Shown here piece by piece: positions 1 to 64,000 of a stretch of DNA of 64,000 bases; position 1 is the first letter of the stretch; every line of letters begins with the position of its first letter. Under the pieces are notes generated by a model that was not told the origin of the DNA, did no database searches, and was given only the letters and a program-made list of their open reading frames with translations. The stretch comes from Burkholderiales bacterium (GTDB lineage Bacteria > Pseudomonadota > Gammaproteobacteria > Burkholderiales > Burkholderiaceae_C): assembly GCA_016219375.1 (NCBI GenBank), contig JACRNC010000011.1:62001-126000 (forward strand). The letters are read 5' to 3'. The translations under genes were made by a program, and so were the position numbers.

Positions 1-1
1 C

Positions 2-499
2 TCCAGCGGGGGCTACGGCATGTGGGTGGCGACACCGCAAGTGATACGCACCGAGGTGGCGGAGTTCCTGGCGGTGGACCCGACCACCTGGCTGCTTGAG
101 ACGGTGGACGACCCGGAAGGTGACGACGAGACGCTGGTCATGTCCTACCTGGCCAATGTGCTCAAGCCCGGGCAGACGGACGACGGCCTGTCCCTGCCGG
201 GCGGCAGCGAGTTCGGCGGCGTGCTGACGGCGGAGATCCCCTTCGTCTACGGCCAGGCGTTCGCCATTGCCAGCGCGCTGTTCGGCTTTGCCAACGACTT
301 CGGCTCGCTGTCGGCGATGAACTCGGCGCACTTCGGCATCTCGGTGCTGGACAACGAGGCGGCGTCCATCACCACGGCGTCCGGGGCGGCCTACGCGGCG
401 GCGGTGCCCGAGCCGCAGGTGGCGGCCCTGCTGCTGGCGGGCCTGGCGGTGCTGGGCGGCGCGGCAGCGCGCGGCCGTGGGCGGCGCACGGCCGCCTGA
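2..499 (+). CDS. PEP-CTERM sorting domain protein, 5' end cut by window edge
   Basis: The frame is open to the first base of the window, so the N-terminus is missing; an internal ATG lies at 20. About 160 residues are visible. The C-terminus has the PEP-CTERM layout: VPEP, a hydrophobic helix (about residues 133-147 counted from the ATG) and an Arg-rich tail (RGRGRR). Such proteins are exported and processed by an exosortase, usually in EPS-producing bacteria. The stretch PFVYGQAFAIASALFG resembles PFTYGQTFYLASYLGA in the PEP-CTERM protein at 1167, so the two are probably paralogs. No exosortase gene is in this window. Confidence 0.8.
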   Translation, partial: SSGGYGMWVATPQVIRTEVAEFLAVDPTTWLLETVDDPEGDDETLVMSYLANVLKPGQTDDGLSLPGGSEFGGVLTAEIPFVYGQAFAIASALFGFANDFGSLSAMNSAHFGISVLDNEAASITTASGAAYAAAVPEPQVAALLLAGLAVLGGAAARGRGRRTAA

Positions 500-645
500 T
501 GCGCGGTCGACCAGGCGGGCATGGCGGCGCCCGGCTGGCCGCGCGCCCACCTGCGGCCAGCGCCCCGCCGGGTGGCGGGCGTCATCATCCGCGGCCCCGT
601 CGGCAAGGAGAATGGCTTGGTCTCTACACCGCCAGGAGCACACAC

Positions 646-1110
646 ATGGGACTCTTCGATTCGATCGCCGGGCAGGTTCTCAACTCGATGGCCGGGCAGT
701 CCGGGCAACCTGGGCAGAGCGGACAGACGGGCGACGCGCAGCCGGGCCTGATGGAGGCCCTCGGCGGCCTGCTGGGCTCCGGGCAGGGCGGCGGCCTGGC
801 CGCGCTGGTCAGCGCGTTCGAGCAGCAGGGGCTGGGCGGCGTGATCGCCTCCTGGATCGGCACGGGGCAGAACCAGGCCATTTCAGCCGAACAGATCCAG
901 GCCGTGCTGGGCAGCGAGCAGGTGCAGGCCCTCGCGCAAAAGCTGGGCTTTTCCACGCAGGACGTGGCCGCACAGCTCGCCCAGCTGCTGCCGCAGGTGG
1001 TGGACCGCCTGACGCCCGACGGCACGCTGCCCCAAGGCGGCGGGCCAGGCGGCGTAGCGGGCGGCGCCCTGGGCAGCCTGCCGGGCATGCTGGGCGGCGC
1101 GCGCGGCTGA
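646..1110 (+). CDS. YidB-like (DUF937) protein
   Basis: A 154-residue protein starting MGLFDSIAGQVLNSM, with a Gly/Gln-rich low-complexity linker (about residues 18-32) and then a helical core (LMEALGGLLGS, GLAALVSAFEQQGLGGVIASWIGTGQN, ISAEQIQAVLG, VAAQLAQLLPQVVDRLTPDG). This is the pattern of the YidB/DUF937 family, whose function is poorly known. The ATG at 646 is chosen because AGGAG lies at 634-638 and the typical MGLFD N-terminus begins there; the frame is open further upstream. It sits between two PEP-CTERM genes, with no obvious functional link. Confidence 0.8.
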   Translation: MGLFDSIAGQVLNSMAGQSGQPGQSGQTGDAQPGLMEALGGLLGSGQGGGLAALVSAFEQQGLGGVIASWIGTGQNQAISAEQIQAVLGSEQVQALAQKLGFSTQDVAAQLAQLLPQVVDRLTPDGTLPQGGGPGGVAGGALGSLPGMLGGARG

Positions 1111-1166
1111 GTGGCGGCGGCGCACGCACGGCGGCCCTTTCAGCCATCAACCAAGGAGAAGACGCC

Positions 1167-2006
1167 GTGAAGCACCACCCTGCCGCCCCGCCCAACCGGC
1201 TCGGCTCCGTCGCTGCCCTAACGCTGCTTGTCGCCACCGGCCATGCGGCTGCGCAGTCGCACTTCACGGCCGTGCGGGCGCAGATCGACCGCGGCGAGCC
1301 GCCGATCCTTGAGGTGATCGAAAGCCGCATCGACGCCAGCTTCGCCGAGGTGGGCACGATGCCCGAGCTCTACGCCAAGGCCCGCGCCAGCTTCGGCAAC
1401 AACGGCGCGTTGGCCACCGCCACCCACCAGCCGCTGGATCTGGGCGCCTATGCCGAGTCGATCTGGATGGACGGCTTCACCATCGCCGGCGATGGCGGGC
1501 AGGGCGTGCTCGACATCAGCGTGCAGCTCACCGGCACGCTGGACGGTGGCGGGCAGCCGGGCGGGCCCGGGTCCAACTCGTCTTATCGACTCTTCGTCAG
1601 CAGCTCGCCCATGACCTGCGATTTCGACGAGATGAGCTGCACCGGCACGCTGCTGATCGCGCCGATCGAAGACTTCTCCGGCACGCACGTGGCCACGGCC
1701 CGGCTGCCCTTCACCTACGGGCAGACCTTTTACCTGGCCAGCTACCTGGGCGCCGAGGTGCTGGGCCACGGCCAGGCCGACTTCTTCGGCTCCGCACACT
1801 TCGGCGCCACGGCGCCGGGCGGCGGGCCGCTGGTAGGCTCATCGGGCGTCACCTATGCGCTGGCATCGGCCGTGCCGGAGCCCGCGCCGCTGGGCGCGCT
1901 GCTGGCGGGCCTGATGGTGATCGGGCTGGCCGGCCGCAGGATGCATCGCTTCAACAACGCCTCTGGCGCCCCCGCGCCGGAGGGCCAACCCAGGATGGAT
2001 GCATGA
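1167..2006 (+). CDS. PEP-CTERM sorting domain protein with extra C-terminal tail
   Basis: A 279-residue secreted protein. The GTG start at 1167 is preceded by AAGGAG (1153-1158) and gives a good Sec signal peptide (about residues 10-30, ending GHAAAQS). The PEP-CTERM box is VPEPAPLGALLAGLMVIGLAGRR, but unlike most family members about 20 more residues (MHRFNNASGAPAPEGQPR and on) follow the Arg cluster. The body has no recognisable enzymatic domain and shares segments with the truncated protein at the window start. Its stop overlaps the next ATG by four bases. Product type is confident, function unknown. Confidence 0.8.
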   Translation: MKHHPAAPPNRLGSVAALTLLVATGHAAAQSHFTAVRAQIDRGEPPILEVIESRIDASFAEVGTMPELYAKARASFGNNGALATATHQPLDLGAYAESIWMDGFTIAGDGGQGVLDISVQLTGTLDGGGQPGGPGSNSSYRLFVSSSPMTCDFDEMSCTGTLLIAPIEDFSGTHVATARLPFTYGQTFYLASYLGAEVLGHGQADFFGSAHFGATAPGGGPLVGSSGVTYALASAVPEPAPLGALLAGLMVIGLAGRRMHRFNNASGAPAPEGQPRMDA

Positions 2007-2401
2007 AAGGCTCTTGTCTGTGCGGCGCCGTGAGCGTGCACGCCCCGGATACCCACGGCGTGGGCGCCTGCCACTGCGGCATGTGCCGCAAGTGGGGCGG
2101 CGGCCCGCTGCTGGCCGTGCAGGGCGGCAAGGATGTGCGGTTCGATGGCGCCGAGCACATCACCCGTTATGCGTCGTCGGCCTGGGCCGAGCGGGGCTTT
2201 TGCCGCACCTGCGGCACGCACCTGTTCAGCTTCGTCAAGCCCACCGGCGACTACTACCTGCCTGCCGGCCTGTTCGGCGAGCAGGCGGGCTTCAAGCTCG
2301 AAGAGCAGATCTTCATCGACCGCAACCCGGGCTACTACAGCTTCGCGCAGGAGACGAAGAACCTGACGGAGCAAGAGTTCATGGCGCAGTACGGTGGGTG
2401 A
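2003..2401 (+). CDS. GFA family (glutathione-dependent formaldehyde-activating-like) zinc protein
   Basis: A 132-residue single-domain protein with the GFA/CENP-V zinc pattern: CLCG near residues 5-8, CHCGMCRKW near 23-31, and FCRTCGTHLF near 68-77. These cysteines bind structural zinc ions in the Mss4-like fold. The family name comes from formaldehyde-glutathione adduct formation in one founder, but most members have no proven reaction. The ATG overlaps the stop of the PEP-CTERM gene (ATGA), suggesting translational coupling. A second GFA gene lies at 3589. Confidence 0.85.
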   Translation: MKGSCLCGAVSVHAPDTHGVGACHCGMCRKWGGGPLLAVQGGKDVRFDGAEHITRYASSAWAERGFCRTCGTHLFSFVKPTGDYYLPAGLFGEQAGFKLEEQIFIDRNPGYYSFAQETKNLTEQEFMAQYGG

Positions 2402-3020
2402 GGCGCGGAGGACGGCCGAGGAATCGCCCTCCCGCGCAGCGGAGGTGAGCTTGCCCCTGCCGCCTGCCAGTGCTTGCCCGCTGACCTGTGAACAGGCCGA
2501 CGCCCGCGACCGCTGGCGACACGAGGACGAGCTGATCAACCAGCGGCTGACCTGGCTGCTGTCGGCGCATGCGCTGCTGGGCGCGGGCTATGCCTGGCTG
2601 CGCTATCGCGTGGCCGAGGTGCGGCTGGACCTGGCGGCGCAGGACAAGCCGCCGCAGTCGCTGCGCGACGAGGTGCCGCGCTACCTGGCGCAGCTCGACG
2701 AGCTGATGGGCTTCCTGGCGCTGGTGGGGCTGGGGGTGACGCTGCTGGTGGGGCTGGGCATCGTGGCCGCCTGCATGGCGCAGAACCGGCTCAAGCTGGA
2801 TCACCCCGGGCTGGTGCTGGGCGTGTCGCGCACGACGACCAACCTGGGCCGCTGCACCGCGCTGGCCGTGCCCGCGGCCTGCCTGCTGGGCTGGGTGCAT
2901 GTGCGCGGCTTCGGCCTGCCGGGCGGGGCGGGGCTGGCCCTGGTGGGGCTGGTCGTCTTGCTGGCGCTGATGCTGTCGCTGGAGCGGCAGGCGGCTGCGG
3001 CCACGGGCCGGGCGGGTTGA
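2394..3020 (+). CDS. Putative four-helix integral membrane protein
   Basis: Unrecognised protein of up to 208 residues with about four membrane segments (around residues 50-66, 103-124, 150-168 and 176-194) and a conserved-looking cytosolic entry RWRHEDELINQRLTWLL. The GTG at 2394 overlaps the end of the GFA gene; a GTG at 2445 or TTG at 2451 (just behind GGAGG at 2441-2445) would remove a proline-rich N-terminus and may be the real start. No catalytic motif is visible. Confidence 0.6.
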   Translation: MGEARRTAEESPSRAAEVSLPLPPASACPLTCEQADARDRWRHEDELINQRLTWLLSAHALLGAGYAWLRYRVAEVRLDLAAQDKPPQSLRDEVPRYLAQLDELMGFLALVGLGVTLLVGLGIVAACMAQNRLKLDHPGLVLGVSRTTTNLGRCTALAVPAACLLGWVHVRGFGLPGGAGLALVGLVVLLALMLSLERQAAAATGRAG

Positions 3021-3107
3021 CCGGAGCGCGTCAGCGAAGCGCGCCCCGCCTCGCCTCGCCCGACGCCGTCCACCGTCCTTGTTTCCGCTTCCTTGCCGGG
3101 GGCCACG

Positions 3108-3476
3108 ATGAAGAACAGCTTGTTCCGCCCGCTGGTCGTCGCCCTGGGCCTGGGCTTTGCCGCGGCCTTCTGCGCCGTCGTCGTGCCCGCACTCATCGCC
3201 CAGCCGGACGTGGTGGCCGCCGCCCTGGCCGGCTTCGTCAACCCGTTCGCGGCCGGCTATGCGCTGGACACGATCTTCTGCTGGGCGGTGCTGGCCGTGT
3301 GGGTGTGGCACGAGGCCCGCACCCGGCGCATGCGCCACGGCTGGATCGCGCTGGTGCTGGGCGTGGTGCCCGGCGTGGCCACGGGGCTGGCGGTGCACCT
3401 GCTGCTGCGCAGCCGCCGGGCAGATGCGGTGCATGAGGCGGTGCATGAGGCGGATGACGCGCCCCAGCCCCGGTGA
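3108..3476 (+). CDS. DUF2834-like small membrane protein
   Basis: A 122-residue protein with three or four hydrophobic segments (about 10-30, 45-70, 82-102). The core NPFAAGYALDTIFCWAVLAVWVW followed by EARTRRMRHGW and LGVVPGVATGLAVHLLLR matches what is known of DUF2834 membrane proteins. The ATG at 3108 is preferred over the in-frame TTG at 3093, which would only add four residues. The C-terminal tail contains the repeat AVHEAVHEA. Function unknown. Confidence 0.7.
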   Translation: MKNSLFRPLVVALGLGFAAAFCAVVVPALIAQPDVVAAALAGFVNPFAAGYALDTIFCWAVLAVWVWHEARTRRMRHGWIALVLGVVPGVATGLAVHLLLRSRRADAVHEAVHEADDAPQPR

Positions 3477-3588
3477 TCCGGCGCCGCTGGGCGTGCGGGT
3501 GTACTCCGCCTGGGCTCAAGGCGGGCGGCTTGCAAGGCGGGCCCGGCCATGCCCCAATGCCCGCTCCACCCCCTCACCGGAGCGCCCC

Positions 3589-3936
3589 ATGCCCTACCGT
3601 GCCAGCTGCCACTGCGGCCAGGTCGCCCTGCAGGCCGACGGCCAGATCACCGGCGTGATGTCGTGCAACTGCTCCATGTGCCGGCGCAAGGGCTCGCTGC
3701 TGTGGTTCGTGCCGCGCGAGCAGGTGCAGCTGCTCACGCCGGAGGGCGCCGCCGCGACCTACACCTTCAACCAGCACGTCATCCGCCACCGCTTCTGCCC
3801 GCGCTGCGGCATCCACCCGTATGGCGAGGGCACGGACCCGCAGGGCCGGGCGATGGTGGCGGTCAACGTGCGCTGCATCGACGAGCTGGACCTGGACGCG
3901 ATCCCGGTGCAGCACTTCGACGGGCGGTCGCTGTAG
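3589..3936 (+). CDS. GFA family zinc protein (second copy)
   Basis: A 115-residue GFA/CENP-V-like protein: SCHCGQV near residues 6-12, CNCSMCRRKG near 26-35 and FCPRCGIHPY near 69-78 supply the zinc ligands. The ATG at 3589 is chosen because it places the first CxCG motif at the usual distance from the N-terminus; the frame stays open upstream only because of high GC. It is a divergent relative of the protein at 2003, not a recent tandem copy. Substrate unknown. Confidence 0.85.
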   Translation: MPYRASCHCGQVALQADGQITGVMSCNCSMCRRKGSLLWFVPREQVQLLTPEGAAATYTFNQHVIRHRFCPRCGIHPYGEGTDPQGRAMVAVNVRCIDELDLDAIPVQHFDGRSL

Positions 3937-3958
3937 CGGCGGAGCAGGAGCCGGCGCC

Positions 3959-4351
3959 GTGTTCTCGCACGTCTTCATCGGCATCAGCGACTTCGACCGC
4001 GCCCTGGCCTTCTACCGGCCGCTGATGGCCGCGCTGGGCCTGGCCGAGCGCTTCTGCGACCCGGACCGGCCGTGGGCGGGCTGGCAGTCGTCGCCCGGGC
4101 CGCGGCCGCTGCTGCTGATCGGCCGCCCGTTCAACGGCCAGCCCCACGCCCCGGGCAACGGCCAGATGGTGGCCCTGCTGGCCGCCAGCCGGCAGCAGGT
4201 GGATGAGGCCCACGCCGTCGCCCTGGCCCACGGCGGCCGCTGCGAGGGCCCGCCCGGCCTGCGGCCGCACTATCACCCGCACTACTACGGCGCCTACTTC
4301 CGCGACCCGGACGGCAACAAGCTGGCGCTGGCCTGCCACTCGCCGCCTTGA
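3959..4351 (+). CDS. VOC family (glyoxalase/bleomycin-resistance-like) protein
   Basis: A 130-residue single VOC domain: the start HVFIGISDFDRALAFYRPLMAALGL and the end GAYFRDPDGNKLALACH form the two babbab halves typical of the fold. Metal-ligand positions are suggested by the first His and the Glu/Lys region near the end, but no specific enzyme can be assigned. GTG at 3959 is chosen because GGAGCAGGAG (3941-3950) precedes it. The stretch HYHPHYYG near the end is typical of the small VOC subgroup found in proteobacteria. Confidence 0.8.
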   Translation: MFSHVFIGISDFDRALAFYRPLMAALGLAERFCDPDRPWAGWQSSPGPRPLLLIGRPFNGQPHAPGNGQMVALLAASRQQVDEAHAVALAHGGRCEGPPGLRPHYHPHYYGAYFRDPDGNKLALACHSPP

Positions 4352-4514
4352 GGCGGGATGGATGCCGGGCCACCGGCGCATGCCGGGTCGGGGCGGGCAG
4401 CCGCTTGCCGCCTGCGTAGGATGGCCGCCGGGGTGGCGGCTGCCCGATGTGCGGCGCCGCCTCCCGGCCCTTGCTCCTTCTTCAGCCCATCCACCTTTGA
4501 CTCAGCGAACCGGC

Positions 4515-5030
4515 ATGTCTGCCCTGTTGCGCCCCGCCAAGCCGGCTGACGTGCAGGCCGTGATGGCCCTGCAGGCGCTGGCCTATGGCCCGGCCCTGCT
4601 GGAGCCGGCCACGGTGATGGTCCGCCGGCTGGCGTCCGCGGCCGGCCGCTGCTGGCTGGCCGAGGACGCCGACGGCCCCTGCGCCTACCTGCTCACGCAC
4701 CGCACGCGGCTGGGCCATGTGACGCCGCTGGGCGGGGATTTCGACAGCGTCGCGGACGCCGACAGCCTGCACCTGCACGACCTGGCCGTGGCCCCGCGCG
4801 CCGCCGGGCGCGGCCTGGGCGGCCGGCTGGTGACGCAGGCGCTGCAGTGCGCGGCGCGTGAGGGCCTGGCCTGGTCGTCGCTGGTGGCGGTGCAGGGCTC
4901 GCAGGCCTTCTGGCAGGCGCGCGGCTATGCGGCCGGCCTGACTGTGTTGACAGCACATGAGGCCGCGCACCTGGCCGGCTATGGCGCGGCGGTGTACATG
5001 ACACGCGCGGTTGCCGCGGCCGCGCGCTGA
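4515..5030 (+). CDS. GNAT family N-acetyltransferase
   Basis: A 171-residue GNAT-fold protein. LHLHDLAVAPRAAGRGLGGRLV (about residues 92-113) contains beta4 and the acetyl-CoA pyrophosphate loop (RxxGxG/A type), and FWQARGYA near 136-143 is the usual beta5-alpha4 element. Substrate cannot be predicted. ATG at 4515 gives a standard GNAT N-terminus (LLRPAKPADVQAVMAL). Confidence 0.85.
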   Translation: MSALLRPAKPADVQAVMALQALAYGPALLEPATVMVRRLASAAGRCWLAEDADGPCAYLLTHRTRLGHVTPLGGDFDSVADADSLHLHDLAVAPRAAGRGLGGRLVTQALQCAAREGLAWSSLVAVQGSQAFWQARGYAAGLTVLTAHEAAHLAGYGAAVYMTRAVAAAAR

Positions 5031-5065
5031 TCGGGGGGTGGAACGCCGGCTGCCGCAATGCCGGC

Positions 5066-5305
5066 ATGGCGCCCACCTTGCAGCCCTATCGAGACCTCAG
5101 CGGCCACTCCGGCGTGGTGGCCTTTCGGCTGGGGCGTGACTGGATCGAGGTGCAGTTCGAGGACGGCGACCTCTACCGCTACACCGCGGCCAGCGCGGGC
5201 GCCGATGCGGTGGAGCAGATGAAGCAGCTGGCGCGGGACGGCCGCGGCCTGGCGACCTTCATCGTGCGCCATGTGCGGCAGGCCTATGCCGCCAAGCTGC
5301 GCTGA
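5066..5305 (+). CDS. Small KTSC-domain-like protein
   Basis: A 79-residue protein with VVAFRLGRDWIEVQFEDGDLYRYT followed by a helix and LARDGRGLATFI, a layout close to KTSC domains, which are small and functionally uncharacterised. It is convergent with the adenosyltransferase gene, only four bases from its stop. Confidence 0.65.
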   Translation: MAPTLQPYRDLSGHSGVVAFRLGRDWIEVQFEDGDLYRYTAASAGADAVEQMKQLARDGRGLATFIVRHVRQAYAAKLR

Positions 5306-5309
5306 AGGC

Positions 5310-5864
5310 TCAGCCGCGCCGCCAGTACACGTCGTCGCCGGCCAGGCCGTCCAGGTTGGCGCGGTTGAGCACGCGGGCCAGCACGAACAGCAGGTCGCTC
5401 AGGCGGTTCAGGTACAGGCGCGGCGCATCGCGCAGCGGCTCGGCTTCGTGCAGCGCCACCACGGTGCGCTCGGCGCGGCGGGCCACGGTGCGGGCCACGT
5501 GAGCCAGCGCGGCCGACCGGCTGCCCCCGGGCAGGATGAACTCGCGCAGCGGCGGCAGTGCCGCGTTGTGGTGCTCCAGCGCGGCGTCGAGCGCGGCCAC
5601 GGCCGCCTCGTCCAGCACCGGCTGCCCCGGCAGGGCCAGCTCGCCGCCCAGGTCGAAGAGCCGGTGCTGCACCTGCAGCAGCAGCGCGCGCACGTCGTCC
5701 GGCAGCGGCTCGCACAGGATCAGGCCGATCTGCGCGTTGAGCTCGTCCACGTCGCCCAGGGCCTGCACGCGCGGCGCGCTCTTGGACAGACGCTGGCCGT
5801 CGGCCAGGCCGGTCTGGCCGGCATCGCCGCTGCGGGTGACGATGCGGCTCAGGCGGTGTTGCAT
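5310..5864 (-). CDS. Cob(I)yrinic acid a,c-diamide adenosyltransferase, PduO type
   Basis: A 184-residue ATP:cob(I)alamin adenosyltransferase of the PduO/MMAB family, which moves the adenosyl group of ATP to cobalt to make adenosylcobalamin. The N-terminal ATP-binding signature TRSGDAGQTGLADG (residues 10-23), the GDVDELNAQIG segment (about 37-47) and the helix with RTVARRAERTVVAL (about 124-137), followed by LNRLSDLLFVLAR, match the trimeric family. Length is normal. It is a lone gene here, with no cobalamin pathway neighbour. Confidence 0.92.
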   Translation of the reverse strand: MQHRLSRIVTRSGDAGQTGLADGQRLSKSAPRVQALGDVDELNAQIGLILCEPLPDDVRALLLQVQHRLFDLGGELALPGQPVLDEAAVAALDAALEHHNAALPPLREFILPGGSRSAALAHVARTVARRAERTVVALHEAEPLRDAPRLYLNRLSDLLFVLARVLNRANLDGLAGDDVYWRRG

Positions 5865-6142
5865 GGCGGGACTCGTGGGGGCGATGGGGTGATGAAGGGC
5901 CGGTGCGCGGCCTGACCGGCATGTAACGAGCAGGCAGCAACGCCAGCAGAGCCGACAGCCGGTGCAAAGCGACGCGGCACGCGGCGGGGCGGGGACGGAA
6001 GGGCGGGCCCTGCGATCAGCGGTGATGCCGGCGCGTCGCTCCTGCCAGCGGGGTGCGCAAGGCGGCGGCCATTATCCAGAGCCGCCGCCGTGCGGTGCAC
6101 GGCAAAGGACAATCCGCCGCCCTCGCCCGCCTCTGCTTTTTG

Positions 6143-7057
6143 ATGACCCCGACTGCTCCCGCTGCCGCTGCCCGCCCCTCGCTGCGGCCCATCCTTGCCC
6201 TGCTCAGCAATGCCTTCGTCTGGGGCCTGTCATGGTGGCCGCTGCGCGAGCTGCAGTCCCGCGGCTTGCACCCGCTGTGGGCCACGGCACTGTTCTTCAT
6301 GCTGGGCTGCGTGCTGGTGCTGCTGTGGCGGCGCGGCGCCTGGGCCAGCCTGTGCGCGGCCCCGTCGCTGCTGGTGCTGGCGCTGGCCACCGGGGCGACC
6401 AACGCGGCCTTCAACTGGGGCGTGGCCACCGGCGAGGTGGTGCGCGTGGTGCTGCTCTTCTACCTGATGCCGCTGTGGGCGGTGTTCCTGGCGCGCTGGC
6501 TGCTCGGCGAGCCGCTGACGCGTGCCGGCCTGACCCGCGTGGCCCTCGGCCTTGCCGGGGCGGTGCTGGTGCTCAGCCCGCCGGGCAGCGGCATCAGCTT
6601 GCACGGGCTGCGGCTGCATGGCCTGGCCGATGCGCTGGGCCTGATCGGCGGCTTGTGCTTTGCGCTGACCAACGTCTGGCTGCGCCGCGAGGCCGCGCGC
6701 CCGGCCGCGGCCCGGGCGCTGGCCATGTTCATCGGTGGCGCGCTGCTGCCCGCCGCGCTGGGCGCGCTGCTGGCCGCGCGCGGCATCCTGCCCTGGCCGC
6801 CCGCGCCGGCGGCGGGCTGGGTGGCGCTGGCCCTGGCCCAGGGCGTGGTCTTCGTCGCGGCCAACGTGGCGCTGCAGTACGGCGCCGCGCGGGTCAGCGT
6901 GGCCGTGGCCTCGGTGGTGATGCTGACCGAGGTGGTCTTCGCCTCCGCCTCGGCCGTGTGGATCGGCGGCGAGACGCTGCATCCCTCGCTGGGCCTGGGC
7001 GGTGCGCTGATCATGGGCTCGGCCCTGCTGGCCGCGCTGGAGCGGCCCAAGGGCTGA
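6143..7057 (+). CDS. EamA/DMT family transporter
   Basis: A 304-residue inner-membrane protein with ten hydrophobic helices in two five-helix EamA repeats, typical of drug/metabolite transporters. Motifs include WGLSWWPLRELQ in helix 1 and TNAAFNWGVATGEVVRVVLLFYLMPLWAV in the first repeat. Substrate unknown. The ATG at 6143 follows TGCTTTTTG without a visible Shine-Dalgarno; an upstream in-frame start at 6053 would add a basic, non-homologous N-terminus and is less likely. Confidence 0.85.
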   Translation: MTPTAPAAAARPSLRPILALLSNAFVWGLSWWPLRELQSRGLHPLWATALFFMLGCVLVLLWRRGAWASLCAAPSLLVLALATGATNAAFNWGVATGEVVRVVLLFYLMPLWAVFLARWLLGEPLTRAGLTRVALGLAGAVLVLSPPGSGISLHGLRLHGLADALGLIGGLCFALTNVWLRREAARPAAARALAMFIGGALLPAALGALLAARGILPWPPAPAAGWVALALAQGVVFVAANVALQYGAARVSVAVASVVMLTEVVFASASAVWIGGETLHPSLGLGGALIMGSALLAALERPKG

Positions 7058-7173
7058 TCAGCCTGCAGCGCAGTGCGCGGCCCGGCCCCGGCCGCCAGGG
7101 CGCCCAGCCTGGGTCACGCCTGCAGGCGCTGAAGCTCCGCTGAAGCAGCCCCGCAGAACGCCCGCAGGCCGGA

Positions 7174-8691
7174 TCAGGCCGCCCGCCGGGCCAGCCGATC
7201 GTCCAGCGCAGCCACCGCGGCCGGCTGCGCCTTGCCGAACACCAGCGTGCCGTCGTCGATGTCGCCGCGGCGCAGCACCTGGATGTCGCGGAAGTAGTTC
7301 TGGTGCAGCTTCCACGGCGCGCGGTCGCCCTGCTGCGGGAAGCGGCCGATGCCGCGCTGCACATAGCCCGAGGTGAAGTCCAGCAGCGGCTCGGGCTGCA
7401 CGGCGGGGTCGCGGCGCGCCACGGCGATCTGGTTGCCGCTGGCGCGCAGGTGCTTGAGCAGCCGGCAGACGTACTCGCAGGTCAGGTCGGCCTTGAGCGT
7501 CCACGACGCATTGGTGTAGCCGAAGGCATAGGCCAGGTTGGGCACGTCCGACAGCATCATCCCCTTGTAGCTCAGCGTGTCGTGCGGCTCGATGCGCCGG
7601 CCGTCCACCACGATCTCCATGCCGCCGAAGGCCAGCAGGTCCAGCCCGGTGGCCGTCACCACCAGGTCGGCCGGCAGCTCCTGGCCGGAGCGCAGGCGGA
7701 TGCCGCGCTCGGTGAAGGTCTCGATGTGGTCGGTCACCACCGACGCCTTGCCCTGGCGGATCACCTTGAAGAGATCCGCATCCGGCACCAGGCACACGCG
7801 CTGGTCCCAGGGGTTGTAGCTGGGGCTGAAGTGTTTGGACACGTCGCACGAGGGCCCAAGCGCGCGCTGCGCTTCCTTCAGGATCAGCTTGCGGATGAGC
7901 TGCGGCCGGCGCTTGGACAGGCGGTAGAACAGCGCGCTCTTGAGCACGTTCTTCCAGCGCGTGATGCCATAGGCCAGGCGCAGCGGCAGTCGCCGGTTCA
8001 TCCAGTTGGCCAGCTTGTCCTGCCCGGGCAGCGCCAGGATGTAGGTGGGCGAGCGCTGCAGCATGGTCACGTGCTGCGCGCGGTCGGTCATCGACGGCAC
8101 CAGCGTCACCGCAGTGGCGCCACTGCCGATCACCACGACCCGCTGGCCGCTGTAGTCGATGTCGGGCGTCCACTTCTGCGGATGCACCACGCGGCCCTGG
8201 AAGCGCTCGATGCCGGCGAAGTCGGGCGTGTAGCCGTGCTCGTAGTTGTAGTAGCCGGTGCACAGGAACAGGAAGCTGCAAGTCAGCACCGTGCGCTCAC
8301 CCGCCACGCCCTGCTGCGCGCCGCGCTCCACCTCCACCGTCCAGCGCGCATCGCTGCCGGACCAGCTCGCCCGCACCACGCGGTGCGACACGCGGATGTG
8401 CCGGTCCACGTCGTACTCGCGCGCCGTCTCGTGGATATAGGACAGGATGGACGGCCCGTCGGCGATCGCCTTGGCATTGGTCCAGGGCTTGAAGCGGTAG
8501 CCCAGCGTGTACATGTCCGAGTCCGAGCGGATGCCCGGGTAGCGGAACAGGTCCCAGGTGCCGCCGATGGCGTCGCGCGCCTCCAGCACGGCAAAGCTGC
8601 GGTCCGGGCAGAGCTGCTTCAGGTGCACCGCCGCGCCGACACCGGACAGGCCGGCGCCGACGATCAGCACGTCGAGATGTTCGGGGGTCAT
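7174..8691 (-). CDS. Flavin-containing Baeyer-Villiger-type monooxygenase
   Basis: A 505-residue NAD(P)H/FAD-dependent monooxygenase. The N-terminal FAD Rossmann motif is GAGLSGVGAAVH (residues 12-23), a second dinucleotide site is VIGSGATAVTLVP, and FQGRVVHPQKW is the FxGxxxHxxxW fingerprint of class B/Baeyer-Villiger monooxygenases. These convert ketones to esters or oxygenate heteroatoms. ATG at 8691 has GAGGAG upstream (8697-8702 on the complement); the frame is open further upstream but not gene-like. It is divergent from an SRPBCC gene. Confidence 0.9.
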   Translation of the reverse strand: MTPEHLDVLIVGAGLSGVGAAVHLKQLCPDRSFAVLEARDAIGGTWDLFRYPGIRSDSDMYTLGYRFKPWTNAKAIADGPSILSYIHETAREYDVDRHIRVSHRVVRASWSGSDARWTVEVERGAQQGVAGERTVLTCSFLFLCTGYYNYEHGYTPDFAGIERFQGRVVHPQKWTPDIDYSGQRVVVIGSGATAVTLVPSMTDRAQHVTMLQRSPTYILALPGQDKLANWMNRRLPLRLAYGITRWKNVLKSALFYRLSKRRPQLIRKLILKEAQRALGPSCDVSKHFSPSYNPWDQRVCLVPDADLFKVIRQGKASVVTDHIETFTERGIRLRSGQELPADLVVTATGLDLLAFGGMEIVVDGRRIEPHDTLSYKGMMLSDVPNLAYAFGYTNASWTLKADLTCEYVCRLLKHLRASGNQIAVARRDPAVQPEPLLDFTSGYVQRGIGRFPQQGDRAPWKLHQNYFRDIQVLRRGDIDDGTLVFGKAQPAAVAALDDRLARRAA

Positions 8692-8968
8692 GGGGTCTCC
8701 TCGTGTCGTGGCCGCTGCCGGCCGTGCGAGCCGCCAGCAGGTGAAGCGCACGATTCTGAAGCGGCCGCGATGCCGCAGCCGGCATGCAGGCGACAGGCCT
8801 TGTCGCAATGCGTGCCGTGCAGTGCGGTGCACCGCACGAAAGCGATATCGGCCCCGGCAATGCGCGCCATCGCGCATCAGCATTGGATCGGCGCGGCGCA
8901 TCTGCCGATCATCGGCAGGGTCATCAACCCTGTTGCCGCACCCGTCGGCCAACGCCTCGCAACCGCAC

Positions 8969-9502
8969 ATGAACCCCCCCGCCCCTGCGCTCCACGCCAT
9001 CGACTGGCCCGAGGGCTTCGTCCCCGGCTTCACCGACAACTTCTGCTCCAACGAGGTCATCGCCGCCGGCCTGAGCGCCGCCGACGTCTGGCCGCTGCTG
9101 GCCACGCCCACGCTGTGGCCCACCTACTACGCCAACTCGGCCGCGGTGCGCCTGCACGACGGCCGCGGCCCGCTGCTGGCGGCTGGCGACCGGTTCTACT
9201 TCGAGACCTTCGGCTTCCCGGTGGAGGCGCAGTGCACGGAGCTGGTGCCGCCCGCGGCCGGGCAGCCCGCGCGCGTGGCCTGGCACGGCTGGGCCGGCGA
9301 GGGCGCCACGCGGCTGGACGTGCACCACGCCTGGCTGGTGGAGGACCTGCCCCAGGGCCGCGTGCGCATCCTGACGCAGGAGACGCAGAACGGCGCGCCG
9401 GCCGTGGAGCTGGCCCGCGCGCGGCCCAACCCGATGATCAACGGCCACCAGGACTGGCTCGACGGCCTGGTGGCCGCCGCGCGCGGGCGGCGCCAGGGTT
9501 GA
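8969..9502 (+). CDS. SRPBCC domain-containing protein
   Basis: A 177-residue protein of the START/Bet v1-like (SRPBCC) type: an N-terminal helix followed by DVWPLLATPTLWPTYYANSAAV, a beta-rich middle and a long C-terminal helix (residues about 160-175). The family binds hydrophobic ligands in a deep cavity. Divergent arrangement with the monooxygenase and a LysR gene close by suggests a small oxidative pathway, but this is inference. Confidence 0.75.
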   Translation: MNPPAPALHAIDWPEGFVPGFTDNFCSNEVIAAGLSAADVWPLLATPTLWPTYYANSAAVRLHDGRGPLLAAGDRFYFETFGFPVEAQCTELVPPAAGQPARVAWHGWAGEGATRLDVHHAWLVEDLPQGRVRILTQETQNGAPAVELARARPNPMINGHQDWLDGLVAAARGRRQG

Positions 9503-9536
9503 GGCACGCGCGCCCTCGGTCGCCGCCGGGCCGGCT

Positions 9537-10436
9537 TCACACGCCGCGGCAGACCTCCACCAGCAGCTCGCGCAGCCAGCGGTGGCCGGGGTCGTCGTGC
9601 GTGCGGGCATGCCAGGCGAGGATCTTGGTGAAGCCCGGCACCTGCAGCGGCGGCTCCGTCACGTGCAGGCCGGCGTCGCGGGCCAGCAGCCGCTGCGGCA
9701 GCAGGGCGACGAGGTCGCTGGTGTGGATCAGCTCCAGCAGCATCAGGAAGCTGGGCACCGACACCACCACGCGGCGCTGGCGGCCCAGCCGGGCCAGGGC
9801 CTCGTCGGTGGCGCCGACGAAGCCGCCACCCTGCAGCGACACCACGCCGTGGTCCAGCGCGCAGAAGGCCTCCAGCGACAGCGCGCCCTGCGCCGCCGCG
9901 GGATGGCCCCGGCGCATCGCGCAGACATAGCGCTCGTCGAACAGCCGGCGGCTGTGCAGGTCCGGCGGCGCGCCGTGCGGCGTCAGCAGGGCCAGGTCCA
10001 GCTCGCCGTGCTCCATGCGCTGGGCCAGCGTGGCCTCGTCGATGGGCCGCACGGCCACGCGGATGCCGGGCGCCAGCGGGCGCAGCGCCGAGATGAAGGG
10101 CTGCACCACCGCGCGCAGCGCGTAGTCGGTGGCGGCCAGCGACAGGGTGAAGCCGGCCGCGGCCGGCTCGAACACCGCCGGCGCCAGCAGCCGGTCCACG
10201 TCAGCCAGGATGCGGCGGACGGGCTCGGCCAGCGACTCGGCGCGCGGCGTGGGCGCGATGCCGCGCGGCGTGCGCACGAACAGCGGGTCGCCGAAGGCCT
10301 CGCGCAGTCGCGCCAGCATGCCGCTGACCGTGGGCTGCGTCAGCGCCAGCCGCGCAGCGGCCCGCGTGACGCTGCGCTCCTGCATCAATACGTCGAAGGC
10401 CTGCAGCAGGCCCAGGTCCGGCAATCGGATCGGCAT
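9537..10436 (-). CDS. LysR family transcriptional regulator
   Basis: A 299-residue LTTR. The N-terminal winged HTH is LLQAFDVLMQERSVTRAAARLALTQPTVSGMLARLREAFGDPLFVR (written here in part: SVTRAAARLALTQPTVS), residues about 8-53, with NodD-like features (DPLFVRTPRG). The remainder is a periplasmic-binding-like effector domain. Target genes are unknown; the neighbouring SRPBCC and monooxygenase genes are plausible targets by position only. Confidence 0.9.
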   Translation of the reverse strand: MPIRLPDLGLLQAFDVLMQERSVTRAAARLALTQPTVSGMLARLREAFGDPLFVRTPRGIAPTPRAESLAEPVRRILADVDRLLAPAVFEPAAAGFTLSLAATDYALRAVVQPFISALRPLAPGIRVAVRPIDEATLAQRMEHGELDLALLTPHGAPPDLHSRRLFDERYVCAMRRGHPAAAQGALSLEAFCALDHGVVSLQGGGFVGATDEALARLGRQRRVVVSVPSFLMLLELIHTSDLVALLPQRLLARDAGLHVTEPPLQVPGFTKILAWHARTHDDPGHRWLRELLVEVCRGV

Positions 10437-10478
10437 GTGGTCCCCTGCCCGAGCGGGCGTGTGGCGTGTCAGGACCGG

Positions 10479-12161
10479 TTACCAGCCCTGGGCTCGATAC
10501 TGATCCCACAGCCTTTGCTGCCGAACGCTTTGAGCATCGCACCCATCTTGGCACGAGCCACATTCATTGCATACAAGCCGTGAGCAAGCTGAGCAGCTTT
10601 CCACATCGCCATATACCAAGGGCAATTTCCCGCACCTTACATTTCGGATCGCGTGCCAGCCGCCGCAGTAAGCTACTACCGTGAGCGGCTCGGGACGACT
10701 CTTTCGCAGGGCCTGGAGGATAAAGGGGCTTACCAACCTGAAGCTGTGAATGTCTTTCACTATCTCGCGCAAGCCGGCGCCCAGGGATCTAGTCAGTGAA
10801 AGAAACGATTCAAGATAACCAAGTGGGTCCAGCAATCCAAAGTTCGCAAGCGCGGAGTTACTTGGGGACAGGGCCCAGTTGACGCCTCTTAAGAATTCTT
10901 GCGGGTCTTTGTCGCGAAGCAAGGATTCGAGTGTTCCGCCGATCATGTAGATGATCAGCGTTCTCTTCGAAAGTCCACAATGGGATATTGCGTGCCGCAA
11001 ATCATGAATTATTCTAATTTTGGATTCTGGAAGGCCTTTTGTATGTGCTGGTGAAATGTGCCCTGCCGTTACGTACGTCCACCCAGGCAGTATGGTGGGG
11101 ATTTTCTCCTTAGAGGATTCGCTCAGGATTTTTTCGGCAAGTTGGAAGGCTTCTTCCCGTGCGGGGTAATGTACCTTTGGGTAATCAAAAAGCCAGCCTG
11201 GTATTTTTTTGGTTTGGCATAGTCCGCTGGCAGAAAAGATGCCATCAAATCGGCGGTCTGCCCAGTTGGCAACCTGCCTTATTTCGCTGAGCTTGACTTC
11301 TCCCAGGGCAACTGCCTTGTGTCCACCAATGGACAGCGCTTCGGGCTTGGCAATGTATAACGATCTCACCCCGAACAAGGTAACCTCGCCTAGATTGCGA
11401 GCTTCCTTGTGTTTGGGTATGCAGTGCTCTACATAACGTCCTTTGCCATTGAAGGACGGTCTAGCGTTTTTCACGTCGACCGGGTAGAGTGTTTCAATGT
11501 CGTGCGTGATCCATTCACTGCGGCGTTCGCGTAATTGCGTTATTGATACATCGACCGCATGCCCATAAATATTTCGGTAGTACGCTAACGCCGTCCGTTC
11601 TGCTAATCGCGCCGAAAGCAGGCGAGCCGCATCGTAATCACCCAGCGAGAGAGCTAAGGCTTCGACTCCTTGCTCAGTTGTGGAGAAGTTCTGGGGCTGC
11701 AGGTTGGCCCAGGCGCTACAGAGTTGGATATCCTCAGCAGTTGCTATAGGCGTCTCGAGCTCTATAGGAAAGGGTTGCTGTCGAAGCAATGACGCAAGCC
11801 TTTCCGCTGGTGATAGTTCGTTCCTTTTCGTTGAGGCGGTCAGTTGCCCCCTGAGTGCTAGGTATTGCGTCCTCCATTTGTGGACCCAAGTGCTCAAAGC
11901 TCTTAATTCCTCGGCTGGGGCCTCAAGTCGGCGGTAAGAGGTGCAGGATGAATCCCATTCCGATTTTTGAAGCTCAACGGTCTCGAAGGTCGGTAAAATA
12001 AAAAATAAATGTAATACATTACCGCTCCGGCCAGGAGCGTTTGCAGGAATCCCTCTGTCCATGAGAATCCAGCCGTGCTTGATATGCTTTCCAAGCCAAG
12101 CGGTTATGCCATCCGGCGTAGTGAGTGCGGTCTCCATTTGTTTCCGTTGTTGTATTGCCAT
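10479..12161 (-). CDS. Unrecognised low-GC protein with DxK motif and Cys-rich C-terminus
   Basis: A 560-residue protein I do not recognise. Its DNA is visibly lower in GC (near 50 %) than everything around it, with A/T-ending codons, which points to recent transfer. Residues 221-231 (DIETLYPVDVK) resemble the acidic-D-x-K core of PD-(D/E)xK nucleases, but the evidence is thin. The C-terminus carries eight cysteines (C499, C510, C523, C526, C531, C534, C537, C541; SCSACSRLVCNECGSC), likely a metal-binding knuckle. The middle (LGEVTLFGVRSLYIA, then ALGEVKLSEIRQV) shows a possible internal repeat. No membrane segment. No integrase or partner gene lies beside it. Confidence 0.75.
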   Translation of the reverse strand: MAIQQRKQMETALTTPDGITAWLGKHIKHGWILMDRGIPANAPGRSGNVLHLFFILPTFETVELQKSEWDSSCTSYRRLEAPAEELRALSTWVHKWRTQYLALRGQLTASTKRNELSPAERLASLLRQQPFPIELETPIATAEDIQLCSAWANLQPQNFSTTEQGVEALALSLGDYDAARLLSARLAERTALAYYRNIYGHAVDVSITQLRERRSEWITHDIETLYPVDVKNARPSFNGKGRYVEHCIPKHKEARNLGEVTLFGVRSLYIAKPEALSIGGHKAVALGEVKLSEIRQVANWADRRFDGIFSASGLCQTKKIPGWLFDYPKVHYPAREEAFQLAEKILSESSKEKIPTILPGWTYVTAGHISPAHTKGLPESKIRIIHDLRHAISHCGLSKRTLIIYMIGGTLESLLRDKDPQEFLRGVNWALSPSNSALANFGLLDPLGYLESFLSLTRSLGAGLREIVKDIHSFRLVSPFILQALRKSRPEPLTVVAYCGGWHAIRNVRCGKLPLVYGDVESCSACSRLVCNECGSCQDGCDAQSVRQQRLWDQYRAQGW

Positions 12162-12245
12162 GCTGTTCTTCGAATGAAGAAATTAGCGAGCCTCACTCGA
12201 CTTGGCGTGCGAAGAAAATCGTTGAAATCTGCTTTCAATAGCCCA

Positions 12246-12935
12246 ATGGTCAAGAACCAAGCCCGCGTCACCGATCAAATGATGGCCGCCATCATCGACC
12301 TCGACGGCACGATGGTCGACACCTTGGGTGACTTCATGGCCGTGCTCGGCCTGACGCTGGCCGACCTGGGGCTGCCGCCGGTCGGCCGGGAGTTCGTCGC
12401 CCGCACCATCGGCCAGGGCACCGAGCACCTGCTGCGCAGCGTGCTGGGCGAGGTGATGGCCACCGACGACGCCGCGCGCATCGAGGCGGTCTTTGCGCAG
12501 GCGATGGCGCGCTACACCGCGCACTACCCCGCGATCAACGGCCGGCATGCGGACATCTTTCCCGGCGTGGCCGAGGGCCTGGCCCGCCTGCGTGCGCACG
12601 GCTGGCCGCGGGTGTGCCTGACCAACAAGCCCACGGCGTTCGCCGAGCAGCTGCTGGCGGCCAAGGGCCTGCGCGAGCACTTTGCGCACGTCTTCGGTGG
12701 CGATGCCTTCGCCCGCAAGAAGCCCGACCCGCTGCCGCTGCTCAAGGCCTGCGAGGCGCTGGGCCTGCCGCCGGCGGCCACGCTGATGATTGGCGACTCG
12801 CGCAACGACGCGCAGGCCGCGCGCGCAGCCGGCTGCCCGGTGATGCTGGTGACCTATGGCTACAACCACGGCCAGCCGGTGCGCGCGGTGGATGCCGACG
12901 GTTGGATCGAGCGGCTGGACGAGCTGCCCCTGTAG
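12246..12935 (+). CDS. gph: Phosphoglycolate phosphatase (HAD superfamily)
   Basis: A HAD hydrolase of about 229 residues: motif I IIDLDGTMVDTLGDF (about 16-30), motif II LTNKPTAF, motif III KKPDPLPLLKA and motif IV MIGDSRNDAQAA. It dephosphorylates 2-phosphoglycolate and is the usual gene before the trp genes in Burkholderiales. ATG at 12246 is offered, but the ATGs at 12279 and 12282 are equally possible; the low-GC insert ends just upstream, so the native 5' end may have been replaced. Confidence 0.88.
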   Translation: MVKNQARVTDQMMAAIIDLDGTMVDTLGDFMAVLGLTLADLGLPPVGREFVARTIGQGTEHLLRSVLGEVMATDDAARIEAVFAQAMARYTAHYPAINGRHADIFPGVAEGLARLRAHGWPRVCLTNKPTAFAEQLLAAKGLREHFAHVFGGDAFARKKPDPLPLLKACEALGLPPAATLMIGDSRNDAQAARAAGCPVMLVTYGYNHGQPVRAVDADGWIERLDELPL

Positions 12936-12971
12936 CGCTGCCCCGCCGGCGCTGCGGCGCGGCCGGGGCGG

Positions 12972-13655
12972 TCAGTCCAGCACGCCATCGCCCGGCCCGG
13001 GCTTGGCGCCCGCGCCCGCCGGCTTGTTGGCGGCATCGGCCTGGCCCAGCATCGCCAGCTTGAGCTTGGCGTCCACCGGCGGCTCGCCCAGCCAGATCTT
13101 GAGCAGGGTGCGGAAGAACTCCGGCTGCGGGAAGGGCTCGCCCTGGATGGCGCCGCGGAAGGAGGCGATCAGGCCGCCGGCCGGCGTCCAGTCCAGCTGC
13201 AGCACGTCGCCGGCCAAGGCCTTGTCGTAGCGGCTGGCGATCTGCCCCACGCGGGCCACGTCGGGCACGATCTTGATGAAGTCTTCCTTGGTGGCCTGCT
13301 GCTGCACGCCGCGCGAGACCATGCGGCCGAACTCGGCGATGGACAGCTCGCGCAGCAGCGTCAGCGTCACGCGCTTGGGGCCGGGCATGTCCAGCGCCTC
13401 CTGGGCCGACTGCGTCTTGCGCGGCAGGTAGAGCGCCGCGGCATAGAGCGGGAAGATCAGCTTGTAGCGCACGCCCGCGCCGTTGAGCACCAGCCGCGTG
13501 CCGCCCACGGTGGCCGCCGGCTCGAACTTGACGCCCGACACCACCATCGCCTGCGCGCGCGCCGCGCCGGGCCACCAGCCGGCAAGCGCGCCCAGGCCCA
13601 GCAGGCTGGCCGAGGAGGCGGTGGAGAGAAAAGCGCGGCGATCCGGTGCAGGCAT
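12972..13655 (-). CDS. Chalcone isomerase-like periplasmic protein with Tat signal
   Basis: A 227-residue protein. It starts with a twin-arginine-like leader (DRRAFLSTASSASLLGLGAL) ending near ARAQA at residue 36. The mature part has GVRYKLIFPLYAAALYLP and later FRGAIQGEPFPQPEFFRTLLKIWLGEPPVD, typical of bacterial chalcone-isomerase-fold proteins, which are not flavonoid enzymes. The ATG at 13655 is preferred to the one at 13718 because it gives a compact signal peptide. It is convergent with gph. Function unknown. Confidence 0.8.
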   Translation of the reverse strand: MPAPDRRAFLSTASSASLLGLGALAGWWPGAARAQAMVVSGVKFEPAATVGGTRLVLNGAGVRYKLIFPLYAAALYLPRKTQSAQEALDMPGPKRVTLTLLRELSIAEFGRMVSRGVQQQATKEDFIKIVPDVARVGQIASRYDKALAGDVLQLDWTPAGGLIASFRGAIQGEPFPQPEFFRTLLKIWLGEPPVDAKLKLAMLGQADAANKPAGAGAKPGPGDGVLD

Positions 13656-13863
13656 GTCGTCTGGGCCCCAGGTCGCGGAGCCGGCGGTGTGCGGGGGAAG
13701 GGGCGGCAAGCATGACACAGCGCCGCTGCCCGTCCCATAGGCTCTGCCCTGATCCGCGCTGCAGCACGCAAGGCGTGGGCTGCGGTGCTGTTCGGCGCGG
13801 CCGGGTGTCCGGGCGAGCCGCCGGCCGGATGGCGACGGGCCCCAAGGGCCAGGGGGCCGCTGA

Positions 13864-13869
13864 TAAACT
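13864..13869 (+). promoter_or_regulatory. Candidate extended -10 of trpE leader transcript
   Basis: TAAACT preceded by TGA (13861-13863) fits an extended -10 element (TGn). No good -35 is visible. The leader ATG follows only seven bases later, which would make the leader transcript leaderless. The same layout is found before aroG. Confidence 0.35.
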
Positions 13870-13876
13870 GCCCGCC

Positions 13877-13954
13877 ATGTTCATGCCGCGCAAACTCACC
13901 AAGGGATCGCACGATCGGGGAGCCTGGCCCTGGCGATGCCCGCACGTCCGGTGA
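13877..13954 (+). CDS. Candidate trp leader peptide (25 aa)
   Basis: A 25-codon frame begins MFMPRKLTKG and contains AWPWRC, with Trp codons at 13925 and 13931, then stops at 13952-13954. Two near-adjacent Trp codons in so short a frame, about 300 bases upstream of trpE, is the hallmark of a ribosome-mediated attenuation leader. Against it: no U-tract terminator follows and the spacing to trpE is long. In a high-GC genome TGG is common, so chance cannot be excluded. Confidence 0.4.
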   Translation: MFMPRKLTKGSHDRGAWPWRCPHVR

Positions 13955-14251
13955 GTGCCGCTGCGCGCTGACGGACGGCCCTGCGGCCCGCCGCCTTGGA
14001 CGCGGCAAGGGCCCTGGTGAATCCGCCGTCCCTTGCGCTCCCGTCCGGGCTCTTGAAGCCCGCACCCAGCGGCCCAGCGTCGCCCGTTGATCCCCGCATC
14101 CTGCGTGCCGGCCCCTTGCCGGTGCGCGGGTGCGCCGGACCCCGGCAAGGGCACGCGACACGCGGCCTGCCCCGCGCAGGCCATCCCCGAGCCCCCGGCC
14201 GCCCGCTGCGCCATTCCTGCCTGCAGCCGGCCGGACGACGAAGGAGCCGAG

Positions 14252-15823
<1,572 letters not shown>

Positions 15824-15856
15824 ACGCATCCCGACTCACACCGTACGGAGGCCACC

Positions 15857-16444
15857 ATGCTCCTGATGATCGACAACTACGACAGCTTCACCTTCAACCT
15901 GGTGCAGTACTTCGGCGAGCTGGGCGAAGAGGTGCGCGTGGTGCGCAACGACGCCATCGCGCTGGACGAGATCGAGGCGATGAAGCCCGATCGCATCGTG
16001 CTCTCGCCCGGCCCCTGCTCGCCGGCGGAGGCCGGCATCTGCGTGCCGCTGCTGCAGCGCTATACCGGCCGCCTGCCCATCCTGGGCGTGTGCCTGGGCC
16101 ACCAGGCCATCGGCGCGGCGCTGGGTGGGCGCGTGGTGCGTGCCGGCCGGCAGATGCATGGCAAGACCAGCGTCATCCGCACCGACCAGCGCGGCGTGTT
16201 CAAGGACCTGCCCGAGCGCTTCACCGTCATCCGCTACCACTCGCTGACCATCGAGCGCGAGTCGCTGCCCGACTGCCTGGAGATCAGCGCCGTGGCCGAG
16301 GACGACAACGAGATCATGGGCGTGCGCCACACCGGCCCGAAGGCCGACCCGAGCTTCGCCCCGCTGGAAGGCGTGCAGTTCCATCCCGAGTCCATCCTCA
16401 CCGAGCATGGGCACGCGATGCTGAAGAACTTCCTCACGCTGTGA
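15857..16444 (+). CDS. trpG: Anthranilate synthase component II (glutamine amidotransferase)
   Basis: A 195-residue class I glutamine amidotransferase that supplies ammonia to TrpE. The catalytic triad is Cys79 ([10 protein letters not shown]) with His176 and Glu178 (QFHPES). The oxyanion segment SPGPCSP is also present. It lies 33 bases after trpE. It may also serve PabB, as in many bacteria with a single amidotransferase, but no pabB is nearby. Confidence 0.97.
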
Positions 16445-16476
16445 GCGCGGCCGGGATCGTGGCGGGAGGTGCGGCA

Positions 16477-17226
16477 GTGAACGGTGGGCCTGAGCCTCGG
16501 GGCGATGGCCCGCCGGTGATCAACGGCCACGGCCAGCCGGTCGGCGCCGACCTGGCTCCACCCTGGCAGCCGCCGCCCTGGCCGCCACGCGAGCCCTTGC
16601 AGGGCCGCTGGTGCACGCTGGAGCCGCTGGATGCCCACCGGCATGGCCCGTCGCTGGTGGAGGCGGCTGCCGCCGAGCCGACCGGCGCATCGTGGACCTA
16701 CCTGCCCTACGGCCCCTTCGCCTCGCCGCAAGCCCACCTGGACTGGCTGCGCGACATGGCCGGCAAGCCGGATCCGCAGTTCTTCGCCATCGTGGATGCC
16801 GCCGGCTGCCCGGTGGGCGTGGCGGCCTACATGCGCATCGAGCCGCGTCATGGCGTCATCGAGATCGGCCACCTGTACTTCTCGCCCGCGCTGCAGCGCA
16901 CGCCCGCGGCCACCGAGGCGCTGAGCCTGCTGATCGGGCGCGCCATCGAGCTGGGCTATCGCCGCGTGGAGTGGAAGTGCGACAGCCACAACGCGCCGTC
17001 GCGCCGCGCTGCCGAGCGCCTGGGCTTTCGCTTCGAGGGAATCTTTCGCCAGCACATGGTCATCAAGGGCCGCAACCGCGACACGGCTTGGTTCGGCCTG
17101 ACCGACGGCGACTGGGCCCGGCTGCGGCCTGTGCACCAGCGCTGGCTGAGCGCTGACAATTTCGACGCCCAGGGCCGCCAGCGCACGGCCCTGTCCACGC
17201 TGACCCGCGCGGCATGTGCCGGCTGA
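16477..17226 (+). CDS. GNAT family N-acetyltransferase (RimJ/RimL-like) inside the trp block
   Basis: A protein of about 249 residues with a proline-rich N-terminus and a GNAT domain. The pattern [44 protein letters not shown] and [26 protein letters not shown] is that of the RimJ/RimL-type Acetyltransf_3 group. GTG at 16477 follows GGGAGG (16464-16469); an alternative GTG at 16441 overlaps the trpG stop. Its place between trpG and trpD suggests co-transcription, but no link to tryptophan synthesis is known. Confidence 0.82.
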
Positions 17227-17251
17227 TCATCGCGCCACCCGACCGAATGCC

Positions 17252-18292
17252 ATGACCGACATCACCGACACCCAGGCCCTGCAGCGCGTCATCGAGCACC
17301 GCGAGATCTTCCACGACGAGATGCTGGGCCTGATGCGCCGCATCATGAGCGGCCAGACCACGCCGGTGATGATCGCCGCGCTGATCACCGGCCTGCGGGT
17401 CAAGAAGGAGACGGTGGGCGAGATCGCCGCCGCGGCGCAGGTGATGCGCGAGTTCGCCACGCCCGTGCCCGTAGCCGATACCGCCGGTCTCGTGGACCTG
17501 TGCGGCACCGGCGGCGACGGCGCGCACACCTTCAACATCAGCACCTGCTCGATGTTCGTGGCCGCGGCTGCCGGTGCGCGCGTGGCCAAGCACGGCGGGC
17601 GCAGCGTGTCGTCCTCCACCGGCAGCGCCGACGTGCTGGAGGCCCTGGGCGCCACGCTCACGCTCACGCCGCAGCAGGTGGCGCAGTGCATGGCCGAGAC
17701 GGGCATCGGCTTCATGTTCGCCCCCAGCCACCACAGCGCGATGAAGCATGCCGCGCCGGTGCGCAAGGAGCTGGGCGTGCGCACGCTGTTCAACATCCTG
17801 GGCCCGCTGACCAACCCGGCCGGTGCGCCCAACCAGCTGATGGGCGTCTTCCACAAGGACCTCGTCGGCATCCAGGCCCGCGTGCTGCAGCGCCTGGGCT
17901 CGCGCCACGTCATGGTGGTGCACGGCTGCGACGGGCTGGACGAGCTGACCCTGGCCGGCCCCAGCTTCGTCGCCGAGCTGCGCGACGGCGCGGTGCGCGA
18001 GTACACGGTCGAGCCCGGCGACTTCGGCCTGATGACGGCAGAGGCCACCGCGCTGCGCGTGTCCGGCCGCGATGAATCGGTGGACGTGATCCAGCGCGTG
18101 CTGGCCGATGAGCCCGGCCCGGCGCGCGACATCGTGCTGCTCAATGCCGGCGCCGCGCTGGTGGTCAGCGGCGTGGCCGCGTCGCTGGCCGACGGCGTGG
18201 ACCGCGCCCGCGACGCCCTGGCCAGCGGCCGCGCGGCGCAGAAGCGCGACGCCTTCGTCGCCGTCACCCGGCGGCTGGGGGCAGCGGGCTGA
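17252..18292 (+). CDS. trpD: Anthranilate phosphoribosyltransferase
   Basis: A 346-residue enzyme that joins anthranilate to PRPP. The PRPP/magnesium motif [17 protein letters not shown] (about residues 82-98), [22 protein letters not shown] and the [13 protein letters not shown] segment are all intact. It starts at ATG 17252, 25 bases after the GNAT gene, and is followed by a 203-base spacer containing a 15-bp repeat before trpC. Confidence 0.97.
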
Positions 18293-18316
18293 GCGGTGCA
18301 TCCGGCTTTGGCCCTT

Positions 18317-18391
18317 GCCTGCTTCGTCTATGCCTGCTTCGTCCCTGCCTGCTTTGAGGCCGACTGTTCTGAGCCTGCCTGTTCTGAGCCT
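18317..18391 (+). repeat. 15-bp tandem repeat, five units, between trpD and trpC
   Basis: Five imperfect 15-bp units begin at 18317, 18332, 18347, 18362 and 18377. Units 1-2 share GCCTGCTTCGT, units 4-5 share CTGTTCTGAGCCT, and unit 3 is intermediate, as expected from stepwise duplication. The unit length is a multiple of three and the frame stays open, but no credible gene runs through it. Confidence 0.75.
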
Positions 18392-18495
18392 GCGCCCAGG
18401 CCCTGTTCAACCCGCCCTTTGATCGATCAGCCGCCGCATCGGTCAACCGATCACCCGCTGCGCCTCACAAGCCGCATCCGCTGAGAGACCCCGCC

Positions 18496-19287
18496 ATGTC
18501 CGACATCCTCAACCGCATCGTGGCCACCAAGCGGCAAGAAGTGGCCGCCGCGCTTCAGGCCCGGCCGCTGGCCGCCGTGCGCGCCCAGGCCGAGGCCCAG
18601 CGCGAGGTGCGCGACTTCATCGGCAGCCTGCGCGCCAAGGTCGCGGCCGGCCAGGCCGCCGTCATCGCCGAGGTGAAGAAGGCCAGCCCCAGCAAGGGCC
18701 TGCTGCGCGACCCGTTCGTGCCGGCCGACATCGCGCGCAGCTATGCGCAGCACGGCGCGGCTGCCCTGAGCGTGCTGACCGACCGCGACTACTTCCAGGG
18801 CGCGCCCGAGTACCTGCAGCAGGCCCGCGCCGCCTGCGCGCTGCCCGTGCTGCGCAAGGATTTCATGGTGGATGCCTACCAGGTCTACGAGGCCCGCGCG
18901 ATGGGCGCCGACTGCATCCTGCTGATCGCCGCCTGCCTGGACGACACCACCATGCGCGACCTGGAGTCGCTCGCGCACGAGCTGGGCATGGCCGTGCTCG
19001 TGGAGGTGCACGACGGTGCCGAGCTGGAGCGCGCGCTCCAGCTGCGCACGCCGCTGGTGGGCATCAACAACCGCAACCTGCGCACCTTCGAGGTCACGCT
19101 GGACACGACGCTGCGCCTGCTCAAGGACGTGCCCGCCGACCGCCTGCTGGTCACCGAGTCCGGCATCCTGGGCCCGGACGACGTGCGCCGCATGCGCGAT
19201 GCCAATGTGCACGCCTTCCTCGTGGGCGAGGCCTTCATGCGCGCACCGGACCCGGGCGCGGCGCTGGCGCAGCTGTTCGGCCAGTGA
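18496..19287 (+). CDS. trpC: Indole-3-glycerol-phosphate synthase
   Basis: A 263-residue TIM-barrel enzyme that closes the indole ring from CdRP. The N-terminal [14 protein letters not shown], the catalytic segment [13 protein letters not shown] (about residues 56-68), PVLRKDF and [13 protein letters not shown] are the classical motifs. Trp synthesis here lacks trpF, trpB and trpA, which must lie elsewhere. The stop overlaps the next GTG start. Confidence 0.97.
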
Positions 19288-20036
19288 ACGATCTCTTCAG
19301 CGGCCTGCCAAACGGGCCGGCGCCCCTGCCCGCCAACGCCCTCGTCGAGCCGCTGGACGCCCACTTCAACCGTGTGGCCGGCGCCTGGCGGGCGGTCACC
19401 GAAGCCTTCCGCCACAGCACCATCGGCCGCCAGCTGATCGACGCCGTCGAGGCCCGCCGCGCGGCCGGCGCATGCATCTACCCGCGCGAGCCGCTGCGGG
19501 CGCTGACGCTCACGCCGCTGGAACAGGTGCGCGCCGTCATCCTCGGCCAGGACCCGTACCACGGCCCCGGTCAGGCCGAAGGGCTGGCGTTTTCCGTGCC
19601 GGAAGGCATGCCGCTGCCGCCCAGCCTGCGCAACCTCTTCAAGGAGTTGCAGCGCGATCTCGGCCTGGCACAGCCGCGCCACGGCTGCCTGCGCCACTGG
19701 GCCGAGCAGGGCGTGCTGCTGCTCAACACCAGCCTCACCGTCGAGGACGGCCAGCCCGCCAGCCACGCCCGGCTGGGCTGGGAGGCGCTCACCGATGCAC
19801 TGATCGCCGCCGTGGCCGAGCAGCCCCGCCCCATCGCTTTCCTGCTCTGGGGCGCGCATGCGCAGAAGAAGCGGGCGTTGATCGACGCGCATGCGGCGGC
19901 CGAGCATGCGGTGCTGATGGCCAACCACCCGTCGCCGCTCTCAGCCACGCGTGGGCCGGTGCCCTTCATCGGCTGCGGGCATTTCTCGCAGTTGCAGCGC
20001 TTCGGTGAGCAGCAGGGCTGGGCGGTGGGGTGGTGA
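19284..20036 (+). CDS. ung: Uracil-DNA glycosylase
   Basis: A 250-residue family-1 UDG that removes uracil from DNA. The water-activating loop [17 protein letters not shown] (about residues 89-105), the LLLNTSLTV segment and the Leu-intercalation loop [12 protein letters not shown] are intact. The GTG start at 19284 overlaps the trpC stop (GTGA), so translation is probably coupled. The N-terminal 30 residues are not conserved in the family. Confidence 0.96.
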
Positions 20037-20142
20037 GCGTGGGACCAGCTTGATGCGTTGAGCAACGCATTCATCGCGTCAGGCCGCGCTCGACGCGCGC
20101 CATGCCGCTCAGCCTCGCGCCGGAGCCGCCCGCTGGCGGCGC

Positions 20143-20355
20143 TCACCGCGCTGCCCGGGCGGCGCGCCGGCGCTTCACTTCGTTCAGCAAGCTGGCTGCG
20201 TCCCTCGTGCGGCCAGCCGCCACGTCCGCCAGGCCGGCGCGGGCATCAGCGATCAGCAACTGGTGCATGCCGTCGCGCTCCGGCCGCTGTGCGTTGCTGG
20301 AGCCGACGTCACGCTCGCCGTCCTGCGCGTTGATCTTGTCAGCGTTGGGCTTCAT
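20143..20355 (-). CDS. Small charged hypothetical protein, antitoxin-like C-terminus
   Basis: A 70-residue protein starting MKPNADKINA with GGAGAGGAG just upstream on the complement. The C-terminal half (LLIADARAGLADVAAGRTRD then AASLLNEVKRRRAA) is helical and basic and resembles the ends of some small antitoxin or ParD-like proteins. No toxin-sized partner fits in the 106 bases before ung. It lies 50 bases after the last EPS gene and may share its transcript. Confidence 0.55.
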   Translation of the reverse strand: MKPNADKINAQDGERDVGSSNAQRPERDGMHQLLIADARAGLADVAAGRTRDAASLLNEVKRRRAARAAR

Positions 20356-20405
20356 CTCCTCTCCTGCGACATGGCGACGCCTGGTGCTGGCCTCACCCCG
20401 CCCGC

Positions 20406-21446
20406 TCAATAACTCGGCGCTGCAGCCGCCACGGCAGCCGGGGAGCCGCGCTTGTGCAGCAGAAAGCGCTTTTCCACCAGGTGCCAGGACGCCAGCGCGA
20501 TCAGCGGCAGCAGCACGATGAGCAGCCCCAGGCCGACGTAGGGATGGGCCTTGAAGGCGCCCAGTGCGATCAGGGTCTGGATCAGCGGGAAGTGCCAGAC
20601 GTAGATGCCGTAGGACAGGTCGCCGAAGCGGGTGGCGTTGGCGAGCCTGGGCAGGGTGAGGGCGACGAAGACCACGCAGCCGGCCAGGGCCAGCGGGTAG
20701 AGATACGTCCAGTCGAGCGCCACGGCGGCGAAGAGGGCCCAGGCGCAGACGGCGCCGATTGCGGCACCGTGCCGCGCCACCCAGTCGCGGGCGTAGTACA
20801 GCGCGGCACCGGGCAGGAAGTACATGAGCTGGCCGGGCATCTGCTTGGCCAGCTCGAACCAGGCGCCGCGGCCGGTGCGCTCGGCCAGGTGGCTGAAGCC
20901 GCCCCACCACAGGCAGGCGCCGATGTAGCCGGCGATGAGCACCGGCCACGGCCCCAGGCGGCGGATGAGCAGCACGAGCAGCGGCACGCAGGCGTAGAAC
21001 ATCACCTCGACCTTGATGGTCCACAGCGCGCCGTTGACCGAGGGCAGCACCTGGCCCTCGAACACGCCGGGCAGCGTAGGCTGGATGAAGTTGAGGAAGG
21101 CGAGGTTGGCCAGCAGGTACTTGAGCGTGGCGGCGCCGAAGTACTCGCGCAGCGGCAGCGTGGTGAGCGCCGCGCCGATGAGGACCATGCCCACGACCAC
21201 GGTCGCGTAGGCGGGCAGGATGCGGCGGCAGCGCTTGTCGATGTAGCTGCGCAGCGAGGGTGAGCGCTCCCAGCTCTGCACGATCAGGTAGCCGCTGATG
21301 ATGAAGAAGGTGGACAGCGCGATCTTGGTGTCGATGCGGCCCAGCCAGGCCAGGGCCGGCTCGCCGGTCAGGTCCACCACGTGCAGCGCGACGACGCCGA
21401 TGGCGGCCAGCAGGCGCAGCAGGTCGAAGTTGTTGTCGTGCTTCAT
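20406..21446 (-). CDS. Acyltransferase 3 family membrane protein
   Basis: A 346-residue polytopic protein of the OafA/WecH acyltransferase-3 family, which O-acylates cell-surface sugars. The N-terminus NFDLLRLLAAIGVVALHVVDLTG has the conserved Arg and catalytic-site His, and FFIISGYLIV is the second signature. About ten membrane segments follow. It overlaps the preceding acyltransferase by four bases, so it belongs to the EPS operon. The likely role is decoration of the repeat unit. Confidence 0.88.
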   Translation of the reverse strand: MKHDNNFDLLRLLAAIGVVALHVVDLTGEPALAWLGRIDTKIALSTFFIISGYLIVQSWERSPSLRSYIDKRCRRILPAYATVVVGMVLIGAALTTLPLREYFGAATLKYLLANLAFLNFIQPTLPGVFEGQVLPSVNGALWTIKVEVMFYACVPLLVLLIRRLGPWPVLIAGYIGACLWWGGFSHLAERTGRGAWFELAKQMPGQLMYFLPGAALYYARDWVARHGAAIGAVCAWALFAAVALDWTYLYPLALAGCVVFVALTLPRLANATRFGDLSYGIYVWHFPLIQTLIALGAFKAHPYVGLGLLIVLLPLIALASWHLVEKRFLLHKRGSPAAVAAAAPSY

Positions 21447-22762
21447 GACGGGCTGGCCGAGGTGATGGTGGGCGGGGCCGGGGCTTCAGTTGCTGCAGCG
21501 GCCACAGCGGTGCCGGCAGCGACAGGGTTGGACACGGGCGCGGGGCGGTGCACCAGCGCATCGCGCGCAGCAGGGGCGAACCACCGCCGCGCCAGCGCCT
21601 TGCCCCAGCGCTGCGTGGGCCGCTCCACCCACAGCCAGCCGGCGCGGGCCAGCAGCAGGCACAGCGCAAAGCTCAGGCCGAAGAGGGCCGCAGCCGACGC
21701 CGCGGTGGGCGGCAGCAGCGCCGACCACAGCTTGCCCGCCACCGACAGCACCAGCAGGTGCACCAGGTAGAAGGAGTAGGACACATCGCCCAGGGCCACC
21801 CACAGCCGCTGCCCGGGCCAGGCGCCGCGCGGGTTGGCGGCCACGGCGCCCAGCGTGACCAGCGCGCAGGGCAGGGCGCACACTGCCGCGCGCCAGGGGC
21901 GGTCGAAGAACACCTGCTCCAGCGTGGCCGGCACCACGGCAAGGCCCAGGGCGAAGAGCGCCAGCCCCATGCCCACCAGCCGCGGCCCCCAGGCCGGGTG
22001 CACCTGCGGCCACAGCAGTGCAGCCCCGGCGCCAGCGATGAAGTTGAGCGTCAGCGGGTCGGCCGCCACCCGCCACGCGGGTGCAGCCTGTGCGGCGCCC
22101 AGCGCCTGCGCGACGACGACCGCCGCAGCCCACACGCCCAGCGCGGCGGGCAGCAGCCAGCGGTGCCCGGCGCCGCGCGGCAGCAGCGCGATCAGCGCGG
22201 CGAACACGACGTAGAAGTACAGCTCGTGCACCAGCGTCCAGCCCACCGACAGCAGCGGCAGCATGGCCTGCGGCAGCAGCAGGAAGGACGCGACCACGTC
22301 CACCTGCCCGCCCTGCGAGGCGTTGACCATGCCGGGCTTGAGCAGGTAGACCGCCAGCACCGCCGCGCTCACGCACCAGTAGGCCGGATAGATGCGAAAG
22401 GCCCGCTCCAGCAGGAAGCGGCCGGCCTCGCGCGGCGCACCGAAGCGGTCGCGCGTGATGGCCACCATGATGAAGCCGCTGATGGCGAAGAACAGGTCCA
22501 CCGCCACGCTGCCCAGCCAGCCGGCGCGGCCGATGAGCACCGCGCCCTGGCCATACTTCTGCTCGATCAGCATGGCGTGCAGCAGGAAGACCAAGGCGGC
22601 GGCGATGCCGCGCAGGGCCTGCAGGTTGTCGTTGCGCGCCAGGCCCGATGCGGCGCGGCCGACCGGCGCGGCGGCCGGCGTGCTCATGCCCATGCCCGTG
22701 CCCATGCCCATGCCCCGGCCGGCGGCGCGGCCCACAGCGGCCTTGCCTGGTGCGCGGCTCAC
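21443..22762 (-). CDS. Acyltransferase 3 family membrane protein (second)
   Basis: A 439-residue acyltransferase-3 protein. A low-complexity N-terminus (GMGMGTGMGMS) precedes NLQALRGIAAALVFLLHAML with the Arg/His signature and DLFFAISGFIMV. Ten or so membrane helices and a disordered Ala/Pro-rich tail follow. GTG at 22762 overlaps the flippase stop (GTGA) and its own stop overlaps the next ATG. Internal ATGs at the GMGMG stretch are alternative starts. Confidence 0.85.
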   Translation of the reverse strand: MSRAPGKAAVGRAAGRGMGMGTGMGMSTPAAAPVGRAASGLARNDNLQALRGIAAALVFLLHAMLIEQKYGQGAVLIGRAGWLGSVAVDLFFAISGFIMVAITRDRFGAPREAGRFLLERAFRIYPAYWCVSAAVLAVYLLKPGMVNASQGGQVDVVASFLLLPQAMLPLLSVGWTLVHELYFYVVFAALIALLPRGAGHRWLLPAALGVWAAAVVVAQALGAAQAAPAWRVAADPLTLNFIAGAGAALLWPQVHPAWGPRLVGMGLALFALGLAVVPATLEQVFFDRPWRAAVCALPCALVTLGAVAANPRGAWPGQRLWVALGDVSYSFYLVHLLVLSVAGKLWSALLPPTAASAAALFGLSFALCLLLARAGWLWVERPTQRWGKALARRWFAPAARDALVHRPAPVSNPVAAGTAVAAAATEAPAPPTITSASPS

Positions 22763-24174
22763 GCCAGCCTCCACGGCCGCAACCAGGCGGCAAAGGCCAG
22801 CAGGGCCAGCAGCGCGACCACGCTGGCCAGGATCAGCTCCTGCAGCGGCGTGGCCGCGGGCAGGGGCTTGAGAGCCAGCGCACACAAGGCCATCGCCAGC
22901 GCGCTGACGCCCACCTGCGGCCCCAGGCGCAGCGGCCGCCACAGCCCGTTGGCGCGCATCAGCAGCAGCCCCGTCAGCACCGTGCCCGCCAGCGTGGCCA
23001 GCACGATGCCCAGGGCGCCCAGCCACCAGGCCAGCAGCGGCAGGGCCAGCGCCTGCAGCGCACTGCCCGCGGCCTCCCAGGCCAGCGGGGCGCGGGTGTC
23101 GCCGCCGGCATAGCTGTAGCGCGCCAGGGTGCTGTTCCAGCTGGCCACCACCATCGCCACCGCATACCAGGCCAGCAGCAGCGGCAGCGGCCCGGTGCCC
23201 GGCACGCGGGGGAAGAGCAGCGCCACCAGGCCGTGCGCGCCCAGCATCAGGCCCAGGGCGGCGGGCAGGGTCAGCAGCGTGACGGTGGCCATGCCGCGGC
23301 GCAGCAGGGCCAGGCGCTCCTCGCCGGCGCGCGCGCTCATCACGCCCAGCAGCACCTGGTTGAGGCTCATCAGCGCCACCAGCGGCAGGTTGATGAGCTT
23401 GCGCGCCAGGTTGAGCACGGTGAGTGTGCCCTCGCCCAGGTAGGAGCAGACGATGCGCTCCAGCAGCGCGATGCCCTGGCCCAGGCCGGCGCTGGTGACC
23501 AGCGGCCACAGCCGGCCGCCCAGCTCGCGCAGCGGCGCCCAACGCGGCAGCAGCTGCGTGGGGCGCAGGCCGGCCTTGAGCAGGGCCGGCAGCATCACCC
23601 CGGCCATCAGCCCGCTGCCGACGACGAAGCAGCCGGCCACCTCGACCTCGGTGGCGGCACCGCGGCGCCAGCCCAGCCAGGCGATGGCCGGCAGATTGTA
23701 GAGCAGCGAGCCCGCGCCCGCCAGCAGGAAGCGGCCATGTGCCTGCAGCGGCACCGTCCACAGCGCCTGCAGCACGGTGCCCGGCACGCTCCAGGCCAGC
23801 AGGCCCAGCGCGGCAGCGGCCACCTCGCGCTGCGGCGCATCCAGCCCCGGGCCGATCAGCCGCACCCAGGCCGGCGCGCCGCCCATCAGCACGGCCGCCA
23901 GCAGCACGCCGATGGCCAGCAGCCCGCCGGTCAGCGTGCCCAGCCAGGGCAGCCGGTCGCGCTCGGCGCGCGCCTGCCACAGCGACAGCCCGGCCGAGGA
24001 CAGCACGCCTGCGGCCAGCACCGCGCGCAGCGCCTCGGGCAGGAACATCGCCACCAGGAAGCCGTCGGTGCGCGCCCCCGCGCCCCAGGAGGCCACCAGC
24101 AGCCATTCGCGCGCGAAGCCTGCGGCCAGGCCGGTCAGCGTGACCAGCGTGAGCAGGGCGGTGGCGCCGAACAT
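22759..24174 (-). CDS. MurJ-like polysaccharide flippase (Wzx role)
   Basis: A 471-residue integral membrane protein with about 12-14 helices of the MOP/MATE-like flippase superfamily, closest in pattern to MurJ/MviN: GFAREWLLVASWGAGARTDGFLVAMFLPEALR at the start (quoted in part: GFAREWLLVASWGAG). In an EPS operon it most likely flips the undecaprenyl-linked repeat unit, filling the Wzx slot, rather than lipid II. A 15-base gap separates it from the acyltransferase gene upstream. Confidence 0.82.
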   Translation of the reverse strand: MFGATALLTLVTLTGLAAGFAREWLLVASWGAGARTDGFLVAMFLPEALRAVLAAGVLSSAGLSLWQARAERDRLPWLGTLTGGLLAIGVLLAAVLMGGAPAWVRLIGPGLDAPQREVAAAALGLLAWSVPGTVLQALWTVPLQAHGRFLLAGAGSLLYNLPAIAWLGWRRGAATEVEVAGCFVVGSGLMAGVMLPALLKAGLRPTQLLPRWAPLRELGGRLWPLVTSAGLGQGIALLERIVCSYLGEGTLTVLNLARKLINLPLVALMSLNQVLLGVMSARAGEERLALLRRGMATVTLLTLPAALGLMLGAHGLVALLFPRVPGTGPLPLLLAWYAVAMVVASWNSTLARYSYAGGDTRAPLAWEAAGSALQALALPLLAWWLGALGIVLATLAGTVLTGLLLMRANGLWRPLRLGPQVGVSALAMALCALALKPLPAATPLQELILASVVALLALLAFAAWLRPWRLA

Positions 24175-24189
24175 CCCGCCCGCCCCGCG

Positions 24190-25014
24190 CTAGTGGAAGA
24201 GCGTGAACAGCCCCTTGCCGCCCACCTTGTAGTTGAACTCTGTGCAGCGCTCGCCCAGCACGCGGGCATCCGCGCCGCCGACGATGGTGCAGGGCGCCAC
24301 CGGCTTGCTGACCACCGTGCCGGCCGAGACCACCGCGCCGCGGCCGATCTCCGCACCCGCCAGCAGCACCGAGCGCGTGGTGATCCAGGCGTAGTCGTCG
24401 ATGCGGATCGGCAGGCCCACGGCCCAGAACTCGGGCGCCTGCAGGTCATGCCCGCCGGCGATCATGATCACGTGCGAGGCGACGGTGACGTGGTTGCCGA
24501 TGGTCAGGCCGGCGCGGGCGTCGATCTGGCAGTGCCAGCCGATGCAGGTGTCCTCGCCGATGCGCAGGCCCTCCACGCCCAGCACCTCGGTGTAGCGCCA
24601 CAGCGTGGAGCCGCGGCCGATCTTCGCGCCGCCGATGCGCAGCCAGGCCAGCCGGATGGTGTGGCTGGGGATGCGGTTGATCAGCGAGTTGTAGAGCAGC
24701 TCCCAGCCGCGCCGCCAGCGGTCCACCAGGGTGGGCCAGTTCAGGCCGTACAGCGGCACGAAGCCGGTGCCCACCTCGGACTTGAGCAGGGCATAGAAGC
24801 GCCGTGCCAGCGGGTGCTCGATGCGCTTCTCGACATCCAGATAGCTGATGAAGGTGCGCACGCGGCCGTCGCGCCGCGGCTCCTCGAACGCCACGTCATG
24901 GCGCAGCATCCAGTCCCAGGCTTCGCGCAGATTGGCCGCGTCGCAGCCCAGGCGGCGGGCGTAGTCGCCCAGGCGCTGCGCAAGGTCGTGGCTGTGGAGC
25001 AGGCGGTGTTTCAT
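24190..25014 (-). CDS. Left-handed beta-helix (hexapeptide) acyltransferase
   Basis: A 274-residue protein. The N-terminal 130 residues are helical and unassigned; the C-terminal half has hexapeptide repeats (IGGAKIGRGSTLWRYTEVLG, IGEDTCIGWHCQIDARAG, IGNHVTVASHVIMIAGGHD) like WcaF/serine O-acetyltransferases. It probably adds an acyl group to the EPS precursor in the cytoplasm. The ATG overlaps the O-antigen ligase stop by four bases. Confidence 0.85.
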   Translation of the reverse strand: MKHRLLHSHDLAQRLGDYARRLGCDAANLREAWDWMLRHDVAFEEPRRDGRVRTFISYLDVEKRIEHPLARRFYALLKSEVGTGFVPLYGLNWPTLVDRWRRGWELLYNSLINRIPSHTIRLAWLRIGGAKIGRGSTLWRYTEVLGVEGLRIGEDTCIGWHCQIDARAGLTIGNHVTVASHVIMIAGGHDLQAPEFWAVGLPIRIDDYAWITTRSVLLAGAEIGRGAVVSAGTVVSKPVAPCTIVGGADARVLGERCTEFNYKVGGKGLFTLFH

Positions 25015-26474
25015 CGGCGGTCGGGGGCAGGCGGCACAGACGCGGTGGGCAACGTGGAGGAGGCCGCACGCACATCGCGTGCCTCCTGCAGGCTGATGGC
25101 CATGAAGAGCCAGAACAGCGCCAGCAGCACCTGCGTGAAGCTGAAGTAGTGGTCGATGGGCCCGGTGAACAGCGCCACCACGATGGAGCACACGCTGCCC
25201 AGCCGCATGGCGGTGACGGCGTCGATGTGCGTCAGGTCGCCCAGGCGGCGCACCTCGCGCCACCAGGCCACCGTCAGGCCGATGAAGAGCAGCATGGCGG
25301 GTGCGCCCAGCTTGTAGGCGTAGTTCAGCCACAGGTTGGAGATGCCCAGCAGGTCGGCGTCCGGCGGCGGATCCACCTTGAAGCCCACGCCCAGCGGATA
25401 GCGGGCGATGGCCCGTGGGTAGTTGGCGTACTCATCGAAGCGCACGCCGGTGGACACGTCGTTGGATGAGAACAGCGACAGCAGGCGCTTCTGTGCCGGC
25501 TCGTACACCGTCAGCATCACCGCGGCCAGCACCGCGCCGATGATGAGCATGCGCCCGGCATGCGGCACCCGCCGCGCCGCCAGCCAGGCCACCAGCGCGC
25601 CCATGCACAGCAGCGCACCGCGCGAGCCGCTGAAGACAATGCCCGCCGCGCCCAGCAGCGCCACGGTGTAGCCCAGCGCGCGCCGCCAGCCGGTGTGCGC
25701 CACCCCGTAGAACAGCGCCAGCGGCACGCCCAGCAGCAGCGCGCCGCCGGTCGCATTGGGATGCACCCAGGGCGAGGCCATGCGTGCCGGGTCGGCGCCG
25801 AAGATGTCGTCCAGCGCCTCGGGGTGGGCATAGCGCAGCGCGGTCAGGATGGGCTTCATCGCCAGCGCATCGCGCGTGGCGGCGAACAGGCCCACCGAGA
25901 GCAGCACCAGCCCCAGGTAGCCCAGCAGCAGGCAGACGATGAGGCGCTCGCGCGTGTCCCGCGTGCCGGCCAGCATGGGCACGAGGAAGAGCAGCGACAG
26001 GTTGAGCAGCCAGCGCACCCAGTTGACCGGGCCCGCCCCTTCGGCCGTCACCATCAGCTGCCCCGCCACCAGCGGCACGATGCTCCAGGCCATCAGCCAC
26101 CACATCCAGCGCTCGGTGGGCCCGCGCGGCCAGCGCACGCGGCCCAGCAGCAGCTGCCAGAACACGCCCAGCCAGGTGACCGCCAGCAGCGCCTCGGAGA
26201 TGGTGATGCGCACGCCCAAAGAGAAGGTGGTCCAGGGGATCACCGGCGCGACCAGGCAGAAGAGCAGCAGCCCGCGCAGCGGCTGCACCATCACCGTCAC
26301 ACCCGCGGCCACGGCGACGAGTGCGAGCAGCGCCAGCGGCCAGCTGCCGGCCAACATCAGCGCACCGAAGGTCAGGCCCAGGATGGCCGCCAGCCACAGG
26401 CCGGGCAGCCAGGGGGCAGGCCGCGAGGCTCGCGGCTGCAGCAGCATCGTCGGCTGCCAGTCAGGCGTGCTCAT
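25011..26474 (-). CDS. O-antigen ligase/Wzy-type polymerase family membrane protein
   Basis: A 487-residue protein with about twelve membrane helices and one large periplasmic loop (around residues 335-385) containing a conserved-looking VRFDEYANYPRAIARYPLGVGF. GSRGALL in the middle is a typical motif of the O-antigen ligase/Wzy superfamily. In this operon it most likely polymerises repeat units. Overlaps both neighbours by four bases. Confidence 0.85.
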   Translation of the reverse strand: MSTPDWQPTMLLQPRASRPAPWLPGLWLAAILGLTFGALMLAGSWPLALLALVAVAAGVTVMVQPLRGLLLFCLVAPVIPWTTFSLGVRITISEALLAVTWLGVFWQLLLGRVRWPRGPTERWMWWLMAWSIVPLVAGQLMVTAEGAGPVNWVRWLLNLSLLFLVPMLAGTRDTRERLIVCLLLGYLGLVLLSVGLFAATRDALAMKPILTALRYAHPEALDDIFGADPARMASPWVHPNATGGALLLGVPLALFYGVAHTGWRRALGYTVALLGAAGIVFSGSRGALLCMGALVAWLAARRVPHAGRMLIIGAVLAAVMLTVYEPAQKRLLSLFSSNDVSTGVRFDEYANYPRAIARYPLGVGFKVDPPPDADLLGISNLWLNYAYKLGAPAMLLFIGLTVAWWREVRRLGDLTHIDAVTAMRLGSVCSIVVALFTGPIDHYFSFTQVLLALFWLFMAISLQEARDVRAASSTLPTASVPPAPDRR

Positions 26475-27574
26475 GCCAGCTCCCCCACCAGCGCATCCAG
26501 CCGCTCACGATAGGCCGGCGCGTCGAAGCGCCGGGCCCAGTCGCGCAGCTCGGACAGGCCCTCGCCGCGGCGGCGCACCGGCTCGGCCAGGGCCTGCATC
26601 AGCGCGGTCAGGCCCGGGCCGTCGTGCGCATCGAAGCGCGGCGAGCCCGGCGGCGTCACCTCGTCCAGCGCGGTGCCCAGCGCGGTGGCCACCGGCGTGC
26701 CGCAGGCCGCGGCTTCGATCACCGGCAGGCCGAAGCCTTCGGCATAGGACGGGTGCCACAGCCGCTCGGCGCCGCGCAGCGTGGCGCGCAGCTCGGCATC
26801 GTCCAGGTCGGTGAGCCAGGTCAGGTCGTCGTGCGTGCCCGGCAGGTCGGCCGGGTGGCCCACCAGCACCAGCGGCGGCACGCTGTCGGGTGCCAGCCGG
26901 CGCGCGTTGCGCCAGGCCTGCACGAACCAGGCGATGTTCTTGCGCGGCTCGCGCGTGCCCACCACCAGCCAGTAGCGCGGCGGCAGGCCGGCGGGCACAC
27001 GCTGCGGGCCGTCGCGCCAGGGCGACTGCGGCACGGCGTTGGGCAGCACCCGCACCTTGGCCGCGGCCGCCGGGAAGCGCTCGGCCAGCTCGCGCGCGGT
27101 GTAGGCCGATGGCACCCAGATGGCATCGGCCGCGCGCACCGAGTAGGCGATGCCCAGCCAGTCGGTGAGCCGGTAGACGGCCTCCTTCAGCGCCGACCCG
27201 TGCCGGTTGCGCAGCGTCAGCTGGAACACGTCGTGCAGCAGCAGCACCCGGCGCGCGCGGTTGCCCAGGCGCGGCGGCAGGCCCATGTTGATGGTGGCGA
27301 TGTAGACGTCCACATCGCGCGCGGCCAGCGTGCGCGGCAGGAAGCGCCATTCGAAGCGCAGCCGCTCGCCCAGCCGGTGCAGGCCGTCGATGGGGCTGGG
27401 CGCGGCCGGGCACAGCGCGAACTGCCGGTGCGGATGATCGGCGGGTGCGGCGGTGCACAGCAGCACCTCGGTGCCCGGGCGCTGGCGCAGCGCGGCCTCC
27501 ATGGCCAGCGCCTGGCGCGCCATGCCCGATCGCGGCGCGGCCGTGACGGGGCGGAAGTCCAGCGCTATGCGCAT
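26471..27574 (-). CDS. Glycosyltransferase family 1/4 (GT-B)
   Basis: A 367-residue GT-B enzyme. The N-terminal domain starts MRIALDFRPVTAAPRSGMARQ; the C-terminal donor-binding domain has YWLVVGTREPRKNIAWFVQAW and HPSYAEGFGLPVIEAAACGTPVA, with the ExxxxxE-like nucleotide-sugar motif. It probably transfers a sugar to the lipid-linked EPS unit at the inner membrane. Ten-base overlap with the upstream glycosyltransferase. Confidence 0.9.
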   Translation of the reverse strand: MRIALDFRPVTAAPRSGMARQALAMEAALRQRPGTEVLLCTAAPADHPHRQFALCPAAPSPIDGLHRLGERLRFEWRFLPRTLAARDVDVYIATINMGLPPRLGNRARRVLLLHDVFQLTLRNRHGSALKEAVYRLTDWLGIAYSVRAADAIWVPSAYTARELAERFPAAAAKVRVLPNAVPQSPWRDGPQRVPAGLPPRYWLVVGTREPRKNIAWFVQAWRNARRLAPDSVPPLVLVGHPADLPGTHDDLTWLTDLDDAELRATLRGAERLWHPSYAEGFGLPVIEAAACGTPVATALGTALDEVTPPGSPRFDAHDGPGLTALMQALAEPVRRRGEGLSELRDWARRFDAPAYRERLDALVGELA

Positions 27575-28836
27575 GGCGCCTCCTGCCCGGCGGGCGTGGC
27601 CGGGGCAGGCCCTGCACGCCGGGGCGCCAGCCGCGCGGCCGCCTCCCACACCGCCTGCAGCTGGGCCGCGGCGGACGACCAGTCGTGATGGGCGCAGACC
27701 CAGTCGCGCGCGGCCTCGCCCTGGCGACGGGCTTGCGCGGGATCCTGTAGCAGCCCGGCCAGATGGTCGGCCAGGGCCTGCGGCTCGTCGGCCACGCGCA
27801 CCAGCGGAGCCGGCCCGCCCAGCTGCCGGCGCGACAGCCCCAGGCCCGAGATGCCCTCGCGCGTGCTCACCAGCGGCAGCCCGGCGGCCAGCGCCTCCAG
27901 CACCTTGAGCTTGGAGCCGCCGCCCGCGCGCAGCGGCGCAATGAAGGCCGAGGCCTGGCGCTGCACGTCGCGCAGGTCGGGCACCCAGCCGTGCCACTCG
28001 ATGCGCGCGTCGCTCCAGCGCCGGGGCCATGCCGCAGGCAGCGCATGGCCGCAGATGGCGATGCGCGCCTGCGGCCGGGCCCGCCACAGCCGCGGTGCGA
28101 TCTCGTCCAGCAGCCAGGCCACGGCATCCAGGTTGGGCGCGTACTCGAAGTTGCCGACGAAGAGCACCCGCTGCGCGGCCGCATCGGGCTGCACCTCGGC
28201 AAAGGCCTGCGTGTCCACGCCGTTGCCGACCACGCGCGCGGGCCGCTGAGCGATGCGCGCCAGCGTCTGCGCGTCCTCGTCGCACACCGCGATCACGGTG
28301 GCCGCGCATGAAAGCACCTGCCGCTCCCAGCGCCGCTGTCGCCAGCGGTCTGCGCCGCCCAGCAGGCGCAGCGGCAGCGGCCACTTGTCGTAGGTGGCCG
28401 CGCCGAGGGCGGACTCCACGTTGTGCTCGGTCAGCACGAAGGGCTGGCCGCGCTGCGCGAGCTCGGCCGCATAGGGCTCGAAGCCGTAGCTGTGCTCGAT
28501 CTGCACCACGTCCCAGGGCTGGTCGAGCAGCCGGGCAAAAGTGCGCGACAGCGCCGGCGCATGGCCGTTGACCGTGGCCAGCAGCGGCCGGGTGGACAGC
28601 GCCACGCGCAGCAGCGTCAGCGGGTGCTTGAGCGGCCGGCGCGGCAGCACGATCAGGCGCTCGACCAGTGGCTGCAGCGCCGCGCGCGCGGCCTCGTCCA
28701 GCGGTGTCTTGCTCTGCACCAGCAGCGTGATCGCATGCCCGCGCGCGGCCATCTGCCGCAGCAGGTGGTACTGCCGCGCCTTGCCGCCACTGGTGATGGG
28801 CCAGGGCAGGTAGGGCAGGGTCCAGAGCACGCGCAT
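27565..28836 (-). CDS. Glycosyltransferase family 4 (GT-B)
   Basis: A 423-residue GT-B protein: LWTLPYLPWPITSGGKARQY at the N-terminus, VLTEHNVESALGA in the acceptor domain, and VLFVGNFEYAPNLDAVAWLL then FIAPLRAGGGSKLKVLEALAAGLPLVST in the donor domain. The pattern is common in EPS clusters encoding a WcaI/ExoL-like GT4. A Pro/Ala-rich tail of about 25 residues overlaps the next gene. Confidence 0.9.
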   Translation of the reverse strand: MRVLWTLPYLPWPITSGGKARQYHLLRQMAARGHAITLLVQSKTPLDEAARAALQPLVERLIVLPRRPLKHPLTLLRVALSTRPLLATVNGHAPALSRTFARLLDQPWDVVQIEHSYGFEPYAAELAQRGQPFVLTEHNVESALGAATYDKWPLPLRLLGGADRWRQRRWERQVLSCAATVIAVCDEDAQTLARIAQRPARVVGNGVDTQAFAEVQPDAAAQRVLFVGNFEYAPNLDAVAWLLDEIAPRLWRARPQARIAICGHALPAAWPRRWSDARIEWHGWVPDLRDVQRQASAFIAPLRAGGGSKLKVLEALAAGLPLVSTREGISGLGLSRRQLGGPAPLVRVADEPQALADHLAGLLQDPAQARRQGEAARDWVCAHHDWSSAAAQLQAVWEAAARLAPRRAGPAPATPAGQEAPCA

Positions 28837-28848
28837 GGCTGGCAGCGG

Positions 28849-30201
28849 TCAGTACACCAGCATCTGCAGCGTGCGCGTCACCGGCAGGCTGATCGCGTCG
28901 GCATCGGTCAACGCCGTCTGCTTGCCGGTGAGCGGGTCGTGCAGCGTCGCCTGCTTGATGCCGGGCAGCTTCAGCGTCACCGGCTCATCGGCCCACGCCA
29001 TCCACAGCCGCCGGCCGTCCTCGCGCTGCCAGCCGATGCTCACCAGCCCCTTGGGCAGGCCGCCGTCCACCTGCGGTGTGCGGCCCGGGGCCAGCCGCGG
29101 CCCGCTGATCGACAGGAAGCGCTGCAGCGCGTGATAGACCGGCTTGGGCTCGCCGCTCTCGCGCAGCAGGCCGTAGCGGCGGTCGCGCACGCCGGCGCGC
29201 TCGTCCAGGTCGGCCAGGGTGAAGAGGAAGATCTTGTCGTAGTCGATGGCCGCCATCAGCGCCAGGCGGCGCAGCGTGTAGTCGGCCTGGCCGTCCTCGC
29301 CGATGATGGGCTGCTCTTCCTTGGGGCCGGCATAGCTGGACCAGCCCCACTCGGTCGCCCAGATCTGCTTGACGCCGGCCGCGCGCAGCCACTTGTGGAT
29401 GAAGGGCGCATGCTGCAGGAAGTCGCGTGAGCCGTCGTCCGCGCCCTCGGGCTCGGCCGTGTACGGGTGGTAGGCCACGATCAGGTCCAGGCCGTAGGCG
29501 CCGAGCTTGCCCATGTCCTCCAGCATCAGCCCGTTGCGGCCATACATCTGGCTGTAGTACGCCATGCCGGCCATCGCGACGGGCTTGCCCGGCTGCACCG
29601 CGCGCAGCGCCATCACGGCCGGCGCCAGCAGCTTGGCATAGCCCTGCGGGTCGGCCTTGGGCAGCCAGAAGCCGGGGATGTTGGGCTCGTTCCACACCTG
29701 CCACACGTCCACCTGTGGATAGCGCTTGGCCAGCTGCATCAGGCGCTGCGCATAAGCGTTGGGGTCGCGCGGCGGGAACTTGTCGAAGTGCTTGTCGCCG
29801 ATGGCCGTGGCCGGCGCGCTGCTCAGGAAGCGCGGCGTGCCCACCACCGTGGTGATGCTGTGCAGGCCTTCGTCGCGCACCAGGGCCATCATGCGGTCCA
29901 CATCCTTGAGCTCGAACTGCCCGGCCCGGGGCTCGATCATCATCCAGTGCAGACCCAGGCGCAGCCACTGCAGGCCGAGCTTCTTGAAGGCCGCCACCTG
30001 CTTGCGCGCCATCTCCTGCGGCACGTACTGCAGCTGCGCGTTCACGCCCAGGAAGTCGCGCCAGACCACGGCCCGCGCGGGCGTCAGGTCCAGCGTCTTG
30101 GGCCGGCCCCAGCTCAACGCGGGCAGCGGCGCCGGCAGCAGGCCGGCGGCCACCGCGGCCGCGCCGGCCTGCTGCAGATGGCGGCGTCGGGACGGGTTCA
30201 T
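28849..30201 (-). CDS. PslG-like glycoside hydrolase (GH39/clan GH-A type), exported
   Basis: A 450-residue protein with a twin-arginine-like leader (PSRRRHLQQAGAAAVAAG) and a TIM-barrel catalytic domain. Glu172 in VWNEPN is the likely acid/base and Glu284 in WATEWGW the likely nucleophile. HWMMIEPRAGQFELKDVDRM early in the barrel is typical of PslG-like enzymes that cut the polymer made by their own cluster. A short beta domain follows at the C-terminus. Four-base overlap with the upstream gene. Confidence 0.82.
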   Translation of the reverse strand: MNPSRRRHLQQAGAAAVAAGLLPAPLPALSWGRPKTLDLTPARAVVWRDFLGVNAQLQYVPQEMARKQVAAFKKLGLQWLRLGLHWMMIEPRAGQFELKDVDRMMALVRDEGLHSITTVVGTPRFLSSAPATAIGDKHFDKFPPRDPNAYAQRLMQLAKRYPQVDVWQVWNEPNIPGFWLPKADPQGYAKLLAPAVMALRAVQPGKPVAMAGMAYYSQMYGRNGLMLEDMGKLGAYGLDLIVAYHPYTAEPEGADDGSRDFLQHAPFIHKWLRAAGVKQIWATEWGWSSYAGPKEEQPIIGEDGQADYTLRRLALMAAIDYDKIFLFTLADLDERAGVRDRRYGLLRESGEPKPVYHALQRFLSISGPRLAPGRTPQVDGGLPKGLVSIGWQREDGRRLWMAWADEPVTLKLPGIKQATLHDPLTGKQTALTDADAISLPVTRTLQMLVY

Positions 30202-31466
30202 CGTGGCGTCTCCAACGGCCGCGCGGCCATCACACCGGCCGGCCGGCCGATGGCGGCGCGCGCGCACACGGCGTCGAAATGCGCGCGGAAGCGCCGCGCC
30301 GTCTGCGGCCAGCGCCGCTGCGCGGCCAGCTCGCCGGCGCGCTCGGCCCACTCGCGCAGCAGGCGCGGCTGCTCCAGCAGCAGCTCGATGCGCCGCGCCA
30401 GCGCCGGCACGTCGCCCTGCGGGAAGGCCGCGCCATTGCCGGTGGCGATCTCCTCGGCAAAGGCCCGCGCGTCGGACGTGATGGCGCCGCGCCCGCAGGC
30501 GATCGCCCAGGCCAGCGCGCCGCTGGTGCCGCGCATCTGGCCCAGCCAGGCCAGCTTGCGTGACTCGCGGTAGGGCAGCACCACGGCGTGATGCGCCTGC
30601 AGCAGCGCGGGCACGTCGGCCTCGTCCACGTCCAGCGCCCAGTCCACCAGCGTGGACAGGCCCAGGGCGTGCACGCGCTCGCGCAGCGTCTGCAGATAGC
30701 TGCCGCGGCTGCCGAAGGCGATGTCCGGTGCGGTGCCGCCGGCCAGCGTCAGGCGCAGCCGCGTCACCCAGCCCGGCTGGCGCTGCACCAGCACGGCCAG
30801 CGCATCGAGCAGGTCCTCGATGCCCTTGCCGGCATAGATGAAGCCGAAGTACACCAGCCGCAGCGGCCCCTGCGGCGGCAGCGCGGGCAGGCTGGCAGGC
30901 GCCACATCCAGCGTGCCGTGCGGGATCACGCTGATGAGCTCCGGCGCCAAGTGCAGGCGGCGCGCCAGCGCGTTGCCGCCGGTGCGGGTGAGCGTCACGC
31001 AGCCGTCCAGGCCCTGGGCCACGCGGCGCTCGTCGCGCAGGGCCCAGGCGTCGGTGGCCAATGCGGCGGCCTGGCGCAGTGCGCGCGGGGCCGCGCTGCG
31101 CTCCAGCGCCAGCCCCAGCGCATGCATGGGCCGCCACACCAGCCGTTCCGGGTCGTGCACCGTGGCCGACAGCGCCGGCACCGCCGCGCCCGCCGGCTGC
31201 GTGCGCCGCCAGGCCTGCAGCGCGCGCAGCGCCAGGTACTCGCGCTGGCGTCCGCCGCCCAGCTCGGCATGCACCACGTCCACGCCGCGCCAGTCCTGCG
31301 CCTGCACCCAGGCGCGAGCCTCGTGCAGCGAGGCAAAGGCCGGGCGCTCGCCCAGCGGTGCATCGACGGCCACGCCGCTGGCGGCCAGCGCCTCGCGCCA
31401 GTGGGCCGCGTAGTCGGCGATGCCGGTGCGCTCGGGCGGCAGCGGTGAGAGCAGGGCGACGCGCAT
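30198..31466 (-). CDS. Glycosyltransferase family 4 (GT-B)
   Basis: A 422-residue GT-B protein: MRVALLSPLPPERTGIADYA at the N-terminus (common to GTs in EPS clusters), DVVHAELGGGR, and in the donor domain LRLVYFGFIYAGKGIEDLLDAL and VVLPYRESRKLAWLGQMRGTSG. It likely adds one sugar of the repeat unit. The ATG is eleven bases after the stop of the chain-length protein gene. Confidence 0.88.
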   Translation of the reverse strand: MRVALLSPLPPERTGIADYAAHWREALAASGVAVDAPLGERPAFASLHEARAWVQAQDWRGVDVVHAELGGGRQREYLALRALQAWRRTQPAGAAVPALSATVHDPERLVWRPMHALGLALERSAAPRALRQAAALATDAWALRDERRVAQGLDGCVTLTRTGGNALARRLHLAPELISVIPHGTLDVAPASLPALPPQGPLRLVYFGFIYAGKGIEDLLDALAVLVQRQPGWVTRLRLTLAGGTAPDIAFGSRGSYLQTLRERVHALGLSTLVDWALDVDEADVPALLQAHHAVVLPYRESRKLAWLGQMRGTSGALAWAIACGRGAITSDARAFAEEIATGNGAAFPQGDVPALARRIELLLEQPRLLREWAERAGELAAQRRWPQTARRFRAHFDAVCARAAIGRPAGVMAARPLETPR

Positions 31467-31477
31467 CGCGGCCTCGC

Positions 31478-33463
31478 TCAAGCCTGGGCCGGGCGGCCCA
31501 GCCGCAGCAGCCCGGCCGGCACCTCGAAGTGCCGGCGGTTGACGATCACGCCGTCCACCTTGCCCACCGCGTTGCGCAGGATGGCCAGCGCGTTCTCCAC
31601 CATCGGCACCGTGTTGCTGCGCGCCTGCACCACCAGCAGCACCACGTCGGCGCGCGTCAGCCGCATCAGCGCCTGGCGGTCGTCGAGCAGCCCGCTGGCG
31701 TTGAGCAGCGCCACATGGCCCGGCGCGGCGCGGCCGCTGTCCGGATTGACCTGCACAGGCACGCCCTGCTCCTGCAGCAGGGCCTGCAGCCGGTCGATGA
31801 GGAAGCCGGCGCCCTCGCCACGGCGCGCGGCCGTCAGGCCGACGGTCAGGCCCTGCTCCAGCCGCGCCATCGGCAGCATGCCCACGATGTGCAGCACGCT
31901 GGCCTGGAAGGCGTTGTCCTCGTCGGCGGCCGAGCGCACGTCGCGCACCGTGCTCCACAGCGGCACGCCAAAGCGCGCCTGCATGCCGCCGCCGTCGTGC
32001 ACGCGCTGGTCCAGCAGCGAGCACAGGTAGACGGTCAGCAGCCCGACGAAGAAGCCCGCCGGCAGCGCCGCCAGCAGCAGCGCCAGGCTGGGCGGCGACA
32101 CGCGCGCCGGGTTGAAGGTGGCCGCCTCCACCACCGCCACGTTGCTGATGCGGCTGGCGTCCAGCGCCTGGTCGATGCGCGCCTTCTCCAGGCTGTCCAG
32201 GTAGAGGCCGCGGTTCTTCTCGGCCACGGCCAGGGCCTGCTGCAGCCGCGCGAGCTCCGGCTCCACGCCCAGGATGCGGCGGCGCTCGGCCTCCAGCTGG
32301 TCCAGCTCGGCGGCGTAGCTGGCAGCAAAGCGCTTGAGCTCCTCCAGCCGCACCGACTTCTCCAGCGCCCCGCGCTGCAGCGTGGTGGTCAGCTCGTTGG
32401 GCGCGAAGCGCCGCGAGCGCTGCACGTCGCGCTCCTCGGCCTGCAGCTGCGCCTCGGTGCGGCGGATGGTCTCGTCCAGCGCCACCACGGGCGGCGCTGT
32501 TTCCTTGTAGATGCGCAGCAGCTCGGCGCGCTGGCGGCGCAGGTCGCTGAGCTGGGCGTTGAGCGCCGTCCACGTCGGCCCGAAGCCGACCTCGCGCTCC
32601 ATCTCGATCTCCTTGGGCAGCGAGGCCGCCCGGCTCGTGCCCACGGCCACGCCGCGCTCCAGCGCCGCGCGCTCGGCGCCGATCTCGGCCTGGCGGCTGC
32701 GCAGCTCGTTCATGCGCGTGGACACCGCCTCCAGACGCTCCTGCGCGCTGATGCCGTTGATGGCCAGCAGCTGCTCGCGGATCGCGGCCTTGTAGGCATC
32801 GATCTCCTGCTGCGCCTGGTCGCTCTTGGCCGTGTAGAAGGCCACCAGGCTGTCGCGGCCCAGCACGCGGGCGCGCTCCTCCTGGTAGGCCTGCACCCAG
32901 GCGGCCATCACCTTCTGCGCGACCACCGGGTCGTCCCACGAGAAGCGCATCTCCATCACCGCCGAGCCGCTGGCATGCGTCACCTGGAAGCGCTCGGCCA
33001 GCTTCTCGGCCAGCCGGTCTTCGGGGCTGCGCAGCTCGGTCAGGCCGATGGCGGCCAGCCCCGTGCGCAGGCCGTCGATGGCGGCGGCCATGCCGCGCTT
33101 GAGCTCGTGCTTGATGCGCGCGAAGAAGCCCTGCGGCGGCCCCTGCTCGCCCACCTCCGCCAGGTAGCGCTGCACCACCTTCTGCACCACCGGGCGGCCG
33201 GTGAGCATCTTCTCTTCGTCGACGATGGGGTCGCGCTGCGTGGTCTGCGGCACCACGGTCGGGCGGTCGCCGGCCTCGATCGGCACGGCCAGGTTCTCGC
33301 GCCCGGGCTTGACCAGCAGCTTGGCCTCCGACGCATAGCGCGTGGGCAGCAAGAAGGCGCCGGCCACCGCCAGCACCGCGGTCAGGCCCAGGGCCCACAG
33401 GAACTCGCGCCGGTAGATGAAGAACAGGCGCAGCAGGTCGCGGAAGCTTCGGATCTCGATCAT
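31478..33463 (-). CDS. Wzz/Wzc-like chain-length protein with degenerate kinase domain
   Basis: A 661-residue polysaccharide co-polymerase. TM1 (about 22-40) and TM2 (about 458-482) flank a large periplasmic coiled-coil region; the Wzz motif is at the N-terminus. A cytoplasmic domain of about 170 residues resembles the BY-kinase fold (VGLTAARRGEGAGFLIDRLQ) but the P-loop reads GEGAG (549-553) where GEGKS/T is expected, the Walker B Asp is missing (HVALLNASG) and no Tyr-rich tail exists. So it can probably set chain length but not phosphorylate itself. Confidence 0.88.
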   Translation of the reverse strand: MIEIRSFRDLLRLFFIYRREFLWALGLTAVLAVAGAFLLPTRYASEAKLLVKPGRENLAVPIEAGDRPTVVPQTTQRDPIVDEEKMLTGRPVVQKVVQRYLAEVGEQGPPQGFFARIKHELKRGMAAAIDGLRTGLAAIGLTELRSPEDRLAEKLAERFQVTHASGSAVMEMRFSWDDPVVAQKVMAAWVQAYQEERARVLGRDSLVAFYTAKSDQAQQEIDAYKAAIREQLLAINGISAQERLEAVSTRMNELRSRQAEIGAERAALERGVAVGTSRAASLPKEIEMEREVGFGPTWTALNAQLSDLRRQRAELLRIYKETAPPVVALDETIRRTEAQLQAEERDVQRSRRFAPNELTTTLQRGALEKSVRLEELKRFAASYAAELDQLEAERRRILGVEPELARLQQALAVAEKNRGLYLDSLEKARIDQALDASRISNVAVVEAATFNPARVSPPSLALLLAALPAGFFVGLLTVYLCSLLDQRVHDGGGMQARFGVPLWSTVRDVRSAADEDNAFQASVLHIVGMLPMARLEQGLTVGLTAARRGEGAGFLIDRLQALLQEQGVPVQVNPDSGRAAPGHVALLNASGLLDDRQALMRLTRADVVLLVVQARSNTVPMVENALAILRNAVGKVDGVIVNRRHFEVPAGLLRLGRPAQA

Positions 33464-33469
33464 GGTGAG

Positions 33470-34276
33470 CTAGCGCACGTCCTTGCTCACGCTGACCCCG
33501 AAGGACCGCGCAAAGGGCAGGAGCTGGTTGAAGTACACCTCCACGCCGTCGCCGGCGCGGCCGGCCGCCGACTGCGGCACGAAGAGGATGTCGCCGCGCT
33601 GGAAGGCCAGCGTCGGCCGGCCTTCGGGCGTGGGCTGCAGGAAGCCGGCCAGGTCCATGAACCACACGCGGTAGCGCCCGGCCTCGTTCATGCGCAGCAG
33701 CGCCACGTTGCCCAGATCGGCCGAGGGCAGCACGCCGCCGGCGGCAAAGAGCGCCTGCTCCAGCGTGGCCACGGCATTGAGGTCCAGCGGGCCCGGCGTG
33801 CGCACCGCGCCGCCCACCACCACCCGGCTGCTCGGCGAGGCCACGATGTTCACCGTGACGCGCGGCTCCAGGTAGTAGGGCTCCAGCGCCTGCGTGATCG
33901 TGGCGGCCACCTCGTCGGGCGTCTTGCCGGCCGCTTCCACCCGGCCGACATAGCGGAAGGAGAAGCTGCCGTCCGGGCGCACCTGATAGAGCGACTGCTG
34001 GCTGTCGTCGACCAGGCTGCGGATGTCGAGCACCGCCACATTCTGCGCATCGCGCATCACGCGCAGCGTGTCGCCGGCCTGGATGCGCGTGGGCGCGCGG
34101 CCCATCTCGGCGGCGCGCTCGGGCGTCAGCCGCCAGGCGGCCACCGTGTCCGCTGGCGGCGGCACCAGCGTGCCCGGCGGCGTGCAGGCGGCCAGCAGCG
34201 CGGCCGCCGTACAGGCCAGCGCGCCGAGCGGCCGGCGCAGGGCGCCCGCCCGGAGGATCGCAAGAGCGCGGCTCAT
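33470..34276 (-). CDS. Outer-membrane polysaccharide export lipoprotein (Wza type)
   Basis: A 268-residue lipoprotein with lipobox LLAAC (Cys near residue 31), a poly-export domain (IQAGDTLRVMRDAQNVAVLDIRSLV) and a SLBB domain (VVVGGAVRTPGPLDLNAVATLEQALFAAGG). It forms the outer-membrane channel for the polymer. The gene lies six bases upstream of the chain-length gene; its ATG overlaps the GT2 stop. Confidence 0.93.
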   Translation of the reverse strand: MSRALAILRAGALRRPLGALACTAAALLAACTPPGTLVPPPADTVAAWRLTPERAAEMGRAPTRIQAGDTLRVMRDAQNVAVLDIRSLVDDSQQSLYQVRPDGSFSFRYVGRVEAAGKTPDEVAATITQALEPYYLEPRVTVNIVASPSSRVVVGGAVRTPGPLDLNAVATLEQALFAAGGVLPSADLGNVALLRMNEAGRYRVWFMDLAGFLQPTPEGRPTLAFQRGDILFVPQSAAGRAGDGVEVYFNQLLPFARSFGVSVSKDVR

Positions 34277-35190
34277 CGCCGCTCCCTGGCCAGCACGGCC
34301 TGCGAGCGCGCGCGCCACTGCTGGTACTGCACCGCCAGCTGGGCCCGCGACGGCCGGCGCAGCCACGGCACGCCGAACTTGATGAAGAAGCGCTTCATGC
34401 TGGCCAGGTGCGTCTGGCCCGACGACGACCAGATCCCTGCCTTGCTGTGCCGCTGATGGTCGTGGATCAGCTCCACCTCCGGCAGCGCCATCACCGTCCA
34501 GCCGTTCACCCACATGCGCGCGCAAAGATCCACCTCTTCGAAGTACAGGAAATAGTCCTCGTCCATGCGGCCGACCTCGTCGAAGGCCGAGCGGCGCACG
34601 ACAAAGCCCGTGCCCATCACCCAGTCGGCCTCGAACGGCCCCCCGGACCACTTGCCCAGCAGCAGGTGCGACTCCACCAGCCGCCGCCGCACGCCCGGCA
34701 GCGTGCCCAGCGGCGTGCGCCGGGCGACGATGTCCACCAGGGAATAGAAGCGCCGCGCCGAGTACTGCAGCGAGCCGTCCGGGTTGATCAGCTTCAGCCC
34801 CGCGATGCCCAGCCGCGGCCGGCACGCGAACAGCTCCTGGATCACCGGCACCTGGTTGCGCCGAAAGCGCGTGTCCGGGTTGAGCACCAGCACCAGATCG
34901 GTGGACAGCGCAGCCATCCCCAGGTTGATGCCAGCGCCGAAGCCGCCGTTGCGCGCCGACTGGATCACCCGCACCGGCTCCAGATCGGTGCGCAGCCGCG
35001 GCCCCGAGCCGTCCGGCGAGAGGTTGTCCACCACCACGATCTGCGCCGCCGGCGCGATGCCGTGCTCCAGCAGCGAGGCGACGCACTGCCGTGTCAGGTC
35101 GTAGGTGTTGTAGTTGACGATCACCACGCCGAGCGTGGGGGTCGCCCCCGGACGTGCCGGCGGGCCCCCGGCTGGCTGGAAGGTCGTCAT
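34273..35190 (-). CDS. Glycosyltransferase family 2 (rhamnosyltransferase-like, GT-A)
   Basis: A 305-residue GT-A enzyme: VVIVNYNTYDLTRQCVASLL, VVVDNLSPDGS, RNGGFGAGINLGM and LVLNPDTRF (the DxD-like site) followed by MDEDYFLYFEEVDLCARM. This is the WbbL/GT2 rhamnosyltransferase pattern. It is the first gene of the EPS operon; the 248 bases between it and tRNA-Tyr must hold its promoter, which I could not define. Confidence 0.92.
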   Translation of the reverse strand: MTTFQPAGGPPARPGATPTLGVVIVNYNTYDLTRQCVASLLEHGIAPAAQIVVVDNLSPDGSGPRLRTDLEPVRVIQSARNGGFGAGINLGMAALSTDLVLVLNPDTRFRRNQVPVIQELFACRPRLGIAGLKLINPDGSLQYSARRFYSLVDIVARRTPLGTLPGVRRRLVESHLLLGKWSGGPFEADWVMGTGFVVRRSAFDEVGRMDEDYFLYFEEVDLCARMWVNGWTVMALPEVELIHDHQRHSKAGIWSSSGQTHLASMKRFFIKFGVPWLRRPSRAQLAVQYQQWRARSQAVLARERR

Positions 35191-35394
35191 CGTTGGAGTC
35201 CCCGTGTGCTGGGCGGCTCGAACGCAAGTTCCAAGCCGTTCTTCCGCGTCGGTCTCCCTTGGCGGACGGCCGCAGGCTACGGGTTAGACCTGGGTTGTCG
35301 CCATCCCGCGTTTCAGCGCGCCCAACCGCATTGCGGAACGATTTCGCGTTCTGCGCCACAGCATGACGGCGCCCGCGAGCCCCCAAACCCCCAC

Positions 35395-35424
35395 TTGCCA
35401 CCCGCGTTCAGGCTCGGCTACACT
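35395..35424 (+). promoter_or_regulatory. Probable promoter of the tRNA-tuf transcript
   Basis: TTGCCA (35395-35400) and TACACT (35419-35424) are separated by 18 bases, a good sigma-70 match. The expected start, near 35431, is a few bases before tRNA-Tyr. Confidence 0.65.
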
Positions 35425-35438
35425 CGCAGGCTCGCCTC

Positions 35439-35524
35439 GGAGGGGTGCCCGAGTGGCTAAAGGGGGCAGACTGTAAATCTGTTGGCTTACGCCTACGCTG
35501 GTTCGAATCCAGCCTCCTCCACCA
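35439..35524 (+). tRNA. tRNA-Tyr (GTA)
   Basis: An 86-base class II tRNA with a long variable arm. Acceptor stem GGAGGGG pairs with CTCCTCC (35514-35520), the anticodon GTA is at 35473-35475, TTCGAATCC is the T-loop region, and CCA is encoded. First of the Tyr-Gly-Thr trio that normally precedes tufB. Confidence 0.97.
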
Positions 35525-35642
35525 TCAGGCGAGACGCTTCTTGCTCGGCAGCGCAGTCGCCGGCCCTCATGCACGTGCCTTATGTGGGCGGTCTGTGCGG
35601 GGTGTCGGCAGGGCCGGGCGGCAGCGCGGAATGTGCTCCCGG

Positions 35643-35716
35643 GCGGGAGTAGTTCAATGGTAGAACCTTAGCCTTCCAAGCTAATGACGCGGGTTCGATT
35701 CCCGTCTCCCGCTCCA
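35643..35716 (+). tRNA. tRNA-Gly (TCC)
   Basis: A 74-base tRNA: acceptor GCGGGAG pairs with CTCCCGC (35706-35712), anticodon loop CTTCCAA gives TCC, T-loop GGTTCGATTCC, CCA encoded. Confidence 0.97.
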
Positions 35717-35829
35717 AGAGTCGGGCGGGCGTGCCGGTCGCCCGTCATGCAAGGAAGGTCGAGAAGTCGGTCGTCGTCGGCACCGGCTTGCGCGTGGGCT
35801 GCAGCCCTGGCGCGCAAGCCCGTGTCGAT

Positions 35830-35904
<75 letters not shown>

Positions 35905-35957
35905 CCCTCACATCCAAGAACCGCTGGCAAGCACTGTCACCTCGCTAGGAGCGCAAC

Positions 35958-37255
<1,298 letters not shown>

Positions 37256-37420
37256 GCTGTCCGGGGTGGCCGGGCGTTGAGCGCCTGGCCATCCCTGCCC
37301 CGCGGGGCCTGCCTGCTCGCCGGTTTCTGCCGGTGGCCGGGCTGCCCTGCGGTCACCAGCCTTTTCGTTGCAGCCTGAGCCTTCAGTCCTCAGCTTGCGA
37401 CACTGCTCTTTGGAGTCACC

Positions 37421-37732
37421 ATGCAAAAGCAAAAGATCCGCATCCGCCTCAAGGCGTTCGACTACAAGCTGATCGACCAGTCCGCACTGGAGATCGTCGA
37501 TACCGCCAAGCGCACCGGCGCCATCGTCAAGGGCCCCGTGCCCCTGCCCACGCGCCTGCAGCGTTTCGACATCCTGCGCTCGCCGCACGTCAACAAGACG
37601 TCGCGCGACCAGTTCGAGATCCGCACCCATCAGCGCCTGATGGACATCGTCGATCCGACCGACAAGACCGTGGACGCGCTGATGAAGCTCGACCTGCCGG
37701 CCGGCGTGGACGTGGAAATCAAGCTGCAGTGA
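37421..37732 (+). CDS. rpsJ: 30S ribosomal protein S10
   Basis: A 103-residue S10 with the family motif [20 protein letters not shown] and ELRTH-like [12 protein letters not shown]10 also acts in antitermination as NusE. GGAG lies before the ATG. It follows tuf at 165 bases and ends at a hairpin, separate from the rest of the S10 genes. Confidence 0.98.
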
Positions 37733-37780
37733 GCGTGTGCAGCGGCCGGTTCAGCCTGCCGCTGTCCGTTGCCAGTGCTC

Positions 37781-37817
37781 GACAACGGGGCCCCGCGTGG
37801 GCCCCGTTGTCCTTTGT
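37781..37817 (+). terminator. Hairpin terminator after rpsJ
   Basis: GACAACGGGGCCC (37781-37793) pairs with 37799-37811 (13 bp, 5-base loop), followed by CTTTGT. Stem is strong, T-run weak. Confidence 0.65.
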
Positions 37818-37887
37818 GCGCTGCGCTGAGTCCGGCGCGCGCGCCGCCGCTTCACAGGCTCACCCCAGCGCTGCGCGGCGCGTCGGC

Positions 37888-37916
37888 TTGCTAGGTGGTT
37901 TGCTCGGCGCTATACT
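37888..37916 (+). promoter_or_regulatory. Sigma-70 promoter of the rplC-rpsQ operon
   Basis: TTGCTA (37888-37893), 17 bases, TATACT (37911-37916). One of the best promoter matches in the window; start expected near 37923. Confidence 0.75.
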
Positions 37917-38104
37917 GGCGGGCTTTTCCGCCTTTTGGCGGCGCTTACCAATGGTGCGGCGCCATAGCTTTTGGGTGGGAGTTGTCGGACGGCTTTCGGG
38001 CCTGCTTTGCAGGTCACGCGGGCTGCCGGCTCTTAGTCAGCCCGGCCAATCGATGTCGGGTGTGTGAAACAAAGGCCTCGTCTTTTCGGGGCTGGAGAAA
38101 AACC

Positions 38105-38776
38105 ATGAGTCTTGGCAATCGCCTCGGGTTGCTGGGTCGCAAGGTGGGCATGATGCGCATCTACACGGACGACGGCGACGCCGTTCCCGTGACGGTGCTC
38201 GACGTGTCCAACAACCGCGTCACCCAGGTCAAGACCGTCGAAACCGACGGCTACACCGCCCTGCAGATCGCTTTCGGCCAGCGCAAGGCCTCGCGTGTGA
38301 CCAAGCCGGAAGCCGGCCACCTCGCGAAGGCTGGCGTCGAGGCTGGTGAGCTCCTCAAGGAGTTCGCCGTCGATCCGCAGGTCGCCGCTGAATACAAGCC
38401 GGGCAGCGTGCTGCCGGTGACGCTGTTCCAGGCTGGTCAGATGGTCGACGTGCAGGGCACGTCCATCGGCAAGGGCTTTGCAGGCACCATCAAGCGCCAC
38501 AACTTCGGCTCGCAGCGCGCCTCCCACGGTAACTCGCGTTCGCACAACGTCCCGGGCTCCATCTCGATGGCTCAGGATCCGGGTCGCGTGTTCCCGGGCA
38601 AGCGCATGTCCGGCCACATGGGTGACGAGACTGTCACCACCCAGAACCTGGACGTCGTCCGTGTGGACGAGGCCCGCCAGCTGCTGCTGGTCAAGGGTGC
38701 CGTGCCGGGCGCCAAGGGCGGCTTCGTCACCGTGCGTCCCGCCGTCAAGGTCAAGGCCAAGAAAGGAGCCCAATGA
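38105..38776 (+). CDS. rplC: 50S ribosomal protein L3
   Basis: A 223-residue L3. Motifs [34 protein letters not shown] and [17 protein letters not shown] are normal. ATG at 38105 follows GGAG. First gene of the transcript that starts near 37923. Confidence 0.97.
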
Positions 38777-39396
38777 TGCAGCTCGAGCTCCTGAACGAAC
38801 AGGGCCAGGCCTCTTCCAAGGTCGACGCGCCTGACACCGTCTTCGCGCGCGACTACAACGAAGCGCTGATCCATCAGATCGTCGTCGCCTACCAGGCCAA
38901 TGCCCGCCAGGGCACTCGGGCCCAGAAGGACCGGCAGATGGTCAAGCACTCCACGAAGAAGCCGTGGAAGCAAAAGGGCACCGGCCGCGCCCGCGCGGGT
39001 ATGACGTCCTCGCCGCTGTGGCGTGGGGGTGGTCGCACGTTCCCGAACAGCCCTGACGAGAACTTCAGTCACAAGGTCAACAAGAAGATGTACCGCGCCG
39101 GCATGGCCGCCATCTTCTCGCAGCTGGCTCGCGAAGGCCGTCTGGCCGTGGTCGATTCCATCAAGGTCGACCAGCCCAAGACCAAGCTGCTGGCTGCCAA
39201 GCTCAAGGCCATGAATCTGGATCACGTGATGGTGATCGCGGACGAGGTCGATGAAAACCTGTTCCTCGCCTCGCGCAACCTGGCCAACGTGCTAGTTGTC
39301 GAGCCGCGGTACGCCGATCCCCTGTCGCTGGTCTTCTACAAGAAGGTCCTGGTCACCAAGGGTGCGATCGACAAGCTCAAGGAGATGTTCGCATGA
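38773..39396 (+). CDS. rplD: 50S ribosomal protein L4
   Basis: A 207-residue L4: [21 protein letters not shown] and [14 protein letters not shown] are typical. In gamma-proteobacteria L4 represses the S10 operon through its leader. ATG at 38773 overlaps the rplC stop; the next ATG at 38776 is an alternative. Confidence 0.97.
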
Positions 39397-39707
39397 GCAC
39401 TCTCAAGTTCGATGAAGGCCGCCTGATGCAGGTCCTCGTCGCGCCCATCGTGTCCGAGAAGGCCACGGCGGTCGCCGAGCGTGACAACCAGGTTGTGTTC
39501 AAGGTGCTGCGCGACGCCACCAAGCCCGAGATCAAGGCCGCGGTGGAGCTGCTGTTCAAGGTCGAGGTGGCCTCCGTGCAGGTCCTCAACCAGCAGGGCA
39601 AGACCAAGCGCTTTGGGCGCAGCGTCGGCCGTCGTGACCACGTCAAGAAGGCCTATGTGTCGCTCAAGCCGGGTCAGGAACTGAACTTCTCCGGGGAGGC
39701 TGCGTAA
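39393..39707 (+). CDS. rplW: 50S ribosomal protein L23
   Basis: A 104-residue L23 ([35 protein letters not shown]). It lines the peptide exit tunnel and binds trigger factor and SRP. ATG overlaps the rplD stop by four bases. Confidence 0.97.
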
Positions 39708-40532
39708 ATGGCCGTCGTCAAAGTCAAGCCCACCTCGCCCGGCCGCCGCGCGGTCGTCAAGGTGGTGCACAAGCACCTGCACAAGGGCAAGCCTGAGGCT
39801 TCCCTGCTGGAGCCGCAGAAGCAGAAGTCCGGCCGCAACAACAACGGCCACATCACGATGCGCCACAAGGGCGGTGGTCACAAGCACCACTACCGCGTGG
39901 TGGACTTCCGCCGCAACAAGGACGGCATCCCGGCGAAGGTCGAGCGCATCGAATACGACCCCAACCGCACCGCCCACATCGCGCTGCTGTGCTACGCCGA
40001 CGGCGAGCGTCGCTACATCATCGCCCCGCGTGGCCTCGAAGTGGGCTCCACGGTGCTGAGCGGCTCCGAGGCCCCGATCAAGGCCGGCAACACGCTGCCC
40101 ATCCGCAACATCCCCGTGGGCTCGACCATCCACTGCGTCGAGATGCTGCCGGGCAAGGGCGCGCAGATCGCGCGCTCGGCCGGTGCTGCCGTGACGCTGA
40201 TGGCCCGCGAAGGCACGTACGCGCAGATCCGTCTGCGCTCCGGTGAGGTCCGCAAGATCCACATCGAGTGCCGCGCCACCATCGGTGAAGTGAGCAACGA
40301 AGAGCACAACCTGCGCCAGTACGGCAAGGCCGGTGCGATCCGCTGGAAGGGCATCCGCCCGACCGTGCGCGGTGTCGCGATGAACCCGGTGGACCACCCG
40401 CACGGCGGGGGCGAAGGCCGCACCGGCGAGGGTCAGGTGCCCGTGTCGCCCTGGAACACGATGACCAAGGGCTACCGCACGCGGAGCAACAAGCGCACGC
40501 AGAACATGATTGTTTCGCGTCGCAAGAAGTAA
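39708..40532 (+). CDS. rplB: 50S ribosomal protein L2
   Basis: A 274-residue L2, near the peptidyl transferase centre. [22 protein letters not shown] and the C-terminal [16 protein letters not shown] (with the essential His) are intact. ATG directly abuts the rplW stop. Confidence 0.98.
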
Positions 40533-40544
40533 GGGGCAAGGATC

Positions 40545-40820
40545 ATGGCTCGCTCATTGAAGAAGGGTCCCTTCGTGGACAACCACCTGATGGCCAAGGT
40601 CGAGAAGGCCTCCGCCATCAAGGACAAGAAGCCGATCAAGACCTGGTCGCGTCGCTCGACGATCCTGCCCGAGTTCATCGGCCTGACCGTTGCCGTGCAC
40701 AACGGCAAGCAGCACGTGCCCGTGTACGTGACCGACCAGATGGTCGGCCACAAGCTCGGCGAGTTCGCCCTGACCCGTACCTTCAAGGGTCACCCGGCGG
40801 ACAAGAAGGCCAAGCGCTAA
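40545..40820 (+). CDS. rpsS: 30S ribosomal protein S19
   Basis: A 91-residue S19 starting [15 protein letters not shown], with [14 protein letters not shown] and [15 protein letters not shown], all conserved. Binds the 16S head with S13. Confidence 0.98.
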
Positions 40821-40830
40821 GGAGCCGACG

Positions 40831-41160
40831 ATGGAAACCAAAGCAATCGTTCGCGGTGTGCGCCTGTCGGTGGACAAGGGTCGCCTCGTGGCCGACCTGA
40901 TCCGCGGCAAGAAGGTGGACCAGGCCCTGAACATCCTGACCTTCACCCAGAAGAAGGCCGCCGGCATCGTCAAGAAGGCGCTCGAATCGGCCATCGCCAA
41001 CGCCGAGCACAACGACGGCGCCGACATCGACGAGCTGAAGGTCACCTCGATCTACGTGGAGCAGGGCACGACGCTCAAGCGTTTCACCGCCCGCGCCAAG
41101 GGTCGCGGCAACCGCATCAGCAAGCCGACCTGCCACATCTACGTGACCGTCGGCAACTGA
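40831..41160 (+). CDS. rplV: 50S ribosomal protein L22
   Basis: A 109-residue L22 ([39 protein letters not shown]). Its C-terminal hairpin ([20 protein letters not shown]) lines the exit tunnel. Confidence 0.97.
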
Positions 41161-41177
41161 CAGCCTAGGAAGAGACC

Positions 41178-42056
41178 ATGGGACAGAAAATCCATCCGAC
41201 CGGCTTCCGCCTGGCTGTCACGCGCAACTGGGCTTCCCGCTGGTACGCCAACAACCGCAACTTCGCGGGCATGCTGGCCGAAGACATCCAGGTGCGCGAG
41301 TACCTGAAGAAGAAGCTGAAGAACGCGGCCGTCTCGCGCATCCTGATCGAGCGCCCCGCCAAGAACGCCCGCATCACCATCTTCTCGGCACGTCCGGGCG
41401 TGGTGATCGGCAAGAAGGGCGAGGACATCGAGAACCTGAAGGCCGAGCTGACCCGCCGCCTGGGCGTGCCGGTGGCAGTGAACATCGAAGAGGTGCGCAA
41501 GCCCGAGATCGATGCCCAGCTGATCGCCGACTCGATCACCCAGCAGCTGGAGAAGCGCATCATGTTCCGCCGCGCGATGAAGCGCGCGATGCAGAACGCC
41601 ATGCGCCTGGGCGCCCAGGGCATCAAGATCATGTCCTCGGGCCGCCTGAACGGCATCGAAATCGCCCGCACCGAGTGGTACCGCGAAGGCCGCGTGCCGC
41701 TGCACACGCTGCGTGCCGACATCGACTACGGCTTCTCCGAAGCCAAGACGACCTACGGCATCATCGGCGTGAAGGTTTGGGTCTACCGCGGCGACCGCCT
41801 GGCCTCCGGCGAAGCGCCGGTGATCAAGGACGACCGTCCTGATGACGACCGCCGCAACCGTCGTGGCCCGCGCAGCGACCGTCCGTCCGGCGACCGTCGT
41901 GGCCCGCGTGGCCCCGGTGTCGGCCGCCCGGTGGCCGGTGACGGCTCGGACAAGCCGGCTGAAGCCCAGGCTGGCGCAGCCGATGCGCCCAAGACCGCCG
42001 CAGTCAAGCGCGTCCGCAAGGCCGCCCCGGCTGCCGGCGAGGCGAAAGGAGAATAA
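41178..42056 (+). CDS. rpsC: 30S ribosomal protein S3 with long C-terminal extension
   Basis: A 292-residue S3, about 60 residues longer than in E. coli. The KH domain ([17 protein letters not shown]) and C-terminal domain ([14 protein letters not shown]) are normal. Residues from about 215 form a low-complexity Arg/Asp/Pro/Ala tail ([20 protein letters not shown]). Similar tails occur in Burkholderiales. Confidence 0.97.
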
Positions 42057-42058
42057 AC

Positions 42059-42475
42059 ATGTTGCAACCCGCTCGTCGCAAGTTCCGCAAGGAACAGAAG
42101 GGCCGCAACACCGGCATCGCCACTCGCGGCACGGCCGTGTCGTTCGGCGAATTCGGCCTGAAGGCCACGGAGCGCGGCCGCATCACGGCCCGCCAGATCG
42201 AGGCGGCGCGTCGCGCCATCTCCCGTCACGTCAAGCGTGGCGGCCGCATCTGGATCCGCATCTTCCCGGACAAGCCGATCTCGCAGAAGCCCGCCGAAGT
42301 CCGTATGGGTAACGGCAAGGGCAACCCGGAGTACTACGTGGCCGAGATCCAGCCCGGCAAGGTGCTCTACGAGATCCACGGCGTGCCCGAGCAACTGGCC
42401 CGCGAGGCCTTTACCCTGGCCGCCGCCAAGCTGCCGCTGCGCTGCACGTTCGTGACGCGCCAGATCGGCGCCTGA
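42059..42475 (+). CDS. rplP: 50S ribosomal protein L16
   Basis: A 138-residue L16 ([39 protein letters not shown]). The Arg81-type hydroxylation site lies in RMGNGKG. Starts two bases after rpsC. Confidence 0.97.
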
Positions 42476-42495
42476 AGCCGCACAAGGAGAAGCAC

Positions 42496-42720
42496 ATGAA
42501 TGCCTCTAAGAAAGCCGGCGGCAAGGCCGCCGAGCTGCGCGGCAAGGACGTGGCTGCGCTGGAAAAGGAAGTAACCGAGCTGCTCAAGGCCCATTTCGGC
42601 CTGCGCATGCAGAAGGCCACGCAGCAACTGACCAACACGGCTTCGATGCGTCAGGCCCGTCGCGACATCGCGCGTGCCAAGACCATCCTGGCCGAGAAGA
42701 AGCAAGGAGCGGCGCAATGA
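42496..42720 (+). CDS. rpmC: 50S ribosomal protein L29
   Basis: A 74-residue L29 with a slightly extended N-terminus ([21 protein letters not shown]) and the usual [30 protein letters not shown] helix region (in part). Stop overlaps rpsQ by four bases. Confidence 0.95.
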
Positions 42721-42998
42721 CGACGCAGGACCAGGCTCAGCCGCAGAAGAACACCCGCACCCTCGTGGGCCGCGTGGTGAGCGACAAGCGCGACAAGTCC
42801 ATCACGGTGCTGGTGGAGCGTCGGACCAAGCACGAGCTCTACGGCAAGATCGTGGCCCGCTCGCGCAAGTACCACGCCCATGACGAGAACAACGAGTACC
42901 ACCTGGGTGACGTGGTGGAGATCGCCGAAGGCCGGCCGATCTCCAAGACGAAGTCCTGGGTTGTGACCCGTCTCGTCGAGAAGGCCCGCGCGGTCTGA
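42717..42998 (+). CDS. rpsQ: 30S ribosomal protein S17
   Basis: A 93-residue S17 ([40 protein letters not shown]). Last gene of the operon here; the spc genes (rplN and on) do not follow. Confidence 0.97.
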
Positions 42999-43068
42999 TC
43001 ACGGCGGGCGGCGCAAGCTGCCCCCTCAGGAACGGACGCCGGCCAGCCGGTGGCCCGATTCCTCTGGC

Positions 43069-43106
43069 GACCATCTGCCCCTAGGGCGGATGGTCGTTTT
43101 GTTTTT
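43069..43106 (+). terminator. Rho-independent terminator after rpsQ
   Basis: GACCATCTGCCC (43069-43080) pairs with GGGCGGATGGTC (43084-43095) with one G-T wobble and a 3-base loop, followed by GTTTTGTTTTT. It closes the S10 operon. Confidence 0.9.
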
Positions 43107-43257
43107 GGGGTCCTTTCGGTGGGGCTCCGGGGCCATCGCTGACTCGCTTGTGATCGACCGCGAGCGTGACACGGCGGCGAAGAGGTGCGGTGCCTCCGCC
43201 GTCGTGTGGCAGCGCGGTGCGGTCTTGTTGGCGTGCTCGCCGTGATGCGGGTGGCCG

Positions 43258-43761
43258 TCACGCGTGGCCGCGGCCCGGGTGCGGAGCGCGGCGGCGGGGT
43301 GAGCTGCCTTGGGCTTCTTCTGCACGGCGCCGGGCTTCGGCGCACGCGCAGCCGCCGCCTTCGCCTTCGCGCTTTGCCGCGTGAAGCTGGCTCATGGCCT
43401 GGGACTGCTCGGCCAGCCGGGCATAGAGCTCATCGGCTTGCTGCGGGTCGAAGTCAGCGTGGTAGGCCTTGCGCACGCCCAGGGTGCCGAGTTGCACATG
43501 CGCGGTGGGACGCACGCCGTGTCGGGCGAGGCTGGCACGGGTGCAGGCCAGCGCGCAGCCGTCGATGGCGAGGATGGGGCGGCCGCTGGCTGCCGCGTCC
43601 AGCGCCTTGCGCACCAGCGACGACACGCCGCCGCCTACGCCGGCGATGCACGACATCTCGACCTGGCCGGCACGGTCAAGCCGCACGGCCAGGTGGTTGG
43701 CGAGCTGGGCCGCGCTGGAGCAGCCGGAGCAGGAATAGGCCAGGGGCAGGGGGCGGGACAT
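43258..43761 (-). CDS. Putative zinc-binding protein (DGC domain)
   Basis: A 167-residue protein. YSCSGCSSAAQLANHLAVRLDRAG (in part: CSGCSSAAQLANHLAV), MSCIAGVGGGV and ILAIDGCALACTRASL are the conserved Cys motifs of DGC-domain proteins, expected to bind zinc; function unknown. A charged C-terminal tail with CAC follows. An FNR/Dnr-like site lies 71 bases upstream of the ATG, which places it in the anaerobic regulon of this block. Confidence 0.82.
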   Translation of the reverse strand: MSRPLPLAYSCSGCSSAAQLANHLAVRLDRAGQVEMSCIAGVGGGVSSLVRKALDAAASGRPILAIDGCALACTRASLARHGVRPTAHVQLGTLGVRKAYHADFDPQQADELYARLAEQSQAMSQLHAAKREGEGGGCACAEARRRAEEAQGSSPRRRAPHPGRGHA

Positions 43762-43831
43762 GGCAGCAGGCGACAGAGGGGCAGAGGGCTGGAGAGGGCC
43801 TGCAGGCTAGGGCCGCGCTGCCGGTAGGGGC

Positions 43832-43845
43832 TTGAGGGCCGTCAA
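43832..43845. promoter_or_regulatory. FNR/Dnr-like site before the DGC gene
   Basis: TTGAGGGCCGTCAA keeps both TTGA/TCAA half-sites of the FNR family consensus (TTGAT-N4-ATCAA). Centre is about 78 bases before the ATG at 43761. Confidence 0.6.
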
Positions 43846-43898
43846 GCGCCACGCCGCGTGGCGGGCACCAGCGTGAGCGGTGCACGGTTGGCATGCTG

Positions 43899-43988
43899 TG
43901 CGCCCTCTGCGCCCTCTGCGCCCTCTGCGCCCTCTGCGCCATGTGCGCCATGTGCGACCTGTGCGACCTCTGCGACCTGTGCGACCTG
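43899..43988. repeat. 9-bp tandem repeat, ten units
   Basis: Ten units in three blocks: four TGCGCCCTC, two TGCGCCATG, four TGCGACCTG/C. The unit is a multiple of three, so on the plus strand one frame reads a run of Cys-x-x triplets. Confidence 0.85.
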
Positions 43989-44161
43989 TGCGAGGACCGG
44001 CGTGGAAGACGAGCGTGGAGGCCAGCGCGGAAGACCGGCGCGGAAGGCGAGCCTGGTAGACCAGCGTGCAGGGCGAGGCAGAGCGGTGCCGGGAACGCCA
44101 CGCGGGAAGGCCGGGCGGGCCGGCGTTCGCGCCGTCGCGTCGTGGCTCCCCGCCAGCGCGA

Positions 44162-44737
44162 TCAGCCTCGGCCGGCGGGCGCCCAGATCGGGCCGACGGC
44201 GTCCAGGGTGTTCTTGAGCTGCAGGCCGAAGTCGGTGTCGCCTTCCATCACCAGGGCGCGCTCGAAGAAGAGGGTGTCGGGGTCGTCCTGGCCCTGCAGC
44301 AGCCGCCAGTAGACCTCGGCGCGGGCGCGCAGGCGCAGCGTGGCCGGCATCGCGGCCGGTGCGGGCTGCAGGCCGCGCCCCGGGTGGGCGATCAGGCGCA
44401 CGCACAGACCGAAGTCATCGACCTGCACCTCCACCACCTTGCCGCACAGTGCCTGCTGCGCCTGTGCGTCGACCCGCGGCCACCACAGGCGGTTGAGCAG
44501 TGCGCACGCGGCCCACTGCGGCGGGCGACGGGGCAGGCGCGACAGCAGCGGGCGCAGTGCGTCGGCCAGCGCCGGCGGCACGGGCCAGGCGAGCGGCACG
44601 GGCGCGCCAGACGGCTGGCTGGCCGCACCTGCCCCGGCGGGCGAGTGCGCCCCTGCGCCTGGGCGCAGGAAGGGCGGCAGTGGGGGCAGCGGCAGCCGCG
44701 GCAGCCAGGACGGCAGGGATGGGCGGGAAGGGGACAT
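44162..44737 (-). CDS. ubiT: Ubiquinone biosynthesis accessory factor UbiT (SCP2 domain)
   Basis: About 191 residues with a proline-rich N-terminus and an SCP2-like lipid-binding domain (WAACALLNRLWWPRVDAQAQ, VEVQVDDFGLCVRLIAH, DTLFFERALVMEGDTDFGLQLKNTLDAV in part). UbiT binds isoprenoid quinone precursors in O2-independent ubiquinone synthesis with UbiU and UbiV. The ATG at 44737 is chosen because the MSPSRPSLPSWLPRLPLPPL start fits the family; the frame opens further upstream. It lies 246 bases downstream of ubiV, across a heptamer repeat. Confidence 0.85.
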   Translation of the reverse strand: MSPSRPSLPSWLPRLPLPPLPPFLRPGAGAHSPAGAGAASQPSGAPVPLAWPVPPALADALRPLLSRLPRRPPQWAACALLNRLWWPRVDAQAQQALCGKVVEVQVDDFGLCVRLIAHPGRGLQPAPAAMPATLRLRARAEVYWRLLQGQDDPDTLFFERALVMEGDTDFGLQLKNTLDAVGPIWAPAGRG

Positions 44738-44874
44738 GGCGGGCCTTGTCGGTTGGTTGGCGGGGTGCGGGGGGCTGCAGCCGCTGTCGGCATTCACGCC
44801 CTGCATGCCGGATGGCCGGCCAACCATCCAGCTGCTTGGCCGCTCAGCCACCGGCTCTCGGCCAGCGGCTCATG

Positions 44875-44983
<109 letters not shown>

Positions 44984-44987
<4 letters not shown>

Positions 44988-45970
44988 GCGGCTTGCAGGC
45001 CGGGCTGGTGTTCGCGCAGGAAGCCGTTGACCAGCGGGCCGGGGGCGAGGGTGCGCAGCTCGGCCAGGGCGGGCCCGGCGTCCTGGCCGTGGTTGAGGAC
45101 GGCGTCGTGCAGGCTGACGATGCGCTCGAAGCTGGTGGAGCAGGGCGACAGCCGCAGCCGGGTGATGCCCGCTTGCCGCACCGCTTGGGCCTGCCCCAGC
45201 ACGCAGTGCACCCCGGCGGACTGCGTCTGGATGCCGTTGAGGGTGAGGAAGGGCGTGCCGTCGCGGCTGGACAGCAGCAGGCCGTCCGGGTCCTCGATGC
45301 AGCGGAAGCCGCAGTCGTCCTTGGGCAGGCGATGGTGGCGCGCGGTGAAGCAGCGGGCCGACAGCGCCAGCGGCAGCTTGCCGAAGGCATAGAGCTCGCA
45401 GGCCAGCGACGGCGGCGAGGCGGCCAGCATCGCGCCGATGTCGGCCAGCGGCAGCTCCACGGGCGGCACCCAGGTGGCCGCGCCGAGTGCGCGGTACTCG
45501 GCCAGGGCCGGGGCGCTGTAGACGTTGACGTGGGTGCCGATGGTCCATGGGCGCGCCAGGGCCGCGGCGGCACGCACGGCGGCGGCGTCGTTGGCCTCCA
45601 GCTGCCAAGCCTCGCGCTGCGGGGCCTGCAGCGCCTGCACCTGGCGCGACAGCGTGCTCAGCTCGGGCTCGCTCTCGATCAGCGCCAGCGTGGACAGGCG
45701 GATGCGCTTGCCCGCGGCCTGCAGGTCGTCGCCCAGGTCCAGCCAGTCGGCGAGCTTCATCTCGTGGCGGCGCGAGCACACCGCCTCGCCCAGGCAGAGG
45801 GTGTCGGCCGGGGACTCGGCCATGCGCGCATAGAAGTCGATGAGCGTGCGCCGGCTCCAGTAGTAGGGGACGGGGCCGATGGTCAGCTCGATGCGGCCGA
45901 AGCCGGTGCCGGTCCGCGAAGCCGCGGCAGCGCAGGAGGTGTCGGTCATGGCGGTAGGCGGGCGGCTCAT
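44984..45970 (-). CDS. ubiV: UbiV, U32-family Fe-S protein of anaerobic ubiquinone synthesis
   Basis: A 328-residue peptidase-U32-like protein. TIGPVPYYWSRRTLIDFYARM and LCLGEAVCSRRHEMKLADWL, later ARHHRLPKDDCGFRC with the downstream DPDGLLLSSRDG, place the four Cys ligands of a [4Fe-4S] cluster (two in CLGEAVC, two in CGFRC). With UbiU it forms the O2-independent hydroxylase complex. The ATG at 45970 overlaps the ubiU stop by four bases. The stop lies inside a heptamer repeat. Confidence 0.92.
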
Positions 45971-47040
45971 TGCCACGGCCGCGAGTAGGCGCCCAGCGTG
46001 TGCTGCTGGCCTTCGGCCAGGCGGCCCAGGGCTGTGGTCCAGGCGGGCTGCACGGAGAAGCGCGCGGGCTCGGCCGCGCAGTCGTCGATCGCCTGGCGCC
46101 ACACGCGGGTGACCTGGGTGACGTAGGCGGTGCTGCGCTGGCGGCCTTCGATCTTGATGGCGGCCACGCCGGCGCGCATGAGCTCGGGCAGGATGGACAA
46201 CGTGTTCAGGCTGGTGGGCTCCTCCAGCGCGTAGTCCACTTGGCCGCCCACCTCGAAGCGGCCCTTGCACAGCGTGGGGTAGCCGCGCGGCTCGTCGGGC
46301 GCATAGCGGTCGATCAGCACCGAGCCCAGGTGGGCGTCGACGCCGGCCCGGGACTCCTGCCAGCGCACGGCCGAGGCCGGCGAGCACACGCCCGCCGTGT
46401 TGGGCGACTGGCCGGTGACATAGGACGACAGCGCGCAGCGGCCCTCGACCATCACGCACAGGCTGCCGAAGCCGAAGACCTCGATCTCCACCGGCGTGCG
46501 CTCGATGAGCCGCGCCACCTGCGACAGCGTGAGCACGCGCGGCAGCACGGCGCGCTGGATGCCGTAGCGCTCGGCATAGAAGGCGATGGCCTCGTGGTTG
46601 GTGGCCGAGGCCTGCACCGACAGGTGCAGCCGCAGCTGCGGATGGTGGCGCCGCGCATGAGCCATCACCGCGGCGTCGGCCAGGATGAGCGCATCCACGC
46701 CGATGCGCGCGGCCGTGTCCACCGCGTCGAACCAGGGCTGCGGGTCCTGTGCGCGGGCATAGGTGTTGAGCGCCATCAGCACCTCGCGGCCGTGCGCATG
46801 GGCGTGGCGCACGCCTTCGGCGGCCTGCTCCAGGCTGAAGTTCAGGCCGGCGAAGTTGCGCGCGTTGGTCGCATCGCGCAGGCCGATGTAGACGGCATCG
46901 GCGCCGGCGGCGATGGCCTCCTGCAGGGCGCGCAGCGAGCCGGCGGGGCAGACGAGGGCGGGCTTGCGCAGGGCGGGGCGGGACGCGGAAGGGATGGGCG
47001 CGGAAGGAGTGGGTGCGGGAGTAGGTGCGGGGGCAGCCAT
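45967..47040 (-). CDS. ubiU: UbiU, U32-family Fe-S protein of anaerobic ubiquinone synthesis
   Basis: A 357-residue U32 protein: ALVCPAGSLRALQEAIAAGADAVYIGL, ARNFAGLNFS, FGFGSLCVMVEGRCALSSYVTG, GVCSPASAVRW and YPTLCKGRF. The four cysteines in CVMVEGRC, GVC and TLCKG are the expected [4Fe-4S] ligands. The first 28 residues are Ala/Pro repeats and not conserved. An FNR-like site lies about 220 bases upstream. Confidence 0.92.
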   Translation of the reverse strand: MAAPAPTPAPTPSAPIPSASRPALRKPALVCPAGSLRALQEAIAAGADAVYIGLRDATNARNFAGLNFSLEQAAEGVRHAHAHGREVLMALNTYARAQDPQPWFDAVDTAARIGVDALILADAAVMAHARRHHPQLRLHLSVQASATNHEAIAFYAERYGIQRAVLPRVLTLSQVARLIERTPVEIEVFGFGSLCVMVEGRCALSSYVTGQSPNTAGVCSPASAVRWQESRAGVDAHLGSVLIDRYAPDEPRGYPTLCKGRFEVGGQVDYALEEPTSLNTLSILPELMRAGVAAIKIEGRQRSTAYVTQVTRVWRQAIDDCAAEPARFSVQPAWTTALGRLAEGQQHTLGAYSRPWQ

Positions 47041-47252
47041 GTCGGGCGCGTGTCGATCGCGTGAGGCTCACGCACGGGGTGCGTGATCGGGTCTGGCCCG
47101 GCCCGGGATGCCGCGCGGCGACGCCGGCTGGGCGGCGGCTTTGCAAGACGCGCCGCAAGCATGGCGGCAGAGCTGACCGCCAGGGGGTCACCCCATCCGC
47201 AACGACCCGAGGGGCCGGCGGGCAGTGTGCGGCGGCGGGCCTCGCCCTGTCC

Positions 47253-47266
47253 TTGACCCGTCTCAA
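47253..47266. promoter_or_regulatory. FNR/Dnr-like site before ubiU
   Basis: TTGACCCGTCTCAA has intact TTGA and TCAA half-sites at the right spacing. It lies between nirE's 3' end and ubiU, so it would control the leftward ubiUV(T) transcript. Centre is 220 bases from the ATG, implying a long leader. Confidence 0.55.
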
Positions 47267-47317
47267 GCCGGCAGGAGCGGCGCGGCGTGAGCCGAGCCCC
47301 GCGTGCTGGCCGCCCTT

Positions 47318-48337
47318 TCAGTCGGCCGATGCGTGGGCCTGCATGGCCGACGGCGCCAGCACCTCGGCCAGCTGCACGACGCTGCCGACGATGATCAGCG
47401 CCGGGCCCTGCACACGGGCTTCGGCGGCCAGGGCGGGCAGCGTCTGCAGCGTGCCGCGCACGGTGCGCTGGCCCGGCCGGCTGGCGCGCTCGACCACCGC
47501 GGCCGGCGTGTCGGCGGCCAGGCCGTGCTCGCGCAGCCGGGCGCAGACCCGCTCCAGGCGGGTGACGCCCATGTAGAGCACCACGGTCTGCTCGGGCCGG
47601 GCCAGGGCGGCCCAGTCGGGCTCGCCGGCTTCCGCAGGCGCGGCCTCGCGCGGGCCGGGTGCGGTGTCGCGGCGGCCATCGCGGAGGGCCTGGCCGTCCT
47701 CGCGCATGTGTGCGGTCGCATACACGACGGCCCGCGCATGGTCGCGATGGGTCAGCGGGATGCCGGCGCAGCTGGCTGCGGCCTGGGCGGCGCTGATGCC
47801 GGGGATGAAGTCGAACGGGATGCCGGCCGCGGCCAGGGCCTGGGCCTCTTCGCCGCCGCGGCCGAAGATGTTCGGATCACCGCCCTTGAGGCGCAGCACG
47901 CGCCGCCCGCGCCGGGCCAGGGCCAGCATCAGCTCGATGATGGCCGCCTGGCTGTAGCGATGATGGCCGCAGGTCTTGCCCACGTCGATGCGCTCGGCCT
48001 GCGGCGGGATCAGGGCCAGGATCTCGGGCGAGACGAGCTGGTCGTGCAGCACCATGTCGGCGGCCTGGATGGCGCGCAGGGCCTTGAGCGTGAGCAGCTC
48101 CGGGTCGCCCGGGCCGGCGCCGGCCAGCGTGACGTGGCCGGGCGGGCGGGCGCCGCAGGCTGCATGGTCGTCGCCGTGCGGGATGGTCGAGTGCGGCGGG
48201 CCGCCGTCCGCAGCGTCATGAGCGGTGCCGCCTCCACGGGCCTGCGTTGCGGCAGGGCCGGCGGGCGGCGAGGGGCGCGGCGGCGGGGCAGCGGGGCTGC
48301 GCAGCAGGGGCGGAGCCGGTAGATCCAGCGCGTTCAT
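47318..48337 (-). CDS. nirE: Uroporphyrinogen-III C-methyltransferase (NirE/CobA type)
   Basis: A 339-residue SUMT. After about 65 low-complexity residues come VTLAGAGPGDPELLTLKALR, VLHDQLVS, DVGKTCGHH, VLRLKGGDPNIFGRGGEE and GIPLTHRDHA, all SAM-dependent tetrapyrrole methylase motifs. The product precorrin-2 feeds siroheme and heme d1. Divergence from nirS and absence of fused CysG oxidase/ferrochelatase domains favour NirE, though a general CobA role cannot be excluded. Confidence 0.88.
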   Translation of the reverse strand: MNALDLPAPPLLRSPAAPPPRPSPPAGPAATQARGGGTAHDAADGGPPHSTIPHGDDHAACGARPPGHVTLAGAGPGDPELLTLKALRAIQAADMVLHDQLVSPEILALIPPQAERIDVGKTCGHHRYSQAAIIELMLALARRGRRVLRLKGGDPNIFGRGGEEAQALAAAGIPFDFIPGISAAQAAASCAGIPLTHRDHARAVVYATAHMREDGQALRDGRRDTAPGPREAAPAEAGEPDWAALARPEQTVVLYMGVTRLERVCARLREHGLAADTPAAVVERASRPGQRTVRGTLQTLPALAAEARVQGPALIIVGSVVQLAEVLAPSAMQAHASAD

Positions 48338-50463
<2,126 letters not shown>

Positions 50464-50531
50464 CGACCTGACCGCGTGGCCCCGCGGCGCAGCGCTGCGG
50501 GGCACCCTCAGAACCCACGAAGGAGAAGCAG

Positions 50532-50852
50532 ATGAACGCGCGCCACATCCCCGCCGTGCTCGCCGCCGCACTGGGCCTGCTGGCCCTGGGCGCCCAGGCC
50601 GCCACGCCGGAAGAGTCGCTCAACAAGGCCGGCTGCATGGCCTGCCATGCCAAGGACAAGAAGATGGTCGGCCCGTCCTTCAAGGACATCGCGGCCAAGT
50701 ACAAGGGCCAGGACGTGTCCGCCAAGCTGGCCGAGAAGGTCCGCAAGGGCGGCGCCGGTGTCTTCGGCCCCATCCCCATGCCGCCCAACCCGGTGGACAA
50801 GATCAGCGATGCCGAGCTGAAGGCGGCGATCGACTACATCCTCAAGCAGTGA
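50532..50852 (+). CDS. Periplasmic cytochrome c551/c8-type (NirM-like)
   Basis: A 106-residue mono-heme cytochrome: signal peptide to about residue 23 (LGAQA), heme site CMACH (36-40), and the Met ligand region GPIPMPPNPVDKISDAELK. Such c551 proteins donate electrons to NirS. GAAGGAGAAG precedes the ATG. Name nirM would fit by position. Confidence 0.88.
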   Translation: MNARHIPAVLAAALGLLALGAQAATPEESLNKAGCMACHAKDKKMVGPSFKDIAAKYKGQDVSAKLAEKVRKGGAGVFGPIPMPPNPVDKISDAELKAAIDYILKQ

Positions 50853-51304
50853 TGAGCGGGCCACGGGCGCGGCTGGCGGCGGCGTGCCTGGCGCTGCTGG
50901 CCGGCGCGACCGACGCGGGCGGCGCCTCGGCAGGGCCGGCGGCCACCCCGGCGGTGCCCGGTGCGGATGCATCGCCGGCATCACCCGCGCAGCCGGCTGC
51001 TGCCCCTGCCGATGCAAAACCTGCCGCCCAGCCTGCCGCCCCTTCGGCCCAGCGCGTGCAACGCCTGATGCACATGGTGCGCCAGGACTGCGGCTCCTGC
51101 CACGGCATGCGCATGACCGGCGGCCTGGGCCCGGCGCTCACGCCCGAGGCCCTGGCCGGCAAGCCGGTGGAGTCGCTGGCGGCCACCATTTATCACGGCC
51201 GGCCCGGCACGCCCATGCCCGGCTGGCGCTCCATGCTCACGGCCGAGGAGGCGCACTGGATCGCCCAGCAGCTGCTCGACGGCCTGCCCGACGCAGCACG
51301 ATGA
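50852..51304 (+). CDS. nirC: Cytochrome c NirC
   Basis: A protein of about 150 residues with a signal peptide, an Ala/Pro-rich linker (residues 22-68) and a class I heme motif CGSCHGMRMTGGLGPALTPEAL. NirC is thought to transfer electrons during heme d1 maturation or to NirS. The ATG at 50852 (TGATG junction) is used; the GTG at 50849 would add one residue. Confidence 0.85.
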   Translation: MSGPRARLAAACLALLAGATDAGGASAGPAATPAVPGADASPASPAQPAAAPADAKPAAQPAAPSAQRVQRLMHMVRQDCGSCHGMRMTGGLGPALTPEALAGKPVESLAATIYHGRPGTPMPGWRSMLTAEEAHWIAQQLLDGLPDAAR

Positions 51305-52584
51305 CGCCCCTCGCCCGCACGGCTTCGGCCCGCCTGGCCGCTCCTTCCATCCGGTGCCTGCTGCGCCGGGCGCATGACGGCAGCGCCCGCCTGGGCCGCG
51401 CCCTGGCCGCTGCCGCCGCCACCTTGCTCGTGGCCGGCTGTGCCGCGCCGGACGCGCGCCTGGCCAGCGGTCCGGCGCCGGACGGCACGGGCGACCTGGG
51501 CGTGGTGATCGAGCGCGGCAGCGGCTCGGTGAGCATCGTCAACACCAGCCGCATGCAGGCCCTGGGCCGCATCGAAGGCCTGGGCGACCTGTCGCATGCC
51601 TCGGTGGTGTTCTCGCGCGACGGCGGCCATGCCTATGTGTTCGGCCGCGACGGCGCGCTGACCAAGGTCAGCCTGGTCCAGCAGCGCATCGAGGCCCGCG
51701 TGCAGCAGGCCGGCAACAGCATCGGCGGCGCCATCTCGGCCGACGGCACGCTGGTGGCCGCGCAGAACTACACGCCGGGCGGCGTGAAGGTGTTCGACGC
51801 CCGCACGCTCGAGCTGGTGGCCGACATCCCGGCCGAGTTCGAGCCGGGCAAGCTCTCGCGCGTGGTGGGCCTGGCCGACCTGCCGGGCCAGCGCTTCATC
51901 TACTCGCTCTTCGATGCGGACCAGATCTGGATCGCCGATCTGTCGGATCGCAAGCAGCCCAGGCTCACCAAGTTCACCGGCGTGGGCCGCCAGCCCTATG
52001 ACGCGCTGGTCACGCCAAACGGCCGGCACTACATCGCCGGGCTCTTCGGTGAGGACGGCCTGGCCATGATCGACCTGTGGGCGCCGCAGCCCCAGGTGCG
52101 TCGCATCCTGGGCGGCTACGGGCGCGGCCAGGAGCCGCTGCCGGTCTTCAAGATGCCGCACCTGCGCGGCTGGGCGGTGGCCGGGCGCCACGCCTGGCTG
52201 CCGGCCATCGGGCGGCACGAGGTGCTGATCGTCGATACCGAGACCTGGGCCGAGGTCGGCCGCGTGCCGGTGGCCGGCCAGCCGGTGTTCGTGATGGCGC
52301 GGCCCGATGGCCGCCAGGTGTGGGTCAACTTTGCGGTGCCCGACTACGACCGCGTGCAGGTCATCGACACGCAAAGCCGCCAGGTGGTCAGCACGCTGAC
52401 GCCGGGTGCCGCGGTGCTGCACATGGAGTTCACCCCGCGCGGCGACGCGGTGTGGATCTCCTCGCGCGATGCCAACCGCGTCAGCGTGATCGATACCGCC
52501 AGCTTTGCCACGCTGGGGACGCTGGAGATGCCCGCGCCCAGCGGCATCTTCTTCACCAGCCGCGCGGCGCGCATGGGCTTCTGA
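51301..52584 (+). CDS. nirF: Heme d1 biosynthesis protein NirF (lipoprotein)
   Basis: A 427-residue eight-bladed propeller homologous to the d1 domain. The lipobox LLVAGC (Cys about 48) suggests outer-membrane anchoring. GDLGVVIERGSGSVSIVNTSRM and the DLWAPQPQVRRIL segment are NirF-like. It acts late in heme d1 synthesis (propionate side-chain removal/precursor handling), in the periplasm. ATG overlaps the nirC stop by four bases. Confidence 0.92.
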   Translation: MTPLARTASARLAAPSIRCLLRRAHDGSARLGRALAAAAATLLVAGCAAPDARLASGPAPDGTGDLGVVIERGSGSVSIVNTSRMQALGRIEGLGDLSHASVVFSRDGGHAYVFGRDGALTKVSLVQQRIEARVQQAGNSIGGAISADGTLVAAQNYTPGGVKVFDARTLELVADIPAEFEPGKLSRVVGLADLPGQRFIYSLFDADQIWIADLSDRKQPRLTKFTGVGRQPYDALVTPNGRHYIAGLFGEDGLAMIDLWAPQPQVRRILGGYGRGQEPLPVFKMPHLRGWAVAGRHAWLPAIGRHEVLIVDTETWAEVGRVPVAGQPVFVMARPDGRQVWVNFAVPDYDRVQVIDTQSRQVVSTLTPGAAVLHMEFTPRGDAVWISSRDANRVSVIDTASFATLGTLEMPAPSGIFFTSRAARMGF

Positions 52585-52597
52585 GGAGACGATGCGC

Positions 52598-53659
52598 ATG
52601 TCCGCCCGCCCGCTCCTCATCGAAGACCTCAAGCTCACGCTGCTCAACGACTGGCAGCACGGCTTTCCGCTGCTGCCGCGCCCCTATCTGCACATCGCCC
52701 GCCAGCTCGGCGTGAGTGAGGCGGTGGTGATGCAGGCCTATGCCGCGCTGGGCCATGACGGGTCGCTCAGCCGCATCGGCGGCGTGTGGGGCGCAGGCGC
52801 GGGTGGGGCGGCGCAGCTGTGCGCGATGGCCGTGCCGGCCGACCGCCTGCAGGCGGTGGCCGAGCGCGTCAATGCCGAGCCCGGCGTCAACCACAACTAC
52901 CTGCGCGAGCACGACTACAACCTGTGGTTCGTCATCACCGGCCCGGATGCGCAGCAGCTGGAGCAGCGCATGCAGGCGATCGAGCGCGACTGCGGCCTGC
53001 CCGCGCTGCGCCTGCGCATGGTGCGGCCCTATCGCATCGACCTGGGCTTTGACCTGCGCCGCGGCAGCCTGTCGCCGGATGCGCCGCGGGCCTCGCGCCG
53101 CGGCCTGCCGGTGGCCGCCGGCGACGTGCCACTGGCGGCCCAGGTGGAGCGCGGCCTGCCGCTGATCGAGCAGCCTTATGCGCAGTGGGCCGAGGCCTGC
53201 GGCCGCACCGAGGCCGATGTGCTGGCCTGCCTGCAGGGCTGGCTGCAGCAGGGCACGTTGCGCCGCTTCGGCGCCATCGTGCGCCACCATGACGTGGGCT
53301 TCGATGCCAACGCGATGACCGTGTTCGACGTGGACGATGCGCAGGTCGATGCCTTCGGCGAGCGTCTGGCCGCGCAAAGCGGCATCACCTTGTGCTATCG
53401 CAGGGAACGCGCGCCGGCCTGGCGCTACAACCTCTACTGCATGGTGCACGGCCGCGATCGCAGCAGCGTCAGGCAGTGTGTGGAGCAGGCGATTGCCGCT
53501 GCCGGCCTGGCCGGCGTGCCACAGGCGATGCTGTTCAGCACGCGTCGCTTCAAGCAGACGGGCGGGCGCTACTTCAGCCTGGCGGCGGACGAGCGCATCG
53601 AGCTGCCGCCCGGCCACGCGGTGGCGGCAAGCACGGCCCACGACCTGGCCCTCACCTGA
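52598..53659 (+). CDS. nirDL: Siroheme decarboxylase, fused NirD-NirL
   Basis: A protein of about 353 residues made of two Lrp/AsnC-like halves: residues 1-150 (DLKLTLLNDWQHGFPLLPRPY) and 180-345 (ERGLPLIEQPYAQWAEACGRT). Each half is the size of a single NirD or NirL. With NirG and NirH it decarboxylates siroheme to didecarboxysiroheme. HNYLREHDYNLWFVITG and CYRRERAPAWRYNLYCMVHG hold the likely substrate histidine/arginine. ATG at 52598 is best spaced from GAGGAG (52583-52588); ATG at 52592 is an alternative. Confidence 0.88.
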   Translation: MSARPLLIEDLKLTLLNDWQHGFPLLPRPYLHIARQLGVSEAVVMQAYAALGHDGSLSRIGGVWGAGAGGAAQLCAMAVPADRLQAVAERVNAEPGVNHNYLREHDYNLWFVITGPDAQQLEQRMQAIERDCGLPALRLRMVRPYRIDLGFDLRRGSLSPDAPRASRRGLPVAAGDVPLAAQVERGLPLIEQPYAQWAEACGRTEADVLACLQGWLQQGTLRRFGAIVRHHDVGFDANAMTVFDVDDAQVDAFGERLAAQSGITLCYRRERAPAWRYNLYCMVHGRDRSSVRQCVEQAIAAAGLAGVPQAMLFSTRRFKQTGGRYFSLAADERIELPPGHAVAASTAHDLALT

Positions 53660-53675
53660 TATCCGGACCGCCCTC

Positions 53676-54287
53676 ATGACCGCCTCAGCCCGCTCCGCCC
53701 CGCCCGCCCGGCCGCCGCGCCAGCCGGTCGATGTGCTGGAGGCGATCGACGACATCGACGCCCGGCTCATCGACCGCCTGCACGGCGAGCTGCCGCTGGC
53801 GGAGCGGCCCTATGCCGCCGTGGCGGCCGAGTTCGGCCTGACCGAAGGCGAGGTGCTGGGCCGGCTGCAGCGCCTGCTGGAGACCGGCGTGCTCACGCGC
53901 TTCGGCCCGCTGTTCCAGATCGAGCGCGCGGGCGGGCAGTTCGTGCTGGCCGCGCTGCGTGCCGAGGATGCGGACTACGAGCGCGTCTCGGCCCTGGTCA
54001 ACGCCCAGCCCGAGGTCGCGCACAACTACCGCCGCGAACATGAGCTCAACATGTGGTTCGTCGTGGCGGCTGAGTCCCCGCAGCAGGCGGAGGCCGCAAG
54101 TGCCCGCATCGAGCAGCTGACCGGCTGCCGCGTGCACCGCTTCCCGAAGGAGCAGGAGTTCTTCGTCGAGCTGCGGCTGAGCGCCCAGCACGCCCGCAGC
54201 GCGGCGCTGGCCGAGCGTGCCGTGCAGGCCGCGCGCGGCAAGCCGGGCAACGGATCCAGCAACGGGGGCCGTCATGGCGCTGAGTGA
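53676..54287 (+). CDS. nirG: Siroheme decarboxylase subunit NirG-like
   Basis: A 203-residue Lrp/AsnC-like protein: DDIDARLIDRLHGELPLAERPYAAVAAEFGL (in part), LLETGVLTRFGPLFQIERAGG and HNYRREHELNMWFVVAAESP. The HTH is not expected to bind DNA in this subfamily. Assigned NirG by order (DL-G-H). It overlaps nirH by 14 bases. Confidence 0.82.
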   Translation: MTASARSAPPARPPRQPVDVLEAIDDIDARLIDRLHGELPLAERPYAAVAAEFGLTEGEVLGRLQRLLETGVLTRFGPLFQIERAGGQFVLAALRAEDADYERVSALVNAQPEVAHNYRREHELNMWFVVAAESPQQAEAASARIEQLTGCRVHRFPKEQEFFVELRLSAQHARSAALAERAVQAARGKPGNGSSNGGRHGAE

Positions 54288-54792
54288 CTTCGACCGCCGC
54301 CTGATCGCCGCCACACAGGCCGGCCTGCCGCTGGTGCCGCGCCCCTACGACGCCGTGGGCGAGATGCTGGGCGTCAGCGGCGAGCAGGTGCGCGAGCGCC
54401 TGTCGGCCATGCTGGCCGAAGGCCTGGTGCGCCGCATCGGTGCCGTGCCCAACCACTACCGCCTGGGCTTCATCGCCAACGGCATGAGCGTGTGGGATGT
54501 GGACGATGCCATGGTCGACGAGCTGGGCCCGCAGGTCGGCGCCCTGCCGGGTGTCACCCACTGCTACCGCCGCCCGCGCTCGCTGCCGGTGTGGCCGTAC
54601 AACCTGTTTGCGATGCTGCACGGCCGCAACCGTGCCGAGGTGGAGGAGCAGGCGCGCGAGATCGCCGCGCTGCTGGGCCCGCACTGCCGTGGCCACGACA
54701 TCCTCTACAGCACCGCCATCCTCAAGAAGACCGGGCTGCGCGTGGCCGACAAGTCGCCGCGCCAGGAGCCCGAATCCATCCCACGGAGCTGA
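54274..54792 (+). CDS. nirH: Siroheme decarboxylase subunit NirH-like
   Basis: A 172-residue Lrp/AsnC-like subunit: DFDRRLIAATQAGLPLVPRPY, RRIGAVPNHYRLGFIANGMSV and HCYRRPRSLPVWPYNLFAMLHG. ATG at 54274 starts just before nirG ends; a longer frame to 54217 is less likely. Confidence 0.82.
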   Translation: MALSDFDRRLIAATQAGLPLVPRPYDAVGEMLGVSGEQVRERLSAMLAEGLVRRIGAVPNHYRLGFIANGMSVWDVDDAMVDELGPQVGALPGVTHCYRRPRSLPVWPYNLFAMLHGRNRAEVEEQAREIAALLGPHCRGHDILYSTAILKKTGLRVADKSPRQEPESIPRS

Positions 54793-54797
54793 ACACC

Positions 54798-56051
54798 ATG
54801 CTGCGCCTGTCCCGCTACATGCGCCTGCTGGCGCGCGCCGAGTCGCTCGGCCGCTGGCCCGAAGGCCGCACCCCGCCCGCCCCTGCCGGGCCTGTCGTGA
54901 TCTGGAACCTGACCCGGCGCTGCAACCTGACCTGCAAGCACTGCTACGCCCTGTCGGCCGACATGCACTACCCCGGCGAGCTGAGCACCGACGAGGCCAA
55001 GGCCACGATGGCCGACCTCAAGGCCGCGGGCGTGCCGGCGCTGATCCTCTCCGGCGGCGAGCCGCTGCTGCGGCCGGACATCTTCGAGCTGGCCGCACAT
55101 GCGCGCGATCTGGGCCTGGGCGTGTCGCTGTCGTCCAACGGCACGCTGATCGATGCCGAGCGCGCCGACCGCATCGCCGCCGCCGGCTTCGACTACGTGG
55201 GCGTGAGCATCGACGGCCTGCGCGAGACGCACGACAAGTTCCGCCGGCTGCAGGGCGCGTTCGACGCCACCGTGGCCGGCCTGCGGCTGATGACCGCGCG
55301 CGGCCTCAAGGTGGGCCTGCGCTACACGATGACCGCGATGAACGCGCACGACCTGCCGGCCCTGCTGCAGCTCATGCGCGACGAGGGTGCGACCAAGTTC
55401 TACTTCTCGCACCTCAACTACGCCGGCCGCGGCAACATCCACCGCGCCAAGGATGCGCACTTCCAGATGACGCGCGACGCGCTGGACCGCATCCTGGATC
55501 GCGCCTGGCAGGCCGCCCGCGACGGCCTGGACGAGGACTACGTCACCGGCAACAACGACGCCGACGGGCCGTACTTCATCGCCTGGGCCCGGCAGCACCT
55601 GCCGCAGTGGGCGCCCCAGCTGGAGCAGCGCCTGCGCGCCTGGGGTGGCAATGCCTCCGGCCTGAACGTGGCCAACATCGACAACACCGGCGACGTGCAC
55701 CCGGACACCATGTGGTGGCACCACCGCCTGGGCAATGTGCGCGAGCGCCGCTTTGCCGACATCTGGGCCGACACCAGCGACCCGCTGATGGCCGGCCTCA
55801 AGCAGCAGCCGCGCCCGGTCACCGGCCGCTGCGCCAGCTGCATCCACCTGGGCATCTGCGGCGGCAACACGCGCACGCGGGCGCACCAGCTCACCGGCGA
55901 CTTCTGGGCCGAGGATCCGGGCTGCTACCTGACCGACGAGGAGATCGGCCTGACCGAGCCTGCCGGCGAGCGGCTGACGGTGACGCCCTTCCGCTCGTCC
56001 AAGTCCACGGCCGTGGAGGCCCGCCGCGCCATCCCGATCGTGCCCGCCTGA
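54798..56051 (+). CDS. nirJ: Radical SAM heme d1 synthase NirJ
   Basis: A 417-residue radical SAM enzyme: CxxxCxxC in TRRCNLTCKHCYALSADMHY (Cys42, 46, 49), ILSGGEPLLRPDIF and, at the C-terminus, a SPASM-like Cys cluster (GRCASCIHLGICGGNTRTRA, PGCY). NirJ replaces propionates by oxo groups on the d1 precursor. ATG at 54798, five bases after nirH. Confidence 0.95.
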   Translation: MLRLSRYMRLLARAESLGRWPEGRTPPAPAGPVVIWNLTRRCNLTCKHCYALSADMHYPGELSTDEAKATMADLKAAGVPALILSGGEPLLRPDIFELAAHARDLGLGVSLSSNGTLIDAERADRIAAAGFDYVGVSIDGLRETHDKFRRLQGAFDATVAGLRLMTARGLKVGLRYTMTAMNAHDLPALLQLMRDEGATKFYFSHLNYAGRGNIHRAKDAHFQMTRDALDRILDRAWQAARDGLDEDYVTGNNDADGPYFIAWARQHLPQWAPQLEQRLRAWGGNASGLNVANIDNTGDVHPDTMWWHHRLGNVRERRFADIWADTSDPLMAGLKQQPRPVTGRCASCIHLGICGGNTRTRAHQLTGDFWAEDPGCYLTDEEIGLTEPAGERLTVTPFRSSKSTAVEARRAIPIVPA

Positions 56052-56111
56052 GCCCCGCGCCGGCCGTCGCCCGCAGCACCGCAGCACCGCAGCACCGTCT
56101 TGCCCGCCCCG

Positions 56112-57944
56112 ATGCCCCGATCCGACTTCCCGCCCTCCCGCCCGGCGCCGCTCGCGCGGCGCCGCCGCTTCGAGCTGACCGCCGAGCCCAGCCGCTTCGA
56201 TGCCGAGGATAGCCACCCGGCCGATGATCGCGAGGACGCGCGCCCCGACCGCTGGTGGCACCCGATCGCCGCCATCAGCCTGGCCCTGGGCATGCTGCTG
56301 ATGGGCTGGGACCTGGCGCGGGCGGCCGAGCCGGCTGCATCGGCATCGGCACCGGCAGCTTCAAGCCCGCCCGCTGCCGGCTCCGGCGCGGCACCGGCTG
56401 CATCACCGGCCGCGCTGTTCCAGCAGCACTGCGCCAGCTGCCACGGCGCCCAGCGCACCGGCGGCATGGGCCCGGCGCTGCTGCCCGAGAGCCTGTCGCG
56501 CCTGAAGCCGGCCGAGGCCCGGCAGGTCATCACCCATGGCCGCGCGGCCACGCAGATGCCGGCCTTCGGCGGCACGCTGAGCGCGCAGCAGATCGAGCAA
56601 CTGGCCGCGCATCTCTACACGCCCGTGGTGCCCGCGCCCAGCTGGGGCGAGGCCGACATCCGCGGCTCGCGCACCTTCGATGCCCAGTCGCGCAACTGGC
56701 CGGCCCAGCCGTCCTGGCGGGCTGATCCGATGAACCTCTTCGTGGTGGTGGAAGGCGGCGACCACCATGTGTCGCTGGTCGATGGCGACCGCTTCGAGGT
56801 CATCCACCGCTTCCCCAGCCGCTATGCGCTGCACGGCGGCCCGAAGTTCTCGCCCGAGGGCCGCTACGTCTACTTCGGCTCGCGCGACGGCTGGATCACC
56901 AAGTACGACCTGTGGAACCTGCGCGTGGTGGCCGAGGTGCGCGCGGGCCTGAACATGCGCAACGTGGCCGTGTCCAGCGACGGCCGCTACGTGCTGGCCG
57001 GCAACTGGCTGCCGCACACGGCGGTGCTCTTCGATGCGGATCTCAACCTGGTCAAGGTGATCCCGGCGGCCAAGCTGGACGGCAGCGCGGATTCGCGCGT
57101 GTCGGCCGTGTATGACGCCGAGTCGCGCAAGAGCTTCGTCGTCGCGCTCAAGGACCTGCCCGAGCTCTGGGAGATCTCCTACGACCCCAAGGCCGCGCCC
57201 ATCCACGACGGCCTGGTGCATGACTTCCGCATGGGCGAGGCCATCGCCAAGACCGGCTTCCTCGGCGTGCGCCGCACGCCGCTGTCCGAGCCGCTGGACG
57301 ACTTCTTCTTCGACCCGGGCTACCGCCACGTGATCGGCGCGATGCGCCCGGCCGCACCCGCCGCACGCGCGGCATCGGGCGCCTCCGCCGCATCGGACGC
57401 CGCTGCCGTGCCCACCGCCCAGGTCATCAACCTGGATGCCCGCACCCGCGTGGCCACGCTGCCGCTGCCGGGGCTGCCGCACCTGGGTTCCGGCATTGCC
57501 TTCAGCTGGCAGGGCCGCACGGTGATTGCCACGCCCAACCTGCAGCAGGGCCTGATCACGGTGATCGACCCCGCCACCTGGCAGATCGTCACCGAGATCC
57601 CCACGCCCGGCCCCGGCTTCTTCATGCGCAGCCACGCGGCCAGCCGCTATGCCTGGACCGATTCGATGATGAGCCCCGCCGCCAAGAACCGGCTGACGCT
57701 GATCGACAAGGCCACGCTCAAGGCGGCCAAGGAGGTCAGCATCGAGCCCGGCAAGACCCTGGCGCACATCGAGTTCACCCGCGACGGCCGCTATGCGCTG
57801 GCCAGCCTGTGGGAGGACGACGGCGCGCTCATCGTCTATGACGCCGCCACGCTGCGCGAGGTCAAGCGCCTGCCCATGCGCAAGCCGGTGGGCAAGTACA
57901 ACATCGGCAACAAGCTGGCGCGCGAGGAAGGCACCTCGCATTGA
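56112..57944 (+). CDS. nirN: NirN, d1-type cytochrome (dihydro-heme d1 dehydrogenase)
   Basis: About 610 residues. A cytoplasmic N-terminus of about 55 residues precedes a signal-anchor (IAAISLALGMLLMGWDLARAAE), then heme motif CASCHGAQRTGGMGPALLPE (about 114-133) and a d1 propeller that ends PVGKYNIGNKLAREEG. NirN oxidises dihydro-heme d1 and hands it to NirS. The unusually long N-terminus makes the true start uncertain; ATG at 56112 or TTG at 56100. Confidence 0.88.
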   Translation: MPRSDFPPSRPAPLARRRRFELTAEPSRFDAEDSHPADDREDARPDRWWHPIAAISLALGMLLMGWDLARAAEPAASASAPAASSPPAAGSGAAPAASPAALFQQHCASCHGAQRTGGMGPALLPESLSRLKPAEARQVITHGRAATQMPAFGGTLSAQQIEQLAAHLYTPVVPAPSWGEADIRGSRTFDAQSRNWPAQPSWRADPMNLFVVVEGGDHHVSLVDGDRFEVIHRFPSRYALHGGPKFSPEGRYVYFGSRDGWITKYDLWNLRVVAEVRAGLNMRNVAVSSDGRYVLAGNWLPHTAVLFDADLNLVKVIPAAKLDGSADSRVSAVYDAESRKSFVVALKDLPELWEISYDPKAAPIHDGLVHDFRMGEAIAKTGFLGVRRTPLSEPLDDFFFDPGYRHVIGAMRPAAPAARAASGASAASDAAAVPTAQVINLDARTRVATLPLPGLPHLGSGIAFSWQGRTVIATPNLQQGLITVIDPATWQIVTEIPTPGPGFFMRSHAASRYAWTDSMMSPAAKNRLTLIDKATLKAAKEVSIEPGKTLAHIEFTRDGRYALASLWEDDGALIVYDAATLREVKRLPMRKPVGKYNIGNKLAREEGTSH

Positions 57945-57955
57945 CGGCATCCACC

Positions 57956-58261
57956 ATGACCGAGACGGAAGTGCGCGACGCGCTGCGCGGCGTGATCGAC
58001 CCGGAGATCGGCGAGAGCATCGTCGACCTGGGCCTGATCGAGCGCATCGAGATCGACGAGGCGGCCACGCCGCCGCGCATCGGCCTGATGCTCATCATGA
58101 CCAGCGCCACCTGCCCGATGACCGACGTGATCATGGACGACGCGGCCGCCGCGCTGGAGAAGCGCTGGCCGACGCATGACGTGGACATCGCTGCCGACCT
58201 GACCATCCCTTGGTCGCCGCAGCGCATGACCACCGACCTGCGCATCCGCTTCGGCTGGTGA
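57956..58261 (+). CDS. DUF59/MIP18-family metal-sulfur cluster protein
   Basis: A 101-residue protein: VRDALRGVIDPEIGESIVDLGLIERI and LMLIMTSATCPMTDVIMDDA with the family Cys. DUF59/SufT/PaaD-type proteins help Fe-S assembly. It sits directly after nirN and may help mature NirJ or UbiU/UbiV, which is inference. Start ATG 57956; a TTG at 57941 overlapping the nirN stop is possible. Confidence 0.85.
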   Translation: MTETEVRDALRGVIDPEIGESIVDLGLIERIEIDEAATPPRIGLMLIMTSATCPMTDVIMDDAAAALEKRWPTHDVDIAADLTIPWSPQRMTTDLRIRFGW

Positions 58262-59430
58262 GCGCCACGCCGCCTTCCCAGGCCGCCCCGGCCGCCCCGG
58301 CGCCCCGCGCGTCCGCCGCGGGCGTGCGCCGCCGCAGCAAGGCGCCCACGCCGCGCGGGCTGCGGCTGCTGTGGGCGCTGTGCTTTGCCGGCGCGGTGTT
58401 CAACCTGCTGATGGGCGTGTGCGGCGGCCTTATGCGCATCGGCACGCTGCCGCCGCACCTGGCTGCGCCCAATGCCTGGCATGGCGCGCTGATGGTCGGC
58501 GGCGTCTTCGGCACCTTGATCAGCCTGGAGCGCGCGGTGGCCGTGCGCCGCCGCTGGGGCGTGGTCGCGCCGCTGGCTGCCGCAGCCGGCGGCCTGGCGC
58601 TGCTGGCCGGGCAGGTGATGGCGGCCTGGGCGCTGTGGATGGCGGCTGCGGCCGTCCTGCTGGCCTTGTATGCCCTGACGCTGCGCGTGCGCTGGACGCT
58701 GCACGGCGGGGTGGAGGCGGCGGGGGCGCTGGCCTGGGGCATCGGCACGGCCGCGGCGGCGCTCGGTGCGCCGTCGGCCGCGTCCCTGATCGGCTGGTGC
58801 GCCTTCCTGCTGCTGACCATCGTCGGCGAGCGGCGCGAGCTGTCGCAGTTCGTGCGGCTGCGGGCGGCATCGCGCTGGGCCTTCAATCTGTCGGCTGCGG
58901 CCGTGATGGCGGCCGTAGCTCTGGCCTGGGTGGCTCCGCATGCGGCCGTGCAGCTGTGGTGGGCCGCCTGCTGCGCGCTGGCGCTGTGGCTGCTGGCCTG
59001 CGACTTCGCGCCGCGGCAGTGGCGCGCGCCGCAGTGGCGTGGCCATGCGGCGCAGGCGCTTTCGGTGGGCTATGCGTGGCTGCTGGTCGCGGGCCTGCTG
59101 GGCTTGACCGGAGCGCTGCCCGATGCGGGCGTGCAAAGCCTGGACGGCACGGCGCTGCACGCGCTGCTGCTGGGCTTCGTCTTCGCGATGGTCTTCGGCC
59201 ACGCGCCCATCATGCTGCCGGCCCTTGCCGGCATCACGCCGGGCTACGTGCCCTGGGCGCGGGCGGCGGTGTGGCTGCTGGCCGCGTCACTGCTGCTGCG
59301 CATCGGCGCCACGCATGCCGGCTGGCCGATGGGCCGCGCGCTGGCCGGTGCGGGGCATGCCGCCGCGCTGGCGCTCTTTGCGGCGGCCATGCTCACCGGC
59401 ATCGCCCGGCGCGCGCAGCGCGGCGTTTGA
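58258..59430 (+). CDS. 12-TM membrane protein, NnrS-like, end of the nir cluster
   Basis: A 390-residue inner-membrane protein with about twelve helices and histidines inside helices (NAWHGALMVGGVFGTLIS, ALHALLLGFVFAMVFGHAPI). NnrS proteins are twelve-helix heme/copper proteins tied to NO response, and this resembles them in shape, but the canonical sequence motifs are not obvious, so the family call is uncertain. GTG at 58258 overlaps the DUF59 stop. Confidence 0.65.
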   Translation: MSATPPSQAAPAAPAPRASAAGVRRRSKAPTPRGLRLLWALCFAGAVFNLLMGVCGGLMRIGTLPPHLAAPNAWHGALMVGGVFGTLISLERAVAVRRRWGVVAPLAAAAGGLALLAGQVMAAWALWMAAAAVLLALYALTLRVRWTLHGGVEAAGALAWGIGTAAAALGAPSAASLIGWCAFLLLTIVGERRELSQFVRLRAASRWAFNLSAAAVMAAVALAWVAPHAAVQLWWAACCALALWLLACDFAPRQWRAPQWRGHAAQALSVGYAWLLVAGLLGLTGALPDAGVQSLDGTALHALLLGFVFAMVFGHAPIMLPALAGITPGYVPWARAAVWLLAASLLLRIGATHAGWPMGRALAGAGHAAALALFAAAMLTGIARRAQRGV

Positions 59431-59502
59431 GCCTGCGATCGACACCGAGCGACACCGCGGCGCGGCGCGCGGCCACGCTCGCGCGTCAAGCGCCCGCGGC
59501 GC

Positions 59503-60207
59503 TCAGCCTTCGTAGGCCGCCAGCCGCCGGCGGTTGAGGATGCGGATGTCGCGCCCCTCGCGGGCGATCAGCCCGGCCTGCTCCAGCTCGTTGAGCACGC
59601 GCGAGAAGTACTCCGGCGTCAGCGACAGGCGCGAGGCGAGCGTTGCCTTGGTCACCGGCAGCGACACGGTCACGGTGTCGCTGCCGGGTGCGTCGTCCCC
59701 CTCCCGGGAGCAGTCGTTGAGCAGATAGCCGATCACGCGCTGCACGCCAGAGTGCAGGGCATAGGCCTCCACGTCGTGGATCAGCCCGTGCAGCCGGCGC
59801 GAGATGCCGGCCAGCATGCGCATGGAAAAGCGCGCGTCGCGCTCGATCTCGGCCACCACCGCGCTCTTGCGCACGGTGAGCAGCAGCGTCTCGGTCAGCG
59901 TCTGCGCGTTCACGATGTAGGGCCGGTCGGTGAACATCAGCGCCTCGGCGAAGCTGTTGTTCGGGCCGACCAGCTCGATGACCTTCTCGTTGCCGTTGGC
60001 CGAGATCGCATAGAGCTTGACCTGGCCCTTGACCACCACGTGGAACTCGTTGCACGGCTGGCCGACGCGAAAGACCATGTCGCCGCGCGCCAGGGTAGAG
60101 AGCTCGCAGCCCTGCGCCAGCGAGGCCAGCTCGGCCGGCGTCATTTCCTGGAAAAGCGGCAGCACCGACAGGTAGCTCGGGATGTCGAGGCGGGCGCTGG
60201 GATGCAT
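59503..60207 (-). CDS. dnr: Crp/Fnr family regulator, Dnr-like
   Basis: A 234-residue cNMP-binding-type sensor (residues about 15-130) plus winged HTH (VTKATLASRLSLTPEYFSRVLNELEQAGLI in part). It lacks the N-terminal Cys cluster of oxygen-sensing FNR, so it is more likely a Dnr/NNR-type NO regulator that acts on the TTGA-N6-TCAA sites near nirS, ubiU and the DGC gene. Convergent to the nir cluster. Symbol by function, not proven orthology. Confidence 0.82.
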   Translation of the reverse strand: MHPSARLDIPSYLSVLPLFQEMTPAELASLAQGCELSTLARGDMVFRVGQPCNEFHVVVKGQVKLYAISANGNEKVIELVGPNNSFAEALMFTDRPYIVNAQTLTETLLLTVRKSAVVAEIERDARFSMRMLAGISRRLHGLIHDVEAYALHSGVQRVIGYLLNDCSREGDDAPGSDTVTVSLPVTKATLASRLSLTPEYFSRVLNELEQAGLIAREGRDIRILNRRRLAAYEG

Positions 60208-60262
60208 GGGTGGGGCTCGTCAGGAAGATGACGAGATTCTTCCCGGCGCCGGCGGGCGGCCT

Positions 60263-60276
60263 TTGAGCTGGCGCAA
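60263..60276. promoter_or_regulatory. Weak FNR/Dnr-like site before the regulator
   Basis: TTGAGCTGGCGCAA has an intact left half-site but GCAA for TCAA. It lies 56 bases before the regulator ATG, so autoregulation is possible. Confidence 0.35.
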
Positions 60277-60396
60277 GGCACAGCGCCTGCGCTCGCGGCC
60301 TTGCTGCCGGGACGGGGCTTGTGCCCCGCCGGCTTGCCCGGGTGCGCCCCGGGTGGACGTGCCGGCTGCGCGGGTGCAGATGCCCGGCCGGGCCGC

Positions 60397-62136
60397 TCAG
60401 GCGTCGGCCGGCACGGGGGCCGGGCCGGTGCCCTCGCCCGACTGGTGCTGGCTCATCACGCGGTTGCGGCCGTTGCGCTTGGCCGCGTAGAGCAGCGCGT
60501 CGGCGCGCTCCAGCAGGCCGGCCGGCGTGTCGCCCGCGCGCGAGACGGCGATGCCCATGCTCAGCGTGCAGTTCACCCGGGTGCCCGCGCGCGGCTCGAA
60601 GACCGTGGCCTCGAAGGCCCGGCGCAGCCGCTCGGCCACGATCAGCGCCTCCGATTCCCGTGCATGGGCCAGCAGCAGCACGAACTCCTCGCCGCCGATG
60701 CGCGCGGCCACGTCGCCGGTGCGGATGGTGGCCTTGAGCAGCGTGCCCAGCTTGCGCAGCACCGCGTCGCCGGCCGGGTGGCCCCAGGCGTCGTTGAACT
60801 GCTTGAAGTGGTCCACGTCCAGCGCCACCAGCGCCACGCCGCGGCGCTGCTCCAGCAGGGACTCCAGCTGCCGGCCGAAGCCGCGGCGGTTGAGCACGCC
60901 GGTCAGCTCGTCCTGCAGCATCAGCCGCTGGTATTGCTCGCCGGCTTCCTGCAGCGCCTTGCGCTCGCGGCGCAGCAGCCGGATGCGCCAGGCCAGGGCC
61001 AGCGACAGCAGCGCGGCCTCCAGTGCCGAGCCGATGGCGATCGGCCAGTCCGTCCAGCCGCTGGGCTCCATCAGCCCCAGCCAGCGCGCGGCCCAGACGA
61101 TCACGCCCAGCAGGTAGAGCGTCCAGGCGATGAGGAACACGCCCGCCGTGCGGCTGCCCGCGCGCCAGGCCCACAGCGCCGTGCCCAGGATGACCATCGG
61201 CGTGGTGCCGCCCAGCAGCATCGACACCGCAAAGCTCGGCCCCGCCGGTGCCAGCAGGCAGCCCACGCTGCCCAGCGCCGCAACGCCGATCAGGGCGGAG
61301 AAGCCCCGCGCCGCGCCCGGCACCCAGCGGCGCAGGTCGATGAAGCGGTTGGCGAACATCAGCGCGGTGGTGCAGTTCAGCGCCACCAGCGCATTGGTCA
61401 GCGGCGTCAGCTCCACCTCGGGCAGCGGCCAGATCAGCTGGGCATGGCCCTGGATCAGCGCCTGGTAGACGAGGCTGACCAGCATGTTGAGCGAATACAC
61501 CCGGTAGACCGGGTCGCGCACGGCAACGTCCAGCACCAGGTTGTAGACGATCATCACCAGCATCACGCCGTAGATCAGGCCGAAGAGCAGGGCCTCGCGG
61601 GTGAAGTCGGCCAGGTAGTCGTGCTCGCTCCACACCGTCAGCGACAGGTTGAACGGCGTGGGGCTGCGCAGGCGCAGCAGCAGCGTGTCATCGGCCGCCT
61701 CGGCGGGCAGCACCAGCAGCAGGTTGCGCGTGGGCAGCTGCAGCGGGCCGGCGGTGGCGCCGGGCCGCACGTCCGTGCCGTGCCAATGGCCCTGGGCGTC
61801 GCGCCAATGCAGCGTGGCGGCGCTGACGACGCCCGGGCGCAGCTCCAGCCAGCGCGGGCCGGATGCGGCGCCGGCGCGCGGCAGCTTCAGCCGCAGCCAG
61901 CAGGTCTGCGTGGCCAGGTCCGACCAGTAGGCAGCCTGCTGCGGCTGCTCCACCAGGCGCCCGGCCGGCAGGGCGCGCCACTGCTGCGGCGCCAGGGCCA
62001 GCACGTCGGCCAGCGAGGCTCGGCCGGCGTCGTCGGCCCAGCCCCAGAGCTGCTGCACGCGCTGCGGCGCCGCGCTGGCCGGCAGACCGGCCAGCAGGCC
62101 GATCAGCAGCAAAAGGCGGGAGAGGGCAGCGAGCAT
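60397..62136 (-). CDS. 7TMR-DISM diguanylate cyclase
   Basis: A 579-residue protein: signal peptide (1-22), periplasmic beta-rich DISM domain (about 25-170), seven membrane helices (about 180-385), a short coiled coil and a GGDEF domain. The active-site GGEEF is at 481-485 and the inhibitory RxxD (R472-D475) lies five residues before it, so it should make c-di-GMP and be product-inhibited. c-di-GMP could control the EPS cluster, but no link is proven. Confidence 0.93.
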   Translation of the reverse strand: MLAALSRLLLLIGLLAGLPASAAPQRVQQLWGWADDAGRASLADVLALAPQQWRALPAGRLVEQPQQAAYWSDLATQTCWLRLKLPRAGAASGPRWLELRPGVVSAATLHWRDAQGHWHGTDVRPGATAGPLQLPTRNLLLVLPAEAADDTLLLRLRSPTPFNLSLTVWSEHDYLADFTREALLFGLIYGVMLVMIVYNLVLDVAVRDPVYRVYSLNMLVSLVYQALIQGHAQLIWPLPEVELTPLTNALVALNCTTALMFANRFIDLRRWVPGAARGFSALIGVAALGSVGCLLAPAGPSFAVSMLLGGTTPMVILGTALWAWRAGSRTAGVFLIAWTLYLLGVIVWAARWLGLMEPSGWTDWPIAIGSALEAALLSLALAWRIRLLRRERKALQEAGEQYQRLMLQDELTGVLNRRGFGRQLESLLEQRRGVALVALDVDHFKQFNDAWGHPAGDAVLRKLGTLLKATIRTGDVAARIGGEEFVLLLAHARESEALIVAERLRRAFEATVFEPRAGTRVNCTLSMGIAVSRAGDTPAGLLERADALLYAAKRNGRNRVMSQHQSGEGTGPAPVPADA

Positions 62137-62335
62137 GCGGGGCGTGGGAGTCGGCGCGAGTCAGCGTCAGCCAGCTTCAGTGTGTGGGGGCGGCTCGTTC
62201 AACCGCTGCACGGGCGCGCGGCCTGCGTCGCAGCACCGGGTGCACCGGACGTTCATCGGGCAGGCAGCGGGGATTATCCCGATGTGTGTCGATTTGTGAC
62301 GATTGCGCCGGCCGCGCGGGGACGGGCTTGCGTGC

Positions 62336-62341
62336 TAAAGT
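62336..62341 (+). promoter_or_regulatory. Candidate extended -10 of the aroG leader transcript
   Basis: TAAAGT preceded by TGC (62333-62335), an extended -10 element. No clear -35 is seen. The leader ATG begins eight bases later, so transcription may start at or near the ATG. Confidence 0.45.
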
Positions 62342-62349
62342 CCTGCCCC

Positions 62350-62424
62350 ATGCGTTTGGCCTGCTTTTTCTTCGGCTATTTCTGGTTCTCGCACCGCCCC
62401 GGCGGAGGAGAGGCCAGCCTGTAA
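62350..62424 (+). CDS. aroG leader peptide (24 aa), Phe/Tyr/Trp-rich
   Basis: A 24-codon frame with FFFGYFWF at codons 6-13 (five Phe, one Tyr, one Trp in eight residues), then SHRPGGGEASL and a TAA at 62422-62424. It is followed by a strong terminator, so this is a textbook attenuation leader sensing aromatic amino-acid supply (chiefly Phe). It is upstream of a DAHP synthase, the first enzyme of aromatic synthesis. Confidence 0.9.
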   Translation: MRLACFFFGYFWFSHRPGGGEASL

Positions 62425-62475
62425 GCCCAAAGCGAGCAGCGCAGACCGAATCCCCAAACCGCCGGGCTCCTCGCC
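62401..62475 (+). promoter_or_regulatory. aroG attenuator: likely antiterminator pairing
   Basis: GGCGGAGGAG (62401-62410, inside the leader frame) is complementary to CTCCTCGCC (62467-62475, terminator loop and 3' arm). Ribosome stalling at the Phe/Tyr/Trp codons (62365-62388) would leave this strand free to block the terminator. Confidence 0.55.
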
Positions 62476-62490
62476 CGGCGGTTTTTTTTT
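62459..62490 (+). terminator. Attenuator terminator upstream of aroG
   Basis: CCGCCGGGC (62459-62467), 5-base loop, GCCCGGCGG (62473-62481), then nine T. Perfect nine-base stem; strongest intrinsic terminator in the window. Confidence 0.93.
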
Positions 62491-62578
62491 CGGCCCGTCA
62501 CTTTTCATCCCGCAGCACGCGATCGCCGCCGCCACGAGCCGCAGCCGTCGCCCTTTGTCCCACAGGAGAGCCGCCGCA

Positions 62579-63694
62579 ATGAACACCGCCACCAGCGCCG
62601 CAGAAGGCTGGATCGCCCCCGGCGACAAGACCTCGCGCACCGACGACGAGCGCATCAGGAACGTCACCCCGCTGCCGCCGCCCGAGCACCTCATCCGCTT
62701 CTTCCCCATCCGCGGCACGCCGGTGGAGCAGCTGGTGGACGACACGAGGGAGCGCATCCGCCGCATCCTGCGCGGCCAGGACGACCGGCTGCTGGTGGTC
62801 ATCGGCCCGTGCTCCATCCATGACCCGGCCGCAGCCCTGGAATACGCCAAGCGCCTGAAAGCCCAGCGCGAGGCCTACAAGGACACGCTGGAAGTGGTCA
62901 TGCGCGTGTACTTCGAGAAGCCGCGCACCACGGTGGGCTGGAAGGGCCTGATCAACGACCCGTATCTGGACGGCAGCTTCCGCATCGACGAGGGCCTGCG
63001 CATGGCCCGCCAGCTGCTGCTGGAGATCAACCGCCTGGGCGTGCCCGCGGGCAGCGAGTTCCTGGACGTGATCAGCCCGCAGTACATCGGCGACCTGATC
63101 TCCTGGGGCGCGATCGGCGCGCGCACCACCGAAAGCCAGGTGCACCGCGAGCTGGCCTCGGGCCTGTCGGCTCCCATCGGCTTCAAGAACGGCACCGACG
63201 GCAACATCCGCATCGCCACCGACGCCATCCAGGCCGCGGCCCGCCCGCACCACTTCCTGTCGGTGCACAAGAACGGCCAGGTGGCCATCGTCGAGACGGC
63301 CGGCAACCCCGACTGCCACGTCATCCTGCGCGGCGGCAAGGCGCCCAACTACGACGCCGCCAGCGTGGAGGCCGCCTGCAAGGACCTGGAAGCGGCCAAG
63401 CTGCCGGCCAGCCTGATGGTGGACTGCTCGCATGCCAACTCGTCCAAGCAGCACCAGCGCCAGCTCGACGTGGCGCGCGACATCGCCGACCAGCTGGCCA
63501 GCGGCTCACGGCGGGTCTTCGGTGTGATGGTCGAGAGCCACCTGTGCGCCGGCGCGCAGAAGTTCAGCCCCGGCCAGGACGACCCGTCCAAGCTGGCCTA
63601 CGGCCAGAGCATCACCGATGCCTGCCTGGGCTGGGACGACTCGGCCGAGGTGCTGCGGCTGCTGTCGCAGGCGGTGGCCAAGCGCCGCGGCTGA
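62579..63694 (+). CDS. aroG: Class I DAHP synthase
   Basis: A 371-residue 3-deoxy-D-arabino-heptulosonate-7-phosphate synthase (erythrose-4-P + PEP), first step of the shikimate pathway. VVIGPCSIHDPAAALEYAKRL and GWKGLINDPYLDGSF, SPQYIGDLISWGAIGARTTESQ and DCSHANSSK are the family motifs. ATG at 62579 follows CAGGAG (62563-62567). Expression is likely set by the upstream attenuator. Isozyme type (Phe- or Tyr-inhibited) cannot be told; the Phe-rich leader favours Phe. Confidence 0.96.
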   Translation: MNTATSAAEGWIAPGDKTSRTDDERIRNVTPLPPPEHLIRFFPIRGTPVEQLVDDTRERIRRILRGQDDRLLVVIGPCSIHDPAAALEYAKRLKAQREAYKDTLEVVMRVYFEKPRTTVGWKGLINDPYLDGSFRIDEGLRMARQLLLEINRLGVPAGSEFLDVISPQYIGDLISWGAIGARTTESQVHRELASGLSAPIGFKNGTDGNIRIATDAIQAAARPHHFLSVHKNGQVAIVETAGNPDCHVILRGGKAPNYDAASVEAACKDLEAAKLPASLMVDCSHANSSKQHQRQLDVARDIADQLASGSRRVFGVMVESHLCAGAQKFSPGQDDPSKLAYGQSITDACLGWDDSAEVLRLLSQAVAKRRG

Positions 63695-63713
63695 GCGGCC
63701 TCGTGCCAACCAG

Positions 63714-63739
63714 AAGGGCCGTTTCGCGCGGCCCTTTTT
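63714..63739 (+). terminator. Terminator after aroG
   Basis: AAGGGCCG (63714-63721) pairs with CGGCCCTT (63729-63736), loop of seven, then T-run. Confidence 0.85.
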
Positions 63740-63758
63740 CATGGCGTGATGGCGGCGT

Positions 63759-64000
63759 TCACTTGAGCCAGCCCTTGCGCCGGAAGTACCACAGCGGCGT
63801 GATGGCCGACATGATCATCAGCAGGACGGCGAACGGGTAGCCGAAGTGCCAGTTCAGCTCGGGCATGGCGTTGAAGTTCATGCCGTAGACGCTGGCGATC
63901 AGCGTGGGCGGCAGGAAGGCCACCGAGGCCACCGAGAAGATCTTGATGATCTTGTTCTGGTTGATGTTGATGAAGCCGACGGTGGCATCCATCAGGAAGT
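63759..64000 (-). CDS. corA: CorA-type magnesium transporter, C-terminal part only
   Basis: The visible 80 residues include [20 protein letters not shown], the signature YGMNF before the second helix and a C-terminal KGWLK. These are TM1, the GMN selectivity motif and TM2 of CorA. The N-terminal domain lies beyond the window end. Convergent with aroG. Confidence 0.93.

Follow-up and report, generated by a model that had tools for sequence, protein, structure and literature searches.

Both leader-peptide attenuation of DAHP synthase and, in Sinorhizobium meliloti, a leaderless attenuator RNA are already known. In the AroR-aroF system of Corynebacterium glutamicum (Neshat et al. 2014), as described in two other reports (PMC11802643, PMC4046766), an aromatic leader peptide (Phe-Tyr-Phe) brings about attenuation by ribosome stalling. 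The leader studied here, found before aroG in a 64,000-nucleotide stretch of a Burkholderiales contig (the window), is likewise a Phe/Tyr leader before a DAHP synthase gene and, judged by its sequence, would work as AroR-aroF does; AroR-aroF, however, is actinobacterial and controls one of two DAHP synthases, and the descriptions of its peptide considered here name no Trp and give Tyr supply as without effect (PMC11802643, PMC4046766). The uORFC-13-1 motif, described as confined to Acholeplasma and environmental DNA, with 24 representatives (PMC8632094), is comparable by description: there too a DAHP synthase gene (aroF) directly follows an upstream ORF that contains Phe codon(s) and an intrinsic terminator. 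It differs in that it has a ribosome binding site and at least one Phe codon, with no sensing of Tyr or Trp claimed for it (PMC8632094). The trpL and pheL leaders of Escherichia coli share with the present locus the control codons in a leader peptide and the mutually exclusive terminator and antiterminator, as outlined in part of one report (PMC11802643). Each of them, in contrast, senses a single amino acid and serves a branch-specific gene, trpE or pheA. Their leaders have a ribosome binding site, and the DAHP synthases of E. coli are under TyrR and TrpR. The attenuator RNA rnTrpL of S. meliloti has the leader ATG as its 5′ end (PMC7298713), an arrangement that is predicted only in the window; it differs in sensing Trp only, in preceding trpE(G) and in having an RNA and a peptide that also act in trans. 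A study of Burkholderia cenocepacia lists 82 short 5′UTRs (PMC5688073). We found no earlier report of the beta-proteobacterial and Xanthomonas element in the open-access literature, although Neshat 2014, Lopatovskaya 2010 and Vitreschak 2004 could mention it. What appears to be new is thus a widespread element of these bacteria that, as far as sequence can tell, works like the classical attenuators, every sequence-level feature examined having been found except a general 1:2 hairpin.

The preliminary description of the window had reported a 24-codon frame with the run FFFGYFWF, an antiterminator-like strand and a perfect terminator with nine T, and all of these are present in the place indicated (Table 1); the start that it gave, 62336, is the first base of the −10 hexamer. 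The DAHP synthase said to lie directly behind is equally clear, as the product of aroG scores 536 bits against the NCBIfam aroFGH equivalog model (cut-off 173), and AGGAGA is found at 62564-62569, 5′ of the aroG start. This is the only DAHP synthase detected in the genome, with one class I enzyme and none of class II; the other PF00793 match is a KDO-8-phosphate synthase, encoded between CTP synthase and enolase. Strand 2 is exactly complementary to strand 3, and the leader stop codon is separated from the terminator hairpin by 31 bases.

Table 1. Features of the aroG leader locus, with positions in the window.
Feature	Position	Strand	Remarks	Basis
Extended −10 promoter element TGCTAAAGT	62333-62341	+	Ends 8 nt 5′ of leader ATG	Sequence
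Leader ORF MRLACFFFGYFWFSHRPGGGEASL	62350-62424	+	24 codons; ATG 62350, stop TAA 62422-62424	
Control codons 6-13, FFFGYFWF (Phe-Phe-Phe-Gly-Tyr-Phe-Trp-Phe)	62365-62388	+		Sequence; aromatic run conserved
Strand 1	62382-62397	+	Pairs with 62402-62417 if no ribosome covers strand 1	Minimum-energy fold
Strand 2 CCCGGCGG	62398-62405	+	Antiterminator 5′ strand; within ORF, just 3′ of aromatic run	
Strand 3 CCGCCGGG	62459-62466	+	Antiterminator 3′ strand and terminator 5′ arm	
Strand 4 CCCGGCGG	62474-62481	+	Terminator 3′ arm	
Intrinsic terminator	62456-62490	+	Perfect hairpin, 12-bp stem and 5-nt loop, 62456-62484; nine T, 62482-62490	
aroG, class I DAHP synthase	62579-63694	+	Putative regulated gene	NCBIfam aroFGH; Pfam PF00793
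Upstream neighbour, GGDEF domain	60397-62136	−	Divergent from leader	

Among the ATG-initiated ORFs of 14-34 codons in the window, both strands counted, the leader alone has at least six aromatics per 10 residues (it has seven), and 100 first-order Markov sequences of 64 kb, scanned on the plus strand only, contained no ORF of its kind, a comparison that rules out a chance ORF. Compared with 200 shuffles, the RNA of the leader (62350-62490) had the better fold in 199 cases (z −3.4). A simple terminator scan taken alone was not above chance, with one terminator found against a mean of 1.0 in shuffles. Second to it among the short ORFs of the window comes MGYCVPQIMNYSNFGFWKAFCMCW (10980-11054, plus strand), with five aromatics per 10 residues.

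We read the locus, with a probability of a little under 0.9, as a ribosome-mediated transcription attenuator through which the supply of charged aromatic tRNA sets the expression of aroG, whose product, DAHP synthase, catalyses the entry step of the shikimate pathway. The control-codon ORF, the terminator, the antiterminator exclusive of it and the placement of the control codons were all found, by sequence or by modelling; we infer the start site, the translation of the leader, the stalling, the termination in the cell and the identity of the amino acids that act. Transcription would begin at or next to the leader ATG. With aromatic tRNAs charged, the ribosome would clear the codons of the aromatic run and pass over strand 2, and with strand 2 covered the 3:4 terminator would form and most transcripts would end near 62490. 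With aromatic tRNAs scarce, the ribosome would stall in the run, covering strand 1 and leaving strand 2 free to take strand 3, so that no terminator would form and polymerase would read into aroG. Attenuation at the entry step, as first suggested for this locus, is supported and has precedents in AroR-aroF and uORFC-13-1.

The ORF, the exclusive helices, their conservation and covariation, and the spacing can be read directly from the DNA. Helices 2:3 and 3:4 are mutually exclusive, strand 3 being common to both. Strand 2 in relatives is CCGGCGG, CGCTGGCGG or GAGGCGGT, and strand 3 matches it in step as CCGCCGG, CCGCCAGCG or ACCGCCTC. One position varies across strands 2, 3 and 4 as C-G-C (34 of 61 leaders), T-A-T (11 of 61) or A-T-A (1 of 61), with strand 2 unpaired there in 11 of 61, whereas the GGCGG/CCGCC core is nearly invariant and silent on covariation. 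In a swap test of own against swapped partners, z was −7.7 for 2:3, −4.2 for its inner extension outside the core and −8.8 for 3:4, with none of 1000 permutations as good in any of the three; for two unrelated segment pairs, used as controls, z was −1.8 and −1.3, a contribution that may come from kinship alone, and 3:4 was better than the row median in only 24 of 61 leaders. Column shuffles equalled the observed cells paired, cells with double changes and covariation score in 0 of 500 cases each, but the number of pairs with double changes was not above shuffles (336/500 and 85/500); the structure used for these pair counts has as its ninth pair an A-A mismatch in the window. Terminator pairs are 93% formed in the 61 aligned relatives, some of which have long-looped terminators that were missed by a terminator search with loops of up to 12, and RNAalifold recovers only the terminator. 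The sequence tests proposed in the preliminary description thus support its reading of a leader-peptide attenuator: the two alternative stems covary, 2:3 and 3:4 both going beyond swapped partners, and the same leader precedes aroG in relatives (see below).

The GGCGG of strand 2 lies in frame 0 in 31 of the 61 leaders, in frame 2 in 28 and in frame 1 in two, with different frames in different clades; the RNA, and not the peptide, is therefore what has been kept, and a peptide-level constraint on the C-terminal part of the leader is ruled out. The minimum-energy fold of the window RNA in the absence of a ribosome pairs strand 1 with the segment that contains strand 2 (Table 1). Across relatives this 1:2 pairing was negative both in the swap test (z −1.6; 52/1000) and against a synonymous null (0.75 versus 0.70), so that a protective 1:2 hairpin is clear in the window but lacks support as a general feature.

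The last aromatic codon starts 11-15 nt 5′ of GGCGG in 44 of 61 leaders. We modelled stalling with an assumed footprint, the ribosome reaching past the first base of the A-site codon by 12 nt. For the window the 2:3 probability was 0.99 with the ribosome stalled at any of codons 6-13, fell to 0.62 at codon 14 and was 0 from codon 15 onwards, compared with 0.01 with no ribosome. Stalls at codons 2-5 also gave antitermination (0.83-0.98), so the specificity of the switch rests on codon content alone. Of all 61 leaders modelled, 59 showed antitermination with the ribosome at the last aromatic codon and none with it at the stop codon; with no ribosome antitermination was off in only 34. At equilibrium the full-length RNA always folds into the terminator, and the switch must therefore be kinetic. 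The switch of classical attenuators is likewise kinetic.

Sensing of all three aromatic amino acids would follow from the codons of the window leader, but is unproven, because in 150 distinct leaders the best 12-residue stretch contains Phe in 150 and Tyr in 143 but Trp in only 91; by combination, 90 leaders have Phe, Tyr and Trp there, 53 have Phe and Tyr, six have Phe alone and one has Phe and Trp. (The set leaves out L103, L104, L114, L137 and L138, which are repeats, and L162, whose ORF is not credible.) It is therefore possible, although we consider it rather unlikely, that the attenuator is real but answers only to Phe, or to Phe and Tyr, with the Trp codon and perhaps the Tyr codon of little effect. 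The absence of Trp from the stretch in 59 of the 150 leaders and of Tyr in seven agrees with this, as does the AroR-aroF precedent, the nearest case with experimental tests, whose Phe-Tyr-Phe peptide is reported in a review to respond to Phe limitation and not to Tyr supply (PMC11802643); moreover, trpE of this genome is preceded by a leader candidate of its own, with WPW. Against it, Trp has been kept in 91 of 150 leaders despite being a rare residue, and in the model the Trp and last Phe codons of the window lie where stalling would only just free strand 2. As for the codons themselves, TTT accounts for 126 of 194 Phe codons in the leaders of 46 GC-rich loci, compared with 35 of 365 in aroG of the same loci, a preference that may make the response sharper or prevent structure from forming in the run.

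An aromatic-rich ORF lies no more than 450 bases upstream of aroG in 78 of 100 aroG loci (80 named, and 20 from the own and related genomes), which were picked for similarity to the aroG of the window and so give no rate for bacteria at large; in this count L052 was dropped as a false ORF and L043, with a GTG start, was added by eye. No leader was recognised in the other 22 loci, one of which (L024) has only 49 nt of upstream DNA. Examples of the peptides are MQTRAAIFFGFYFWFSVPGGREARV (Hydrogenophaga pseudoflava, L013), MSAKFYFYFFWHLKPLADREG (Burkholderia peredens, L045), MTRFFFTTYFYFSDSNLEAVE (Oxalobacteraceae, L064) and MNANRSFYFWYYGFPMPLAEEGVRSP (Xanthomonas bonasiae, L072); conservation of the peptide is limited to the aromatic run, and the gap between stop codon and aroG is very variable.

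A covariance model was built from 61 leaders, dereplicated at 90% identity from 77 RNAs (L071, missed by the tail pattern, was left out, and the end of L039 was placed by hand). It finds one full-length match in the own genome (E 2.4e-22); seven other matches there (E 0.01-0.39) are confined to the 3′ part of the model, and a second full copy is rejected. In 300 genomes of the order there are 81 full-length matches (E ≤ 1.7e-6), one per genome, of which 77 adjoin aroG and four, all in one genus, precede another gene; a credible aromatic ORF accompanies 74 of the 77, the exceptions being L162, L182 and L183. None of six weaker full-length matches in the order (E 8.8e-5 to 6.4e-4) or of four partial ones adjoins aroG. 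As aroG is matched at 1e-60 or better in 225 of the same 300 genomes, a leader recognised by the model is present in about one-third of the genomes of the order that have aroG. Counted as model matches, whatever the neighbouring gene, 194 of 200 genomes of the family of the window and 118 of 150 of a second family are positive. In a sample of the class, 7 of 369 genomes match, and the four of these outside the order all have the match before aroG with the aromatic run conserved. Rfam 15 gave no match at the gathering threshold over the leader, in the window or in the loci of ten relatives; the best sub-threshold match scored 19.5 bits where 70 are needed, and the low-scoring matches are probably terminator look-alikes.

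The position of these matches bears on a second alternative, in which the transcript would serve chiefly as a short free-standing RNA and peptide with effects in trans, like rnTrpL/peTrpL of S. meliloti, with control of aroG in cis secondary. A complete promoter-ORF-terminator unit is indeed present, and the S. meliloti attenuator RNA starts at its own ATG and acts in trans (PMC7298713). We regard this as very improbable here, because 77 of the 81 full-length matches lie directly before aroG, a free-standing RNA has no need of a conserved 2:3 helix, and a peptide acting in trans is hard to reconcile with a sequence that is unconserved outside the aromatic run and a strand 2 that changes frame.

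The attenuator reading places the start of transcription at the leader. The pattern TGnTAnnnT ends 6-9 nt 5′ of the ATG in 72 of the 150 leaders and in 50 of the 54 closest (those whose aroG is at least 77% identical to that of the window), compared with 0.4% in shuffles of the 54, and a Shine-Dalgarno-like sequence occurs in only six of the 150. The spacing of this −10 box to the ATG leads us to predict that the window transcript is leaderless, starting at or within about 3 nt of the leader ATG, a point on which the preliminary description does not touch. More distant leaders have instead a TATAAT-like box 36-39 nt 5′ of the ATG, in 16 of 96. The contrary proposal, that aroG is transcribed mainly from a promoter of its own between the terminator and the aroG start and that the leader is of little weight, could draw on the 88 bases that separate the T run from the aroG start and on the widely varying gap in relatives. 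It has, in our view, as slender a chance as action in trans: a σ70 consensus scan of 61500-64000 found no plus-strand promoter-like site, although it also missed the extended −10 of the leader, and the long-range conservation of the switch would be left unexplained. That the terminator belongs to the upstream gene is ruled out, since this neighbour is divergent and a plus-strand terminator can only serve a transcript starting in the gap.

As an attenuator, the leader is a nearly universal, unlisted regulatory RNA of one bacterial family. It is situated where the flow of carbon into aromatic compounds of every kind is set, and it would account for the balancing of supply against three end products in a genome where only one DAHP synthase is detected. 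Reporter data from another beta-proteobacterium, Ralstonia solanacearum, may be relevant too; a leader there is a supposition from a relative, Cupriavidus lacunae (L063), which has one before one aroG. In that study (PMC6379268), aroG1-lacZ and aroG2-lacZ rose approximately 10-20-fold when the other gene was deleted, added Phe lowered them 2-3-fold in those mutants, and each fusion hardly rose on deletion of its own gene; this last result is not accounted for by a shared starvation signal.

Elsewhere in the pathway, no leader was found in the stretch scanned upstream of the PDT (pheA) gene. Before trpE (at about 14252 in the window), a short ORF with WPW, MFMPRKLTKGSHDRGAWPWRCPHVR, lies at 13877-13954 on the plus strand and is probably a second leaderless leader; in this region (13861-13954, plus strand) TGATAAACT is followed by 7 nt and then the ATG, the same kind of −10 spacing as at the aroG leader. 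No T-run terminator was seen there by eye. An ORF ending in AWPWR precedes trpE in 13 of the 22 trpE loci examined, all 13 in the genus of the window, and W-rich ORFs of a similar kind occur in a few other trpE loci. We offer as speculation, with the odds well against it, that Comamonadaceae-like beta-proteobacteria have replaced repression of the TyrR/TrpR kind by two tiers of attenuation, a Phe/Tyr/Trp leader at aroG and a WPW leader at trpE, on leaderless mRNAs that share one extended −10-to-ATG spacing, and that the terminated RNA of about 140 nt and the aromatic peptide may act in trans like rnTrpL/peTrpL.

Several loci depart from the usual arrangement. In two Cupriavidus loci (L023, L025) and three Polynucleobacter loci (L027, L028, L032), aroG is 74-77% identical to that of the window and no aromatic ORF was recognised in the 450 nt upstream, and one genome (G170) has a 78% aroG copy with no leader match nearby and a 65% copy with one. 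The four matches before a non-aroG gene (L184, L186, L187, L188), from one genus in another family of the order, have a similar leader, for example MITFSAVFNAYFYWYRSSRRLQGASLD, and a terminator; in L186 the product of the gene behind the leader is without a Pfam match. In three genomes of one genus (G034, G164, G262), two tandem aroG genes, approximately 40-60 bp apart, lie directly behind the leader match.
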